From Hypholoma sublateritium FD-334 SS-4 (lineage: Eukaryota > Basidiomycota > Agaricomycetes > Agaricales > Strophariaceae), in NCBI GenBank assembly GCA_000827495.1, contig KN817551.1:110039-174038 (forward strand): 64,000 nt of DNA. The letters are read 5' to 3'. The notes beneath the pieces were generated by a model, which was not told the origin of the DNA, did not search any database, and saw nothing but the letters and a program-made list of their open reading frames with translations. Positions 1 to 64,000 of the stretch are shown here, in pieces. Numbering within the stretch: position 1 is the stretch's first letter; every line of letters starts with the position of its first letter. The translations under genes and the position numbers were made by a program.

Positions 1-154
1 CCAATCAGATCAATTGAAGAGTGTCATCGAAGGCTCGATTAAGTAAATGTGAAATTCAATCGTTGTATTTTTTGACCAGGCGTACATCATTCGATGCTTA
101 AAGCAAAGAAACTTAGTTTCGGTGCAAACCGCTCAACATATGTAGGTACTACGA

Positions 155-1220
155 TTACCATGGAAGTCGCGTTCCATCAACGTGGATAAATTCTCCCCCA
201 TCCTTCTCGCGCGTTGATTCATCAATAATCTTGATAAGTGAGACCGAGACTGTTTCTACCGTGGGCCAGTTCTTCCCACCGACGTCCTCCTCTACCAACT
301 TCTGCAGAGCACCGCTCTTGTCGTTCTCCACAGCAATGCGCACTAAAAACAAATAAGCTTAAGTGTCAGATGACTTCAGAATTGTTCATTGAATGCTGAC
401 GCATATCGGTGTTAACAGCCCCAGGGGAAAGTGGAAATGCAACTGCATTACACATCAGTCAAAATGTTATACATCAGCGTTATCATCGAACACCTGTACG
501 TACCGAGCCAGTCGTTTTCGAAATGTATCTTACGTGTCGTCCAGTTTAATGCAGCCTTCGTTGGTCCGTATGCGACACTTCCTGTTGGAGATCTTATGAC
601 TGTACCGTCAAGACAACCCGCAGCGCTGCTGATCGAGACAAAGCGTGGTGAATTGCTTTTCTTGAGGAGGTCGTACACCGCTTGGAACAGAATGATAGCG
701 CCCGTAACGTTTACCTGGAGAAGCCGAGATCAGAGATGTAACACGCTCTGAGCATGAAGAGTACAGGCATACACGGAAATGCTCTTCCATCGTGTCAGGG
801 ATGACATCCGAAACATTATCACAGTTACTATAGATACCTTTAATTCGTCGTATTAGATGTAAATACAAGTAATGTAAAATATGAGGGACATACCCGCATT
901 GGCAATGACTGTATCCAGATGTCCGTGACGCTTCTCGATTTCTCTCCCAAGGGAAGCATTGCCTTCAGCATCCGCAGATATGCACCTTACGACTGCGATT
1001 CTGTCAGAGTACTTGGCCTGTAGATTCTGTAACGAGGTAGCGTTATCAGGGTCACGGACACCGGCATAGACAAATGCATTGCTGTGCTTTTCGAGAATGT
1101 GAGTGACGAGTCCAAGGCCTACATCGTGCGTATTTCAGATCATCCGGGTGCAGAATTGTATATTGACATACCTATGCCTCTGTTGGAGCCTGTGACGAGA
1201 TATATAGTGGCTTGCGACAT
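155..1220 (-). CDS. SDR-family NAD(P)-dependent oxidoreductase, paralogue 1
   Basis: Classical short-chain dehydrogenase, closest in pattern to the fungal C-factor/sniffer-like or norsolorinic-acid-ketoreductase-like group; the substrate cannot be read from the sequence. The start at 1218-1220 gives MSQATIYLVTGSNRGIG, the TGxxxGIG cofactor-binding loop. The first exon (1172-1220) is joined through a GTATGTC donor to an exon reading GLGLVTHILEKHSNAFVYAG. Further on come VIANAG, the catalytic Ser segment FVSISSAAG and the YxxxK motif as VAYGPTKAALNW. It ends DGTRLPW with stop TAA at 155-157. Several short introns are needed, so the protein should be about 260-290 residues, normal for the family. 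It is the last of six same-strand paralogues and shows no obvious lesion. The fold is certain; the precise exon boundaries in the middle are inferred. Confidence 0.88.
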
Positions 1221-2331
1221 TGATGTTCTGTGGATTGATACTGTGGGATGGAGTTAGAATCCGCAGGAGGTTATATAGCCCGTCCAACGTTTTGACACGG
1301 CATAGAACTCATGACCATCCGGATGTCTGTTCTTTGACAATTGTCAGCATAAGATAATCGCCGGTCCCCAGATAAGAATGAGTCAGAATCAGAGAAGCAG
1401 TGCGAATCGGGTGTGGAGACCTCTTCTAGCCCCGTCACATCTCAGAGGCGTGGGAACGAGAAATGAATCGATGACATATGCGCTTCACTACGGCCACGAA
1501 ACCACGAATATCGGCTCAGATCCAGGGTCTTGCCTACAACTCCTCAGCTCTCCTTGAACTTTTCGTAGCGCATCTCCCGTGGTCCATCTCTCTCTTTCCT
1601 CTCGAAGATTTTGACTGTCCTGACCCTGGATCGCCGTCTGATCTGAAGTACGTTGTAGTCGCTACTCTTTCTCTCCCTATCATCACGCTGAATTTGTTTG
1701 TCCGCTTTATACAGTTCACTACACGGGCTGTACTAATTAATGAGCTTCCTACCCATGTATGCCGTGTGTGATTCTCGCTTCTTTCCCTGGTAGTTTTCTA
1801 TACCGGGCTTTTGAGCGCATGCCACCACACATGCATATGGGTTTGCCTGATACTCCAGCGCAAATTTGTCTGAGGTGTGTTGTATCCCCTCCCTGGTTTA
1901 TCCAAACCCATCCTCATCGAAATGCGCTGAATCTATGTCACTGCTTCCATAGTAATTACGCAGCGCGAGCCCCGCCAATTCTGTCGCTGATTATTCATAT
2001 TTATGTCCCGCGTGCGTTTGTTTTTGTTATTGCCCTCCTCATCACTCCGCGGCCACTATGGCGACGACACATCTTTGACTTTGACTTTGTACATTCCCGC
2101 GAAAGGGTTATCTTCTGTATTGCATCACGAAATTATGGTGGAAAGAATGTATCGTTATCGTGCGCATAGGCCGGACCGAGGCTCTCTTCCCTGCGGCTCG
2201 TCCTCTTTACTCCTACCTATGCTTTTGCGTATGTCTGGGATTTAGCGGCTCATTGCTTCTTCCCTCTCTGCCGCTGTTACTTCTCAGCCAAACACAATAA
2301 TTTCTCAAAAAGTTCAACGCAGGCACCACGA
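1221..2331. other. Intergenic spacer between SDR paralogues 1 and 2
   Basis: Apart from the TATA-like box near 1270, no gene is supported. There are open plus-strand stretches (1478-1771 and 1759-2169) without recognisable motifs; they are pyrimidine-rich and look like chance open frames. The spacer is longer than the others in the cluster (about 1.1 kb), so it could hold a lost paralogue, but no SDR motif was found in it. Confidence 0.5.
1269..1278 (-). promoter_or_regulatory. TATA-like box of SDR paralogue 1
   Basis: On the minus strand this reads CTATATAACC, about 51-57 bp upstream of the ATG. The same spacing recurs in front of paralogues 2, 3 and 5, which supports both the start codon choice and a shared core promoter layout. 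Confidence 0.5.
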
Positions 2332-3414
2332 TCACCATGGAAGTCGCGTTCCGTCAACGTGGGTAAATTCTCCGCCATCTTTCTCTCGCGTGGATTCATC
2401 GATAACCTTGAGAAGCGAGACCGAAGCTGTCTCTACCGTGGGCCAGCTCGCACTGGCCCCTTCCTCGACCAACTTCTTCAGCGCACCGCTCAGCGCACCC
2501 CTCTTGTCGTTGTCCACAACAAAGCGCACTAAACAAAACAGATGTCGGGCCTCAGTAATTCTTTCAATATGAATATGTTGTGACTACTGACGCATATCGG
2601 TATCGACCGGGCCAGGGGAAAGTGGGAAAGCAACTGCGTCACAATATGATACGTCAGTCCACACATACGGTAGAGTTATCGTCGAGCGCCTTCCATACGT
2701 ACTGAGCCAGTCATTTTCGAAATGTATCTTTCGTGTTGTCCAGTTTAATGCAGCCTTCGTCGCGCCATATGCGACACTCCTTGTTGGAGATCTTATGACC
2801 GCGCCATCCATGCAGCCACCGATGCTGCTGATTGGGATAAAGCGTGGTGATTTGCTTTTCTTGAGGAGGTCGTACACCGCCTGGAACAGAATAACGGGAC
2901 CCATAACATTCACCTGGACAAGCTGCCATCAGAAGCGCAACGCGTCGTGAAAATGAATGGTTCAAGCATACGTGGAAATGCTCCTCAATCGTAGCGGGGC
3001 TAATTTTCGAAACATTAACAGAGGAGCCGCAGATACCTTCATTCAGAATGTAAGATGTAGGGAACCCAGAAAAATATGAAGGGCACACCTGCATTGGCAA
3101 TGACGGTATCCAGGTGTCCGTGGTGCTTCTCAATTTTTCTCCCAAGGGCAGCATTGCTTTCAACATCCGCAGACACGCATTTGACAACTGCAATTCTGTT
3201 GGAGTATTTAACCCGTAGATTCTGCAGCGACGAGGCGTTATCGGGGTCGCGGACACCTGCATAGACAAATGCGTTATCGTGCTTCTCGAGAATATGAGTA
3301 ACAAGGCCAAGGCCTACATTGTGCGCATTTAGATTATGTGGATAATGAATTGTATATTTGCATACCTATGCCCCTGTTGGAGCCCGTGACGAGGTAGACG
3401 GTGGCTTGTGACAT
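2332..3414 (-). CDS. SDR-family NAD(P)-dependent oxidoreductase, paralogue 2
   Basis: Second SDR of the tandem cluster. The start at 3412-3414 gives MSQATVYLVTGSNRGIG. Further motifs are a second exon with ILEKHDNAFVYAG, the Ser segment PRFIPISSIGG, YxxxK as VAYGATKAALNW followed by TTRKIHFENDWLS, the PGPVDTDM stretch after the active site, and the C-terminal DGTRLPW with stop at 2332. Introns interrupt after the glycine loop, after IANAG, after the EHFHV segment, after FENDWLS and after TDM, the same places as in the neighbouring paralogues. A five-residue duplication near the C-terminus (GALSGAL) distinguishes it from paralogue 1. The cofactor-binding and catalytic residues are all visible, so it is likely functional. 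The substrate is unknown. Confidence 0.88.
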
Positions 3415-4344
3415 TGATGTTTTGTGGATATACATTGTGGGTTAGAGTCAGAATCCGTAAGAATTTATAGAAGATCCCAGAAGCCCTCTCCGACGCGCCA
3501 TAGAACCCATGATCGTCGGGAAGGCTGTAGAAACCTATTCTTTGACAACTATCAGCATAACATAATCAACAGTTTCCCACATAAGAGCGAGTCAGAATCA
3601 GAGAAGCACGCGGTTCTTCTGTGCCTCCCAAGCATTGCCTTTATTTAAAGCGCGGGCCAAAGAATAATTTCGTTACATATGCTTGCGCGGCAGAGCGGCC
3701 AAAAGTGTGCCGCAGCGGTATACTTTGATTGGAGCCAACAATCTCGGACACGCAGTAGATTAAGTACAGGATTAGACACGAAATGAAGTGACAAATAATA
3801 TCTACCACGCGCTATAGCACGGTCTCTGTATGTGAATGCATCGCGGTGTAAGAATACGTCCAGTTCATCCGCACGACGGCAGCGTTGTGCTGCGTTGTTA
3901 GGCTCGTCCCCAGCCGATTCTCCGAACACATATTCCATCACGTCTTCTGTACTTATTTGTCATAGAGCCAGCGAGCTTGGACTGCGTTGTGGCAGGCGAT
4001 GTGCGGCAGCGCGCGGTCTCACGTGCACTGGACAGCCGCGTGGGAAAGAATGTCGACATGTCGGATTTTTCCGCGGACTGCGGATGAAACGGCCCGGAGT
4101 CTCGGGAGGAACCGGTTTACGCCGCGAGTCCACTTGGAGCTTTCTTACTCTTGTTGATGCTTTCTGTGTCTGCTTCATGCATTACTGTTGGCCTTGCTTG
4201 AAGTTGCTGCTTTAACTTGTGTGCACGGCTCTTTCTTGTACTCCCTCTGAAAGACACCGTAACTGTATATGCATTGAAAAATACAAGCTGCTCAGAACAT
4301 CCTGTCATCGGGACTTGTTTCTACTGCGCGTCCTACAGCTTGGA
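3415..4344. other. Spacer between SDR paralogues 2 and 3 with a possible exon fragment
   Basis: No complete gene is supported. On the minus strand, roughly 3932 down to 3790, there is a coding-like stretch beginning MMEYVFGESAGDEPNN and running to FTYRDRAIAR. It is preceded by a plausible acceptor (AAGTACAG) and followed by GT. It matches no family I know and has no visible start-to-stop gene around it, so it may be a relic exon. Confidence 0.3.
3461..3470 (-). promoter_or_regulatory. TATA-like box of SDR paralogue 2
   Basis: Reads CTATAAATTC on the minus strand, with TATAAA about 50-55 bp upstream of the ATG at 3414. Confidence 0.5.
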
Positions 4345-5415
4345 CTACCAGGGTATCTCCTTCCCCTCAGAGTGGCGGAACTCGCCCCCGTCTTTCTCGC
4401 GCGTAGATTCGTCTACGATCTGGAGAACCGTCACGGCGACGTCTGCCACGGAGGGTGCGTCTGGGTTCAATTCGACCCATTTCTTCATCCAGCCGCTGGT
4501 GTCCGCTGATATACTGTAATGAACTGTGTCAAGCATCTCGGTCAGATGGTGCTCAAGTATCGACATCTCGGGACACGCACGCATATCTGTGGCGATGGGG
4601 CGTGGGGACAGCGGGAATGCGGCTTGAGAAAGGTTAGTACCGGCGATCCATGTGTGTTCTTCGTTGCGATAGGACGTACTGAGCCATTCGTTTTCGAAGT
4701 GTATCTTCCGAGTGACCCAGTTGAGCGCGGCCTTCGACGCTCCGTATGCCACGCTACCTACTGGAAGTGTGACCATGATCCCGCCGATACAGGAAACGAC
4801 GGTGCTAATGGTGATGAAGCGCGGGGCTGCGCTCTTCTTGAGGAGGTCTTGCACAGATTGGAAGAGTACGATTGTTCCCATAACGTTGACCTGGAAGCAG
4901 GTGTACGTAGCTCGGATTAGTCTAACGGTAACAAGACACGATTCGACCTACGTGAAAGTGCTCCTCCATGGCCGCAACACCCACCTCTGCGACATTTGCA
5001 GTAGTGTTCCATATCCCTAGAATAAAAATCATGGTTATCATCGCGCAGGATTAGAACGTGGTATCCGCACCAGCATTCGCGATCACGGTGTCCAGGTGCC
5101 CGTGTCGCTCCTCGACTGCTTTTGCAAAGGCCGCATTCGCGGTGGAATCTGCTGCGACATACTTTATGATTGACATACGCCCAGGGTATTTTATTTCAAG
5201 CGCTTTGAGCGCATCCGACTTCTCGGGCTCCCGTGCCCCAGCATATACGAAGGCTGTCTCGTGTGTGTCAAGGATGCACGAGACAAGGCTGAGGCCTGTT
5301 TTTATCGGGGAAGAATAAATGCCAGATTTCCAGTGCCATATCTTCGGAGATGCACTTTACCTAGGCCACGGTTCGCTCCAGAGACAAAATATATGGTTGA
5401 AGATATTGCTGGCAT
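4345..5415 (-). CDS. SDR-family NAD(P)-dependent oxidoreductase, paralogue 3
   Basis: Third SDR. The start at 5413-5415 gives MPAISSTIYFVSGANRGLGK, so the glycine loop is SGANRGLG rather than TGSNRGIG. The downstream exon holds the Ser segment PRFITISTVVS and YxxxK as VAYGASKAALNWVTRKIHF. The C-terminal exon reads SGWMKKWVELNPDAPSV and ends EGKEIPW, unlike the DGTRLPW ending of its neighbours. The stretch between TDM and SGWMKKW is open, but by comparison with the paralogues it contains an intron with donor GTGCGT and acceptor TTACAG. It is the most divergent intact member and may have a different substrate. Confidence 0.85.
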
Positions 5416-5814
5416 TTCAAATAGAAGGGAGGTTCGTTGCATATGCCTTTCTTCCGTCTTGAGGTATATAAACAGCGTTATGGCACCAAAAAATATAATA
5501 TGACTCAAATCCGTGGCGCCGATTCAGAAATCTCGTGTGAGCCTGGAATGTATTCTCAGGGACTATGCGGCGAGAGAATCAGTGCGAGTCACGGTATTGT
5601 ATTAAAGCCTTCGGTTGGGGCTATGATCTGGTCACTCGAGCAGCAGCAGGGTACATGGCGACACCCAATGGCATCTACGTTGAACTAGGCATCAAGAATT
5701 TATTGGCTAATGTATCTCACCGGGATGTCATCAGAATAGTTATAGTCACACATCGAGTCATTCGCTATCTTTCCTATCCAGAATTTGAAATACGTGGGAA
5801 AAAAGCATTTCTAA
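5416..5814. other. Spacer between SDR paralogues 3 and 4
   Basis: About 400 bp holding only the probable promoter of paralogue 3. I see no further gene or repeat. Confidence 0.5.
5463..5474 (-). promoter_or_regulatory. TATA-like box of SDR paralogue 3
   Basis: A TTTATATACC sequence on the minus strand, about 50-57 bp upstream of the ATG at 5415. Confidence 0.45.
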
Positions 5815-6856
5815 TCACCAAGGGAGTTCAGTCCCATCCACACTCATAAACTTTCCGCCTTCTTTCTCTCTTTCAGAATTGTCAATAATGTTGAGAAGCA
5901 AAGCGGCGACATCCTCCGCCGTTGGAAGACTTGGGCCCAGGGCTGCCAGCGCGTCTTTGAAAAATCCCCTGGTGTCGGCAGATACATTGTTCCGTACTGA
6001 GAAGATAATTAGATTCTACGAGTATCCAGCTGATAGGTACTCACACATATCCGTATCAATTGGGCCTGGATTCAATGGGAAGGACACTGAGTGGTATCTT
6101 GTAAGTCAAGTGAAGGAATTAACGGGAGAGTTTTACCGACGCACCGAGCCAATCATTTTCAAAATGAATCTTGCGTGTCGCCCAGTTGAGCGCGGCCTTC
6201 GTTGTACCGTACGCCGCGCTACCGAACGGGAGTTCAATAACTCCACTTGCAAATCCTGCGGCAGAGGTGCTGATGGGAATAAAACGAGGGTGGGTACTCT
6301 TTTTCAGCAGGTTATACACCGATTGAAAAAGCACTATGGTCCCAGTGACGTTGATCTATATCGATAATCAGATATGCTATTTCTGTCCGACAGATAGACG
6401 TACGCGGAAATGCTCCTCTAGGGCTGCGACACTGACTTCCAAGACAGAGCCTTCTAGGATTCCAATACCTTGCGTTATTGTCAGATATGTAGATTGCAAG
6501 CTTTCCGCACGCTTAGAATAATTACCTGCGTTTGCAATCACAATATCGACTCTCCCGTGAGCCTTTTCGATTTCTTTCGCAAGGGCAGAATTTCCTTCGA
6601 TGTCGGCGGAGATACATTTGACAATGGATATCCGGCCTGGGTATTTCTCCGCAAGACCCTTCAGCTCAGCAGCTTTCTCAGGTTCCCTTGCACCCGCATA
6701 TACAAATGCATCTTCGTGGGTTGCGAGGATGCGGGAGACAAATCCAAGCCCTGTATTCCACATATATTAGCCATGGATAACTGTGATTAAATTTAGGAGA
6801 GTTGTACCCAAGCCCCTGTTGGATCCGGTGACAAGGTAGATAGTTGACGGTGACAT
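5815..6856 (-). CDS. SDR-family NAD(P)-dependent oxidoreductase, paralogue 4
   Basis: Fourth SDR. The start at 6854-6856 gives MSPSTIYLVTGSNRGLG. The second exon reads GLGFVSRILATHEDAFVYAG and then KCISADIEGNSALAKEIEK and DIVIANAG. The active site is PRFIPISTSAAG with YxxxK as AAYGTTKAALNWATRKIHF. The C-terminus reads MSVDGTELPW, with stop TGA at 5815-5817. Intron positions follow the neighbouring copies. The key residues are intact. The second-exon sequence (EPEKAAELKGLAEKYPGRI) differs clearly from paralogues 1, 2 and 5, so this copy is an older duplicate. Confidence 0.86.
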
Positions 6857-7382
6857 GGGTATTGCGCTCACTCTTCCATGCCCAGTCGAGCTAATAAACC
6901 CTCAATCGGCCTACATCGCCAGCTGATCCGGCGGCATGCACATACGCATCGCGTCGGCATATTGGTTCCACGAGAAATATCCGTGCAGTCCGCTGTGGCA
7001 GTGCTGACTCCGTGCCGCTTCGCGCGGATTCTCCTGGATATGCACGAATTCGCACGGATATGCACGGAGTGATCAGCACAGACTACTCGGGAGCTGATAT
7101 TGCCTCGATGTCGAAACCAATTCGGATTGCGTCACATCGTTCACCATTTCTATATCATGTCGCCGCATATATCCCAGGGACCAATATTAACCAAGATCAA
7201 CGATCAACCACGACTAGTAAATGCCAGTATTAGATGCAACTTCATCGATTAGAACCAGTCCCTCGCACAAAATATTGCATTTTGTGGATATAGTGGATCA
7301 AATTTCCGATGGTTTCCAGATTCCAAGGCATCAAATACAAGTATTTCTCAATGCTTCAATCATATAGGAATAGACGACATAA
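6857..7382. other. Spacer between SDR paralogues 4 and 5
   Basis: About 525 bp without a supportable gene. It contains a short run of near-repeats of CGGATATGCACG (7023-7070). Nothing else was recognised. Confidence 0.4.
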
Positions 7383-8461
7383 TCACCACGGAAGTCGTGT
7401 TCCATCAACGTTCACGAACTGTGCACCCTCTTTATCGCGTGTGGACTCATCGATGAGCTTGATAAGTGAGACCGAGACTGTCTCCACTGTTGGCACGTTC
7501 GAAGTTTCGGCGTCGATCAGTGTCTGCAGCACACCGCTCTTGTCTTCCGCAACGGCAACCCGCACTATTACAGAATAAACGTTAGGCTTCGGCAATATTT
7601 TTGGCCTTTTTTGAATACTGACACATGTCGGTATCGACGGGGCCAGGGGAAAGGGGAAATACAACTGCACCAGAACAATATTCATCAGTACAAGTATGAA
7701 GTGGCGCTACGAAGAAATATAACGCACTGATCCAGTCATTTTCAAAATGTATTTTCCTTGTTGTCCAATTTAATGCAGCTTTGGTCGCGCCGTATGCGAC
7801 ACCTCCGGTCGGGAACTTGACTGCGAGCCCATCAAGGCATGCACCGGAGCTGCTGATTGGGACAAAGCGCGGCATGGTACTTTTCTTGAGCAGACTGAAC
7901 ATTGACTGGAACAGGACAATGGTACCGGTAACATTCACCTGGAAGCATCGAATTTAGGGTCCGTGAGCGTCGCTGAGATAAATAAACAGTGGGTATACGT
8001 GGAAATGCTCCTCCATCGAAGCAACGCTGACATCCACGACATCAGCGGCAGAATTGTAGATTCCTGAAACCGTGATTATAAGGTGTACGATAAGAAGAAA
8101 TGGAGAATATCATTGACACACCCGCATTAGCAATGACGGTATCCACACGTCCGTGACGCTTCTCTATTTCCTTCCCAAGGGCAATATTCCCTTCAACATC
8201 TGCAGACACGCACTTTACTACTGCGATTCTGTCAGAGTACTTAGTCTGTAGGTTCTGTAGTGATGACGCATTGTCAGGGTTGCGGACCCCAGCGTAGACA
8301 AATGCATTGTTGTGCTTTTCCAGAATATGAGTGACGAGTCCGAGCCCTATACACACCATGCGCGTTTCAGATCATCTGGCTATAAGTTAATTTTTTTTTA
8401 CATATTACGTACCTAAGCCCCTGTTGGATCCTGTGACGAGGTAGACAGTGGCTCGCGACAT
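7383..8461 (-). CDS. SDR-family NAD(P)-dependent oxidoreductase, paralogue 5
   Basis: Fifth SDR. The start at 8459-8461 gives MSRATVYLVTGSNRGLG. The second exon reads GLVTHILEKHNNAFVYAGVR and SADVEGNIALGKEIEKRHGR, then VIANAG. The active site has PRFVPISSSGACLDG and YxxxK as VAYGATKAALNWTTRKIHF; PGPVDTDM follows, and the end is DGTRLPW with stop TGA at 7383-7385. Introns fall where they do in paralogues 1 and 2, its closest relatives. No lesion is visible. The reaction is reduction or oxidation of an unknown carbonyl or alcohol with NAD(P)H. Confidence 0.88.
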
Positions 8462-9113
8462 CAGTGGGTTGTATGTGTACAGCAAGGTAGATTTTAAAGC
8501 TGTAAATCAGATTATACAGACGGTTATATATCTAGAAGTGTCCCGGCAATATACATGTAGCCCATCCGGAAGGCTTCCAGACAGTTATCATCTTGTCAAG
8601 CTAGATAGAGCAGGTCTAGATTCCAGAACCGCAAAATACCTGTGCTATTTCTTTGATATTCAAAGTGCTTTGCCACAAGTCGCCTTGACCATGACATTGG
8701 GAACAATCAATGATTTTACTAGGAAATGCAGCAAGATTTCTCCAGATACAGCCCAGTACACTCAGACTCGATTTCTCAGTTGAAATGAGTCCAGCGTATT
8801 TATTCTCTCGATATAAATAGGGATAGACAGCAGAAGCAGATGAACGCCCGTCGGCCTACTTCTTTAGGCTTTCGGCCTGCCGCCTCAGGATTTGTGGCCG
8901 GACCATTTGTCATCGGGACCAGAAATCGAAGCATTGACAAACATCACAATCAGATAATCAGTGCGACGTCTACAGAGAACCTGCATGAACTTGTAATCGG
9001 CCATCAGATAAGCGTACGCCTTGCTCCAATACACGCCATCTTCTCACCGATAAACACGACGTACTCCATATAAGTTTATATTGATCACACTCGATATCGC
9101 AGCACCCTTGATA
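8462..9113. other. Spacer between SDR paralogues 5 and 6
   Basis: About 650 bp holding the probable promoter of paralogue 5. The plus-strand open stretches here match nothing known and are not called. Confidence 0.4.
8521..8534 (-). promoter_or_regulatory. TATA-like box of SDR paralogue 5
   Basis: Reads AGATATATAACC on the minus strand, about 63-69 bp upstream of the ATG at 8461. Confidence 0.45.
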
Positions 9114-10170
9114 TTACCATGAAAGTTGCGTTCCATCTATGTGAACAAATTGCCCGCCATCTTTGTCGCGCGTGGATTCATCGATCAGTTTGACGAGTGC
9201 GACGGAGACTATTTCAGCCGTCGGAGGGTTTTCTGTTGCCTTTCGCCTCTTCTGTGATGTCCCGCTCGCCACTGATGCAAGCATAGTTCTTCCTGAAGTA
9301 CGATCAGTGTGAGCACTGCTCTAAAAACTGGAAAACCAACTCATATCAGTATCAACCGGGCCAGGCGAAAGCGGAAAGACGACTGCGCCAGATAAATCAA
9401 TACATATTCTAGGTAACGTGAATTGACGAAGCTAGACGTACCTAGCCATTCATTCTCAAAATGTATTTTTCTTGTCGCCCAGTTCAATGCAGCTTTCGTC
9501 GCACCGTATGCGACACTTCCTGTTGGAAATTTGATGGCATTTCCATCAAGACAGGCGGCAGAGGTGCTAATTGGAACAAAGCGCGGCGACGCGCTTTTCC
9601 TGAGAAGGCCGTACATTGCCTGGAACAAGACAACGGTCCCAGTGACATTGACCTGAAGCACCGTGTTTATGGTATGAAACGAGGCACGAGGAAACTAGGG
9701 ACAATACACACGTGGAAATGTTCCTCTATATCCGCAGCGCTGATCTCAGAGACGGTGTCGGATGAGTTGCAGATCGCTTCAGCGTTCAAAGTAAGATGGA
9801 ATTTTTTATCTCCACGAACGGATGGAACGCGTAAGGGACATACCTGCGTTAGCGACCACAGTATCCACGCGGCCATGTCGTTTCTCAATCTCTCCCGCAA
9901 GCCCAGCATTTCCTTCAACATCTGCAGACACGCATTCGACGATCGCCATTCGGGAGGAGTATCGTATCTGTAAAGCACGTAGATCTGACGCCTGACCAGG
10001 GTTGCGGACACCAGCATAGACAAACGCGTCATCATGCTTCTCCAAAATATGCGCTACAAGTCCCAGCCCTGTATCATCTTCGTTTCAGTTTCACGTATAA
10101 GGAAACGGGTATCTACACACTACATACCTATACCTCTATTTGAGCCGGTGACGAGATAAACAGTAGACAT
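9114..10170 (-). CDS. SDR-family NAD(P)-dependent oxidoreductase, paralogue 6 (divergent C-terminus)
   Basis: Sixth and most upstream SDR. The start at 10168-10170 gives MSTVYLVTGSNRGIG, two residues shorter than the neighbouring copies. It has FVYAGVRNPGQASDL, SADVEGNAGLAGEIEKRHGR, VVANAG, the Ser segment PRFVPISTSAACLDG and YxxxK as VAYGATKAALNWATRKIHF. The last exon ends DGTQLSW with stop TAA at 9114-9116. In that exon the segment before LVKLIDESTRDKDGG is lysine/arginine-rich (TSQKRRKATENP) and does not resemble the VEEDVGG-type segment of the others. The copy may be drifting or may use a different splice site. The catalytic motifs are intact. Confidence 0.8.
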
Positions 10171-12150
10171 GGATGTGCAGTGTATGTGTAGGTAGATTGG
10201 TCAGACGTGAAATCCGTGGGATTTCTCCCGAGGTAATTTGTCTTACGACCCTGATTGCACCGGCACGGTGGGACTGCGGCTTTGGTCTATCTAAGTATAC
10301 TCAGCTTTTAGGCTTTCGAAAGGCGCACTTACTGGTATATTAAAGGCACACGAATATAATGATGAATGCATGTATCGGTACGCGCGTTCTTGGTGAGCAC
10401 GACATGTGCTATTTGTAAAAGTACCTTGGATGAGCATAACTCGGTAAAGAATGGCGACCCGCCGCAAGCAGGGCGACAGCGCATGCGGCGTTGATGAGCG
10501 CGGCCGGCTAGCACGGCTGCTAGAAGCGTGAGATGATGGCTACGGAGGGTGCCGGAATCGAACGCCGAACCCTCTTACGCAGGCAGTGACCTCTCTGCTG
10601 TCCACCTCTCCTCTCTCCTCCCCTGAGTATCGTATGCTCCTTACGCTATTGCGAAACATACATGACCATCTCACGGAACTATACACCACGTAATCTCAAC
10701 GAATCGATACTATAGGGAGAACGCCAAGGCGGATTGAGAACTTGAATACCTCAGGTGCGGCCCACCGACGTGGCAGTCGTTCAGGGGAGCCTAGAGGCAG
10801 AACAAAGCCCATCTCACCAATCGTGCAGATCCCCGCCCCAGGTGCGTCATTGATTTTTTATTCCAGTGTTCTTAGCCGCTCCCCCCTCCTCCAGCGTTGA
10901 TGTCTGTCCGCCACACTGGGTGCTTCCCCCCTCCCCCGCAGTAGCTCTCGAGCGTTGTCACCCCGTTCCTAAATCATATACGCTCTATCCATCTATCGCT
11001 TCTCTCAACGCTTATCACTTCCCGCCGGGGTGCCCTGCCCACCTCGTATCTCCTCGAGGTACGTACCCGCACCCGGTGGGTGTTCTACGTGCATTCTCTA
11101 TATCCGCTAATTTCCTTTACAGTTACCTGGGATGTACAATTACCTGCCGCTCTATCATTCCGCTCAATAGCTGGCGATGTTCCCTCCAGCTGGCTTTCCG
11201 CTCTGGGCCCCGCGGCGCATATAACTGCGATGGCGGAGTCTACACTTCCGGAGGAGGTCCAGATTGCCTCCGCCTCTTTGCGGCGGCTACATAGCGAACG
11301 GTGACGGAGAGTTAGTACCTACTGAAGCTTTCACAGTAACTACTTAGCCAGCCATGAATTGTGAGGATAGTGGCTGCGCCGTGCGCACAAGGTGTGTGTC
11401 TCGTCCTTATCTTCTGATTCGCTCCCGCTCAGCGTATATTTCATGCTGCTTGCGTCGTTTTCTAGTACCAGAAGATCACCACCTCCTTCGCTGGAGGAGG
11501 GCAGTATTATGGATACGCGGTCCTTATAGCGTGTGTATTCGGACAGACCAGACCTCTCCGTTACATGGATGGTGATCGATTGATCATTCCCGCTTCGCGC
11601 TGATTCGTCTAACCTTTCTCTATTGCTCATCCTTTCTACCAACATGGTTTTTGTGCGCGTACCAGCTCCAGGCTACACACGATGTGCATATTCCACTCTC
11701 TATCCATCTCCGCGGTATCTGGGACTATGTTTAGCAGATATCTCATCGCTACTCTGTGTACGACTTTGCTCGGAACGTGACCCCGTGTCGCTGAACGAAT
11801 ACACCTGCTTTTCTCTTCACCTCGTGCTTCTCCTACAAGCCTGCCGCCTCGGTTGCTTCATTGTCCCGGGAACTCGAGTGCTACTCACGCATGCATTCTT
11901 CCTTGGGACATAATACAACAGTGTGAGGATGACTTGATATGCGTTGCGTTATCGCGAGGCGCGGTGCATATTATACTTGTCAATCATTAGATGCGCTGCA
12001 GCTGTGTCTGAAACGCGGTTGACTGGTCTTTGTCTTCTTTCATCGCCTGCTGCGGTGGACGTATGGGCGCTGCTGTCTTGCGCTCTGCGAGGTTCCTTCA
12101 CTCTGGGTTCGGCGACAACGAAAGCCATCTTCTTCTAGCGGATCCAGCCC
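10171..12150. other. Transition region between the SDR cluster and the repeat array
   Basis: About 2 kb with no gene I can name. 10866-11300 is a C/T-rich plus-strand open stretch of low complexity. On the minus strand, 11340-11645 is open for 101 codons with a reasonable composition (a SGSESEDKDETH patch). It could be a small hypothetical protein but has no family resemblance. A T-arm-like sequence near 10540-10580 does not fold into a tRNA. Confidence 0.35.
11340..11645 (-). CDS. Small hypothetical protein (weak candidate)
   Basis: A 101-codon frame beginning MLVERMSNRERLDESARSGN and containing an acidic/serine patch SGSESEDKDETH near the C-terminus. I do not recognise it. The composition is more protein-like than most frames in this region, but there is no promoter, neighbour or family evidence. 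It may be a relic exon or chance. Confidence 0.2.
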   Translation of the reverse strand: MLVERMSNRERLDESARSGNDQSITIHVTERSGLSEYTRYKDRVSIILPSSSEGGGDLLVLENDASSMKYTLSGSESEDKDETHTLCARRSHYPHNSWLAK

Positions 12151-12378
12151 ACTCGGGCGTATAGGCAAACCGCGGCGTGCGTTGAGCGCCGCATCTCCGT
12201 GACGCTTGTTCTACTGTTGGACGGTAATGGCGATACGCACAGCAGCTTTTCCACCACCCGGTGAGCATTCAGGCCACCTCATAGGTGGGATCCCCACGCG
12301 TGGCCACATGGACTGTGAACAATCTTGCAGTAGAACGTGGCGTACTTGCAATGAATTCTGCGCGCCGGCTAGGCCGAA

Positions 12379-12483
12379 GCCACATTGTGGCGAATTCTTC
12401 GTCGAAAAGGAACAATTGCGCGGTGCAGTGGCCTCAGATGTGTCTGAAGCTGTGGCAGTGGCGAGACTTTCTTTCGGTATAAA
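12379..12483 (+). promoter_or_regulatory. Array-gene promoter, copy 1 (palindrome plus TATA)
   Basis: GCCACATTGTGGC at 12379-12391 is a perfect 13-bp palindrome-type box. TATAAA at 12478-12483 lies 67 bp before the ATG. The same pair of elements recurs in front of the other array genes. Confidence 0.6.
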
Positions 12484-12544
12484 ATCAGCATCGACGACCA
12501 TTCCTCCCTCACTCTAACACCCCACTCAGATCATTTTCTCAGAC

Positions 12545-13243
12545 ATGATGCTCAATCTGTACAACGTCACAACAATCTCGTATGCTACTATAAGGGACCC
12601 CTCCGGGCTATCCCACCAAGCACGCTACTTGATTGACCCTACCCGGACACCGTCTGGAAATGGAAGCTCCGCGTAGAAGTCCATCTGTAGAGCGAAGGTC
12701 TTCGGGCAGCTGCCGCCCTCGCTGCCGCCGCATGCATTTGCATTGTACGTTAGATCTCTCTACTATATTATATGTGCTAACTCAACCCGTTCCTCAGCAA
12801 GCGATACACTGCTTTCTCCTGGACACGCGCAATTGGCATCTCGCATCCGAAGGCCGAATACTTACCGCGCACTCCACAAAGTTGGCGAGGTACTGAACGT
12901 CATCGCGCAGGCGAAGAAGGACAATAGAAAGCCACCAGTGCGCAAAGACAGTGACATCAACACCTCCGACCGGATCAACGTGTCCAGCGACGGGATGAAC
13001 GCGCAGCAAAACACGCCGACGACGGACGCGGACACGCTCACCATCCTGGTGGATAGTCCAGGCTTCCGCTGGCGTACTCCATTCTCCGCTCTCCTTCTTC
13101 ACCAGGCTGTGGCGGAGGACACGACAGCATCGCTTACGCGCATTCGAGAGGGCTTCCCATTCCATGCATCGATTTTAACCCGTTATCATATACTATGTCT
13201 CCCGTACGCCGGCAAGGTATTGGGGGAGGAGGAGAGCATGTAA
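12545..13243 (+). CDS. Array gene family, copy 1 (unknown function)
   Basis: I do not recognise the product. The first exon starts at 12545 (MMLNLYNVTTISYATIRDPS) and carries the family hallmark SHQARYLIDPTRTP. It would hit a stop at 12674-12676 if unspliced, so an intron is expected before that. A second coding-like stretch follows (about 12840-13243) with VGEVLNVIAQAKKDNRKPPV and DADTLTILVDSPGFRWRTPF, ending EEESM. The exon junction is not resolved. The N-terminus is more diverged from the other copies than they are from one another, and the downstream part is unlike theirs. The conserved promoter and start make a real gene likely; it could also be a relic. Confidence 0.45.
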
Positions 13244-13725
13244 ACATGAACACTGGTAGACGACGATATTTATAAATCCAATTGATACAGAAATTGTGAG
13301 ACTCTAAGGAAGACGCAGGTGCGTTTCGAGGGACTATTTCTACTTTCAAGTTCGCCCAGCTCCTGCAGCTAGTGCACTTGAGAATCAAACTCAGGATCAC
13401 ACTGAATTATACTGCAATGGGGATGTATATGTGCACTGAAAAACCTCGCAATACCTAGCTTATTTAATGGGGAGACATAATGGTAGACCTACAACCTTCA
13501 GGTGGTGTACGGATCTGCAGGCGTCTGCACCATCAAGAACACAACAATGTTATAGCCGCATCAGACGCACAATGTATTGAGAAATAGGCAGTCTATACTT
13601 CATCATAAAATTCAAGGTATTCAACTATTGTGTTGGGGAACGCGGCTACATAATTGGGGTGGATAATCATGCAGGAGATGGCCGTGGCATGCTTTTCAAA
13701 AATTCTTCTCGTCGGCCAGACCGCA

Positions 13726-13815
13726 GCCACAGTGTGGCATATGTTCTGTAGGGAAGGAACGATTCCGCGCTGCAGTGGCTCCATATAATTCGTGGCCTGA
13801 CTCTATCTCTATAAA
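13726..13815 (+). promoter_or_regulatory. Array-gene promoter, copy 2
   Basis: GCCACAGTGTGGC at 13726-13738 and TATAAA at 13810-13815, 81 bp before the ATG. Confidence 0.65.
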
Positions 13816-13890
13816 AGCGACGTTGAACTGGTAGGTGTCCATCATTCCTTCCCCACTTTAAACACCTCAGTCGAACTACCTCTATCAAAT

Positions 13891-14664
13891 ATGCCAATCA
13901 ACCTTCATACCGTCGACATACACCTGTATGCCTATAGCATCCTCGCCGGGGTCTCCCAACAAGCACGCTACCTGATTGAACCTACCGGGACACCGGAGCA
14001 CCGTCGCGTATCAGCGGTGTAGGCCATGCTGTAGCACTAAGAATTTTGTGCAACTGCGAAGGCGTCGAAGCCACATGGATCTGTATCGTACGTGCAAGCT
14101 CATCTCTCTATCCTCCCCTGCAACTCACCGAATTTAGGAGACCGCCGCTGTACATAGTACACCCTTCCTCCAGTACACGCCTTTGAGGGGCCGCCATCAC
14201 CGCGTCTACCTCGCGCACGCTCTCACACTGCAGCAGTATTGCAAACGGAAAACTGGATCAACGGGTTTACGATGGCGCAGGAAGAGCTCGTAAAGCGACT
14301 ACTCCCGTCTCGTCATCGCACTGGGACGTGGCGACGCATAGTGTCCACTCGACCTCCCGCCAATCGCCGACTCGCAGCCTCGCTCGCGAAGTTCATCTCC
14401 AACGCGGTCTTCCACACGCATATAGTGCATCCGCACTATCAAATCTACGCCTGGACCGTCATGCCATATACACATTCCACGAACAGCGCGCTTCACCGGC
14501 AGCAAGGCTGGAGGCGCTTGGTCACTGCGCCGTTGGGCCGTGTATTCACGATCGATACACGCGCTTACAGCCGCATGTACCATACATGGGTCGCTCAGTT
14601 CCTTGGTGATTGCGGGAAGGGGGGGATGTGTGCCACGTACGGGGCCAAAGAGTCCAAGCGCTGA
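13891..14664 (+). CDS. Array gene family, copy 2 (unknown function)
   Basis: The first exon starts at 13891 (MPINLHTVDIHLYAYSILAG) with the hallmark VSQQARYLIEPTGTPE and meets TAG at 14020-14022 unless spliced. Downstream, 14239-14664 is open for 141 codons (MAQEELVKRLLPSRHRTG, then GWRRLVTAPLGRVFTI, ending GAKESKR). A frame with the same ending is open in copy 3, but another frame there (LRLDRHAIYTFHEQRASP) shows faint similarity to copy 9 (VRVDRQQIFRAQEERDAP). The true reading frame of the second exon is therefore unsettled. The first exon and promoter are well supported; the rest is tentative. Confidence 0.45.
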
Positions 14665-15599
14665 GCGACTTCTCTACGCGCTGGGCATTTCCGGCGACGC
14701 GATGTTACCGGGGACGCCAGTGAGGCTGGAGGCCTTTGGTCACAGCGCCGACTGGCCGTTGTATCCACGATCGATACACGCGCTTTACAGCCTTAAGTGC
14801 CACACCCGGCGCGCTCTTCTCCTGGTTGAGTGCACGATGGGGAAGAGGTATCCGATACACGGAGCGTGCTGCAATTTCTGAGCACTTCCCTCGCTGGACG
14901 ATGCGGTGCCGCCTACGACTCGGACGACGGATGGTGATGCTTTCTCTAGATCGATGGACAAAAGGTATTCAGCTGGAGTGAGCAAGTCTTGAGCGAGGAC
15001 GCGCGAGGACGACGAAGTTCAGCCGATTCTTTGGGCCTGAGGTCTTGAGGCCGTTCTAACAAGACGAGAAACTTGATAAATTACTTACAATTTGTATTAT
15101 TCCCTGGATATTGGTATTTGATGGTTATTCTTCTTATATATGCACGTTGCAAGTTGGACGGAATGGGATCGTGCGCCTCGCCGGCGCCTGCGATGGTCTA
15201 TTCGTTTGCGTAAGAGACCTTTGCGCATCCTGGAGCGTTCATGGAGTGCGGAGATTACAGCGGCGAATTTTTTCAGAAACATCTGTTTCATACAGGTTCT
15301 CGGCGAGATGCATTAGATACTGAGTCATCAGCGCACTTGCGCACAGCGGAGCGACGCGTCCTAGGTAGAACAAACATCCTCTCTGCCATATGCTTCTTAA
15401 ATGTAACGCACATCTACGATCTCCAATTTATTGTAACCACGAATCCGGATTTTCTCGATAATCACCGACGCCTTGCCATGGGATACACCCTCAACGTCAC
15501 CCGCGTTGGAACCACGCTTTGCGTGAGGCTGCATAATAAACCGAGTGCACTAGTGAACAACCGTCGGTACGAAATTACACGAGGCTAAGCACTCGTATC

Positions 15600-16280
15600 A
15601 CGAACGTGGCCACCGACCGACCGCGCGCGGTGTACAAGAACACGAGACAAAAAATACGGAATAATCAAGGGTCCGATGAAATTTGCGTACATGCACCACC
15701 TAGAGCTCACCGTACCATCCCGCAGCGTACTGCGTGCCACACGTGTGAACATCCAGCGTACCGCCGCGTATTTACACTCCCGCGCACGCGCCGCCGGGGA
15801 CGCGCACGTCCCACAACACACGTCCACCGAAGAAGAAACGTACGAATGGATCAGACCCCTCCTTCCGCCGGCGCGCGGCGGTGGGAGTCGTATCAGCCGG
15901 AGGTCTGCACACACGGCAGCGACTACACCGCCAGAAATCGAAAGCACAGCGCATCACATTGCTGGCGGGCGCGCGTGCGCGCGGGGGGTGGGGGGAGGGC
16001 ATCTGCGGTGTAGACGCAAGCACATGAGTACGTACGACTGTAGAGAGGAAGCCAAGCTCGGATACGGCGGCCGGGGGTGGGAGGAACGTGTATTTGCCTG
16101 CGCGCGAGCGCACACGTCCACTGAAGAAGTGAAGATGGTCACGTCTAGGACCGCCGTCCGCCTGGTGCACCAGTGGCGCGGCGGTCCAGAGTCTGGTCCC
16201 AACCCGTCCTTCAGCGGCGTGCGCCGGGCGCATATGCAATGAGAGAAGTGGGACGCTCCAGCGGGGAGACAGATACGCGC
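15600..16280. repeat. Block C of unit 1 with conserved hairpin
   Basis: GC-rich repeated block. It contains GGACCGCC ... GGCGGTCC (16149-16190), an inverted repeat of at least 8 bp found in every C block of the array (near 21892, 27594, 29963, 32356, 58444 and 58835), followed by TCCTTCAG and GCATATGC motifs. No gene is supported. Confidence 0.6.
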
Positions 16281-17253
16281 GAGTATGGTGATCTATTTGC
16301 ACATTTATTCCCACCCCCCGCCCCCCGTCTGATGGCATGCCCCGCGCCCCCCAGGAAGCTTCAATTCGTTTAATCACCCCTTCACAATGTCCTACTGCAG
16401 TATAAAGCATATAAATAATGTATATAATACCTAAACAAAGATTTAGAAGCAGAAANNATCACATTTCAGTGTTTAGGCTACAAGTATGTAAGTACTCCTG
16501 CTGCGAAGGGCGGCGACATGCAAGTATGTAAGTAGANGGATTATTACTTACTTGTAAATACACAGGTCTGATTATAACGTGCACCTATTTCATGGATTCT
16601 ATTCCGGAAGCTCTTCGGCGCACCGGTTCAGCACCACACCGCCCACAACCTACTAGTGGGAGCACGCGCCCATATGCATCAAACATGCGCAGCGGCGCTG
16701 GACGGTGACGAGGATTCCGCTCTTGTGGTTGGTAATGGCAGACGCGACTGCTCGGTTAGTGCTTGCGCATNTGATAACGCAAACAAGGCAGTCAAGCGAG
16801 TCGATGGCTTGATGACGGCGTTCCGTTTGTCCAATCGAGAACGGCAANATTAGGCGCTCATGAAAGAGTTAGGTATGTAATATCGTACACTGCAAATTCG
16901 GCTTCCCTAACGAAGCACCTAATTATTTCACTGACGCCGATGAGCACTGACCGCTGAGCACACGCTCACACTGACCACGATATTCGACGAAGTACATGGT
17001 TCCCACGCTCCTTACCGCATTCACACGACTCGCCGAAGAGTCGAAGAAGAATTGCCATACGTCAGTTTCATTACAAATTTACCACNGTAATTTTATTCAA
17101 GTGCCATATACATGATTTATCTACTTTAAATACTAATCTGAGGACCGTGGCGTGGTGTTAAAGTGATGTAAAGCTTCCTGGGGGGCGCGGGGCATGCCAT
17201 CAGACGGGGGGGGCGGGGGGTGGGAATAAATGTGCAAATAGATCACCATATTC
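16281..17253. mobile_element. TIR-bounded non-autonomous element, about 0.97 kb
   Basis: The terminal inverted repeats are about 81 bp and nearly perfect: left 16281-16361 starts GAGTATGGTGATCTATTTGC, and right 17171-17253 is its reverse complement starting GAATATGGTGATC. Each includes a CCCACCCCCCGCCCCCC tract and ends at AAGCTT. The interior is AT-rich against a GC-rich host unit, holds a few ambiguous bases and has no transposase. No convincing target duplication is visible at the ends. Related units lack it at the C-D junction, which supports insertion. Confidence 0.7.
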
Positions 17254-17289
17254 GTGAGGTGCTCCAAGCGTCGCGCCATTGATATTGGG

Positions 17290-17545
17290 CAGAGTGCAGG
17301 GTGCGGCGCGAGCGCATATATGCGCGACCTGCGTACAGCGGTGAGATAGGTTAGCGATGAGTCAGCATGTGCGACGCACACGGCCTTCGCGCAGCGCTCC
17401 GCGACCCGCGCTGTTGATACTGAGAAGAAGCACGCTGCCGCGGGCGAGGCGCGAGCGCATATATGGGGCCGAGCTGCGGAGCGCGGTGAGCTACGCTCAG
17501 CGGGGTTCTGCGTGTTGGACGTACCACTATAAGCGCCCCGAGAGG
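17290..17545. repeat. Block D minisatellite of unit 1
   Basis: Copies of a roughly 75-bp motif GCATATATGNGNGACCTGCG followed by GGCGGTGAGATA and a GACGTACC element (17318 and 17457). Further copies occur in units 2, 5 and 7. Confidence 0.55.
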
Positions 17546-19616
17546 CGCTCCGTTTCGACATTGGGGTACGACATCAAGCCGAGCCACCAACGCCTGTCCA
17601 ACGCCGGCTAAGGCACTTTCAAAGCTCCAACAGCGACGCGCGGGAAAATGCGGTCCACCCACACGCGCGCACGCACACAAGCCGGATTTTTTCGCAGAGC
17701 AATACGCATAGGGACGGCGCGCGGACGCAGTGCGACCGGGGCAATCGCTATGAGGAAGGACGCGGTGTATCGCGGCCTGTGGTGGGAGCGGTGGGCGTTT
17801 GGGGCGTGGAGCGCGGAAGGGCGGATGATGGAAGGCGGGGTGAGGGGGAGGGGAGGGAGATGATGACACACCGAAGTATGAGCAGCCGCGAGGAAAGGGT
17901 CGGCGGGGGATCTGCGTGGGCGACGCATGGTGGCACCGCGCGATTCGTAAGGCGTGGCGAGAGTCGCACGTGCTGACGGTGGGGTATGAATGCAAGATAT
18001 CGAACCGCGGCTATCGAACCGCCGCGCGTGTCCCCGTCCAACTTTAGTCGGCACGCACGGAAAAACGCGGCGCAACCGCACGCGCACAAGCCAGCATCTA
18101 TGAAAAAGCTCACCCATGGGGACAGCGCACGGACGCACTGCACGCGGCGCCGTTTCCCATGAGGACGCGGTGTATGGGCCTGTGTGCGCGGGGTGATTCT
18201 CGGTGCGGGGAGTGCAGGATCGCGTGGGTGATGGGTGGGAGGCCAGGAAGGGCGAGGGGACGGACAGGACGGTCAGACGCACCGAGGTACAAAGCACGGC
18301 AAAAATGCCGCAGGGGATAGAGGGACGCAGACCACGCGACGAGGACGGGAGACGGGAGACAGAAGCACGACACATCTAAGGGCGCACGGGCAGCGCGCGC
18401 GGGAGGAGGGGGCGTTGATCAGTACGTCATCTGCAGGAGGAGGAGCGCATGTGTGGGAATCAGGAGGAGGACGGCGTGGTAACGGGGCACAGGGGGTAGG
18501 GATATCGGCACTCACCGAGGTAGGAATCGATGGCGAAGCGGGGAGCGCGCGATGCTGGAGGCACGACGCTGAAAAGGTAACGGAGGTAAGCGTCAGCTAT
18601 CAGATAACGGTGGAGAACAGGTCACTGTACTAGGAAGGCAACGGCAGCCACAACACACCTAGGTACAAGGGCGGGGAACGACGGAAGAAGGGGGTGACTT
18701 GCGAAGAGTGCAAGTCGTCTCCCGCGGTCGAAGAATATGAGTGATGGCAAGACCCACACTGCAAATAAGACGTACCTGCGCGGAGTCGCGATGGCCTCGG
18801 CGTTCCAGCGTGCGATATTGCGTTATGTGTTCAGTTTGGCAGAGAAATGATATAGACCCGCATGCGATGCTTGGGCCCCGTACTACATTGAGGGATGGTG
18901 CAGATGGGAGGAGGCGGGCAAGGGTGTGAGAACTCAGCCAGCCGTCATTGACCCCGGCTCTTCCCGGTTATCTTCTCACGCCTCCAGATGCGCCCCTAAT
19001 CTGGTTCAAAAATACTCGACAGCACCCGCTCACCTCGGCCTCGCAAATGCGGATCATATACATATCCCCCGTACGCCGACAAGGTATTGTGGGGGCGGGG
19101 GGGAGCATTAATACTAGACGAAAACATTAATCAAGCCAATTTGGGTGGCAATTGTGAAACTCTAAGAATAACGCAGATGCGTTTCAATTCATATTTCTAC
19201 TTCAAGTTCGCGCAGCTCCTGCAGCTGGTGCGCTTGAGAATCAAACTCAGGCTCACACCAAGTTATACTGTAATGGGGAGCTCAGCCTCACGCTAACTGC
19301 TACTGTTGGGAATTTTTATGTGCACCAGAGAACCTCGCAATACCTAGCTTATTTAATGGGGAGACATAATGGTAGACCTACAACCTTCAGGTGGTGTACG
19401 GATCTGCAGGCATCTGCGCCATCAAGATCACAACAATGTTATAGCCTCATCAGGTGCACAATGTCTTGAGAAATAAGCAGTCTATAATTCATCATGGAAA
19501 TCAGGGTATTCAATATTGTATTGGGGTACGCGGCCACATAATTCGGGTGGATAATCACGCAGCAGGAGATGGCCGTGGCACGCTTCTCAAGAGTTCTTTC
19601 CGTGGGCCAGACCGCA

Positions 19617-19706
19617 GCCACCGTGTGGCATATGTTCTGTGGGGAAGGAACGATTCCACGCTGCAGTGGCTCCATATAATTCGTGGCCTGACTCTATCTC
19701 TATAAA
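19617..19706 (+). promoter_or_regulatory. Array-gene promoter, copy 3
   Basis: GCCACCGTGTGGC at 19617-19629 (one base off the palindrome) and TATAAA at 19701-19706, 81 bp before the ATG. Confidence 0.62.
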
Positions 19707-19781
19707 AGCGGCGTTGAACTGGTAGTTTTCAATCATTCCTTCCCCACTTTAAACGCCTCAGTCGAACTACCTCTATAAAAT

Positions 19782-20557
19782 ATGCCAATCAACCTTCATG
19801 CCGTCGACATACACCCGTATGCCTATAGAATCCTCGCCGGGGTCTCCCAACAAGCACGCTACCTGATTGAACCTACCGGGACACCGGAGCACCGCCACGT
19901 ATCAGCGGTGTAGGCCATGCTGTAGCACTAAGATTTTCGTGCAACTGCGAAGGCGTCGAAGCCACATGGATCTGTATCGTACGTGCAAGCTCATCTCCCT
20001 ATCCTCCCCTACAACTCACCGAATTTAGGGGACCGCCGCTGTACATGGTACACCCTTCCTCCAGTACACGCCTTTGAGGGGCCGCCATCACCGCTTCTAC
20101 CGTGCGCACGCTCTCACACTGCAGCAGTATCGCAAACGGCAAACTGGATCAACCGGTCTACGACGGCGCAGGAAGAGCTCGTAAAGCGACTGCTCCCCGT
20201 CTCGTCATCGCACTGGGACGTGGAGACGCATCGTGTCCGCTCGACCTCCCGCCCATCGCCGACTCGCAGCCTCACTCGCGAAGTGCATGCCCGACACGGT
20301 CTTTTGTGCTGCGTATAGTGTATCCGCACTATCAAATCGACGCCTGGACCGCCAGACAATATATGCCTTTCATGAACAGCGCGCTTCACCGGCAGCAAGG
20401 CTGGAGGTGCTTGGTCACTGCGCCGTTGGGCCGTGTATTCACGATCGATATACGCGCTTACAGCCGCATGTACCATACAAGGGTCGCTCAGTTCCTTGGT
20501 GATTGCGGGAAGGGGGGGATGTGTGCCATGTACGAGGCCAAAAACTCCAAGCGCTGA
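19782..20557 (+). CDS. Array gene family, copy 3 (unknown function)
   Basis: Almost identical to copy 2. The first exon is at 19782 (MPINLHAVDIHPYAYRILAG) with VSQQARYLIEPTGTPE, and TAG at 19911-19913 if unspliced. The second open stretch (20102-20557) shares GWRCLVTAPLGRVFTIDIRA and AQFLGDCGKGGMCAMY with copy 2. Small differences between the two copies change residues without adding stops in that frame. That fits weak selection on it, though near-identity from recent duplication is the simpler explanation. Confidence 0.45.
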
Positions 20558-22039
20558 GCGACTTCTCTACGCGCTGGGCATTTCCGGCGACGCGATGTTA
20601 CCGAGGATGCCCATGATCCTGGAGGTGCTTGATCACCGCGCCGATGGGCCGTTGTATGCACGATCGATACACGCGCTTTACAGCTTCAAGTGCCACATGT
20701 GGGATGCTCATTCCTGGCTGAGGGCTCGATGGGGAAGAGATATTCGATACATGGAGCGTGCTGCAATTGCTGAGCCGATCCTTTGGACCTGAGGTCTTGA
20801 GGCCGTTCTGACGAGATGAGAAATTTGATAAATTACTTACAATTTGTATTATTCCTTCCATATTGGTATCTGATTGTTATTCATCCTATGTATGCGTACT
20901 AGTGCAGCAACTCGCGTCGAATGGGATAGCTATTCTATTCCGCGGCGTATTCGTACCCCAGAGAGATTTTTGCGCATTTGGCAGGATTCATGAGTGCGGG
21001 GATTTCAGCAGCGCTTTTCTTCTGGAACAACTGTTTCGTATAGGCTCTCGGCGAGGCGCATTGGATACTGCGTCCTCAGCGCACTTGCACACAGGGGAGC
21101 GACGCGTCCTGGGGAGAACAAAAAAAAAACATCCTCTCCGCCGTAAGCAGAATTCATGCTGAGCCTCGCGCGCTGATTGCTCTTAAAATGTATGCCGTCT
21201 GTCCTAAACCCACATTTGCGATCTCCAACGCCTTGCCATGGGATACATCCTCACCGCGCGTTCGAACCAAGCTTTGCGTCAGTCTGTAAGTCTGTATAAT
21301 ATACCTGAATAGCCGTCTGTATGAAACTACACGACGCCAAGCGTTCATATCACGGAACATGGCCACCGACCGCGCGCGGTGTACATGAACATCAGAAAAA
21401 AAGAAACGCAGTAATTATTTAACGGGCCGACGAAATCTACGTCCTCCAACCTCCAACCACCTTGCCGCACCATCCGCCAGCGTCCTGCGCGCAGTGAACG
21501 GCACGCCCGAAAATATGCAGCGTACCGCGTATTTTCGGCGCCGCCGAGAACGCACGCAATCCCACACACGTCCACCGGAGAAGAAACGTAACAACGGATC
21601 AGGACCCCTCCTTCCGGCGGCGCGCGGCGCGGCGGTGGGAGTCGGATCAGCGGGAGGCCGAGCAGGTCTGCCCAAGCGGCAGAGAGGACACCGCCAGATA
21701 TCGAAAGCACAGCGCGTCACATTGCTGGCGCGCGTGCGCGCGGGCGGGCATCTGCGGTGTAGACGCACATGTGTACAGACGACTGGGGAGGGAAAATCAA
21801 GGTCGAACTTAGTGGGCTGGGGTGGGGGTACGGCGTGGTCGCGCGGGCACGGGCGACACGTCCGCTGAAGAAGACGCCGACATGAATAATACCGCCGTCC
21901 GCGCGCGGCGGTCCAAAGTCTGGTCCCGATTCCTTCAGGCGGCGTGCAGCGTGCGGCGGGGCGCATATGCAACGAGGGAAGTGGGGATGGCATCAGTGAG
22001 GAGGGAAAGAGTCCCTACAAGCATGACCTCAATACCTCT

Positions 22040-22500
22040 GCACAAATTCACCAAGCGCGACGGCATATACGCGCGACCTGTAGGCTGTGGAGAGCGGTGA
22101 GATACGGTCGCCGAGCGGGGAGTCAGCGCGTGCGACGTACTGCGACGTACATACGGCCAGGCGCGAGTCGGCGTGCGGTACCACGCGGCCTCCGAGAGTC
22201 GCGCTGTTGATATTGGCGGAGTGCAGGGCGCGGCGCGAGCGCATATATGTGCGACCTGCGTAGGCGGTGAGATATGATCAGCGGATATTCACCGTGCGCG
22301 ACGTACCGCGCTCTTCGTGGGGCGCGCCGAGACGCGTTGTTCGCTGTTGATATTGGGCTGAAGCGCTCCGTTGATATTTCGCTGAGGCGCCCCGCCTCCG
22401 TGCAGGGCGGCGTAACTGCATATATGGGGGACCTGCGGAGGGCGGTGAGATACGCTCAGCGGGGATTCTGCTTGTCGGACGTACCGCGGTCTTGATGAAG
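22040..22500. repeat. Block D minisatellite of unit 2
   Basis: Three spaced copies of the GCATATATG...GACCTG...GGTGAGATA motif, at about 22063, 22240 and 22418, each followed by a TGCGACGTAC or GGACGTACCGCG element. The spacing is about 180 bp. Confidence 0.55.
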
Positions 22501-22599
22501 CGCTCTGTTTCGACGTTGGGCACGAATTCCCAAGCCATCAAGCCGCGCCGCCAAGGGGTGAGGCGCCTCCAATAGGGATGCGCGGAGAAAACGCGACAC

Positions 22600-23760
22600 A
22601 CCCGCACACCCGCGCACACAAGCCGGATTTTTTCGCAGAGCAATACGCATAGGGACAGCGCGCGGACGCACTGCGCACGGCGCGATCGCCATGAGGTAAG
22701 GATGCGGTGTATCGCGGCTTGTATTGGGAGCAGTGGGTGCTCAGTGCATGGGGCGCCGAAGGGCGGATGATGGAAGGCGGGGAAGGTGGGAAGAAGAAGG
22801 AGGGGCATGATGAGGCGCACCGAAGTATGACCAGCGGTGAGGATACGGGGTAGGGGATCGGCGTGCGCTTCGTGGGGCGGCGAGAGTCGCTCTGTGTTGA
22901 TGTTGGGGTATGAATGCAAGATATAGAACCGCGGCGTGGATCCCTGTCCAACTCCAGTCGGGAACGCACGGGAAAACGAGGCACAACCACACGCGCACAA
23001 GCCGCGATGTCTCTGCTGCAAAACCCATAGGACAGCGCGCGGGCGCACTGCACGCGGCGCTGTGTCCCATGAGGACGCGGTGTACGGGCCTGTGCGCGTG
23101 GGGTGGTGCACGGGGCGCAGAGCGCTGGATCGCACGGGTGATGGGAGCCCAGGATGGGCGGGGGGACGGACAGGACGGCGAGACGCACCGAGGTACGAAG
23201 CATGGCGAAAACGCCGCAGGGGCTGGACTCTGGAGGGCCGTATACCACGCGACACATGGTGAGTTGAGGGGGACGGACGGGACGACACGCGCCGAAGTAT
23301 GAACCAACGGCGAGGATACGGTCAGCGCGGATCCGGCGTGAGCGACGTACGGCGCGTCGCTCTGCGTCGATGGCGGTTTATGAATGTCCCGCACAGGGGG
23401 GGGACGCCTGTCAAAGTGCGACATCATTAGTTGCGACACGCATGGAAAGGCGAGGCGCACCCGTACGCGCACAAGCCGCGGTGTTTCAACTGTAAAACCC
23501 ATAGGACAGCGTCCGGATTCATTGCAAGCGGCACGATCTCCCATGAGGATGCAGTGCATCGCGGCCTGTGTGCGCGGGGTGAAAGCTCGGTGCGGAGAGC
23601 GCAGGATCGCGTGGGTGATGGGAGGACAGGAAGGGCGGGGCACGGACAGGACGGTGAGATGCACCACGTTACGAAGAACGGCGAAAACGCCGCAGGGATG
23701 GAGGACCGGAGACCACACGACGCGGACGGGAGACGGCGACAGAGGCACGACACATCTATG
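22600..23760. repeat. Block E tandem repeats of unit 2
   Basis: Three copies (about 22617, 23000, 23473) of a roughly 385-480 bp repeat. Its core reads CACAAGCCGGATTTTTTCGC or CACAAGCCGCG, then ATAGGGACAGCG and GAGGACGCGGTGTATCGCGG. Single or paired copies recur at 17678, 18090, 32878, 33376, 36275, 36602, 59402 and 59815. Confidence 0.6.
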
Positions 23761-24930
23761 TAGGCGCACGGGCGGCGCATGCCGGAGGGAGCGCGCGGGA
23801 GGGGCGTTGGTCGGCACGTCATCTGCGGGAGTAGAAGCAGGAATCAGGAGGGGAGGACGGCGTGGGAACGGGGTGCAGGAGAGGGAGGGGAGAGAGGGAA
23901 TGGAGAGCAGACGGCGTCTGCGGGAGTGGCACATGCGGAAACCGCGGAAGGGAGACGGGAGACAGAAAGCAGGACACACCTAGGCGCACGGACCGAGTGC
24001 GGCAGGCGGAAGGAGCGCAGGACTTATATGAGAATGAGGAAAGGCGAACGGCAACGGCGAGTAGAGGCAGCACATACCGGTGCGGGGTCGCCGACCAGGA
24101 GGCCGTTTCGTTCCGGTGTGTGGTGTGTCGTAGCATTCAATACAGGTGGATCAGTTATGCGGATAAGCGAGTCGAAAGGCGGTACTTCAAAGCTTCAAAT
24201 CTTCACTAGTACTAGTCACTAGTCACCGCATCAACTCGGAGGGATGGATCAGGCGGCGATGGCAGGAGGGGAGAGGGGCGTGGGAACTCAGCCGACCGTC
24301 GTTGTCTCCGGCGTTTTCCGGTTATATTCTCATGCTTGCAGATGCGCTAATCTTCTTTAAAATACTTACGCGACAGCCCCCGCATAGTATACAGTACGTC
24401 TCCCGCACGCTGAAAACGTACTGGGACGAGCACAGTAGGATTAACGTGGGTAAACGACGACATTTATAAAGCCAATTGATCAAACGATTGCGAGACTCTA
24501 AGCTCTAAGGATGCCGCAGGAGCGTTTCGGCGGGATATTTGTACTTTCCAAATACTTTCGGCCGGCTTATCCAGCCTGTGCGCTTGAAACTCAAGCTCAG
24601 GTAAGGCTCCCTGATACTATAATGTATATCTTATGCCCACAATAGCTGACTTGTGCGATGCGGAGGATTGTTAGATACCTAGTCAAATGTTCAATATTCA
24701 GGTCGTGTACGTATCTGCAGGCGTCTACGCGTACGGTCAATAGAACGACATCTTATAGTTTCATCAGGCGCACAATGTCCTCATAACGGTACTTATACAT
24801 TTAATTATAATATTCTGAGTATTCAACTATTGTAGTTGGGAACACGGCCACGTAGTTCGGTTGGATAATCACGCAGGAGGAGGTGGCCGTGGCGCGCTTC
24901 TACTGAATTCTTCCCGTGCTCCAGGCCAAA

Positions 24931-25020
24931 GCCACAATGTGGCCTACATTCCGTGGGGAAGCAACAACCCCACGCTGTGATGGCTCCATATAAACCGTGG
25001 CCTACTTCTATCTCTATAAA
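24931..25020 (+). promoter_or_regulatory. Array-gene promoter, copy 4
   Basis: GCCACAATGTGGC at 24931-24943 and TATAAA at 25015-25020, 73 bp before the ATG. Confidence 0.65.
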
Positions 25021-25087
25021 AACGGCGTTGAGCTGGTACGTGTCGACCATTCCTCCCGCACTCTCAGTTGAACTGCCTCTCCCAAAC

Positions 25088-26034
25088 ATGCCAATCCCAC
25101 TTCATACCATCGCTCCATTCCTATATGCAGCCAGCACCCTCTCCCGGGCCTCCCACCAAGCACGCTACCTGATTGAACCTACGGAACGACCTCCCTGCGC
25201 AGGCGCATCGTCAGGTCGGCCGCTCGCTGTCGCGCTCGCCGAAAGCAATGACGGGCGTGTCTGAGGCGCCCGCCCGCGAGCCGCTACGCCATACGCAGCC
25301 GCGCGTGCAATTCGCGCCAGCGGAGCCGGAATCGCCCCACAGCGGACACGATGACGGCGGGGACACCGACCCCGTGCGAGACGCCGCCCCGCCGCCAGCG
25401 GCGCACTTCGCCACGCGTCATGGGCCGCAGACTGTGGCCACCACTGGCAGCGCGAGTTCGTAGAGGACGCAGAGTACGCGCACGTACAGCGGTGGGTCGA
25501 TGCACTCCCGCCGCCGCGTGTATCGCTGCGACGAGATCGTGCGGCGGGATACGCCGGACCGCATGCTTTCCGGTGCCGCTGGAACAGCTGCGCCGCCTCG
25601 AGCTCAAGGCAGCGGCGCGCACACCAATCCGGCCCCCCGAAACCCGCGCCCGCGCACGTTGCCGTGCAGCGCGATGGCGGTGGCGAAAACGACGAACACA
25701 GGCAGCGCTGGAGCGAGGAGGGCGCGCGGAGCCGTCGGTACACCCGCCCTCGGCGCGGCGCCGAGCACCTACAGCACCTACGCCCGGCCCGGCCGGTCCT
25801 CGGTTTTGCAAATGGATCATGGTATGTCTGACACCCGCGTCGATTTCTTTACACTTTTTTTACTTGTCATACAGTGGCCCGGATATAATCCACGCTATGG
25901 AACTCAAAATGCGATTCAGTTCTCTATTGATACCACGCGTACCACGGGACGCCATGTATGTAAACGAGGAAGCAGCGGCGCTGGCGCATCGATCGGGTCT
26001 TTCCGGGACTCAGCCGGAATCTCTCTGTTACTAG
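25088..26034 (+). CDS. Array gene family, copy 4 (unknown function)
   Basis: The first exon starts at 25088 (MPIPLHTIAPFLYAASTLSR) with the hallmark ASHQARYLIEPT and would stop at 25264 if unspliced. The last exon is well supported: a 53-bp intron (25822-25874, GTATGTC to CATACAG) precedes 25875-26034, which reads GPDIIHAMELKMRFSSLLIP, then RDAMYVNEEAAALAHRSGLS, and ends ESLCY. The middle is a GC-rich Arg/Ala/Pro-rich stretch with several open frames, so its exons are not resolved. Copies 5 and 8 share this last exon, and copy 6 has a related one. The function is unknown; there is no signal peptide or membrane segment I would trust. Confidence 0.5.
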
Positions 26035-26569
26035 TATTTATCTGCATGTACCCATCTGCACATATATTTTCAGGGATCGTTACAAAGTTTGATAAATTAC
26101 TTACAATTTGTATTGTTCATTGGATTCATTGGATATCGGTATTTGATGGTTATTCTTCATATATATGCGTGCCGTCGCCAGGGCGGAACGGTACTCTCTC
26201 CGGAAGAGAGACTTTAATAGCGAATTCTAGAGCCTTCTGGAGCGCGGGTATTCCGGAGGCGCGTATATTCTGGCGGGTCTACCTGCAAAAAGAACTTCGC
26301 AAAGTGCATTAATCCGTACGCTGCGTCTATAAGGCAACCGCGCTTCTGTTTATCAGCGCATATACGTGCACTTGAGGGATTAATCCAGGGGAGAATAACC
26401 ATCCCGCCCGCCCTGCCCTGTCACCGTATTTTTGCTGTGCGTCGCTGCTTGCAATACTCCACACAATGTATGTCGTACCTGGCGAAGCCGCTTGCACTCA
26501 TAGCTATGTGCTCTCCTAAATGAACACTCGCGATCCACAATTAATTACATATAATACGATTTCGGATGT

Positions 26570-27290
26570 TCGCTGATGAGCCCGAGCTCACGCCGTCCAT
26601 GAAAATCGACGAAGACATTATTCCCGCGCTCTCCGCCGTATTCCCACGTTCGCCGACGCACATCGCCCGACGCCGCTCTACGCATTTCTCGCACATTCCA
26701 CTCTATTTTACAACATCTTTACATTCCCCAACGTCCTTCACTGGCATACGTAGTATCCGTAACTAATTCGCCGAAGCACAACAATCGACACCCTGTTAAA
26801 TTTAGGCGCCCGTACACGCGGTAACGCACTGCCTCTTCGTTTTAAACATTACTGTTACATTTTATCTGAGTTTCATGCTACTTACACATTCTCTCCATTT
26901 TGTTCCATATGCATATAATTTCTATATACCTATTAAGATACACAATATAGGTATAAAAGCTCTGTAGAATCATGTACAAAAATCATTCAAGAAGATTGTC
27001 ATGCATTAATTCGTCGTTCTACCTCTCGTAATCGCTCTCGCCCTCGTATTTCTATCGTCACATACCATCGTCGCACACCAGAGTGGTTCGAAGCTGACGC
27101 CGCAGCTTACACTCTCTCGTTTTCGGTCCCCGGTTGGCTAGAAGTCGTGTAGGAACACCCTCGCATCCCCACACACCTTTCGTCAAGCTCTTGCGTATCT
27201 CGTTTCATTTCTATTTTGCTTTCTTTGTTTGATCGTCGCCGTTGTTTGCACGCAGGAAGCTTGGCAGCGTATTGGCAGCGTATCATCGCG
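26570..27290. other. Unit 3-specific segment
   Basis: Present in unit 3 but missing at the matching point of unit 4, so it is either an insertion here or a deletion there. No target duplication or inverted repeats were found. It contains a direct repeat TTGGCAGCGTA (27261-27285). A 66-codon plus-strand frame (26566) is open but unrecognised. Confidence 0.4.
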
Positions 27291-27951
27291 ATAACCACTG
27301 GCGCTATGCTATGGGATACGCCCTTTCTGCACAACCGTCAGCAGGAAACTACGGAAGGCCAAACACCCAAATATGTGCCATCGCACACGCTTTAGATGGA
27401 CATTCGACCGCAAAATACGCAATAATTATATAACAGGCCGACGAGATGTACATCCTACAACCACCTTTCGGCACATCCGCCAGCGTCCTGCGTGCGCAGT
27501 GCACCGCACGAGCGCGAGCGCAGCGAACCATACACATATATGGCCTACCCCGAGAGTGACGACGAGAGCGCGCGCGGTCCCGGGAAGGGATGAGGACCGC
27601 CGTCCGCATGGCGCATCGCACGGCGCGGCGGTCTGAGTATCGGTCCTCGACACCTCCTTCAGGCGGCGTGCGCCGGCGACATATGCAACGAGAGAAGTGG
27701 GATGCTCTAGCGGAGAGACAGATCGCCGGTGCGACAGTGGTGGATCTGCAGGCGTCTACGGTCAACAGACCAACAATGTTATAGTCTCATCAGGCAAGCG
27801 ATGTCTTCAGAAATATGAAGGATACATTTTATCACAATATTCTAAGTATTAAACGTGAACACGGCCCCATGGTTCGGGTAGATAATCATCCTGCAGAAGG
27901 TGGCCGTGGCCCGCTTCTCAATAATTCTGAATTCCCGTCGGCCAGAACGCA

Positions 27952-28041
27952 GCCACAATGTGGCCTACGTTCCGTAGAGAAGGAACAACCCCATGCTGCG
28001 GTGGCTCCATATAATTCGTGGCCCGACTTTATCTCTATAAA
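27952..28041 (+). promoter_or_regulatory. Array-gene promoter, copy 5
   Basis: GCCACAATGTGGC at 27952-27964 and TATAAA at 28036-28041, 81 bp before the ATG. Confidence 0.65.
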
Positions 28042-28116
28042 AGCGGCGTTGGGCTGGTAGGCGTCACTCATTCCTCCCGCCCTCTAACCGCCTTAGTCCA
28101 ATTACCTCTCTCAAAT

Positions 28117-29105
28117 ATGCGTATCAACTTTCATACCATCGCTATACTTCTATATGCATCTAGCATCATCGCCCGGGCCTCCCACCAAGCACGCAACCTG
28201 ATTGAACCTACCCGAACGACCTCCCTGCGCAGGCGCATCGTCAGGTCGGCCGCTCGCTGTCACGCTCGCCCAAAGCAGTGACGCGGCTGTCCCCTGGGGC
28301 GCCCGCCCGCGAGCGGCTACGCCATACGCAGCCGCGCGTGCAATTCGCGCCAGCGGAGCCGGAATCGCCCCACAGCGGACACGATGACGGTTGGGACACC
28401 GACCCCGTGCGAGACGCCACCCCGCCGCCAGCGGCGCACTTCGCCACGCGTCATGGACCGGAGACTGTGGCCACGACTTCGTAGAGGACGCAGAGTACGC
28501 GCACGTACAGCGGTGGGTCGATGCACTCCCGCCGCCGTGGGCGCAGACGACCCGCGCCCCGAGCGGTATCGCTGCGAGGAGATCGTGCGGCGGGATACGC
28601 CGGACCGCATGCTCTCCGGTGCCGGTGGAACAGCTGCGCCGCCTCGAGCTCAAGGCAGCGGCGCGCACACCAATACGGCCCCTCGAAACCCGCGCCCACG
28701 CACGTTGCCGTGCAGGGCGATGGCGGTGGCGAAAACGACGAACACAGGCAGCGCTGGAACGAGGAGGGCGCGCGGAGCCGTCGGTACACCTGCCCGTGGC
28801 GCGCCGCCGAGTACCTCCAGCACATGCGCCCAGCCTCACGAAGATGGCGCTATAGCGGAGGGAAGAGACCTTGGTTTTGCAAATGGATCATGGTATGTCT
28901 GACACCCGCGTCGATTTCATTACACTTTTTTTACTTGTCATACAGTGGCCCGGATATAATCCACGCTATGGAACTCAAACTGCGATTCAGTTCTCTATCG
29001 ATACCACGCGTACCACGGGACGCCATGTATGTAAACGAGGAAGCAGCGGCGCTGATGCATCGATCGGGTCTTTCCGGGACTCCGCCGGAATCTCTCTGTT
29101 ACTAG
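28117..29105 (+). CDS. Array gene family, copy 5 (unknown function)
   Basis: The first exon starts at 28117 (MRINFHTIAILLYASSIIAR) with ASHQARNLIEPT. A 1-bp difference from copy 4 shifts the reading after LIEPT, so the unspliced frame ends at 28281. The last exon is 28946-29105 after a 53-bp intron (28893-28945) and reads GPDIIHAMELKLRFSSLSIP, then RDAMYVNEEAAALMHRSGLS, ending ESLCY. The middle again is Arg/Ala-rich; one frame contains EDAEYAHVQRWVDALPPPWA, which resembles SDAYVQQWVDALPLPWGQYD in copy 7. That makes this a plausible genuine internal exon. Confidence 0.5.
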
Positions 29106-30223
29106 TATTTATCTGCATGTACCCATCTGCACATATATTTTCAGGGATCGTTACAAAGTTTGATAAATTACTTACAATCTGTATTATTCATTGTATTCAT
29201 TGGATATCGGTATTTGATGGTTATTATTTATACATATGCGTGCTGCCGCCAAGGTAGAACGGTGATCTGTCCGGAAGAGAGACTTTAATAGCGCATTCTG
29301 GAGCCTTCTGGAGTGTGTGAATTCCAGAGGCGCGTATTTTCTGGCGGGTCCATTTCTGACAAGGACTCCAAAAAGTGCATTAAACCGTACGCTGTATCTC
29401 TAAAACACCCGCGCTTCAAGTTATCAGCGCATATGCGTGCACTGGAGGATTATTCCAGGGGAGAGAAACCATCCCGCCCGCCCTAACCTGTCACGGTATT
29501 TTTGCTGTGCGTCGCTAGTTGCCATACTTCACACAATGTATGTAGTACCTGTGGAAGTTACTTGCACTCATAGCCACATACTCTCCTAAACGCACATTTG
29601 TGTTCCATAATTAATTAAATATAACTGCGATTTCTGATGTTCACGATAACCACTAGCTCTATGCAATGGGATACACCCTTTCTGAACAACCATCAGCACG
29701 AAACTATACGAGTCCAAGCACCCAAATAAGTGTCATCGCGCACGGTTTAGACGAACATTCGACCGCAAAATGCGCAATAATTATAGGCTGACGAAATCCA
29801 CGTCCTCCAACCACCTTGCGGCACGTCGGCCAGCGTCCTGCGTGCGCAGTGCACGGCACGAGCGCGAACGCAGAGAACCATACACATATCTACCCCACCC
29901 CGAGAGCGACGACGAGAACGCGCGCGGTCCTGCACACGTCCACTGAAGAAGTAAAGGAAGGGATGAGGACCCCCGTCCGTCTGGTGTATCGCACAGCGCG
30001 GCGGTCCGAGTATCTGTCCTCGACACCTCCTTCAGGCGGCGTGCGCTGGGCGCATATGCAACGAGGGAAGTGGGATGCTCTAGCGGGGAGAGGGGAGACA
30101 GATCGCCCGAGCGAGAGTGGTGGATCTGCAGGCGTCTACGGTCAACAGATCAACAATGTTATAGTCTCATCAGGCGAACGATGTCTTCAGCAATATGAAG
30201 GATATATTTTATTACAACATTCT

Positions 30224-30385
30224 CGTTAGAGATTTTGTGGAAGGGTATCCGTGTGCAGTGAACTGCCACGGCGATGTTCGATGTTGAAGGTGGAGGTATG
30301 AATGAAAGAGCGCACTTGGCACGTGCGCTCGTCAACTGCAAGAAAGCTAACCTCTCGCATGCATGCTGCTGCGAGGGGTGTGCCT
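30224..30385. mobile_element. 162-bp insertion with two hairpins and 5-bp flanking repeat
   Basis: Flanked by ATTCT on both sides (30219-30223 and 30386-30390); unit 4 has a single ATTCT at this place. It contains two inverted repeats: GAGCGCAC/GTGCGCTC (30309-30330) and CTCTCGCA/TGCGAGGG (30352-30376). It has no terminal inverted repeats and no coding capacity. Its type is unknown. Confidence 0.5.
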
Positions 30386-30498
30386 ATTCTAAGTATTAAA
30401 CAGGAACACGGCCCCATGGTTCGGGTGGGTAATCATGCGGCAGAAGGTAGCCGTGGCCCGCTTCTCAATAATTCTGAATTCCCGTCGGCCAGAACGCA

Positions 30499-30588
30499 GC
30501 CATAATGTGGCCTACGTTCCGTATAGAAGGAACAACCCCACGCTGCGGTGGCTCCATATAATTCGTGGCCTGACTTTATCTCTATAAA
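30499..30588 (+). promoter_or_regulatory. Array-gene promoter, copy 6
   Basis: GCCATAATGTGGC at 30499-30511 (one change from the palindrome) and TATAAA at 30583-30588, 81 bp before the ATG. Confidence 0.62.
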
Positions 30589-30663
30589 AGCAGGGTTAAA
30601 CTGGTAGTTTTCAACCATTCCTCCCACACTCTAAACGCTTCAGTCGAGCAACCTCTCCCAAAC

Positions 30664-31751
30664 ATGCCAATCAACCTTCCTCCAATCGCTATACCCTTAT
30701 ATTCAGCCAGGCTCCTCGCCGGGATCTCCCACCAAGCACGCTACCTGATTGAACCTACCGAAAGATCCCCCTGCGCAGGCGCATCGTCAAGTCCGCAGCG
30801 CGCTGTCACGCTCGCCGAAAGCAATGACACCCGTGTACCCTGAGGCGCTCGCCGCCATACGCCACCCGCGTGCTGGCGTGTTTTGACTGGCGACACGCGC
30901 CCGCCGGCTCGTGAACGCCTCCAGCCGCACCTCCCGGCGTCGGGCGATTACAAGGACACGACGACGGCTGGACGCGGACCCCGTGCGTGCGAGACGTCAC
31001 CCCTCTGCCAGCGGCACTCTTCGCCACGCGTCATGTACCAGACAGAGACTGTGCCCCGCGACGCGGTCATGGGGCGTGGGTCCGGCCGCGCCACGCGCGT
31101 CGCCGAGCCGGAGCCAGTGGGACGCCTGGAAGCGCAAGTTCGTACCCTGCCCCACCGCGCAGCAAGGCTCCGCTTGGGTGCCCTTGGGCGACGCATCCAT
31201 CGGCTGGATGCTAGCGCCCGCAGCTGCGCCTCAGGACAGCGTGCCGGGCCCGCGTGTAATGCCGCCCCGCGGGCAGGGCGCCGTCAGTACGGCCGGGGAA
31301 GCCGCAGACACAACACGTCAAGACGGAGCCTGCGGCGCCGCGCACGGGGAAGGCGAGGGTGGGAATGTCGGAGTCGGCGCCAGACGGGCGGAGTGGTGGA
31401 AGAGAACGACGAGTTCTACGCCTGACGCGGTGAGTAATGTGTCTTTCTCGTGGGCGTGTGGCAATATTGAATATCTCCCTCTCAGTGGACCACCCACCCC
31501 GCGTGTTCTTCTTCTCTTTCACCCTCCACATCGTTCATCAATTCATCCCTTGCCCTCCCATTCACACCTCCCCATCTCAGGGCCCCTGACGCATACCACA
31601 CGATACGCCCAGGCTCTGCGGGCGACTTCTGACCTAAGGGGATGACGACATTCCTGACGAAGATAGCGATATGGCGGTTTTGCGTATGGACGCCATGTAT
31701 GTAAACGAGGAAGAAGCTGCGCTGGCGCGTCGATCAGGTCTTTCCGGCTAA
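30664..31751 (+). CDS. Array gene family, copy 6 (unknown function)
   Basis: The first exon starts at 30664 (MPINLPPIAIPLYSARLLAG) with ISHQARYLIEPTERSPC, and TGA at 30841-30843 if unspliced. A long open stretch (30911-31645) includes SQWDAWKRKFVPCPTAQQGS and WVPLGDASIGWMLAPAAAPQ and probably holds internal exons. The last exon is probably 31638-31751 (acceptor CCTAAG), reading GDDDIPDEDSDMAVLRMDAM then YVNEEEAALARRSGLSG with stop TAA. It is acidic and shares the DAMYVNEE ending with copies 4, 5 and 8. This is among the best-preserved copies of the family. Confidence 0.5.
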
Positions 31752-34700
31752 ATTGACTGTTTAAAGTTTACCGATATATTCCTAGAGTTCTGTGATGTAT
31801 TATCCCGCCGATATATATGCTATTTTATTTTTTCAAGTCTTGTTCTGCTCTTTAAGTTTGGGTGATATGGACAAATGGTATGACGTCTCTAATTTTCTGT
31901 CTGCATCATGTATATATATTTAATTTCTGATCCGCTTTCACACTACAGGTAGCCAATGTAAAGTATCACAAAGTGTCCTGAGACACACGCGCTGGCAGTA
32001 AAAATCGTGGAAACAGTGATTTAGACTCCCGAGGTACGGTGCGCAGGGAGAGCGTGGAAGGCTCGGTTAATGGTACCACGATACATTAACGTTCATGTAA
32101 ATGCGCTACCATCGGGAGCGCGGCGCCTTCCAAGTCCACCAAGCGTATCGGAACAAAATATGCAATAATTATATAACGGGCGGACGAAATCTACGTAGCT
32201 TCCAGTACCATGCCACAGCGTACGGATTCTGCAGCGCGGCGCACGCGCGCGAATCCAGATTTATTTGCTCTCCCGCGCGAGCGACGGCGAGAAGGCGGGG
32301 TGTAGCAGAGCGACCCCACACACGTCCATTGAAGGAGAAATGACAGGTTACAAGATAAGGACCGCCGTCCGCCTGGCGCGCCGCGCGCGGCGGTCCAAAG
32401 TCTGGTCGCAATCCGTCCTTCAGGGGGCATGCGGCGGGGTGCATATGCGAACGAGGGAAGTGGGAGTCTCTCTCTAGCGGGGAGATAGAGGGTGAGTGGG
32501 CATCGCCGCGAGGAGGGGGCTCGATACGTCTGGGTGGTTCTGCGTACGGCGGAGAGATACGATCAGTGCAATTCAGCGTGCGACGTACCGCGGCTTTCGC
32601 GAAGCGCGCTGTGGGGCACTCCGTTGATATTGGGTCGAGGCGCTCCGCCGCGGTACAGGGCATAGCGCGATCGCATATACGGCGGTGCCCTGCGGAGGGC
32701 GGTGAGATACAGTCGGCGTGAGGTTCAGCGCGCGCGGCGTACCGCGGCCTTCCTGAGGTGCGGGGAGAATCGCTCCGTGTTGATGTTGGGCTCCAAATGT
32801 CCAATATCGAATCGCGGCGCCGACCCCCGTCCAACTTTAGTTAGAGCACGCACTGAAAAACGAGGCCCGACCACACACGCACAAGCCGGACTATTTTGCC
32901 CGCAGTACCGATAGGGACAGCGTCCGGACGCACTGCAAGCGGCGCTGTTTCCCATGAGGACGCGTGTATCGCGGCCTGTGCGAGTGGGGTGAGCGCTTGC
33001 GATCGGTGCGGAGAGCGCAGATGCGCGGCGCCAGGATGGGAGATGATGGGAGAAGATGAGGGGTGGGGGATAGGATGTGATGTGATGAATGAAATGCACC
33101 GAAGCATGAATCGAAAGCGAAAAGGAACTGAAGCGCTGGAAGGCCGTTGAGGCGCTCCGCCGCCGTGCAGCGCGCCGTGCAAGCGCATATATGGGGGGCC
33201 TGGGTAGGGCGGTGAGATATGATCCGCGGGCGATTCTGCTTGAGGGACGCATCGCTACTTTCCATGAAGGGCAGCGATAGTCGCGCCGTATGGATAGTGG
33301 GCCAACGCCTGTCCAAGTGCGAAGTGCGACATCATTAGTTGCGACACGCACGGAAAGACGAGGTACACCCGCACGCACGCAAGCCGGATTTTTTCGCAGA
33401 GCAATGCCCATAGGGACAGCGCACGGACGCACTGCGAGCGGCGCGATCGCCCATGAGGACGCGGTGCATCGCGGCCTGAGTGAGTGTGTTGACGCTCGGT
33501 CCGCAGAGCGCAGATGCGCGATGCCGGGATCGGGGGATAATTGAAGGGCAGGAAGGATGGGGCGAGGGGGTGTGATGATGAAACGCACCGAGGTATGATT
33601 CAACAGCGAGGACGGAGTCCACGGGAGTGGAAGGCCGTAAACCACGCCGGTGGCTGTTGTACTGGATGCGCCCAGCTTTCACGCTGAAGACGCCGCTCTT
33701 GTACTTGATATTTGCATAGGCCTGTGTGTTGAATGAGTAACTGCGTGTCGGGTAGAGCGTAGGCATGTGAAGTCAGTAACGGACACGCACCATTGAGGGC
33801 GCGGTAACGAGGGCGATACGAACACGCGCTGAGGCCTGAGGATGAATCGATGAGACAAAGTGCGTTGCGCGGACGCTGAGGGCGTTGTCCCAAGAGAGAT
33901 CTCGTGAAAGTGTCAATCAGCTGAGAGGACGAGCAAGGGAGAGGGGCCAGAGAAAACATGACATACCTAGACCCACGGACGGAGCATGCTGGAGGGAACG
34001 CGCGTGGGGGTTGATCAACACGTCATCTGCGGGAGTAGAAGCGCACGAGTGAGGGCAACGTCCAACACCTGGCTAGTACTGAAAGCAACAGGACACACCG
34101 GCGCGGGGTCGTGGGCCAGGAGGTCGTGCTTCTCCAGTGTGCGGTGGGTCGTAGGGCAGAGATGGGAGGTGTGGGAGAACATTTGCGACGTCGTTGACCG
34201 CGGCGTTTCCCGATAGTAACTCTCACGCACCTATATCTGCCATTTAAATTTTCGTTTATAATGCGCGAGAGCACCGCGCACCACCCACGTGGGCTCCTGA
34301 CAGATTCTTAGTATGTCCTATATCTCGTGCGTTGTAGTGATATCTGCGCAAGACCAGACTTATCGCATAGTGAAGGACTGGGCACGAAAAACGGAGTCTG
34401 CGCGATGACCGAAGGCATGTTCCTGTAATATTTCTCAAGATTTCCACCGGGGGGCCCAGCGGCCGCATTCCCAACTGGTTTGCTCAACTTCAGGTAGATT
34501 TATCCCTAATGTACTTACGAATCTATGCGCCCATGATCCTCTCCCAAAATCTCTTTAATTACGAGAAATGTTTATGTCCAGATGGTGTACGGCTCCACAG
34601 GCGTCTGTGCGCATCGAAGGAGTTGCAACATTATACCTTAACCACTAGCACATGAGAAGTATAAAGAGACAAATATTTTAGAACACATACTCAATCTACC

Positions 34701-34803
34701 AGAATGGAACTGCGACCATTGTACAAGGGAACGCGGCGATACAAACCGGCTGCATAATCACGCAACAGGAGGTGGCCTTACACCCGAAATTGTGCGCATC
34801 GGC

Positions 34804-34906
34804 TGCCACATTGTGGCGTACATCATGAAAAAGATCCATACTGTGATATGGCAGGCCTTGTATCTGAGATGTGGCTAAGCATGGCCCATATTTCCAACCC
34901 TATAAA
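34804..34906 (+). promoter_or_regulatory. Array-gene promoter, copy 7
   Basis: GCCACATTGTGGC at 34804-34816 and TATAAA at 34901-34906, 66 bp before the ATG. Confidence 0.65.
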
Positions 34907-34966
34907 ATCAGTGTCGAACAGGCTGGATTTGACCATCCCCTCCCCCCAGTCGAACTCCCCACAAAC

Positions 34967-35889
34967 ATGCCAGCCAATCTCCACTCCATCACAACGATCC
35001 CGTATGCTTCAAGGCACCCCACTTCTCCCTCCCACCAAGCACGCGACCTGATTGACCCTAACCGGACCCCAGCCCAGGCGAACGCACAGCGTCCAACGCC
35101 GTGATCCATGTACGACACCTATTGTACGTGGAATCCCCCCTCCATACCATACTCCCCACGCTTACTGCCCATTCAGCGCCGGCTGCAGCAGATCGAACAG
35201 GGCAAGCAGCGAGTATTTCGACGAAGACATCCTGTTCTGGACCCAGCTGTCCGCACTGGAAATTGAGAACATCCTCCAGTTTCCTACCGCCGAAGTGCTG
35301 CCACCGCCCGGACCACCAGTGCCCGCGTCCCACCCGCGCGCACTCGGCCGGCACCACAGGCAGGCGATGGCCGCCGCCGAAGTGCGCCTGCCATCGGCGT
35401 ACCCTGCGCAGGCAGGGCGCGCGTGCCAGGTCAGAGAGGGCGAACAGCGCCATTCCGACGCATACGTACAGCAGTGGGTCGACGCACTCCCGCTACCGTG
35501 GGGGCAATACGACCCGATCTACACCGCCGACCACGCTCCGCCGTCGCGCACGCGCAGGGACAAGCACCGCCGCTCATCCAGATTGGGCGCGCGCCCTCAT
35601 GGAGAGGGAAAGCGGCGCCGTTCCGACGCGCATATACAGCAGTTGGCCGACGCACTCCCGCGGTAGGGGGGCAATACCGGTCGCCATCTGTCACCCCCGC
35701 ACGCTTCGCCACCGCGCGCGCGCAAGGAGAAGCATCGACGGTCGTCCAGCTTGGATGCGCGTGAGACGGAGGGCGCTCCGCGGTCGGTCCAAGGCGGGTA
35801 GTGCAATAGCTGCGTGCTTCTCTACACGCGGGGCGCTGCTGGACGAGGGTCCGTTCGGGGAGCCGCACTTGCTGTTCATGAATGAATGA
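34967..35889 (+). CDS. Array gene family, copy 7 (unknown function)
   Basis: The first exon starts at 34967 (MPANLHSITTIPYASRHPTS) with PSHQARDLIDPNRTP and would stop at 35104. The next stretch has a persuasive frame (about 35190-35666) containing SSEYFDEDILFWTQLSALEI, then HRQAMAAAEVRLPS and HSDAYVQQWVDALPLPWGQY. The last motif recurs in shortened form near its end (SDAHIQQLADALPR) and in copies 4 and 5, so an internal duplication is likely. The end of the gene is uncertain: the conserved DAMYVNEE exon is not found here. Confidence 0.45.
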
Positions 35890-38165
35890 TACAGCTGCAT
35901 CAGGATATCCTACGCCGAGCTATCTTCGTCTTGGCGGGGTGCTCATGGGTCTGGAGAAGAATAACCATCAAACACTTCGCTGGTAGATTCGCAACAGGCA
36001 TTAATTGGGCATTTAGTTGTCAAGATCAGCGACATCGTACATTCTATAAACTTCCGTGATTCTATCGTTCAAGGTGTACCGAGATATTCTTACCATTTTC
36101 TTGTCTATTATCCCACCGATATATTTTCTGTCTTACTCTCAAGTCAAGTTCTGTCCATATTTAAGTTCACCGCATATAGAGCGACCAAACAGGGTGAGAA
36201 CGATTATCCTGTCCGCTGCAACCCGTATTTTCGCTGTGTGCCGCGATGTTGTACCTTAAATTCATACATGCACGCACACAGGCCGGTACAATTCGAACAG
36301 TGTACCCAAGGGAACAGCGCCCGGACGCACTGCAAGCGGCGCTGTTTCCCATGAGGTCGAGCTGTGTCGCGGCCTGCGTGAGCGGGTCGAGCGCTCGATG
36401 CGCAGAGCGGGGTCGGGCGGATGATTGGGAGGACATGGAGGGCTGAGAGGGACGGGCGACGATGATACCGGTCGGCGGGCGGTTCGATGTGGGCGACGTA
36501 CGGCGGCGCCCCGCGTGCTTCGTGCAGCGCTGTGAGAGTCGCGCTGTGTCGATATTGGGCCTTGAATGTCCCGCATAGCAACGCCCGTTCGACCCACAAG
36601 CGCACAAGCCGAGGTATCCGGCTGAAGTACCCATAGGGACAGCGTCCGGATGCAATGCAAGCGGCGCTGCCTCCCACGAGGAGGCGGTATCGCGGCCTGT
36701 GTGAGTCGGGTGCGTAGAGCGCAGACGCGCGACGCGCGGATCGGATGATGGAGGACGGGAAGGCGTGGGGGGACGGATGTGATGATGAGACGCACCAACT
36801 GGAAGGCCTATAAGCCCCACCGCCACCTTCTGCGGATGACACTCATATGTAGGGCCCCGTTTTCCACATTGCAGACGCCCCTCTTGTGTTTGAAATTTAC
36901 GTAGGCCTGCGCGATGGATGAGCAACTTCGAAGTCGGTAAAGCGTGGGCATGTGGAGCGAGTAACTGACACGCACCATCAGTGACGCGGCAACAAGGAGA
37001 CGAGGGTGATACGAACGTTCACTGAATATGTATCGACGAAGTGGGTTTCGCCGCGAATGCTGAGAGAATTGGTTGGAGGGAGGACTTGCGGAAGCTTCAG
37101 TCAGCGGAAAGACGAGAAAGGGAGACGGGCGACGGAAACACGACACACCTCAGGCGTATGGGCGGAGCATGCCGGATGGAGCGTTCGGGCTTTGATGAAT
37201 GCACGACATCTGTGGGAGTAGAAGCACGTGAGTGAGCATCAAGGAAGAAACACGGTATGGTAAGGAGCGCAGGGAAGGAAGGAGGGAGGGGGGCGACAAG
37301 CACATGCGGACACAGCGACGAAGGAGACGGGCGACAGAAAGAAGGACACACCTCGGGCGCACGGATAGAGGGCACCTGCAAGAGGGCGGGGAGGAGTGCA
37401 GAAGGGGCAGCAAAGAGAATGGACGCCCTCTGCGGGAGTAGAAGCACACGAGTGAGCATAAGGAAAGGAGCACGACAACGTCGAACACACCTGGCTAGGC
37501 TTGGGAGCAACAGTACGCACCAAAGCGGATCACAGTCCAGGAGGCCGTGCCGTTTCAGTGCGGCGGGTCGTGGAGAAGAAACAGACGCGTGCGTCGAATA
37601 GCAGTGCTTGGGCTGCGTTGAGAATGGGAAGAGGGGAGGAGGCGGGTCGTGGGAGCTTTCCCAGCGTCGTTGACGATCCCGATGATAATTCTCACGCATC
37701 TATATGCGCTATTTTAGTTTGAAATGGGCGGGAGCGCGCACCACTGCGCACCTCTGCGCACCTCGGTTCCTCACAGCGCACAGTAAGATTATCCCATCGC
37801 GAGCTTTAAAAACGTCTGAACATTACGCGCATCAACTGGGCTACAACTTCGTAAGTACCTCAACTAATAGGGGAGGTCAGAGTGACCGTTTCTGAGTCGT
37901 TTCTGAGTCTGTTCTCGAGTCGTTTCTCAACCGTTTCTGGGGCTTGATTTGAGACCAGAAACGGATCAGAAACGACATCAACTCTGAACCCCCCGTTTGA
38001 GCAACCCATGCAAAATCCGTTCCAAAGCCGTTTCTACCAGATATCAAACGGCCCGGCTAACCGAAGCCCATGTAAATTTTGGCAACAAAGTCACATGTCG
38101 CCAAAAATCGTATGGGCTTCGGGGTCCGGACAGGCCGGTCCATCCGCCGTAAACCAACTTCCATC

Positions 38166-40120
38166 ATGCCACGCCGAACTCGCCGCCAGAAAAAGGTTCA
38201 CAGCCTTCTCACTGCCTTTGCGCAGTACCATTATGCTCATAAAAAACATCTCTCGCGTCGCTCTCGCTCACGGCGGCGTTTTATCCGAAGGCTCGATGCT
38301 CTGGAAGCTCATATGGGCCGCATACACCCTCCTCATGACTCGGACACGAGATCGTCGTCGTCGTTGAGCTCAAGATCATCAAGATCCACCTCCGAGTCCT
38401 CAACAAGTGGGTCTGAGTCTGAGTTCACCTCTACATCTGATACAGAGTCTATCTCTAGTGAATCCTCGAGTACATCAGTCAGTTCCTTATCGGACTTTGA
38501 TATGCTCGATGATGATGATCTACCAGCTCTGCTTCCTGTCTATGAGGATTCTGACAGTGACTCTGATTCGGAGACTGATTCTGAGGACAGGTCATCAGGA
38601 GATGGTTCAGACTCGGGGGATAGTGGAATGCTTGGTGATGTGGAGGACTGGGATGAAGGTGCGAGTGACTTTCCAGCCACAAGCATTCAGGCAAGGATTA
38701 CTCGCGCGGTCCGCCAGGATATCAGCGAGATGTACTCTTCACGATATGAGGTCAGTACACAAACTTTTAGATCAATTTTCCGAATATTCTGAACTCTTGC
38801 AGGCCCCACGCACACGCTTTCCACGACCACCTGCTGGACTTCCCCATACTCTAAGCGTCTTTCATGAACAACGGCCTGACCATTTCCGACAAGAGCTCCG
38901 TGTTTCTCCAAGTACATTTGACGCAAATTTGACGCCCTTGTCGAAAAGCTTCGAGACGACAGAATTTTTACCAATAACTCTCAAAACGCGCAGATGCCGG
39001 TCGAACATCAACTTGCTATTGCTTTGTACCGCTTTGGACACTATGGAAACGCCGCTAGCTTGGATTCCGTTGCGAAATGGGCGGGATATGCAAAGGGTAC
39101 GGTGCTTCTTGCCACCCGTCGAGTCATGACTGCTGTATTACGCCCAGGATTTATGCAAGAAGCGGTCCGCATGCCCACTGCCGAAGAAAAGGAGGAAGCA
39201 AAACAGTGGGTTGAGGACCACTCTTGTCATGCCTGGCGCAATGGATGGTGTCTGGTTGATGGGACCCTGGTTCCTCTTTACGAGAGACCTTTCTGGTACG
39301 GCGAGAGTTACTTTGACCGCAAATGTAACTATTCGCTCAATATTCAGGTATAATCGTTTGTTTAGGCAGATTTTCCGTGAACGTTTGAACATTGCTCATT
39401 CAAATCTTTTTTAGATCATATCGTTACCTAATCTACGAATAATCGATTTTGGGTTTGGATTCACTGGAAGTACCCATGACTCAACGGCATGGGAACAAAC
39501 ACGTATCTTTCAAGAACACGAGACAATTCTTGTCGATGATGAATTCATATGGGGTGACTCTGCATATCCAGTATGTCTGCGGTGAATCTTCACGTTCTAT
39601 CAATCTGATCGTATGCTAGATTCAAACTTGGGTGATGGCACCGTACAAGAAGCCTGAAAGCGATCTTCCTGATAATAGTATTTACAACAACCATGTTTCT
39701 ATCGTCCGCATTCGCTCCGAACATGCGATTGGTTTCCTCAAAGGTCGCTTTCAATCTCTCAAGGACCTTCGCGTGATGATCAAGGATGAAACCAGCCACA
39801 AATTTGCGACTTATTGGGTTGTCGCATGTATTGGTATCCATTCCTTTGCTATGACCTGTGAGGCGGAAGAAAAGGGGGCCTATCTTTCTGACGATTCCTT
39901 TATCGCTCAAGGAGCTTCAACCGATGCAAGCTCTGACTTGTTTTCACGTCTCAATCCTGCTGGCCAAAACACTGCTCCGACCACTTCAAGACCACGCTCA
40001 GCTACCCTTGCTGCTGCAAAGGCACGTCGCGAGGTGCTCAAAGCGAAACTTCTGGATGCCCGAGAAGCCAGAGCTCAGAGACGTGAAATGGGGAACAGAG
40101 ATAGTTCACAATCGGATTAA
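38166..40120 (+). pseudogene. Harbinger DDE transposase (DDE_Tnp_4 type), frameshifted
   Basis: Exons are 38166-38750, 38803-39347, 39415-39570 and 39620-40120, all with GT-AG introns of 49-67 bp. The N-terminus is basic (MPRRTRRQKKVHSLLTAFAQ) and is followed by a long Ser/Asp/Glu-rich stretch. The catalytic core follows: first Asp in CLVDGTLVPL (about 39250), second in GSTHDSTAW (about 39465), and Glu in RIRSEHAIGFLKGRF (about 39715). It ends GNRDSSQSD. In exon 2 the sequence ATTTGACGC occurs twice 11 bp apart (38916-38924 and 38927-38935), which shifts the frame just upstream of the core. Without one repeat the gene would be 591 codons. So the protein is probably inactive here unless the duplication is an assembly error. 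Confidence 0.88.
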
Positions 40121-40131
40121 GTGTACGACAA

Positions 40132-41585
40132 CTAGAGATATGTATTTTCAATTGTCGCTATATCATTTGTAACCCCAAATTCTGGACCAAGCTCTTCGAA
40201 ATGAAAGTCTCCGACAGTGTCGTTCATAGACATACCCGGGACACTGGGTGCTGTTGCAGTGGGCATAGGCGCAACACGATACCGAGCCATCTCACGTTCA
40301 TGTTTCATCCGCATCTTTTCCAATCGAAGCTGATTCTTCATGAGTCGTTCTTCTTTCTTGCATTGTCGAGCGTCTACCTTCGCCTTCTCCCTTGCAACTT
40401 GCACCTCAGCAGCTGACTGCACTTTTGCCTTTGCAAGCTCCAGCTCTCGTTGACGTGTTACTTCTTCAGCCTGGGCAGCAGCAGCAAACTCTTCAAGCTT
40501 CGTCTTCTTAGGTGGGCGCTTAGTTGTTTTGTCATTGGGGTCGTTGATGTCAGCCTTGCGTTTAGTGTCTTTTGGAGGCTGACGGGCTGGGGTTGGTGCT
40601 ATAGGAGGATCACTGTCTGCAGTCGCAACTGTGCTTTCTGTACCAGTGGTGCCTGTACCGTCGCTGTTTGGTAAAGGATCTTCTGAATCGCTATCATTGA
40701 GAAGCTCTTCGGCCACCGAATCATAGAGAATGCCTGCATGTTCAGCTGGCTCGGGCAACGTCTCACCATCATCGTCAAGAATAGACATGTCAACCATACT
40801 TGAACTATTCCCAATGCCTGCAGGAACCAGATTTGGACGTTCTCCGATGAGATTCCGCATGTCCCAAAACCATGGGCAGTCTTTCTCGATAAGTTCTAGT
40901 TGGTATTTATTAGATTAAAGCAAGAGGGTCAAGGAGCTGGAATAGAAAGCGCACTCCATTTATTCACAAACACATTGTCGAGTGACATGTCAATTTCCTC
41001 AGCACTTGTAATCCCTTCTCCAGTGGCTCCCATCTCCTTTATATAGCCTCGGGTGATAACAACCATCCTAGGATATGAATAAGTAGCTGTGTATCACGAT
41101 GTACTCATGACTTACTTTGATAGCCGATTTCGAACACGATCTCCCCAGATGCCTTGTAATTGCGCCGACTTTTGTTTTTGTGAGTGCGCATATGCCGCGG
41201 AGAATTCAGGGTGCTCAGCAAAAAGTATTTCAGCTAATTTCCTCTGCCAAAACGACTTGCGCTTCCCACCGCCTTTAGTTGTTGAAACGTTTGCGCCAGG
41301 GGATGGGAAAAGTCCCTGCTTGATGTCAGGGTCATCGGTGATGGCTGCAATGAGCTGCTCGCTCAGATTATCACTATTCCAGCTTGAATGTATATTAGTT
41401 TTGCAATAGGAAGAGGTCATAAGCATGCTTTACTTGATCTTTACGCTGTCAACAGCATCGTCGGCAGCAATTTTCACTTCATCTTTGGGCTTGATTTTTC
41501 GAGTCTTTTTGTCGGTCACTTCCTTTGTCTTGGCTGATACTTTGATTTTGACTGCTTTGGGGCTACCTTTCTTCCGAGAAGCCAT
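40132..41585 (-). CDS. Harbinger accessory (SANT/Myb-like DNA-binding) protein
   Basis: Exons on the minus strand are 41434-41585, 41116-41382, 40955-41067 and 40132-40895, with GT-AG introns that keep frame throughout, giving 431 residues. The N-terminus is lysine-rich (MASRKKGSPKAVKIKVSAKT). The next exon reads NWNSDNLSEQLIAAITDDPD and KRKSFWQRKLAEILFAEHPE, then WGDRVRNRLSK, a pattern typical of the short SANT-like partner of Harbinger transposases, which guides the transposase to the element ends and into the nucleus. An acidic stretch, the basic motif RPPKKTK and a charged coiled-coil-like stretch rich in Glu/Lys/Arg follow. An alternative upstream ATG is at 41624. No lesion is seen. Confidence 0.8.
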
Positions 41586-41704
41586 CTCTTGAAGAGATTT
41601 GAGGGGAGAGTAATAGCGCTTCAAGTAGATTGTGTGCGAAGTAGACTGGTACGACGTGCAAAGATCGATAACTACTTACATTTGATTATTTAATTACATG
41701 ATAT

Positions 41705-41731
41705 TATATATATATATATATATATATAATT
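41705..41731. repeat. (TA)n microsatellite
   Basis: About 13 TA units inside the right subterminal region of the Harbinger element. Confidence 0.9.
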
Positions 41732-42128
41732 TGGCACCCAGTAAAGGGCAAGAAACGAACGAGAAACGAGAGCGCAGAAACGGTTTCTGGAGGCAGGAGC
41801 AACTCCAGAGGCCGTCCCAAGTCGTTTCTCGTTCTGAGTCGTTTCTGGCACTTTTTCGTTTCTCCCACGCATTTGATGTTTCCAGAAACGACTCAGAAAC
41901 GAAAGTCAGAAACGACCCAGAAACGGTCACTCTGACCTCCCCTAATAGCACATCGTGTAACGAAATAACATATATTTATAACCCATAATATACCAGTGGA
42001 ATTGCAACCATTGTACAAGAGAACGCGGCCACCTAAGCTGGCTGCACGATCACGCAGCACGAGGTGGCTTTATAATCATACATGAGGTGGCGCGCGTCTC
42101 CCGAATTCTTCCCGTCGGCCAGAACGCA

Positions 42129-42218
42129 GCCACAGTGTGGCCCACACTCCGTAGAGAATGAACCATTCAACCCTGCGGTGGCTCCATATAATTCGTGGCC
42201 TGGCTCTATACCTATAAA
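42129..42218 (+). promoter_or_regulatory. Array-gene promoter, copy 8
   Basis: GCCACAGTGTGGC at 42129-42141 and TATAAA at 42213-42218, 81 bp before the ATG. The Harbinger element ends only about 350 bp upstream of this ATG. Confidence 0.65.
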
Positions 42219-45200
42219 AGCGGCGCCAAACTGGTAGGTATCAACCATTCCCCCCGCACTCTAACCCCCTCATTCGACCTACCTCTCTCAAATATGCGTA
42301 TCAGATTTCAAACCGTCGCTATACTTCTATATCCCGCCAGCATCCCAGCCCGGGCCTCCCACCAAGCACGCAACCTGATTGAACCTACCAAACGACGCCC
42401 CTGCGCAGGCGCATCGTCAGGTCGGCCGCTCGCTGTCACGCCCGCCCAAAGAAGTGACGCGCGTGTTCCCCGAGGCGCCCGCCGGCGGGCCGCTACGCCA
42501 TAAGCAGCCGCAGCCACGCGTGCAATTCGCGCCATCGCCCTGCACCCCCGCGCGGGCGTGTACTGACTGGTGACACGCGCCCGCCGACTGCACGTTGACG
42601 TACAGCGCGATGGCGGTGGCGAAAACGACGAACACAGGCAGCGCTGGAACGAGGAGGGCGCGCGGAGCCGTCGGTGCACCCGCCCTACGCCCGGCCCGGC
42701 CGGTCCTCGGTTTTGCAAATGGACCACGGTATGTCGGCTCGATACTCATGTATTTTGCAGATACTGATTCTGATACTGAGTTTGAAATCAGCACAGCATT
42801 TGCAAACTCCGCTCAGCCACCTTCAACGTCGTCGCACTCAGATTGGCAGGCTCACCACCCTCGCTGCTGAGGCCATCTCAACGCCGTTCCAATGCTTTCG
42901 CAGCCACAGTAGTCCGCTTTCATCTTCGCTTACTCATATTATCTATGTAAGTTCAGCCTTTTCCGCCACAGTTCGTACTAACAGCTCTGTTATATCAAGT
43001 TATTATCAAAACTGAAACAAGTCGACATATGACCATCGATGCTGTACCATGTCCGCACCCGTCAGCCCGCCCATGAGCGACAGTGCATGTCTGGACACTG
43101 CAGGCAAGTGCACATTCTATATATGAAGCGTGTAATCTAACACGCCTCTGATTTCAAATTTCTCAGCTATGGTTCATTTCAATGCCATCAACAATGCAGG
43201 AGGTCCGGACCAAGCTCGCCTGAAATGGTTCATATGTTCTGGTTTATCCAGTGCAAATGACGTTCCCATGGCCGATGACAATCCGAACTACCAAACCATA
43301 GAGCAGTCGTCGTTGCCGGCTCAAGAGCACCAAATCCGAAAGTCGAAACATGGACATGCCATGACCGCAAGCAGGACCACGACGAAACCCCGCAAGCAAG
43401 CAATTATAGGGCCCAAGCGTCCGCGCGGCCGTCCTCGTAAAGAAAAATCCAATACAGCAGATGTACCAGCTGCCAAAGGACTGAAGCGACCGGTTGGGCG
43501 CCCGCGGAAGCAGCATAAAGAGGATGAACGAGTCATTATTGACTTTGGCGCATTTGTAAGTATCACGGATTTCTTGTACCTCAATGTAAATATGTGCTGA
43601 ATTTTCTTTTTTCTAAGGTTGTTCCTGGCACCCGCTCACAGGAAATCATCAGTAGCATTCCGGCGTCAAGCCTTGCTCAGCACACAGCCCAAACTGGCCC
43701 TCTGAGGATCATTCCGGACGAGGACCCGGATCGACCGGTGGATGATGGCGATGGTGCATACGAAAATGACAATGACAATGACGGCGATGGAAATGGGGTC
43801 GGAAGTGAAGACGATGAAGCGGATGTCAATGAGGATGATGATTCAGGCGATGAGGGTAATATGCCTACACCCCGTCGTCAGCGCCAACGTCTTCCAGCAT
43901 GGCTAATGCGCCCATTCAAGGCCCATGTCGACGCATCACAAAGCAAATTTCGCGATGCAAAGGGTTTACCGCCGCTGTATTCCAAAGATGCTCGTCTCTC
44001 CTTTCATCGCCCCTCCACTCTTTTTCTTCTCAACCACCCTCAGCTCTCGCCGGAGGTTCTTTACAACCCCGAATTCATTTTATGGGATCCTATGGCATTT
44101 TGCAACAAGATCCCGTGTCCAAACTGTGCCAAGGCACTTCAGCGTCACAATGTTATACCTCGCCCTCGCCGAGTCGTCGATCTCGATGGGTCAATTTGGC
44201 TGATTGGGTATCGCTATCGGTGCCGAGACTGTGTTCATCCAGTATCAGGAAAAAACACTGTCACCTTCCGCAGCTGGGATCCTCGAATACTTGCTGTGTT
44301 ACCTATGGCCATTGCCGCTGAATTCCCTGCGAGATTAACTCATCGTAGTGGAATCACAAATAGATTATTTTCATTCATGTGATCATGTTTTACGAGCGGG
44401 ATGGGAGCTAAGCAATTCTCGGATGCACTACGCGTGCAACACCTGCTTCGATATGATCGTCTGCATCAACAATACCTCCTGGTTCTTGCACAGCGTTTGC
44501 AGATGGATGAATGGATTGGCAAGCAATATCCGTCATTTCTGCCCTTCAACGACACGAGTACAGACGGTCCGCGAAACTTTGTTCCAAGTGCTCAATGGCT
44601 CCGGGATCTATATGACATGTTTATCGAGGAGCACCAGCAGGATTTCAATCAGCATATGGCTTTACTCTCTGCGGAGGTATGCGCCATTGATCATAGCCAT
44701 AAGGTATTAATTCTTGCTATGTTGTTCTACTTTTATTTGTATATATCTAACAATCTTTGACTGATATAGATTACAAAGCATATTGCAACTGTAAATGGAG
44801 AACGTGTTTTTACAGCTCTTCTGACGGTCACAAACCAGAATGGGCAAATCCGAGATTTCAACCTTGTTGCTACGAAATCACATTCCCAGTTTGAATGTGC
44901 TCTCGTCAAGATTCGCCAATCATTGCTTATGTACGGTCATCTCCAACCGTACCTCTTCTACACGGACAATATGGGAGATAAAGCCTTCCTCGAGTCTTGC
45001 TTTCCATCATTGCGTGAGGGAGTTGTCCCTATTGAGAAGCATGGTAACCTTGAACCATTTTCAATTCCCGAGGATGTTGAAGTACTGGTCAAAGACGAAG
45101 CCTCGTCAATTAATGCAGCACTCTCGACAATTCTTGATGACATACCAATCGAAGAGTCTGAGCCAGATATCGTTGTGGGTTTTGATGCTGAATGGAATGT

Positions 45201-48044
45201 CACTGTCGGTGATTGGGGAAATCACACACGTGGCGAAGTATCTGTGATACAAATTGCTTATGAGCGACGTGTTTATATTCTTCAGGTGTGTAGTATGTGC
45301 ATGCAAATACTTACTTTATGCTTATGTTATTTTAGATTTCAAGAATGCTCATTGAACGCCATCTTCCAGAGAAGCTGATTATGCTTCTTAGCAATCCTCG
45401 CATTCGGAAAGCTGGTCGCATGGTTGCAAGTGACCTGAAATACCTTGAAAGCAGCTTGGATGACCCACCACCCTTTCTTGGTGCCCTTGATCTTGCCGTT
45501 TTTGCGCGAGATCACCATGTAGTCCCAAATGCGAAAATAGGCCTAGCTGATCTATGCGCCACTGTCCTCCAGAAACAACTTGCTAAGAATGTATCAGAAC
45601 GAGTTAGTAGTGCTTGGGAGGAAAGAACACTCACACCCGCACAAATTCGCTACGCTGCATGTGATGCATATGCTCCTCTTCTCATCTACGAGAAACTTTC
45701 CACAATCCCTGCGCCAAGTGTACTACCAGAGGCACTTGTTCCTGGTACCCCAGTCTTGCTGTATGGAACCGACCAGAAGATTATTGCGCATGGGATCCTG
45801 TCAGAAAAGATCCACCAACAATATGACGCAATCAATTTGACGCCCACACGAATCCTCGTTGATATTGAACATGTTCAAATCCCTGCAGCCAAGCTCTCTA
45901 CGCACAACAATCGTGAACTCAGCAGCTTTGGAAATGTTCCATTCAAAGCCGTGTGCCGTCGAAGCCATCTTCGTATTTACAACCCGGATTCCCAAGCTTT
46001 TTTTCTGCCAGATATACGTGTACATCTGAATCCCATGGCACTTGCTCAGAGTAACGACATGGATATTGACTTGCCTGCAATTACATCCAATGAAGCCTCC
46101 AATCAGGATAACCAAGTTGAAGGAAGTATGGACCTGTCTGACGAATCTGGAGGAGTCGGTGATCTGGTTGGAAATACCAATATCTTGGATTCTGGTGCTG
46201 GTCTTGGAGAAGCTGCTGGTATCCAATCTACTCACACCCGTGACCCGGAGAGTGCGCAACATGGAGAGGAAACTATGGGAAGCATTGAAGATAACAAATG
46301 GGATGACAATATACGAAGCCGCGTCCTCAAGGATATTTTTCACGTATTCAACATGCTACGCATTTTGACAGTGCACGGCTTGCGTAATGAGTTTGCCCGA
46401 GCCCTTCGTGATGGTATTTTTATTCCAGACAAAGAAGATCGTGCCCGCGTTGCAGCATATGGTGCTACACTTCAACCGCCAATGACATTTGAGGAACTGC
46501 GCGCCTCAAAACCAACTTGGCTATGGCGGCACTGCAAACGTGTGATCCCGCCACCTAAGAAACTCTATCCACTTGTTCAAGATATCTTTTTAACATACGG
46601 ACCTCTCAAAGACGCTACCACTGGGCTTCCTCTCTTCGCGCCTCAGCAGTGGCAGTCATCTAAGCAGATCCTCGAGCTTATCCGTCAAGGCTTTGTTTCC
46701 GACCCACCCGGTATTCCTCTTTACACGTGCATCGGAGTTGATTCAAAAGCATGCAATCTCCCAATATATCGCTGTTTTCGTGGAACAAATTTCACGGAAG
46801 GGGGCGTGCACACTCATCTACGTTCGAAACTTCCAACATCTGGTGCATCAATACGTCATGTCAATGCAAGTATGTTGGACTTTGTACTGCGGCATAACCT
46901 CTGCGTGCGTCTCATTTACCTAAGTGTATTGATTTTCACGTAGCTAATATTCCAACATCTCAGGTTGGAACATACAATGAAACAGGTCAAGCATATCAAG
47001 GGCACTATGATATCTGGTTGACAAATAGCCTGCAAGAACTTTTGGTCTTTGTCGAAGATCTATTAATCAATCCTACCCATATCACAGGATGGGTGAATGG
47101 GAACCTCTACACGCCCACCACGGAGACAATTGGCATCATTTCCGTACCTCCAGATGTTCGCGAAGCAAGTGGAATGACCGAATACAACCCTAACCTTGAT
47201 CATAACCGCAAACATCACTACCTCGCGAGCAAACAAGGCACACGCAAGGCAATCTTGCCTGTTCATACACCAGCAGAGCATGCTCTTTTCAAACATCTTA
47301 TGAAGACTAATGATGCCTTTGGAACGCGCTCGAAAGGTCCAATCTGGCCGCAGTGTGTCCAGGTATGGAATACATATGCTGACACTCAAGAAGACGTCTA
47401 CTACAAGGTGAGTATCACGTCAATATTGTTCGTAATTCATATTTCTCATTGTGTTTATTATTATACAGCTCACCGAACAGTTGAAGACTTATCACGCACA
47501 TTGGATGGTGACGTTGAATGTCAAACAGTCCAAGTCACTATCATCCGTAGCTCGTCATTCCGTCAACGAAGCTGCACGGGCAACCATGGCTGCTGTTTTC
47601 ATGTATCAACCCATGGTAGTTGCCTAAGTAGAGTGATATATCCACAGCGGAAACTGCCCAAAGCCTTGGGAAGTTGCCCAGTGATACATCATAGGGCAGT
47701 TGCCCAAGGCCCACCCCCACATGCATGAAATGGGCACTTGCNACTGTTTCCTAATGTGGCAGCAATGATCTTATATAAGCTAGTCTAAAAATAGAAAAAT
47801 GAGAAAAAATTGCTAAATTAGCAGAAAATTCAGAGCTATCCAAATATATCATCGATTCCAAAGTGAGTAAGTGTAACAAACGTGACGGTGGAATCACATC
47901 TATGTGACGGAAAAAAGAAGTTGTCTCTAAGTTCTCAACTTCGACTGCAACTTCGGCTCTTTTGTGTCACCGCTCGCTCAGCAACAGTCTATCGCAGCCC
48001 AAAATCTTTTTGAATTCCAATTTCTACAATACGACTTGTCTAAT

Positions 48045-49659
48045 ATGTCTGCTCCGCAAAATCCGCACCTCGCCGCCTGTCCTGACTTCGCGAGCGCCAC
48101 TTTCGCGGAACGTAGGAACGTCCTCGTGGCCGGTGGGATGGACGAAGCGCAGGCCGTAGCCTTCCTCAAAGCTGCATGGGAGGACATCTCTGCGCAACAA
48201 AAGGCAGCGTGGGATGCCGCCGCCGCCGCCGAGGTCGCCGCATCAGATGCACGCGAGCGTGAGAGGCTCGAGGCCGCTACAGCCGCCGAGGCCGCACAGG
48301 CACAAGAGCAGGAGCTGCTCGAAAAGGAAGATCGCCGAAAGCACAAGGCGAAGTACTTGCTGCATTCGTCCGCGCCGGTACCCAGCCGGACTCCCATCAT
48401 TCCCTCGGCCTCGGTTTTAGCGAGGTTGAGGAAAGGAGAATACGTACCACTCTGGCATTTCACCGCCGCGGGCCTCAAGGCGGTCGACCACACCGTTTCC
48501 TCTTCCCCCACCAACCAGGGCTCATTCATCGCCGACGACGAGGGGAATGTGACATGGGTGGCTGCCACAAGCGCCAAACCCGCTCGCGGGGTGGTTGCTG
48601 ATGCCGACCTCTCGTTCAGGGATTTCACAACAGCGACGCCGCGCATGCTACAGGCCATGGAGTACGTGGATTGGCTACCGGAGCGGGTTAGCATGTTCCA
48701 GACCTTCTGGAGGAACATACAATGCCATCCGATGTACCTTTCGGATGATGAGCGCGATTTCAAGGCCCTGATGCGCTACCAACATGAGCAGCGCGACATG
48801 TGGCACACGGCGGCCGCATCGGCAACCACGCGAAACCGCGTTTACTCACTGGCTGAGATAAACGAGGACGTCCTCCGAGACGCCTGGCGCCGCGTCGACA
48901 TCCAGATGGCAGACGAGTTCAGGCAACAGGTCCGTACTTTCCGCAGTTTCGAGGGTTTTTACAGGGCGCTGACAGGTCTCCGTTTCTCTCTTTTCTTTTT
49001 CCTTTGATGTGTGTCCTCGATGGTTTTCCTCTGTGGTTGCGTTTTGTTCGTGCGTGGGCGCGTGCGCGCTTTTTTCTGGTCGGCTGCGCCGTGCGTTCTG
49101 CGATTGTCTGACGCATCGCGTGCTCCGTGGTCTGGCCCTGCGTTTTGGGCGGCGGTTCGTCTGTTTGGTTGCGTGTTGCGCTGCGTTTGCGCGCGTGCGG
49201 TTTTCTGCCCAGTAGAGGTTGTCTGCAACCAGGGATAGCTCTCGTCCGCGCTCTCGTTCCCCCGAGCGGCGCGGTGCCCGCAAGCGCTCGGCCTCGCCGG
49301 GGCGGCGCGGGGCGCGCAGGCGCTCTGCCTCCCCACCCCACCGTCAGGGGGGCGACAACCGGGATTTTTCTCGTGGCGCAGGCTCCAGTGGCGCTCGAGT
49401 CTGCGCGGTCTGCTTGGGGCGCCACAACCACAACATGGGAAAATGCAGCGCGGCGCGCACCTGGGACGGCGCGCACGCAACTATCTCCGAGAGGAACCGC
49501 AAGGGCGAGCTTGTCATCAAGGCGTCGGGACAAGGTCTCTGCCTCGATTGGCAGCGCTCGCGTGGATGTCGCTCCCGCCACGATGCCCGGCACCGCTGCT
49601 CCGGGTGCGACTCCTCATCCCACGGAGCCAGCGTCTGTCCTCGCGCGGAGGCGCTCTGA
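48045..49659 (+). CDS. gag-like protein of the DIRS-like element
   Basis: The start at 48045 gives MSAPQNPHLAACPDFASATF. The first part (295 codons to 48929) is alanine/glutamate-rich with a probable coiled coil (AAAEVAASDARERERLEAAT). It is followed by the capsid-like segment WLPERVSMFQTFWRNI. A 286-bp segment (48930-49215, donor CAGGTCCGT, acceptor CCCAGTAG) joins in phase to a second part. That part has an Arg/Ser repeat stretch (PRSRSPERRGARKRSASPGR) and nucleocapsid-type zinc clusters CAVCLGRHNHNMGKC and CRSRHDARHRCSGC. If unspliced, the first frame ends at 49007 without the zinc clusters. The second part overlaps the start of the RT frame. Confidence 0.72.
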
Positions 49660-51634
49660 GCCGGTTACTCCATACCCTTGGCGCGCGTGGCATAGCGCAT
49701 TGGCGACGATGGGTTTGTTGCCCCGTCATGCCTCGGTTGTCCAGGGGCTTCGCGAGGGTTTTCGAGTGGACTTTCCGCATGTTTCGCGAACACAAACTCC
49801 TCCGAATCGGCCTTCAGTGGCAGAGTTCCGACAGAATTTCGACGCCATCGTGGCCAACGAGGCCGCTAAAGGCCGGTACGTGGGCCCATTTGCACGCTCC
49901 GCCCTTGAAGAGGCAATTGGACCATTCCAGACATCTCCTTTCTCAATTATACCGAAACCTGGTCGCCCCGACAAATTCCGCATTATCCAAAATTTCTCCT
50001 TTCCTCTCGAGCCTTCTTCAGCTTCGCCTAATCCCTCCGTCAATTCATCAACATTGGCGAGCAATTTTCCCTGCACATGGGGAACTTTTCAGGTCACCTG
50101 CGCCGTGCTTGCAGCCCTACCACCGGGCTCGCAGGCTGCAGTCCGAGATGTTTCAGAAGCTTATCGCACAATCCCTCTCCATCATTCTCAATGGCCAGCA
50201 GGCGTCGTACGGACAGGCGACGACACGTTTTGGGTGGATACATGCGCAGCGTTCGGCGCGCGCCCATCTGGGGGTGTTTACGGTCAACTCGGTGATGCAG
50301 CAGCTGATTTATTTCGCGCACATGGCATGGGCCCGGTTCTCAAATGGGTGGATGATTATATTTTCCTCCGCATCCCTCGTGAGCATCTACCCTCGTATAA
50401 CTGTGATCGGAAATGCCTCCAGAGCATGGTTAGGGAACAGGGTGATTCAGCAGAGGGTGGTCGACGGTGGTTTGGGATGGGAATCGGCAGGAATGGCAGG
50501 GGTTTTGAGGCTGTGGAGGATTTCACCTACCCACTGCGCGATCTTGCTGCCACCTGTCCTCGGGAGGATGACGAGTTTGCCTACAACTTTGAGGATATCA
50601 ATGCACTTTCCGCTCTATTGGGGATCCCCTGGGAGGCTTCGAAGGATGTACCGTTCAGTTCCGCTGTCACATATATCGGACTACAGTGGGATTTGGAAAA
50701 GCGGACTGTGGGTCTCCCAACAGCAAAGTGTCAGAAGTATCTGGGTGGGATTGCGGCGTGGAAAGGTTGCGCCACCCATGCACTTGAAGACGTACAATCC
50801 CTGTATGGGCGCCTTCTTCATGCCTCTCTTGTGGTTCCCGCGGGGCGTGCGCGCTTGGTTGGTCTTGAGGCGATGCTCGGTATTTATGCCCTTAACCCCC
50901 TTGTTCGTCGACACGCTGTCTCTTCAGTCGCAGACGACCTCTCCTGGTGGGTCGAGCGCCTCCAATGCCCCATCCTCGAACGTCCAATTCCAGACCCTCG
51001 AGAAATTGCAGACTTTGGAGCCTTCTCCGACGCAAGCTCCGAAGTTGGCGTCGCAGTCGTTGTTGGTGGCCGATGGCGGGCCTGGCGACTCCTGCCTGGT
51101 TGGCGAACTCTCGGTGGAATTTGGGACATATCATGGGCAGAGGCAATCGGTTTTGAACTCCTTGTCGACGCCGTCCTCCGTGTTGCCCGCTCGGGTGAGC
51201 ACATTGAGCTATTTGGGGACAACATTGGAGTTGTCGAGGGGTGGTGGAATGGCCGCAGCCGCAATGGACAGGTCAACGAAGTCTTCAAGTGCATACACGA
51301 CAAACTGGAGCAGTGTGGGGCAGTGGGTACCATCCATACATCGTACGTCCGCAGCGAAGACAACCCAGCTGATGGACCCTCCCGTGGGATTTTTGGGCCA
51401 CTCTCCCTCCTCCTTCCCCCTCTCGCAATCCCCTCCCGTGCCATTGGCTTCCTCATCGATGTGCTTGAGCCTCTCACACCCGCTGAGCTCCGAGCACGGC
51501 AGGATAATGCAGCCCAGTTTGTGCCTGCCCAGAAGCCGCCACGTAGCAGACAACCTGTTGGATCCTCAGAGGCCCATTTCGGCATCCACGCCGAATGGGC
51601 AGGTGAATTCATCAGCCCAGAAGACACGTTTTAA
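49583..51634 (+). CDS. Reverse transcriptase-RNase H of the DIRS-like element
   Basis: The frame runs from at least 49583 (MPGTAAPGATPHPTEPASVL) to 51634, about 683 residues; the true start could be a frameshift from gag. RT motifs are SPFSIIPKPGRPDKFRIIQN, the catalytic Asp in AAVRDVSEAYRTIPLHHSQW (about 187), GARPSGGVYGQLGDA, and the YxDD-equivalent KWVDDYIFL (about 254). RNase H follows, with FSDASSEVGVAV (about 482), SWAEAIGFELL, LFGDNIGVVEGW and EDNPADGPSRG (about 593), giving the D-E-D-D set. The order RT then RNase H and then recombinase matches DIRS/Ngaro elements. No stop interrupts it, so the element looks recently active. Confidence 0.88.
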   Translation: MPGTAAPGATPHPTEPASVLARRRSEPVTPYPWRAWHSALATMGLLPRHASVVQGLREGFRVDFPHVSRTQTPPNRPSVAEFRQNFDAIVANEAAKGRYVGPFARSALEEAIGPFQTSPFSIIPKPGRPDKFRIIQNFSFPLEPSSASPNPSVNSSTLASNFPCTWGTFQVTCAVLAALPPGSQAAVRDVSEAYRTIPLHHSQWPAGVVRTGDDTFWVDTCAAFGARPSGGVYGQLGDAAADLFRAHGMGPVLKWVDDYIFLRIPREHLPSYNCDRKCLQSMVREQGDSAEGGRRWFGMGIGRNGRGFEAVEDFTYPLRDLAATCPREDDEFAYNFEDINALSALLGIPWEASKDVPFSSAVTYIGLQWDLEKRTVGLPTAKCQKYLGGIAAWKGCATHALEDVQSLYGRLLHASLVVPAGRARLVGLEAMLGIYALNPLVRRHAVSSVADDLSWWVERLQCPILERPIPDPREIADFGAFSDASSEVGVAVVVGGRWRAWRLLPGWRTLGGIWDISWAEAIGFELLVDAVLRVARSGEHIELFGDNIGVVEGWWNGRSRNGQVNEVFKCIHDKLEQCGAVGTIHTSYVRSEDNPADGPSRGIFGPLSLLLPPLAIPSRAIGFLIDVLEPLTPAELRARQDNAAQFVPAQKPPRSRQPVGSSEAHFGIHAEWAGEFISPEDTF

Positions 51635-51668
51635 CGCCCCAATTCCGGCACCGTCTCTCGACCGTTCA

Positions 51669-52823
51669 ATGGGGCGGCGCTACCGGGATGGTCTCGTGCC
51701 CACTCCGTCTCTTCTTCGCCCACGTTGTGCGGCGACGGATCGCTTACATCTTTGGTTTCCTGCACAGCGGGCAGCGGGCACTACGTTTGGGTACACGCCG
51801 TCTTCCCCAGAAGACACGGCGCGCATTCTGGACCTCATCAGCAGTGCGTGGGCACCAGGGACTCGCTCCGGGTACGGCTCAGGTTTGCTTGTGTTCCACG
51901 TCTTTTGCGACCAAAAAGTGCCACCTGTTCCGGAGCATCAGAGAGGGCCGGCGAGCGATCTCCTGATCCTGGAGTTCATCGCGTGGTGCGCGGGTTCGCA
52001 TCGCGGCCGCACTTTGGCGAACTATGCATATGGTGTCAAGGCATGGCATACTGTCCACGGTATGGGCTGGGTTCTGGATGAGACTCGCCTCAAGGCCGCA
52101 CTGGTAGCTGCGGAGCGCGTTGCCCCAGCAGCTTTGAAGCGCCCAAAACGCCCTCCATTACTGCTTTCCACTATGGAGGTGATCGAACGACGTCTCAACC
52201 TCGCATGCCCTCTCGACGCAGCTGTTTTTGCCTGTTTAACAGCAACGTTCTGGTCAGCATCGCGTCTGGGAGAATTCACTGTGCCTTCCCTCAACACAGC
52301 CTTTGACCCTGAGGTACACGTGAAGCCGTCAGACGTGACATCTCATTCATCCAGCGGTGGCCTTCCGACGACCCGGGTTCATCTCCCCTGGACCAAGGTC
52401 GCAAAGGAGCGCGGGGAAGATGTGCATTGGGCTCCACAGGCCCGGTGCGATCCTGACGCTGCTTTCAAGAATCATTTGGCAGTCAACTCCCCTCCACACA
52501 ATGGTCCTCTTTTTTCTTACCTACACACAGACGGGCGGCGTAGGCCTTTGACACGCTACAATTTTCTCAAGCGTATCAACACGGTCATGCTAGGTGTTGA
52601 TGGATGGTCGCGGATGCAGGGTCATAGCATCCGTGTGGGCAGCGTCTTGGAATATCTGCTTCGGGGGCTGTCTTTTGAGGTGGTGAAGGTTATTGGACGG
52701 TGGTCCAGTGACGCTTTTCTACTTTACCTCCGCGAACACGGGGACATTTTGGCTCCCTACATACAAAGCTGTCCCGTTCTGGAGGAGGCTTGGCACCGCG
52801 CGGTACCTCCAGTGCGTCGGTAA
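51669..52823 (+). CDS. Tyrosine recombinase of the DIRS-like element
   Basis: 384 residues from MGRRYRDGLVPTPSLLRPRC to PPVRR, in a different frame from the RT; the open frame extends upstream across the RT region, so an overlap is possible. An N-terminal SAM-like stretch (STRSGYGSG-like, WAPGTRSGYGSGLLVFHVFC) precedes the catalytic domain. The catalytic Arg is in FWSASRLGEFTVPSLN (about 197), a Lys in LPWTKVAKERGED, HxxR in GHSIRVGSVLEYLLRG (about 318), then GRWSSDAFLLYLREH with the W and nucleophilic Tyr. All catalytic residues are present. It integrates circular cDNA without target duplication. Confidence 0.88.
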   Translation: MGRRYRDGLVPTPSLLRPRCAATDRLHLWFPAQRAAGTTFGYTPSSPEDTARILDLISSAWAPGTRSGYGSGLLVFHVFCDQKVPPVPEHQRGPASDLLILEFIAWCAGSHRGRTLANYAYGVKAWHTVHGMGWVLDETRLKAALVAAERVAPAALKRPKRPPLLLSTMEVIERRLNLACPLDAAVFACLTATFWSASRLGEFTVPSLNTAFDPEVHVKPSDVTSHSSSGGLPTTRVHLPWTKVAKERGEDVHWAPQARCDPDAAFKNHLAVNSPPHNGPLFSYLHTDGRRRPLTRYNFLKRINTVMLGVDGWSRMQGHSIRVGSVLEYLLRGLSFEVVKVIGRWSSDAFLLYLREHGDILAPYIQSCPVLEEAWHRAVPPVRR

Positions 52824-53459
52824 CTCTGTGAGTAGCCTGCTCCTTGTTTTGGGGGTTTTTCACGCGGACTCGGAAAATGCGTCGCGGGCTCCTAATGCTT
52901 TGGGTGATTGTTTCTCATCGCGTTCACCTTTTAGATTGCCCAGTAGTCCTCGGGGCCCAGCCCGAGCATGCATCTCAAGTCCAAAGACCGTGTCGGTGAC
53001 GGAGACGCGTGTGCGCTCGTCCGTTTTTGTTCCGAACGTACACGGCCCGGTCTTTCCCCCAAAAACCTACGTACAGTGATGTACTTCATCTGTGCTACGG
53101 TAAACATTCGCTACTCTGGATGTACGGTTGGAGGCAGGACTTATCCTGTCATCCAACATGTCGGAGACTTCTGCTGAGCTACATAGACCAAAATCATCAC
53201 TGTAGGTGGCTTCCTTATTTGGTAAAATGCAAAATGAATTTTTGAACGGCTGCCTATTTGCAAAATTGACCCCCTCAGAAAATTATCAAATAATTTTTAA
53301 AATTCCCTAAAATTCATAAACTATCTGTATATGGAAAGAAATCCAGTGGTCTGTGCACAAAACAATGAGATAAAGGCCTTTTATCAGCTAGATATCAACT
53401 AGATTAGATGACTTTGCAATCTCATGTGCTGCTGCCCAAAAGATGGACTTGGGCCAAAT
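52824..53459. other. 3' non-coding part of the DIRS-like element
   Basis: No coding region. The distal part (53220-53440) is AT-rich. It probably includes the internal complementary region, but the following gap prevents checking. Confidence 0.5.
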
Positions 53460-53750
53460 NNNNNNNNNNNNNNNNNNNNNNNNNNNNNNNNNNNNNNNNN
53501 NNNNNNNNNNNNNNNNNNNNNNNNNNNNNNNNNNNNNNNNNNNNNNNNNNNNNNNNNNNNNNNNNNNNNNNNNNNNNNNNNNNNNNNNNNNNNNNNNNNN
53601 NNNNNNNNNNNNNNNNNNNNNNNNNNNNNNNNNNNNNNNNNNNNNNNNNNNNNNNNNNNNNNNNNNNNNNNNNNNNNNNNNNNNNNNNNNNNNNNNNNNN
53701 NNNNNNNNNNNNNNNNNNNNNNNNNNNNNNNNNNNNNNNNNNNNNNNNNN
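53460..53750. other. Assembly gap (291 N)
   Basis: A run of N inside the right part of the DIRS-like element, where repeats similar to the ends would collapse in assembly. Confidence 0.99.
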
Positions 53751-54443
53751 AGTTGCCCAGTGGGCAGTTTCCGCTGTGGATATATCTCTCTACTTAGGTA
53801 ACTACCCAGCTTCATACATGCAGACAGTGGCTACTTGTGGCACGGGATCCATCACGTTCAGTCAAAGCACCACCTGTTCCTCAAAAATCGCCAAAGCGAT
53901 ACACTGTCAACGCGGGTTTCAACCCGATTCCCATCACTGCACCACCTCCCACCAATAATACTGCACTCGTCAGAACCTCAGGCGCATATACACATGGATC
54001 TATTCCAGAAGCCGCCAACGGACCCGCTACATTTCCTATATCAAATCCACGTGAAGCAGCTGACGAAATTGCCCGACAGCGAGTCGCACACCAACTACAA
54101 ACCTCGCGTGTGAAGAACAAGGTTCGGAAACAACGCACATGTCGAAAGTGTGCGCAACCGGGTTGTCCAGGCAGTCAGAGGGTGTCTAACTGCAAAAATA
54201 GATGTCGAGACTGTGGGAAGACTGATTGCAGAGGTCGAAATACGAAGAGATTGGACAAGACATGTTCTGAAGGTTGGTAACTTATACTACATAATTTATA
54301 TATTCATACTAGACTGTACTATACTACTATACTACTAAGCACATAGAATATCTGTGTTATATCTTAAATGTCACTCTGTTAATATGCACATCTGTGGTGT
54401 TAAGTCCAACACAAGCCCTTTGCGAGCGCGAGAAATGTGATGG

Positions 54444-54734
54444 ATGTCGGGCAAGCGCCGAGGCGGACTGGCCCAAGAACAATTGACGCGCAAACAATTG
54501 GATCAGTTCAAGTTCGCCTCTCTAAGCGAGTATCGTGAGCCAGTGCACCGAATTTTCCATAAAGAGAATAATGTCGGCCAGGAACGTGGTATTTATGGTG
54601 TGAGCAATAAGCGAGTATCCAGAATGCTGAACCGACTCACTGGCATGTCAATCTATTTACAGAATCAGCCCTGTTATTATTGGATTCGGAGTCAACGTAT
54701 GATAGTCTTCTGGCTCGAGAGACCAAGAAATTGA
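54444..54734 (+). CDS. Small open frame near the right end of the 12 kb transposon
   Basis: 96 codons beginning MSGKRRGGLAQEQLTRKQLD and containing NNVGQERGIYGVSNKRVSRM. It follows the cysteine-rich end of the large gene by about 160 bp on the same strand. It could be a last exon of that gene or a small accessory protein; I recognise no domain. A T/C-rich tract and the right inverted terminus follow. Confidence 0.3.
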   Translation: MSGKRRGGLAQEQLTRKQLDQFKFASLSEYREPVHRIFHKENNVGQERGIYGVSNKRVSRMLNRLTGMSIYLQNQPCYYWIRSQRMIVFWLERPRN

Positions 54735-55075
54735 CTTGAATTTTCTCTCTTTTCCCTCCTCTCTTTCCTCCTCTTTCCTTTTTCAGCTTCCTTCTTTTTT
54801 GATTTATTTTTTAGTTTTTTTGCAAAACACACCAGTATCGGGCCGGTATGTCTGACACCCGCGTCGATTTCATTACACCCGTTTTACTTGTCATACAGTG
54901 GCCCGGATATAATCCACGCTATGGAACTCAAAATGCGATTCAATTCTCTATTGATACCACGCGTACCACGGGACGCCATGTATGTAAACGAGGAAGCAGC
55001 GGCGCTGGTGCATCGATCAGGTCCTTCCGGGACTCCGCCGGAATCTCTCTGTTACTAGTATTTATCTGCATGTAC

Positions 55076-57389
55076 ACCTTATTATGTACCCCCAATGGAT
55101 AGAAACCCGATAACTACCTGTATGGCCCCATGTATCATCCCCGGTAGCTACAAGGGCTTGGATAGAATCCATAAGCCCTGTCAAAGACCTGTCCAGTGAG
55201 ATCCCATCCATTGAATATCGGGATCCATCCATAGGTTTTGCTGGACGTGCGCATACGCACGCGCACGCGCATGCTGTAACCAGTGTGCGCTGTTACGCGC
55301 TTTCGACGCATAAGAGTATGTTAAATGATAGCTCCTGTAATGAACGCAGCGCGCACTCTAGAGGCGCCTCAAAAGCAATACAATTGTGCGCTGCGGGGAC
55401 ACTGGCGCGGGTATTTTTTATGCGTGCCGGTTCATTGATGCGCGCATGCGGCGGCGGATGTTCTTATTGCGTGTTCACCACAGCACGACACTAGTATGTT
55501 CGCGCCTACACAGTACACTGAACTCATGCGTGTTGTGCGCATATACATGCAAGTGCCCGCCATCCTGAACGGGCGCGCGCCACATATGTCATGCAATTAA
55601 ATTTTGTCCATCCATACGGCATCCATGGTACAATAATATCCATCCATTGCCTAGAATACATCAACATACATTGATTATGGATGCGTTACGGGGCTATACA
55701 TTGGCAATCCATTAGCCATGCATTTATTTTTAATTATACATTGCAGGTACGCATTGCTCATGCCGAAATCCTATCCATCGACCATGGATTCATGATCCAT
55801 TGGTCATGGATGCCATTTCGTAGCTTATTTTGTCAGATATATGTATTCAAGAATCAAGAAATATTATACGGAAAATAAACATACAATATATGTGATTAAC
55901 AAAGATTGTACGTGGATTATTTGTGATGCTTATGGAGGCATCGGGCTAGTTGGTATTTGGTTGTGTTCGACCCATGTACTGGAGAGTGGATCACACGGCT
56001 CGGTTGTACTCCTTGTTTCCCTCATGCCATTGTTAGTCTTCGATAGCGGGTCTACAAGTCAATTTATGTTTGATCTAGACAGTTTATGTTACCTGTGACT
56101 TGTAAGCACCCTAAGACGAGTCGAAGATAAACAACTCACTTCGTCACTTCGTCACCTTGTTATTTTATATTTTATGCTTAGGTTTTGCCTCAATCCTGAT
56201 TTCTATCCTTGACGCGAGTTGAAATATATTTTATGAGTATATGTACGTCCCAGTATGAGCATCTACAGACTTCTTATCATAGCGGCTCTTGTCTTTTGCA
56301 CGATTTGCCACGAGTTTGGCCTCGGGAGTGTGATAGATACAGTTGCAACCCATGATGTAAGGTAAGTTCTTGTTTAAAGATCATAGTTGACTTCACCTAC
56401 TAACGTGTGTCGTCTAACCTTTATTTCCTTCCTCTCAAGAGACCGTCCTAACAACACCCAAATTAGAAGAATAACTTGAAGGCGTGATAAATGCAATCTT
56501 GAACATATCCAATGACTTTACATTTGTTCGTGACTTTTCTTTGCTTTGATAGCTATCATTCGACTATCATTTAATAAAAATAAATATCCGATGGATGATG
56601 TTGGAAAGATTGATGTATAATGTCAATGGATTTGGGATGGATGTCGGATGGATGTGATGAGATTTAGACATGTATACGTCTCCAGTAATCGGATGTATCA
56701 ATGGATCGGTATCCTTGATTCCTATCTACATCCGTCCATTCAGTTTGGTTGCAAATGGATGTGGGATGGATAGGGCCGCGGCGGTGTGGCGGACGCAGGA
56801 TGGATACAAATGGACGCTGAATAGATGTGGGATGGATATCCTGGAATCTGTATGGATATTGCTACTGAACCAGGAAGCATTGTACCGGCTATTCCCGAAG
56901 CAAAAGGATGGATAGAATGTGTTAAGTACATACTGTTATATCAGGGAATATCGGGCACATGGCGGGAAGGGGGGTTACAAAGTACATCGACGAGCAGCAC
57001 ATATACAAGTACAGAATATACTGGGAAGCCGTAGTGGGAACCGTGCGCGAGGCATGTAGACCAATTGATACAGTGGCGTCCCGAACTGGATTCACTGCCC
57101 AGACTGATGGATCAAGACCACGGTAAGATCGACGTCTGCCTGCATTGATGATGGATGGTGCATGGATGGAGCATAAGGTTTAATACATCGAATCCATGGA
57201 TATGTTTTACTGGTTGGATAGAGTATTAGAGATAGTACATCACTTCTATGGATAGACTGCTAGTTGAACGTTGATGTATCCTTTGGTTGATAATGGTGTT
57301 TTGACAGCAGCGTTAACTACCGTGGCGGATACATCATGCTATACCCGTTAGTTACCGTGTTGTATCCATCAAAGCTACAGCATTGCCTG
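55076..57389. mobile_element. 2.3 kb non-autonomous DNA element with ATCCATC/GGATGGA subterminal repeats
   Basis: An 8-bp direct repeat GCATGTAC flanks it (55068-55075 and 57390-57397); copies 4 and 5 have the uninterrupted sequence CTGCATGTACCCATCTGC. The left half is rich in ATCCATC and the right half in GGATGGA, an inverted arrangement of subterminal repeats. The ends are weakly inverted (TGTACCCCCAATGGATA against TGTAGCTTTGATGGATA). No transposase frame was found; its open frames (such as 55841-56098) match nothing. The 8-bp duplication suggests a hAT-type helper. Confidence 0.72.
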
Positions 57390-58254
57390 GCATGTACCCA
57401 TCTGCACATATATTTTCAGGGATCGTTACAAAGTTTGATAAATTACTTACAATTTGTATTATTCATTGTATTCATTGGATATCGGTATTTGATGGTTATT
57501 CTTCATATATATGCGTGCCACAGTCGGGGCCGAACGGTACTCTGTCCGGAAGAGAGACTTTAATAGCGAATTCTGGAGCCTTCTGTAGTGCGTGGATTCC
57601 AGAGGCGCGTATTTTCTGGGGCGTCCATTTCAGAAAAGCACTCCGAAAAGTGTCTTTGACTGTTCGCTGCATCTCTACGACACCCGCGCTTCTGTTTATC
57701 AGTTCCAGCGGAGGGGAACCATCCCGCCCGTCCTAACCTGCCATGGTATTTTGGCTGTGCGTCATTTTGAGTTTCGAGCTTCAAAATACAGGTAGCCTAT
57801 GTAAAGTATTGCAGAGCATAAAATAGTGGTAACAACGATGCAGATGCCCCAGGCACGGTGAGTACCGCCACACATAAACGTTCACAGCGCATCGCACATC
57901 TACCAAGCGTGTCGAACGTTCACCGCGACGCATCAGAGATCCAATGGACCTCGATGCGTGCGCAGCGCGCATTCTGTGCTCTATTCCAAGAAAAATGGAT
58001 TCAAGGCCCCTCCGTGTGTATGTATGAGGTGTAGGGCGTTCACCGCCGTATTGCAGGCTCACCGCGAGCGCTCCCCAGTGCCTTGGAGTAGCGAACCTTC
58101 GGCGGTAAGCAACACTATTCAATGGCGCTCAACGCGTCTAATTTTTGAGCGCGTGTGTCAGAGTATATAACCATTCAACTTGCGCAGCACAAGAGTGCTG
58201 ATCATAATACAATTTAGTACGTTGACCTTTAATCTTCAACAACACACGCAGCAA

Positions 58255-58960
58255 TTATTTAACAGGCCGACGATATCTATGAACTCCAACCATCTGGCTG
58301 CACCATCCAACAGCGTCCTGCGGGCGTAGTGAACGACACGCGTGCGAATGTGCGGCGTACCGCGTATTTGCGCTCCCGCACGAGCGACGCTGAGAAGGCG
58401 CGCGGCCCGCACACGTCCACTGAAGAAGAACTTAAATTGGATGAGGACCGCCGTCCGCTGGCGCATCGGCGCGGCGGTCCAAGGTCCGGTCCCAAGCCCT
58501 CCTTCAGTGGGCGCGCGGCGGGGGGCATATGCGAACACGGGGAGTGGGAATCATATCCGGGGGGAGCTAGAGAGGGTGTCACAACGAGCAATGCTGACAA
58601 TACGTACGCACATCTCAGCGCTCCACCAAGGACCGGGGCGCGCGCGACCGCATATATGGGCCGATCTGCGTACGGCGGTGAGATGCATGGTCAGCGAGCG
58701 ATTCGGCCGCGCGACGTACGGCAAACAGCGCGAACACAGAGTACCGTACGCGTATCTCACCCACCGCGCGAACGACGAGAGAACGCGAGCGATCCCGTCC
58801 ATGTCCTCTGAAGAAGATCCGAGATTTGATGAAAACCGCCGTCCGCCTGGCGTATCGCGGGCGGCGGTCCAAAGTCCGATCCCAACCTCCTTCAGGCGGC
58901 GCGCGCGGGGTGCATATGCGAACGAGGGAAGGGGGATGCTATCAGTGGGGAGGTCGAGTG
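58255..58960. repeat. Two C blocks of unit 7
   Basis: Two tandem copies of the C block, each with the hairpin arms GGACCGCC/GGCGGTCC (58444-58481 and, with a decayed left arm, 58835-58868). A D motif lies between them at 58650. Confidence 0.55.
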
Positions 58961-60439
58961 GATAAGGAGTAGGGAGAATAACGCTGGATGATTCGCTGGA
59001 GTGCAGCGCGGGCGCGACCTGGCGCGACCACATATATGGGTGGGACCTACCTAGGGGTGAGATACAGTCAGCGGCGATTCAGCGAGCAACGTACCGCGGC
59101 TTGCGTGATGCGCTGCATGAGTCGTGCTGTTGATATTGGGCTGAGGCGCCCCGCCGCCGTGAAGGGCGCGGGGCGACTGCATATATGAGGGGGACCTGCG
59201 GAGGGCGGTGAGATGCTGTCATCGTAGGATTCGGCGCGCGCGACGTACCGCCTCTTCGGGGAGCGCTCCGGGAGTCACTGTGTGTTGATGTTGCTCATGA
59301 ATGCCAAAAATCGAACGGCGGAGCGGACCCCTGTCCAAGTTTAGTCGGGCACGGACAGATAAACAGGGCACGGACAGAAAAACACGGCACACCCGCACGC
59401 ACACAAGCCGGATTTTTACGCAGAGCAATACCCATAGGGACAGCGGCCATACGCACTGCGAACGGCGCGATCGCCCATGAGGATGCGGTGCATCGCGGCC
59501 TGTGTGAGTGGGCGAGCGCTCAGTGCATTGAGCGCAGACGCGCGATGTCAGAAGCGGGCAGATGATTGGGAGGAGATGAGGGGTGGGGGGGTTGGATGAT
59601 GACGCTCACCGAAGTATAAACCAACGGCGAGGATACGGTGAATGGGCGGTTCGGCGTGGGCGACGTACGGCGGCGCCGCGCGTGCTTCGTGCAACGCTGC
59701 GAGAGTCCCTCTATGTCGAGGTTGGGCTACGAATGCCCAGAACAGCGGACCCCTATCCAAGCGCAACATCAGTAGGTGGCGACACGCACAGAAAAACGAG
59801 GCACACCCACACGCGCACAAGCCGCAACTAGTACCTGAATAACCAATAGGGACAGCGTCCGGATGCACTGCAAGCCGCGCTGTCTCCCACGAGGGCGAGG
59901 TGTATCGCGGCCTGTGTGAGTGGGGTGAGAGCTCGGTGCGTTGAGCGCAGACGCGCGATGCGAGGATAGGGGGGTGATAGAAGGACAGGAAGGGGTGGGG
60001 AGAATGATGTGATGACGACACGCACCGGAGCGTGAACCGACGGCGAAAAGGACCCGGGTAGGGCAGGATATCCGTAAACGACGCCGGCGCCTGTCGGGGA
60101 TTGGGCCCGGTTTTCATGCTGCAGACACCGCTCTTGTACTTGACATCTACGTAGACCTATGAGACAGATAAGTAATTTCGTTGTAGGTATAGCGTGGGCA
60201 TGTGAAGCCAGTAACAGACACGCACCATCGGAGGCATATCCGGCAACAAGGAGACGAGGTGGTATGAACACGCACCGAAATCTCAATCGACGACACGAAA
60301 TGCGTTTCGCAGACGTTAAGAGCGTCGGCCCAAGAGTGACCTTGCGGAAGTGTCAGCCGGCGGAAACGACAACGAAGGGAGAGGGGCAACAGAAAACATG
60401 ACACACCTAACTAGGCGCATCAGCGGAACATGCCGGAGG

Positions 60440-60780
60440 GAGCGCGCGGGCGGAAGGGGGCGTTGATCAACACACGTCAGCTGCGGGAGAAAAACCACAT
60501 GAGTGAGAATGAGGTAAGGAACACGTCACTGTAAGAAACGCAGGGGGAGGGCGGAAGGAAGAGATACGGGGGATATACATCGTCTGCGGGAGTAGCACAT
60601 GCGGAAACGGAGAGGGAGGCAGAAGGGCGACGGAAACACAAAACGCACCTCAAGCACACGGACGGAGTATGCAAGCAGACCGAAGGAGCGCGCGGAGGGA
60701 GGGAGGGAGGTAGGACCTACATGGAGAATAGACATCATCTGCGGGAGCAGAAGCACACGAGTGAGAACGAGGAAGACATC
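60440..60780 (-). repeat. Block F repeats with exon-like structure on the minus strand
   Basis: Copies of CATCTGCGGGAGTAGAAGCAC (60477, 60577, 60737). On the minus strand this is a strong acceptor (GCTTCTACTCCCGCAG) followed by ATGACGTG-like sequence and, about 60 bp on, GTGTGTC-type donors. The same arrangement is seen at 34024, 37206, 37428 and 23818. Confidence 0.45.
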
Positions 60781-61111
60781 CAATACAGCTGGCCAGGATT
60801 GGGGGCAACAGGGCATACCGCCGCGGGTCGCGGGCCAGGAGGCGTTGTCATTCCAGTGTTGTGTCGCGTAGGTTTCGATACAGGGGACAGATACGGGTAC
60901 GTGCGTCGAAAAGCAGGGTTTGCGCTGCATTGAGGATGGGAGGTGGGGAGGAGGCGCGGCGTGGGTGCTTTCCCAACGTCGTTGACGGCGGCGTTTCCCG
61001 ATAATAATTCTCACGCATCTATATGCGCTATTTTGGTTTGAAATGGGTGAGAGCGCGCACCACTGCGCACCTCGGTTCCTCACAGCGCACAGTAAGATTA
61101 TCCCTTCGAGA

Positions 61112-62144
61112 GGGGCCACAGGAAATGTCCGTGGCTTGTCCGTGACTTGTCCGTGACTTGTCCGTGCGTGTCCGTGCTGTCCGTGGCACGCACAAGCCAA
61201 TGTCCGTGCATGTCCGTGCACGGTCTGCGCGCGTCCGTGCGTGAATGTACAATGGATGACATGGTGGGTGTCCGACGTCTGTGTTTGATAGTAGATATAA
61301 GCCAATACTAGAATAATAATTNACATGTAGAAATTTAATAATGGCGAATAAGTACNTATTGTTGCGCGACTTNTGTANCACCACTATTATACCATAGTTA
61401 TCAATAATAAACATGGTTTTCGCCGTGGTTTCCTTTACGGTGTTCTNTTTGTGGTTATTCAGAACTTAGGGTGAGGCTGACATTGTTTGGTCGCTAGTAG
61501 GGTAAGCNNTACGATACACTTGAACCCACCTGTCGCCCACTTCAGTAAATCATCGGTTATGCAATACTTATATGTAGTCTACATATTACCTCTAGCCGTT
61601 TGATACAACAATTGTGATCTATATCTGCATAAATACATACCAAGCTTAGCTTCNCAATACAATTGCCTCTGAGAGGGCAGTTGGCGGTAATNTGATCAGG
61701 AACAATNTTTTGGGGCCGATTTCATTTATATTCTAGGTGTGAATCGGCTACCGGTAACCCAAAGTGGAAAATACTACTTAAAATGGGCATGAAAAGTTCC
61801 GAGTCAGTGTACTTATCATATTGCTATGTGCGTACTGTACGTCTTGTGTACAGGCTAATGTACGTGCATGTCCGCGCGTGTCCGTGCATGTCCGTGCGTG
61901 TCCGTGCATGGTCCGTGCATGTCCGTGCAGTGTCCGTGCGTGCCTGTGCATATATCTGTCTCCAGAGCTAATATATCTCCATTATAGGTTATCTTTTATC
62001 ATGGCTGATGCTCAACTACTTACGGGAACACTGCATGTAAGTTATTGGCAAATTATTGACGAAGAATGATCTGTTCTCAAACGTGCACGGACAGCACGGA
62101 CAGCACGGACGTGCACGGACGTGCACGGACATTTACCCGTGCCC
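61112..62144. mobile_element. 1.03 kb non-autonomous hAT-like element
   Basis: An 8-bp duplication CTTCGAGA flanks it (61104-61111 and 62145-62152); unit 6 has the related empty site TCGCGAGCTT near 37800. The termini are GGGGCCACAGGAAATGTCCG on the left and GGGCACGGGTAAATGTCCGT (reverse complement) on the right. Both subtermini carry dense GTCCGTG/CACGGAC arrays (61120-61240, 61870-61940, 62085-62130). Several ambiguous bases occur inside. It has no coding capacity. Confidence 0.8.
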
Positions 62145-62715
62145 CTTCGAGAGCTGTAAGAACGTCTGAACATTACCAGAGCTATAATGCCGAATAATTG
62201 AAGGATTATGAGAAGAAAACGGATGCGCGTATAAATGAATATTCCTGTAATATTTCACCGGGGCCCCAGAGGCTACGTTCCCTCATAATGCGCTCAGCTT
62301 CAGGCGTAGATTTACACACTGGACCGGCGCATGTATGCGCCCAGAAATCTCTCTTATAATCATCTTTGATTGAGAGGAATTTCAGACATCCAGATGGTGT
62401 ACGCGTCTGCAGGCGTCCGCGCGCATCAACTGAGCTACAACTTCATACCTCAACAAATAGCACATAGTATCTCGAAATAAACATATGTTTATAACCCATA
62501 ATATACCAGTGGATCTGCAACCATCGTAAGAGAGAATGCGGCCACCCGCACTGGCTGCATAATCACGCAGCACGAGGTGGCCTTACTCCCAAAATTCTGC
62601 GTGTCGGCCTTGAAACCACAGCCACGTCAAGGCCTACATTTTGGGAAGGGACAATAGCGCACACTGTCAGGCCTCGTATCCCAGATGTGGCTAAACGCGG
62701 CCACATTTCTAACGC

Positions 62716-62721
62716 TATAAA
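62716..62721 (+). promoter_or_regulatory. TATA box of array gene copy 9
   Basis: TATAAA 64 bp before the ATG. The upstream palindrome is degenerate here (AGCCACGTCAAGGCC near 62618). Confidence 0.55.
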
Positions 62722-62779
62722 ACCAGCGTCGAACAGGTTGATATCGACCATTCCTGCCCCAGTCGAAATCCCCTCAAAC

Positions 62780-63871
62780 ATGCCAACAAATCTTGCCTCC
62801 GTGCTAATCATCTTCTACGCTGCAAAGGACCGCACCACTCCATTGCACCAAGCACGCTACCTGATTGACCCCACCCAGACCGCAGCACAGGTGGCGCGCC
62901 ACCGCGGAGGCCGCGAAACCTGATCCACGTAACGCGTGGGCATCTGCCCGCGGAACGAAGCTGTGTGCGTATGCCCGTTCGTTCCCTCTCCCCGCCTTAT
63001 ACTCACTGAACCGAAAAGTCAGAGTCGATCGACAGCAAATCTTCCGCGCGCAGGAGGAACGTGACGCGCCCACCGCGCTCGGTGTCCGCCGCGTTATCTA
63101 CGCGGTGTCCGCGCCGCCGGGCAGCCCGATCGACACGCTCGTCTTCAGCTATCGACGCGACGCATGGAATGACAGGAAATATACGCCTTTCACAAACACA
63201 GGCGTGCTCGCGTTCACAGATTCCGAGGAGTGCGTCTGCGCGCTCTTGTCTTTCAAACCCTCAACACTGCTACTGGAATGCCTCTACGCTATCTTCGTGC
63301 ACGGGGGCGCACACCACCACCCGGCGATGATGCCGGCATACCTGCTAAGGGCATAGGCGCAATCGAGCGGAAATGCCCGGCGTACCGTAGGATTGAGTTC
63401 TTTGAGGTATTTTTTATAACTCCTTGCCCTCACCGCCTCCGATTTTCTGATGTATTTGATGTAGTTTAGGAGGCGAAGGTAACGGCAATCATCGGCACCA
63501 TCGTGTTCCGCACGAAGGGTGAATTCATCCAAGACGTCGTCGATAGGAAGCTTAACCGCGACACCGCGCAGGCGCGGTCGGTGTGCTCACCGTTGAACAA
63601 GTGGCTATTTGATAGTTTCCAACCGAAAGTTCCCCGAGTCATCGACGTCGTCGACGTCCATATGGTCATATACAAAGAGTGAACAAAGGACAATCGAGGC
63701 AGAGCTTACATCAAAACGAGACACAACAGAAATTCATCGGCATCGACCCTAATTGAACGGGTAGATTCAGCGTGGAGTAACAACTTGGAAATCCTGGTCC
63801 CGCATATTCCTCGCCCAGTTAGCGGAGTACCATGGATACAGTTCTTCTGCCACGACTCAGCCCGAGGTTGA
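62780..63871 (+). pseudogene. Array gene family, copy 9 (unknown function, one in-frame stop)
   Basis: The first exon starts at 62780 (MPTNLASVLIIFYAAKDRTT) with LHQARYLIDPTQT. A middle open stretch (62865-63356) has VRVDRQQIFRAQEERDAPTA and FSYRRDAWNDRKYTPFTNTG. A junction ECPAYRRIEFFE-like segment (KCPAYRRIEFFE) joins in phase across an intron (donor GTATTT at about 63404, acceptor TAGTTTAG at 63469) to 63470-63871. That exon reads EAKVTAIIGTIVFRTKGEFI, then VDVHMVIYKE, TGA at 63680-63682, and continues in the same frame TKDNRGRAYIKTRHN to WIQFFCHDSARG. The TGA looks like a CGA-to-TGA change. No known domain is recognised; this copy shows the longest distinct C-terminal part of the family. 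Confidence 0.45.
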
Positions 63872-64000
63872 GATCGCCTATTCATTGGTTTATTTATCTT
63901 CCACGACATCTTGATTTCTACTCACATACAATTTCATACTAACACTCTACAATCATCCCGTCTAATTCGACTACGCTGTGCTTTCCATCTCATTTTTTGT

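Follow-up and report, generated by a model that had tools for sequence, protein, structure and literature searches.

The 64,000-nucleotide stretch of Hypholoma sublateritium DNA analyzed here (the window) harbors at positions 42736-54844 a DNA transposon with terminal inverted repeats (TIRs), bounded by an 8-bp target-site duplication, GGTATGTC, at 42728..42735 on its left and 54845..54852 on its right (both unstranded). The 24-bp left TIR (42736..42759, forward strand) matches the 24-bp right TIR (54821..54844, reverse strand) at 20 of 24 positions, and the duplicated octamer occurs once in each of two unoccupied paralogous target sites on the forward strand of the window, at 25680..25948 (86% identity, gaps counted) and 28726..29019 (77% identity, gaps counted). 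A preliminary description of the sequence had looked to inverted ends and 8-bp duplications as marks of a transposon, and the window element carries both. It had also spoken of a 12-kb element with a gene starting at 43049; the gene start agrees with our annotation, but the true element is larger and is not one unit, since 47580..53839 (unstranded) is a nested foreign insertion that had been counted in. This 6.3-kb insertion, with imperfect inverted ends of ~80 bp and the 6-bp duplication GCACGG, is no part of the outer transposon.

The transposase gene lies on the forward strand. Exon 1 (43049..43103) provides the start codon, to which a start in the C180 copy corresponds, and a GC splice donor. 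Exon 2 (43167..43555) encodes two AT-hooks (KRPRGRPRK and KRPVGRPRK) that score below the Pfam cut-off, and exon 3 (43618..44703) an acidic stretch, DUF6729 with a CCCC zinc module (CPNC..CRDC) and, at its end, the first aspartate of the DDE core in AIDHSHK (Asp1, D506; codon 44689-44691). The second aspartate, in YTDNMGDK (Asp2, D576; 44965-44967), lies in exon 4 (44770..45285) together with the first part of the exonuclease, which includes FDAEW (D649, 45184-45186; E651, 45190-45192). The remaining exonuclease, with ASDLKYL (D715), YAACDAY (Y788 and D792) and a PF01612 match at 45372-45701, is encoded by exon 5 (45336..46904), followed by a beta-rich segment, a linker, the DxxH signature (46332-46343), a helical segment and the glutamate of RGTNFTEGGVH (E1170; 46797-46799); the segments of this exon were assigned by analogy with a structure-modelled homologue. 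Exon 6 (46964..47407) precedes exon 7 (47469..47579), which is interrupted by the nested insertion, and the final part of the gene (53840..54280) encodes a cysteine-rich tail (CRKC..C..C..CRDC). Every motif named in the preliminary description was found in the order given there (AT-hooks, cysteine module, aspartate pair, DEDDy, EGGVH, cysteine-rich tail), and the profile searches it had suggested, run on pieces of the window, returned DUF6729 (3.1e-10) and PF01612 (8.5e-9). The gene is not intact: it contains an in-frame TGA (44380..44382) and the nested insertion. The window copy is a dead transposon copy, broken through a nonsense change and the insertion.

Across an alignment of 76 homologues of the window family, which we term family A, all five DDE/DxxH residues are present in 72 sequences, all five DEDDy residues in 66, and the ten together in 64; because the ten residues are kept across the alignment, the arrangement is more than chance. 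Both the DDE core and the exonuclease are under purifying selection, with dN/dS of 0.05-0.10 for the exonuclease part of exon 5; the dN/dS values cover the gene as far as exon 5. The N-terminal CxxC..CxxC module precedes Asp1, and its columns hold cysteine in 73, 73, 75 and 50 of the 76 family-A sequences, the fourth column with 14 gaps; all four cysteines are found in 23 of 23 aligned sequences of a second family, family B, described below. One regular expression for a C-terminal C..C..CxG..C..C..C module matches 30/76 family-A sequences, the others being partial, truncated or different; in the window protein no histidine stands at the place published for the C-terminal CCHC motif of Dada. 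Pfam scanning of 27 family members revealed DUF6729 in 26, and a weak MULE match (E 0.021) in one, on which nothing was built. The hAT transposases are characterized by an all-helical insertion after C/DxxH, a C-terminal dimerization domain and a BED finger, and KDZ/Zisupton elements by KDZ transposase homology and CxC modules; neither hAT or BED domains nor KDZ or CxC families were among the Pfam families matched by the 27 members. Zisupton shares with family A an 8-bp duplication.

In the structure model of a homologue, an RNase H-like fold is predicted around the two aspartates and the EGGVH glutamate, as had been proposed. An exonuclease with its full set of catalytic residues is inserted in this DDE core. 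The insert is of the WRN-like DEDDy type, its fold being predicted, and lies between Asp2 and DxxH. The earlier placement at the hAT-type insertion site has to be abandoned, as the exonuclease lies instead between strand 4, bearing Asp2, and strand 5 with DxxH. The insertion domains of hAT, P and MULE transposases, where present, follow C/DxxH. The modelled homologue has a separate, mainly helical segment of ~150 residues between DxxH and the glutamate, which presumably occupies the usual hAT/IS256 insertion place. With hAT, P and MULE, family A shares the C/DxxH signature between Asp2 and the glutamate, as well as long duplications; we know of no comparable exonuclease insert in these superfamilies. 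When the 1000 PDB chains ranked highest by Foldseek were compared with VIA-align, the only transposase among the best 50 rows was that of ISCth4 (IS256 family; PDB 6xg8, 6xgx and 6xgw), which is alignable with the split DDE core of family A but is prokaryotic and without the exonuclease insertion. The lack of hAT, P and MULE structures among these 50 rows proves nothing, and a PDB profile search yielded no IS256-type match by sequence.

Four copies in the genome carry the family-A ends (window, C73, C180 and C167), two of them, the window and C73 copies, with an 8-bp duplication. That of C180 is ambiguous (the 9-bp AAGCACGGC, displaced 4 bp from the right end) and was left out of the count, and C167, with its left end eroded, was assigned none. 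The element thus has sister copies, and one derivative that has lost internal sequence is flanked by a duplication of its own. Searching the genome with the TIR pattern at up to two mismatches returned 20 sites, against 6 for a reversed control: eight sites had at most one mismatch (seven in the four copies, one on C2), and the 12 with two mismatches hardly exceed the reversed control. For the ends on C2 and C37, a search for the exact 7-base end core in ~4.7 and 6.6 kb of downstream DNA gave no convincing partner. A combined TIR/duplication scan recovered the window and C73 copies, missed the C180 control, whose duplication does not adjoin the end, and returned nothing for C36. In viral contigs scanned with the family-A alignment, 13 stretches fit a pattern and none coded for a relative.

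The same genome contains a second exonuclease family, family B, with TIRs of ~440 bp. Its end was placed at TATGG, the preceding base being variable; the scan of C18 gave misleading pairs within the long repeat, and the true ends were defined separately. Duplications of 5-6 bp accompany 10 of 11 end pairs, and one was looked for and not found in C134. With regard to insertion sites, no Rfam family was detected across the window, both unoccupied site versions included; the joined sites of C73 and C180 contain no tRNA and their loci have no Rfam match. For family B, tRNAs are absent from 11 joined sites and Rfam gave no match in 20 unjoined 120-base ends, in which a split non-tRNA RNA gene could escape detection.

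The preliminary description knew of no superfamily with this arrangement, but Dada matches it exactly, and novelty must be rejected because Kojima & Jurka 2013 (PMC3706591) describe an exonuclease within the Dada transposase of Laccaria bicolor Dada-1_LB and Dada-2_LB and Ectocarpus Dada-1_ES. A passage in PMC8290104 attributes a Dada profile to Muszewska et al. 2017. Exonuclease-bearing Dada resembles family A in its DDE + DxxH core, N-terminal CCCC module and introns, in having a 3'-5' exonuclease of the DEDDy class inserted after Asp2 and ahead of DxxH, and in a nearly identical aspartate spacing. We therefore consider the window element, with a probability of roughly 0.85, a cut-and-paste transposon with an exonuclease-bearing Dada-type transposase, the likeness to Dada resting on the published description; no Laccaria or fish protein was recognizable by name among the matches listed.

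Transposase subunits may bind the element ends through their AT-hooks and zinc modules, and the DDE site would cut the element free and link it to the target across a stagger of 8 bp. The tethered 3'-5' exonuclease could then trim the 3' ends exposed by cleavage before or during joining; flaps would be the likeliest substrate, with ends misplaced ahead of joining and the broken ends of the donor as alternatives. An appreciable possibility, at somewhat less than even odds, is that its substrate is not the element's own ends, and that it degrades flanking donor ends so as to bias their repair, or removes intermediates of the target or the host: the WRN-like fold is compatible with several 3' substrates on DNA, and DDE joining requires intact 3'-OH ends, but a location within the catalytic core suggests that the exonuclease works on DNA which the transposase has already bound. 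A comparable system is KolobokD, a DDE transposon with a DEDD-type exonuclease for which 3'-end degradation has been proposed (Kojima & Bao 2022, PMC9587614); it differs from family A in its DEDDh class, superfamily and TTAA duplications.

Alternatively, the family could form a separate superfamily near hAT, MULE and IS256, the exonuclease position being inherited from a common ancestor or convergent. Published Dada elements with definable termini all lie inside multicopy small RNA genes, have duplications of 6-7 bp (8 bp being left open for Dada-U1) and, in Dada-U6 and Dada-U1, reportedly lack TIRs (PMC3706591); families A and B have 24-bp and ~440-bp TIRs, duplications of 8 and 5-6 bp and no RNA gene found at their sites. 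The weak MULE match (E 0.021, 1/27 members) would point the same way. Against this, domain order, insertion point, DEDDy class, CCCC module and aspartate spacing are all as in Dada, family B duplications approach the Dada range and published Dada includes the mushroom Laccaria, making a separate superfamily unlikely. For the Laccaria elements the main text of PMC3706591 gives neither termini nor targets. If these elements are Dada, RNA-gene targeting and TIR absence would not be general for Dada-type elements. A more speculative extension, on which we place limited confidence, is that exonuclease-bearing Dada of mushrooms constitutes a separate branch with TIRs and 5-8-bp duplications that lost or never had small RNA gene targeting, with a tethered proofreading-type nuclease that edits the 3' ends held by the transpososome after cleavage and ahead of joining, in effect an 'editing' transposase.

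It is improbable that the exonuclease serves as an inactive insert with a structural or DNA-binding role: at least one of its five residues is missing in 10/76 family-A sequences, three by gap, but the set is complete in the other 66 and the dN/dS values are low. Some names given in databases, for instance 'Werner syndrome ATP-dependent helicase-like protein', imply a host WRN-like repair gene, a reading we reject as extremely unlikely because TIRs and duplications are present and empty sites as well as deleted derivatives exist, WRN itself being a host repair protein that shares the fold and catalytic residues of the family-A insert without a surrounding transposase.

For exonuclease-bearing families we now give the ends and the lengths of the duplications, together with empty sites and non-autonomous partners, all missing from the literature that we found, so that the function of a 3'-5' exonuclease inside a DDE transposase becomes a question that can be asked. 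Some mushroom genes called 'Werner-like' or '3'-5' exonuclease' are members of the window transposase family, and Pfam DUF6729 corresponds to the N-terminal zinc part of exonuclease-bearing transposases.

The window lies within contig C34 (343,512 bases) of the 46-Mb genome and contains a real transposon of a known, little-studied protein type. Comparison of three copies, the window element and its sisters on contigs C167 and C180, placed the homology at approximately 42740-54845, interrupted at the nested insertion (47580-53839). The element ends in 24-bp inverted repeats (20/24 matching), with GGTATGTC on either flank. A search with the joined flanks recovered two unoccupied paralogous sites inside the window (25680-25948 and 28726-29019), each containing one GGTATGTC, and partial copies on C16 and C10. 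The flanking pair and its single counterpart in both empty sites directly show that a 12.1-kb insertion occurred and duplicated 8 bp of the target, bearing out the inverted ends and duplication put forward in the preliminary description. The target sequence is locally triplicated (25680-25948, 28726-29019 and 42616-42735/54845-54974), and the transposon split one of its copies.

The nested insertion has imperfect inverted ends of ~80 bp, a 6-bp duplication (GCACGG) and a run of N at ~53460-53750. Its long ORFs (49112-51634 and 49239-52823) gave no Pfam match; from their motifs, we take them to resemble reverse transcriptase, RNase H and tyrosine recombinase. Such content is odd in an element having a duplication.

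Genome searches with both end regions located ends of the window family (family A) at no fewer than four places: the window, C167, C180 and C73. The C73 copy, internally deleted to 1.55 kb, has the same terminal inverted repeats (TIRs) as the window copy and a perfect 8-bp duplication (GAAGCCGC), and is a non-autonomous derivative of the family. The gene frames of the C180 copy are open along its length; because its duplication is ambiguous and the left end of the C167 copy is eroded, the 8-bp length derives from two of the four copies. At the C180 right end (locus L008), four additional bases separate the end from the probable duplication, possibly through imprecise end processing.

Genes on C18 and C36 define a second family (family B), with the same order as family A and roughly 25-45% identity across aligned pieces. 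The C18 gene lies inside a 7.8-kb element (C18:154243-162078) with TIRs of ~440 bp, 73% identical. The 29-base family-B end occurs 30 times in the genome at ≤3 mismatches (reversed control, 0), and 22 of these occurrences form eleven convergent pairs: the gene element and ten others on C18, C79, C92, C131, C134, C138 and C183. The latter are mostly shorter copies of 2.3-3.3 kb, with ends 13.7 kb apart in one and 8.3 kb in another. Duplications, read from the ends of the ten pairs and from the gene copy, measure 6 bp in 7/11 and 5 bp in 3/11 (gene copy included), and are absent in 1/11. Two short copies that were fetched have end sequences 83-86% identical to those of the gene element. Taken together, the TIRs, paired ends, duplications and short copies establish that the family-B exonuclease gene also belongs to a mobile family.

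The window gene comprises 1390 codons across seven exons upstream of the nested insertion, with one in-frame TGA, and continues beyond that insertion. Its product starts with two AT-hooks, an acidic stretch and DUF6729 with CPNC..CRDC, followed by D506 (Asp1, in AIDHSHK), D576 (Asp2, in YTDN), the exonuclease (D649/E651/D715/Y788/D792), D1015xxH1018, E1170 (in RGTNFTEGGVH) and a Cys-rich tail. Pfam searches of the window pieces matched DUF6729 (3.1e-10) and PF01612 (8.5e-9), with AT-hook scores under cut-off and no transposase family matched. DUF6729 (PF20499) directly precedes Asp1 in these transposases, with 26 of 27 members matching, and could be renamed a transposase N-terminal zinc domain; no mention of 'DUF6729' was found in the literature searched.

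In the predicted fold of the DDE core, the exonuclease is inserted past strand 4 and ahead of DxxH. The hAT insertion comes after C/DxxH, whereas here the exonuclease precedes DxxH, and the hAT-type location initially proposed for it is thus not sustained. Since a segment after DxxH is present too, the protein would carry two insertions. Model residues 599-676 of P0138, a homologue, form a beta-rich segment with the exonuclease on one side and DxxH on the other. The DDE core would operate by cut-and-paste, with a stagger of 8 bp in family A and 5-6 bp in family B, and the exonuclease would trim 3' ends, whether those of the transposon, those of the flanks or those at the donor break. Trimming would be its simplest role, given an exonuclease tethered to the transposase beside the cut ends, and is the role proposed by Kojima & Jurka (2013; PMC3706591, accessible text).

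That work describes the exonuclease-in-DDE arrangement itself, in Dada transposons, and already offers the end-processing role suggested in the preliminary description, contrary to the earlier impression that no described superfamily has this arrangement. The transposase is a Dada-type protein with an exonuclease; the element's DNA-level traits differ from published Dada ones, and Dada membership is therefore assigned only with reserve. In the accessible text, Dada elements with definable termini are inserted in small RNA genes with duplications of 6-7 bp, and TIRs were not found for Dada-U6 and Dada-U1 (PMC3706591); Kojima (2022; PMC8869645) again gives 6-7 bp and RNA-gene targeting, the terms 'exonuclease', 'Laccaria' and 'terminal inverted repeat' being absent from its main text as available. 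Among other sources, likewise in their available text, KolobokD carries a DEDDh exonuclease (Kojima & Bao 2022; PMC9587614), a Dada profile search in Marasmius oreades gave no multiple well-supported matches (PMC8290104), Dada is listed among repeats of Ganoderma and Ectocarpus (PMC8955403, PMC12477816), and the word 'exonuclease' is absent from PMC12730594. Literature searches found no paper on the ends or targets of exonuclease-bearing Dada. The TIRs and duplication lengths of the two families, together with their apparently non-RNA targets, are novel. tRNA searches found none in the joined sites of the window, C73 and C180, nor in the eleven joined family-B sites. Rfam gave no match on the whole window (both empty target versions included), on the C73 and C180 loci, or on 20 unjoined 120-base family-B ends, where an insertion-split snRNA or 5S gene could escape, but the eleven family-B sites are dissimilar from one another. 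The window target is a locally repeated sequence, and the C73 right flank falls within a dispersed repeat.

Protein searches at E 1e-3, each scoring only the 8000 candidates with most words in common, yielded 192, 132 and 89 matches; the listings cover the best 120 from each of the first two and every match of the third. The named matches that we recognised are, we presume, all Agaricomycetes. From the best 120 of the 132 matches, 76 proteins were picked by eye for length and coverage (no fixed cut) and aligned: D, D, D, H and E are retained in 72/76, DEDDy in 66/76 and all ten catalytic residues in 64/76. Among 23 aligned family-B proteins, taken from all 89 matches of one search, the ten residues are complete in 17 and the CCCC module is present in every one. 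A spacing of 70 separates Asp1 from Asp2 in 71 of the 76, versus 68 in Dada-U6_DR (D567, D635; PMC3706591, accessible text). Selection is evident from Nei-Gojobori dN/dS among three genomic copies: 0.02-0.05 in exon 4 (carrying Asp2 and FDAEW), 0.03-0.07 in the DxxH-Glu part, 0.05-0.10 in the exonuclease part of exon 5, 0.07-0.10 in exon 3 and 0.14-0.17 in the linker. Members P0125, P0133, P0237 and P0263 of this transposase family appear in databases under labels like Werner helicase-like, DNA replication focal centers or Exonuclease 3'-5' domain-containing protein 2.
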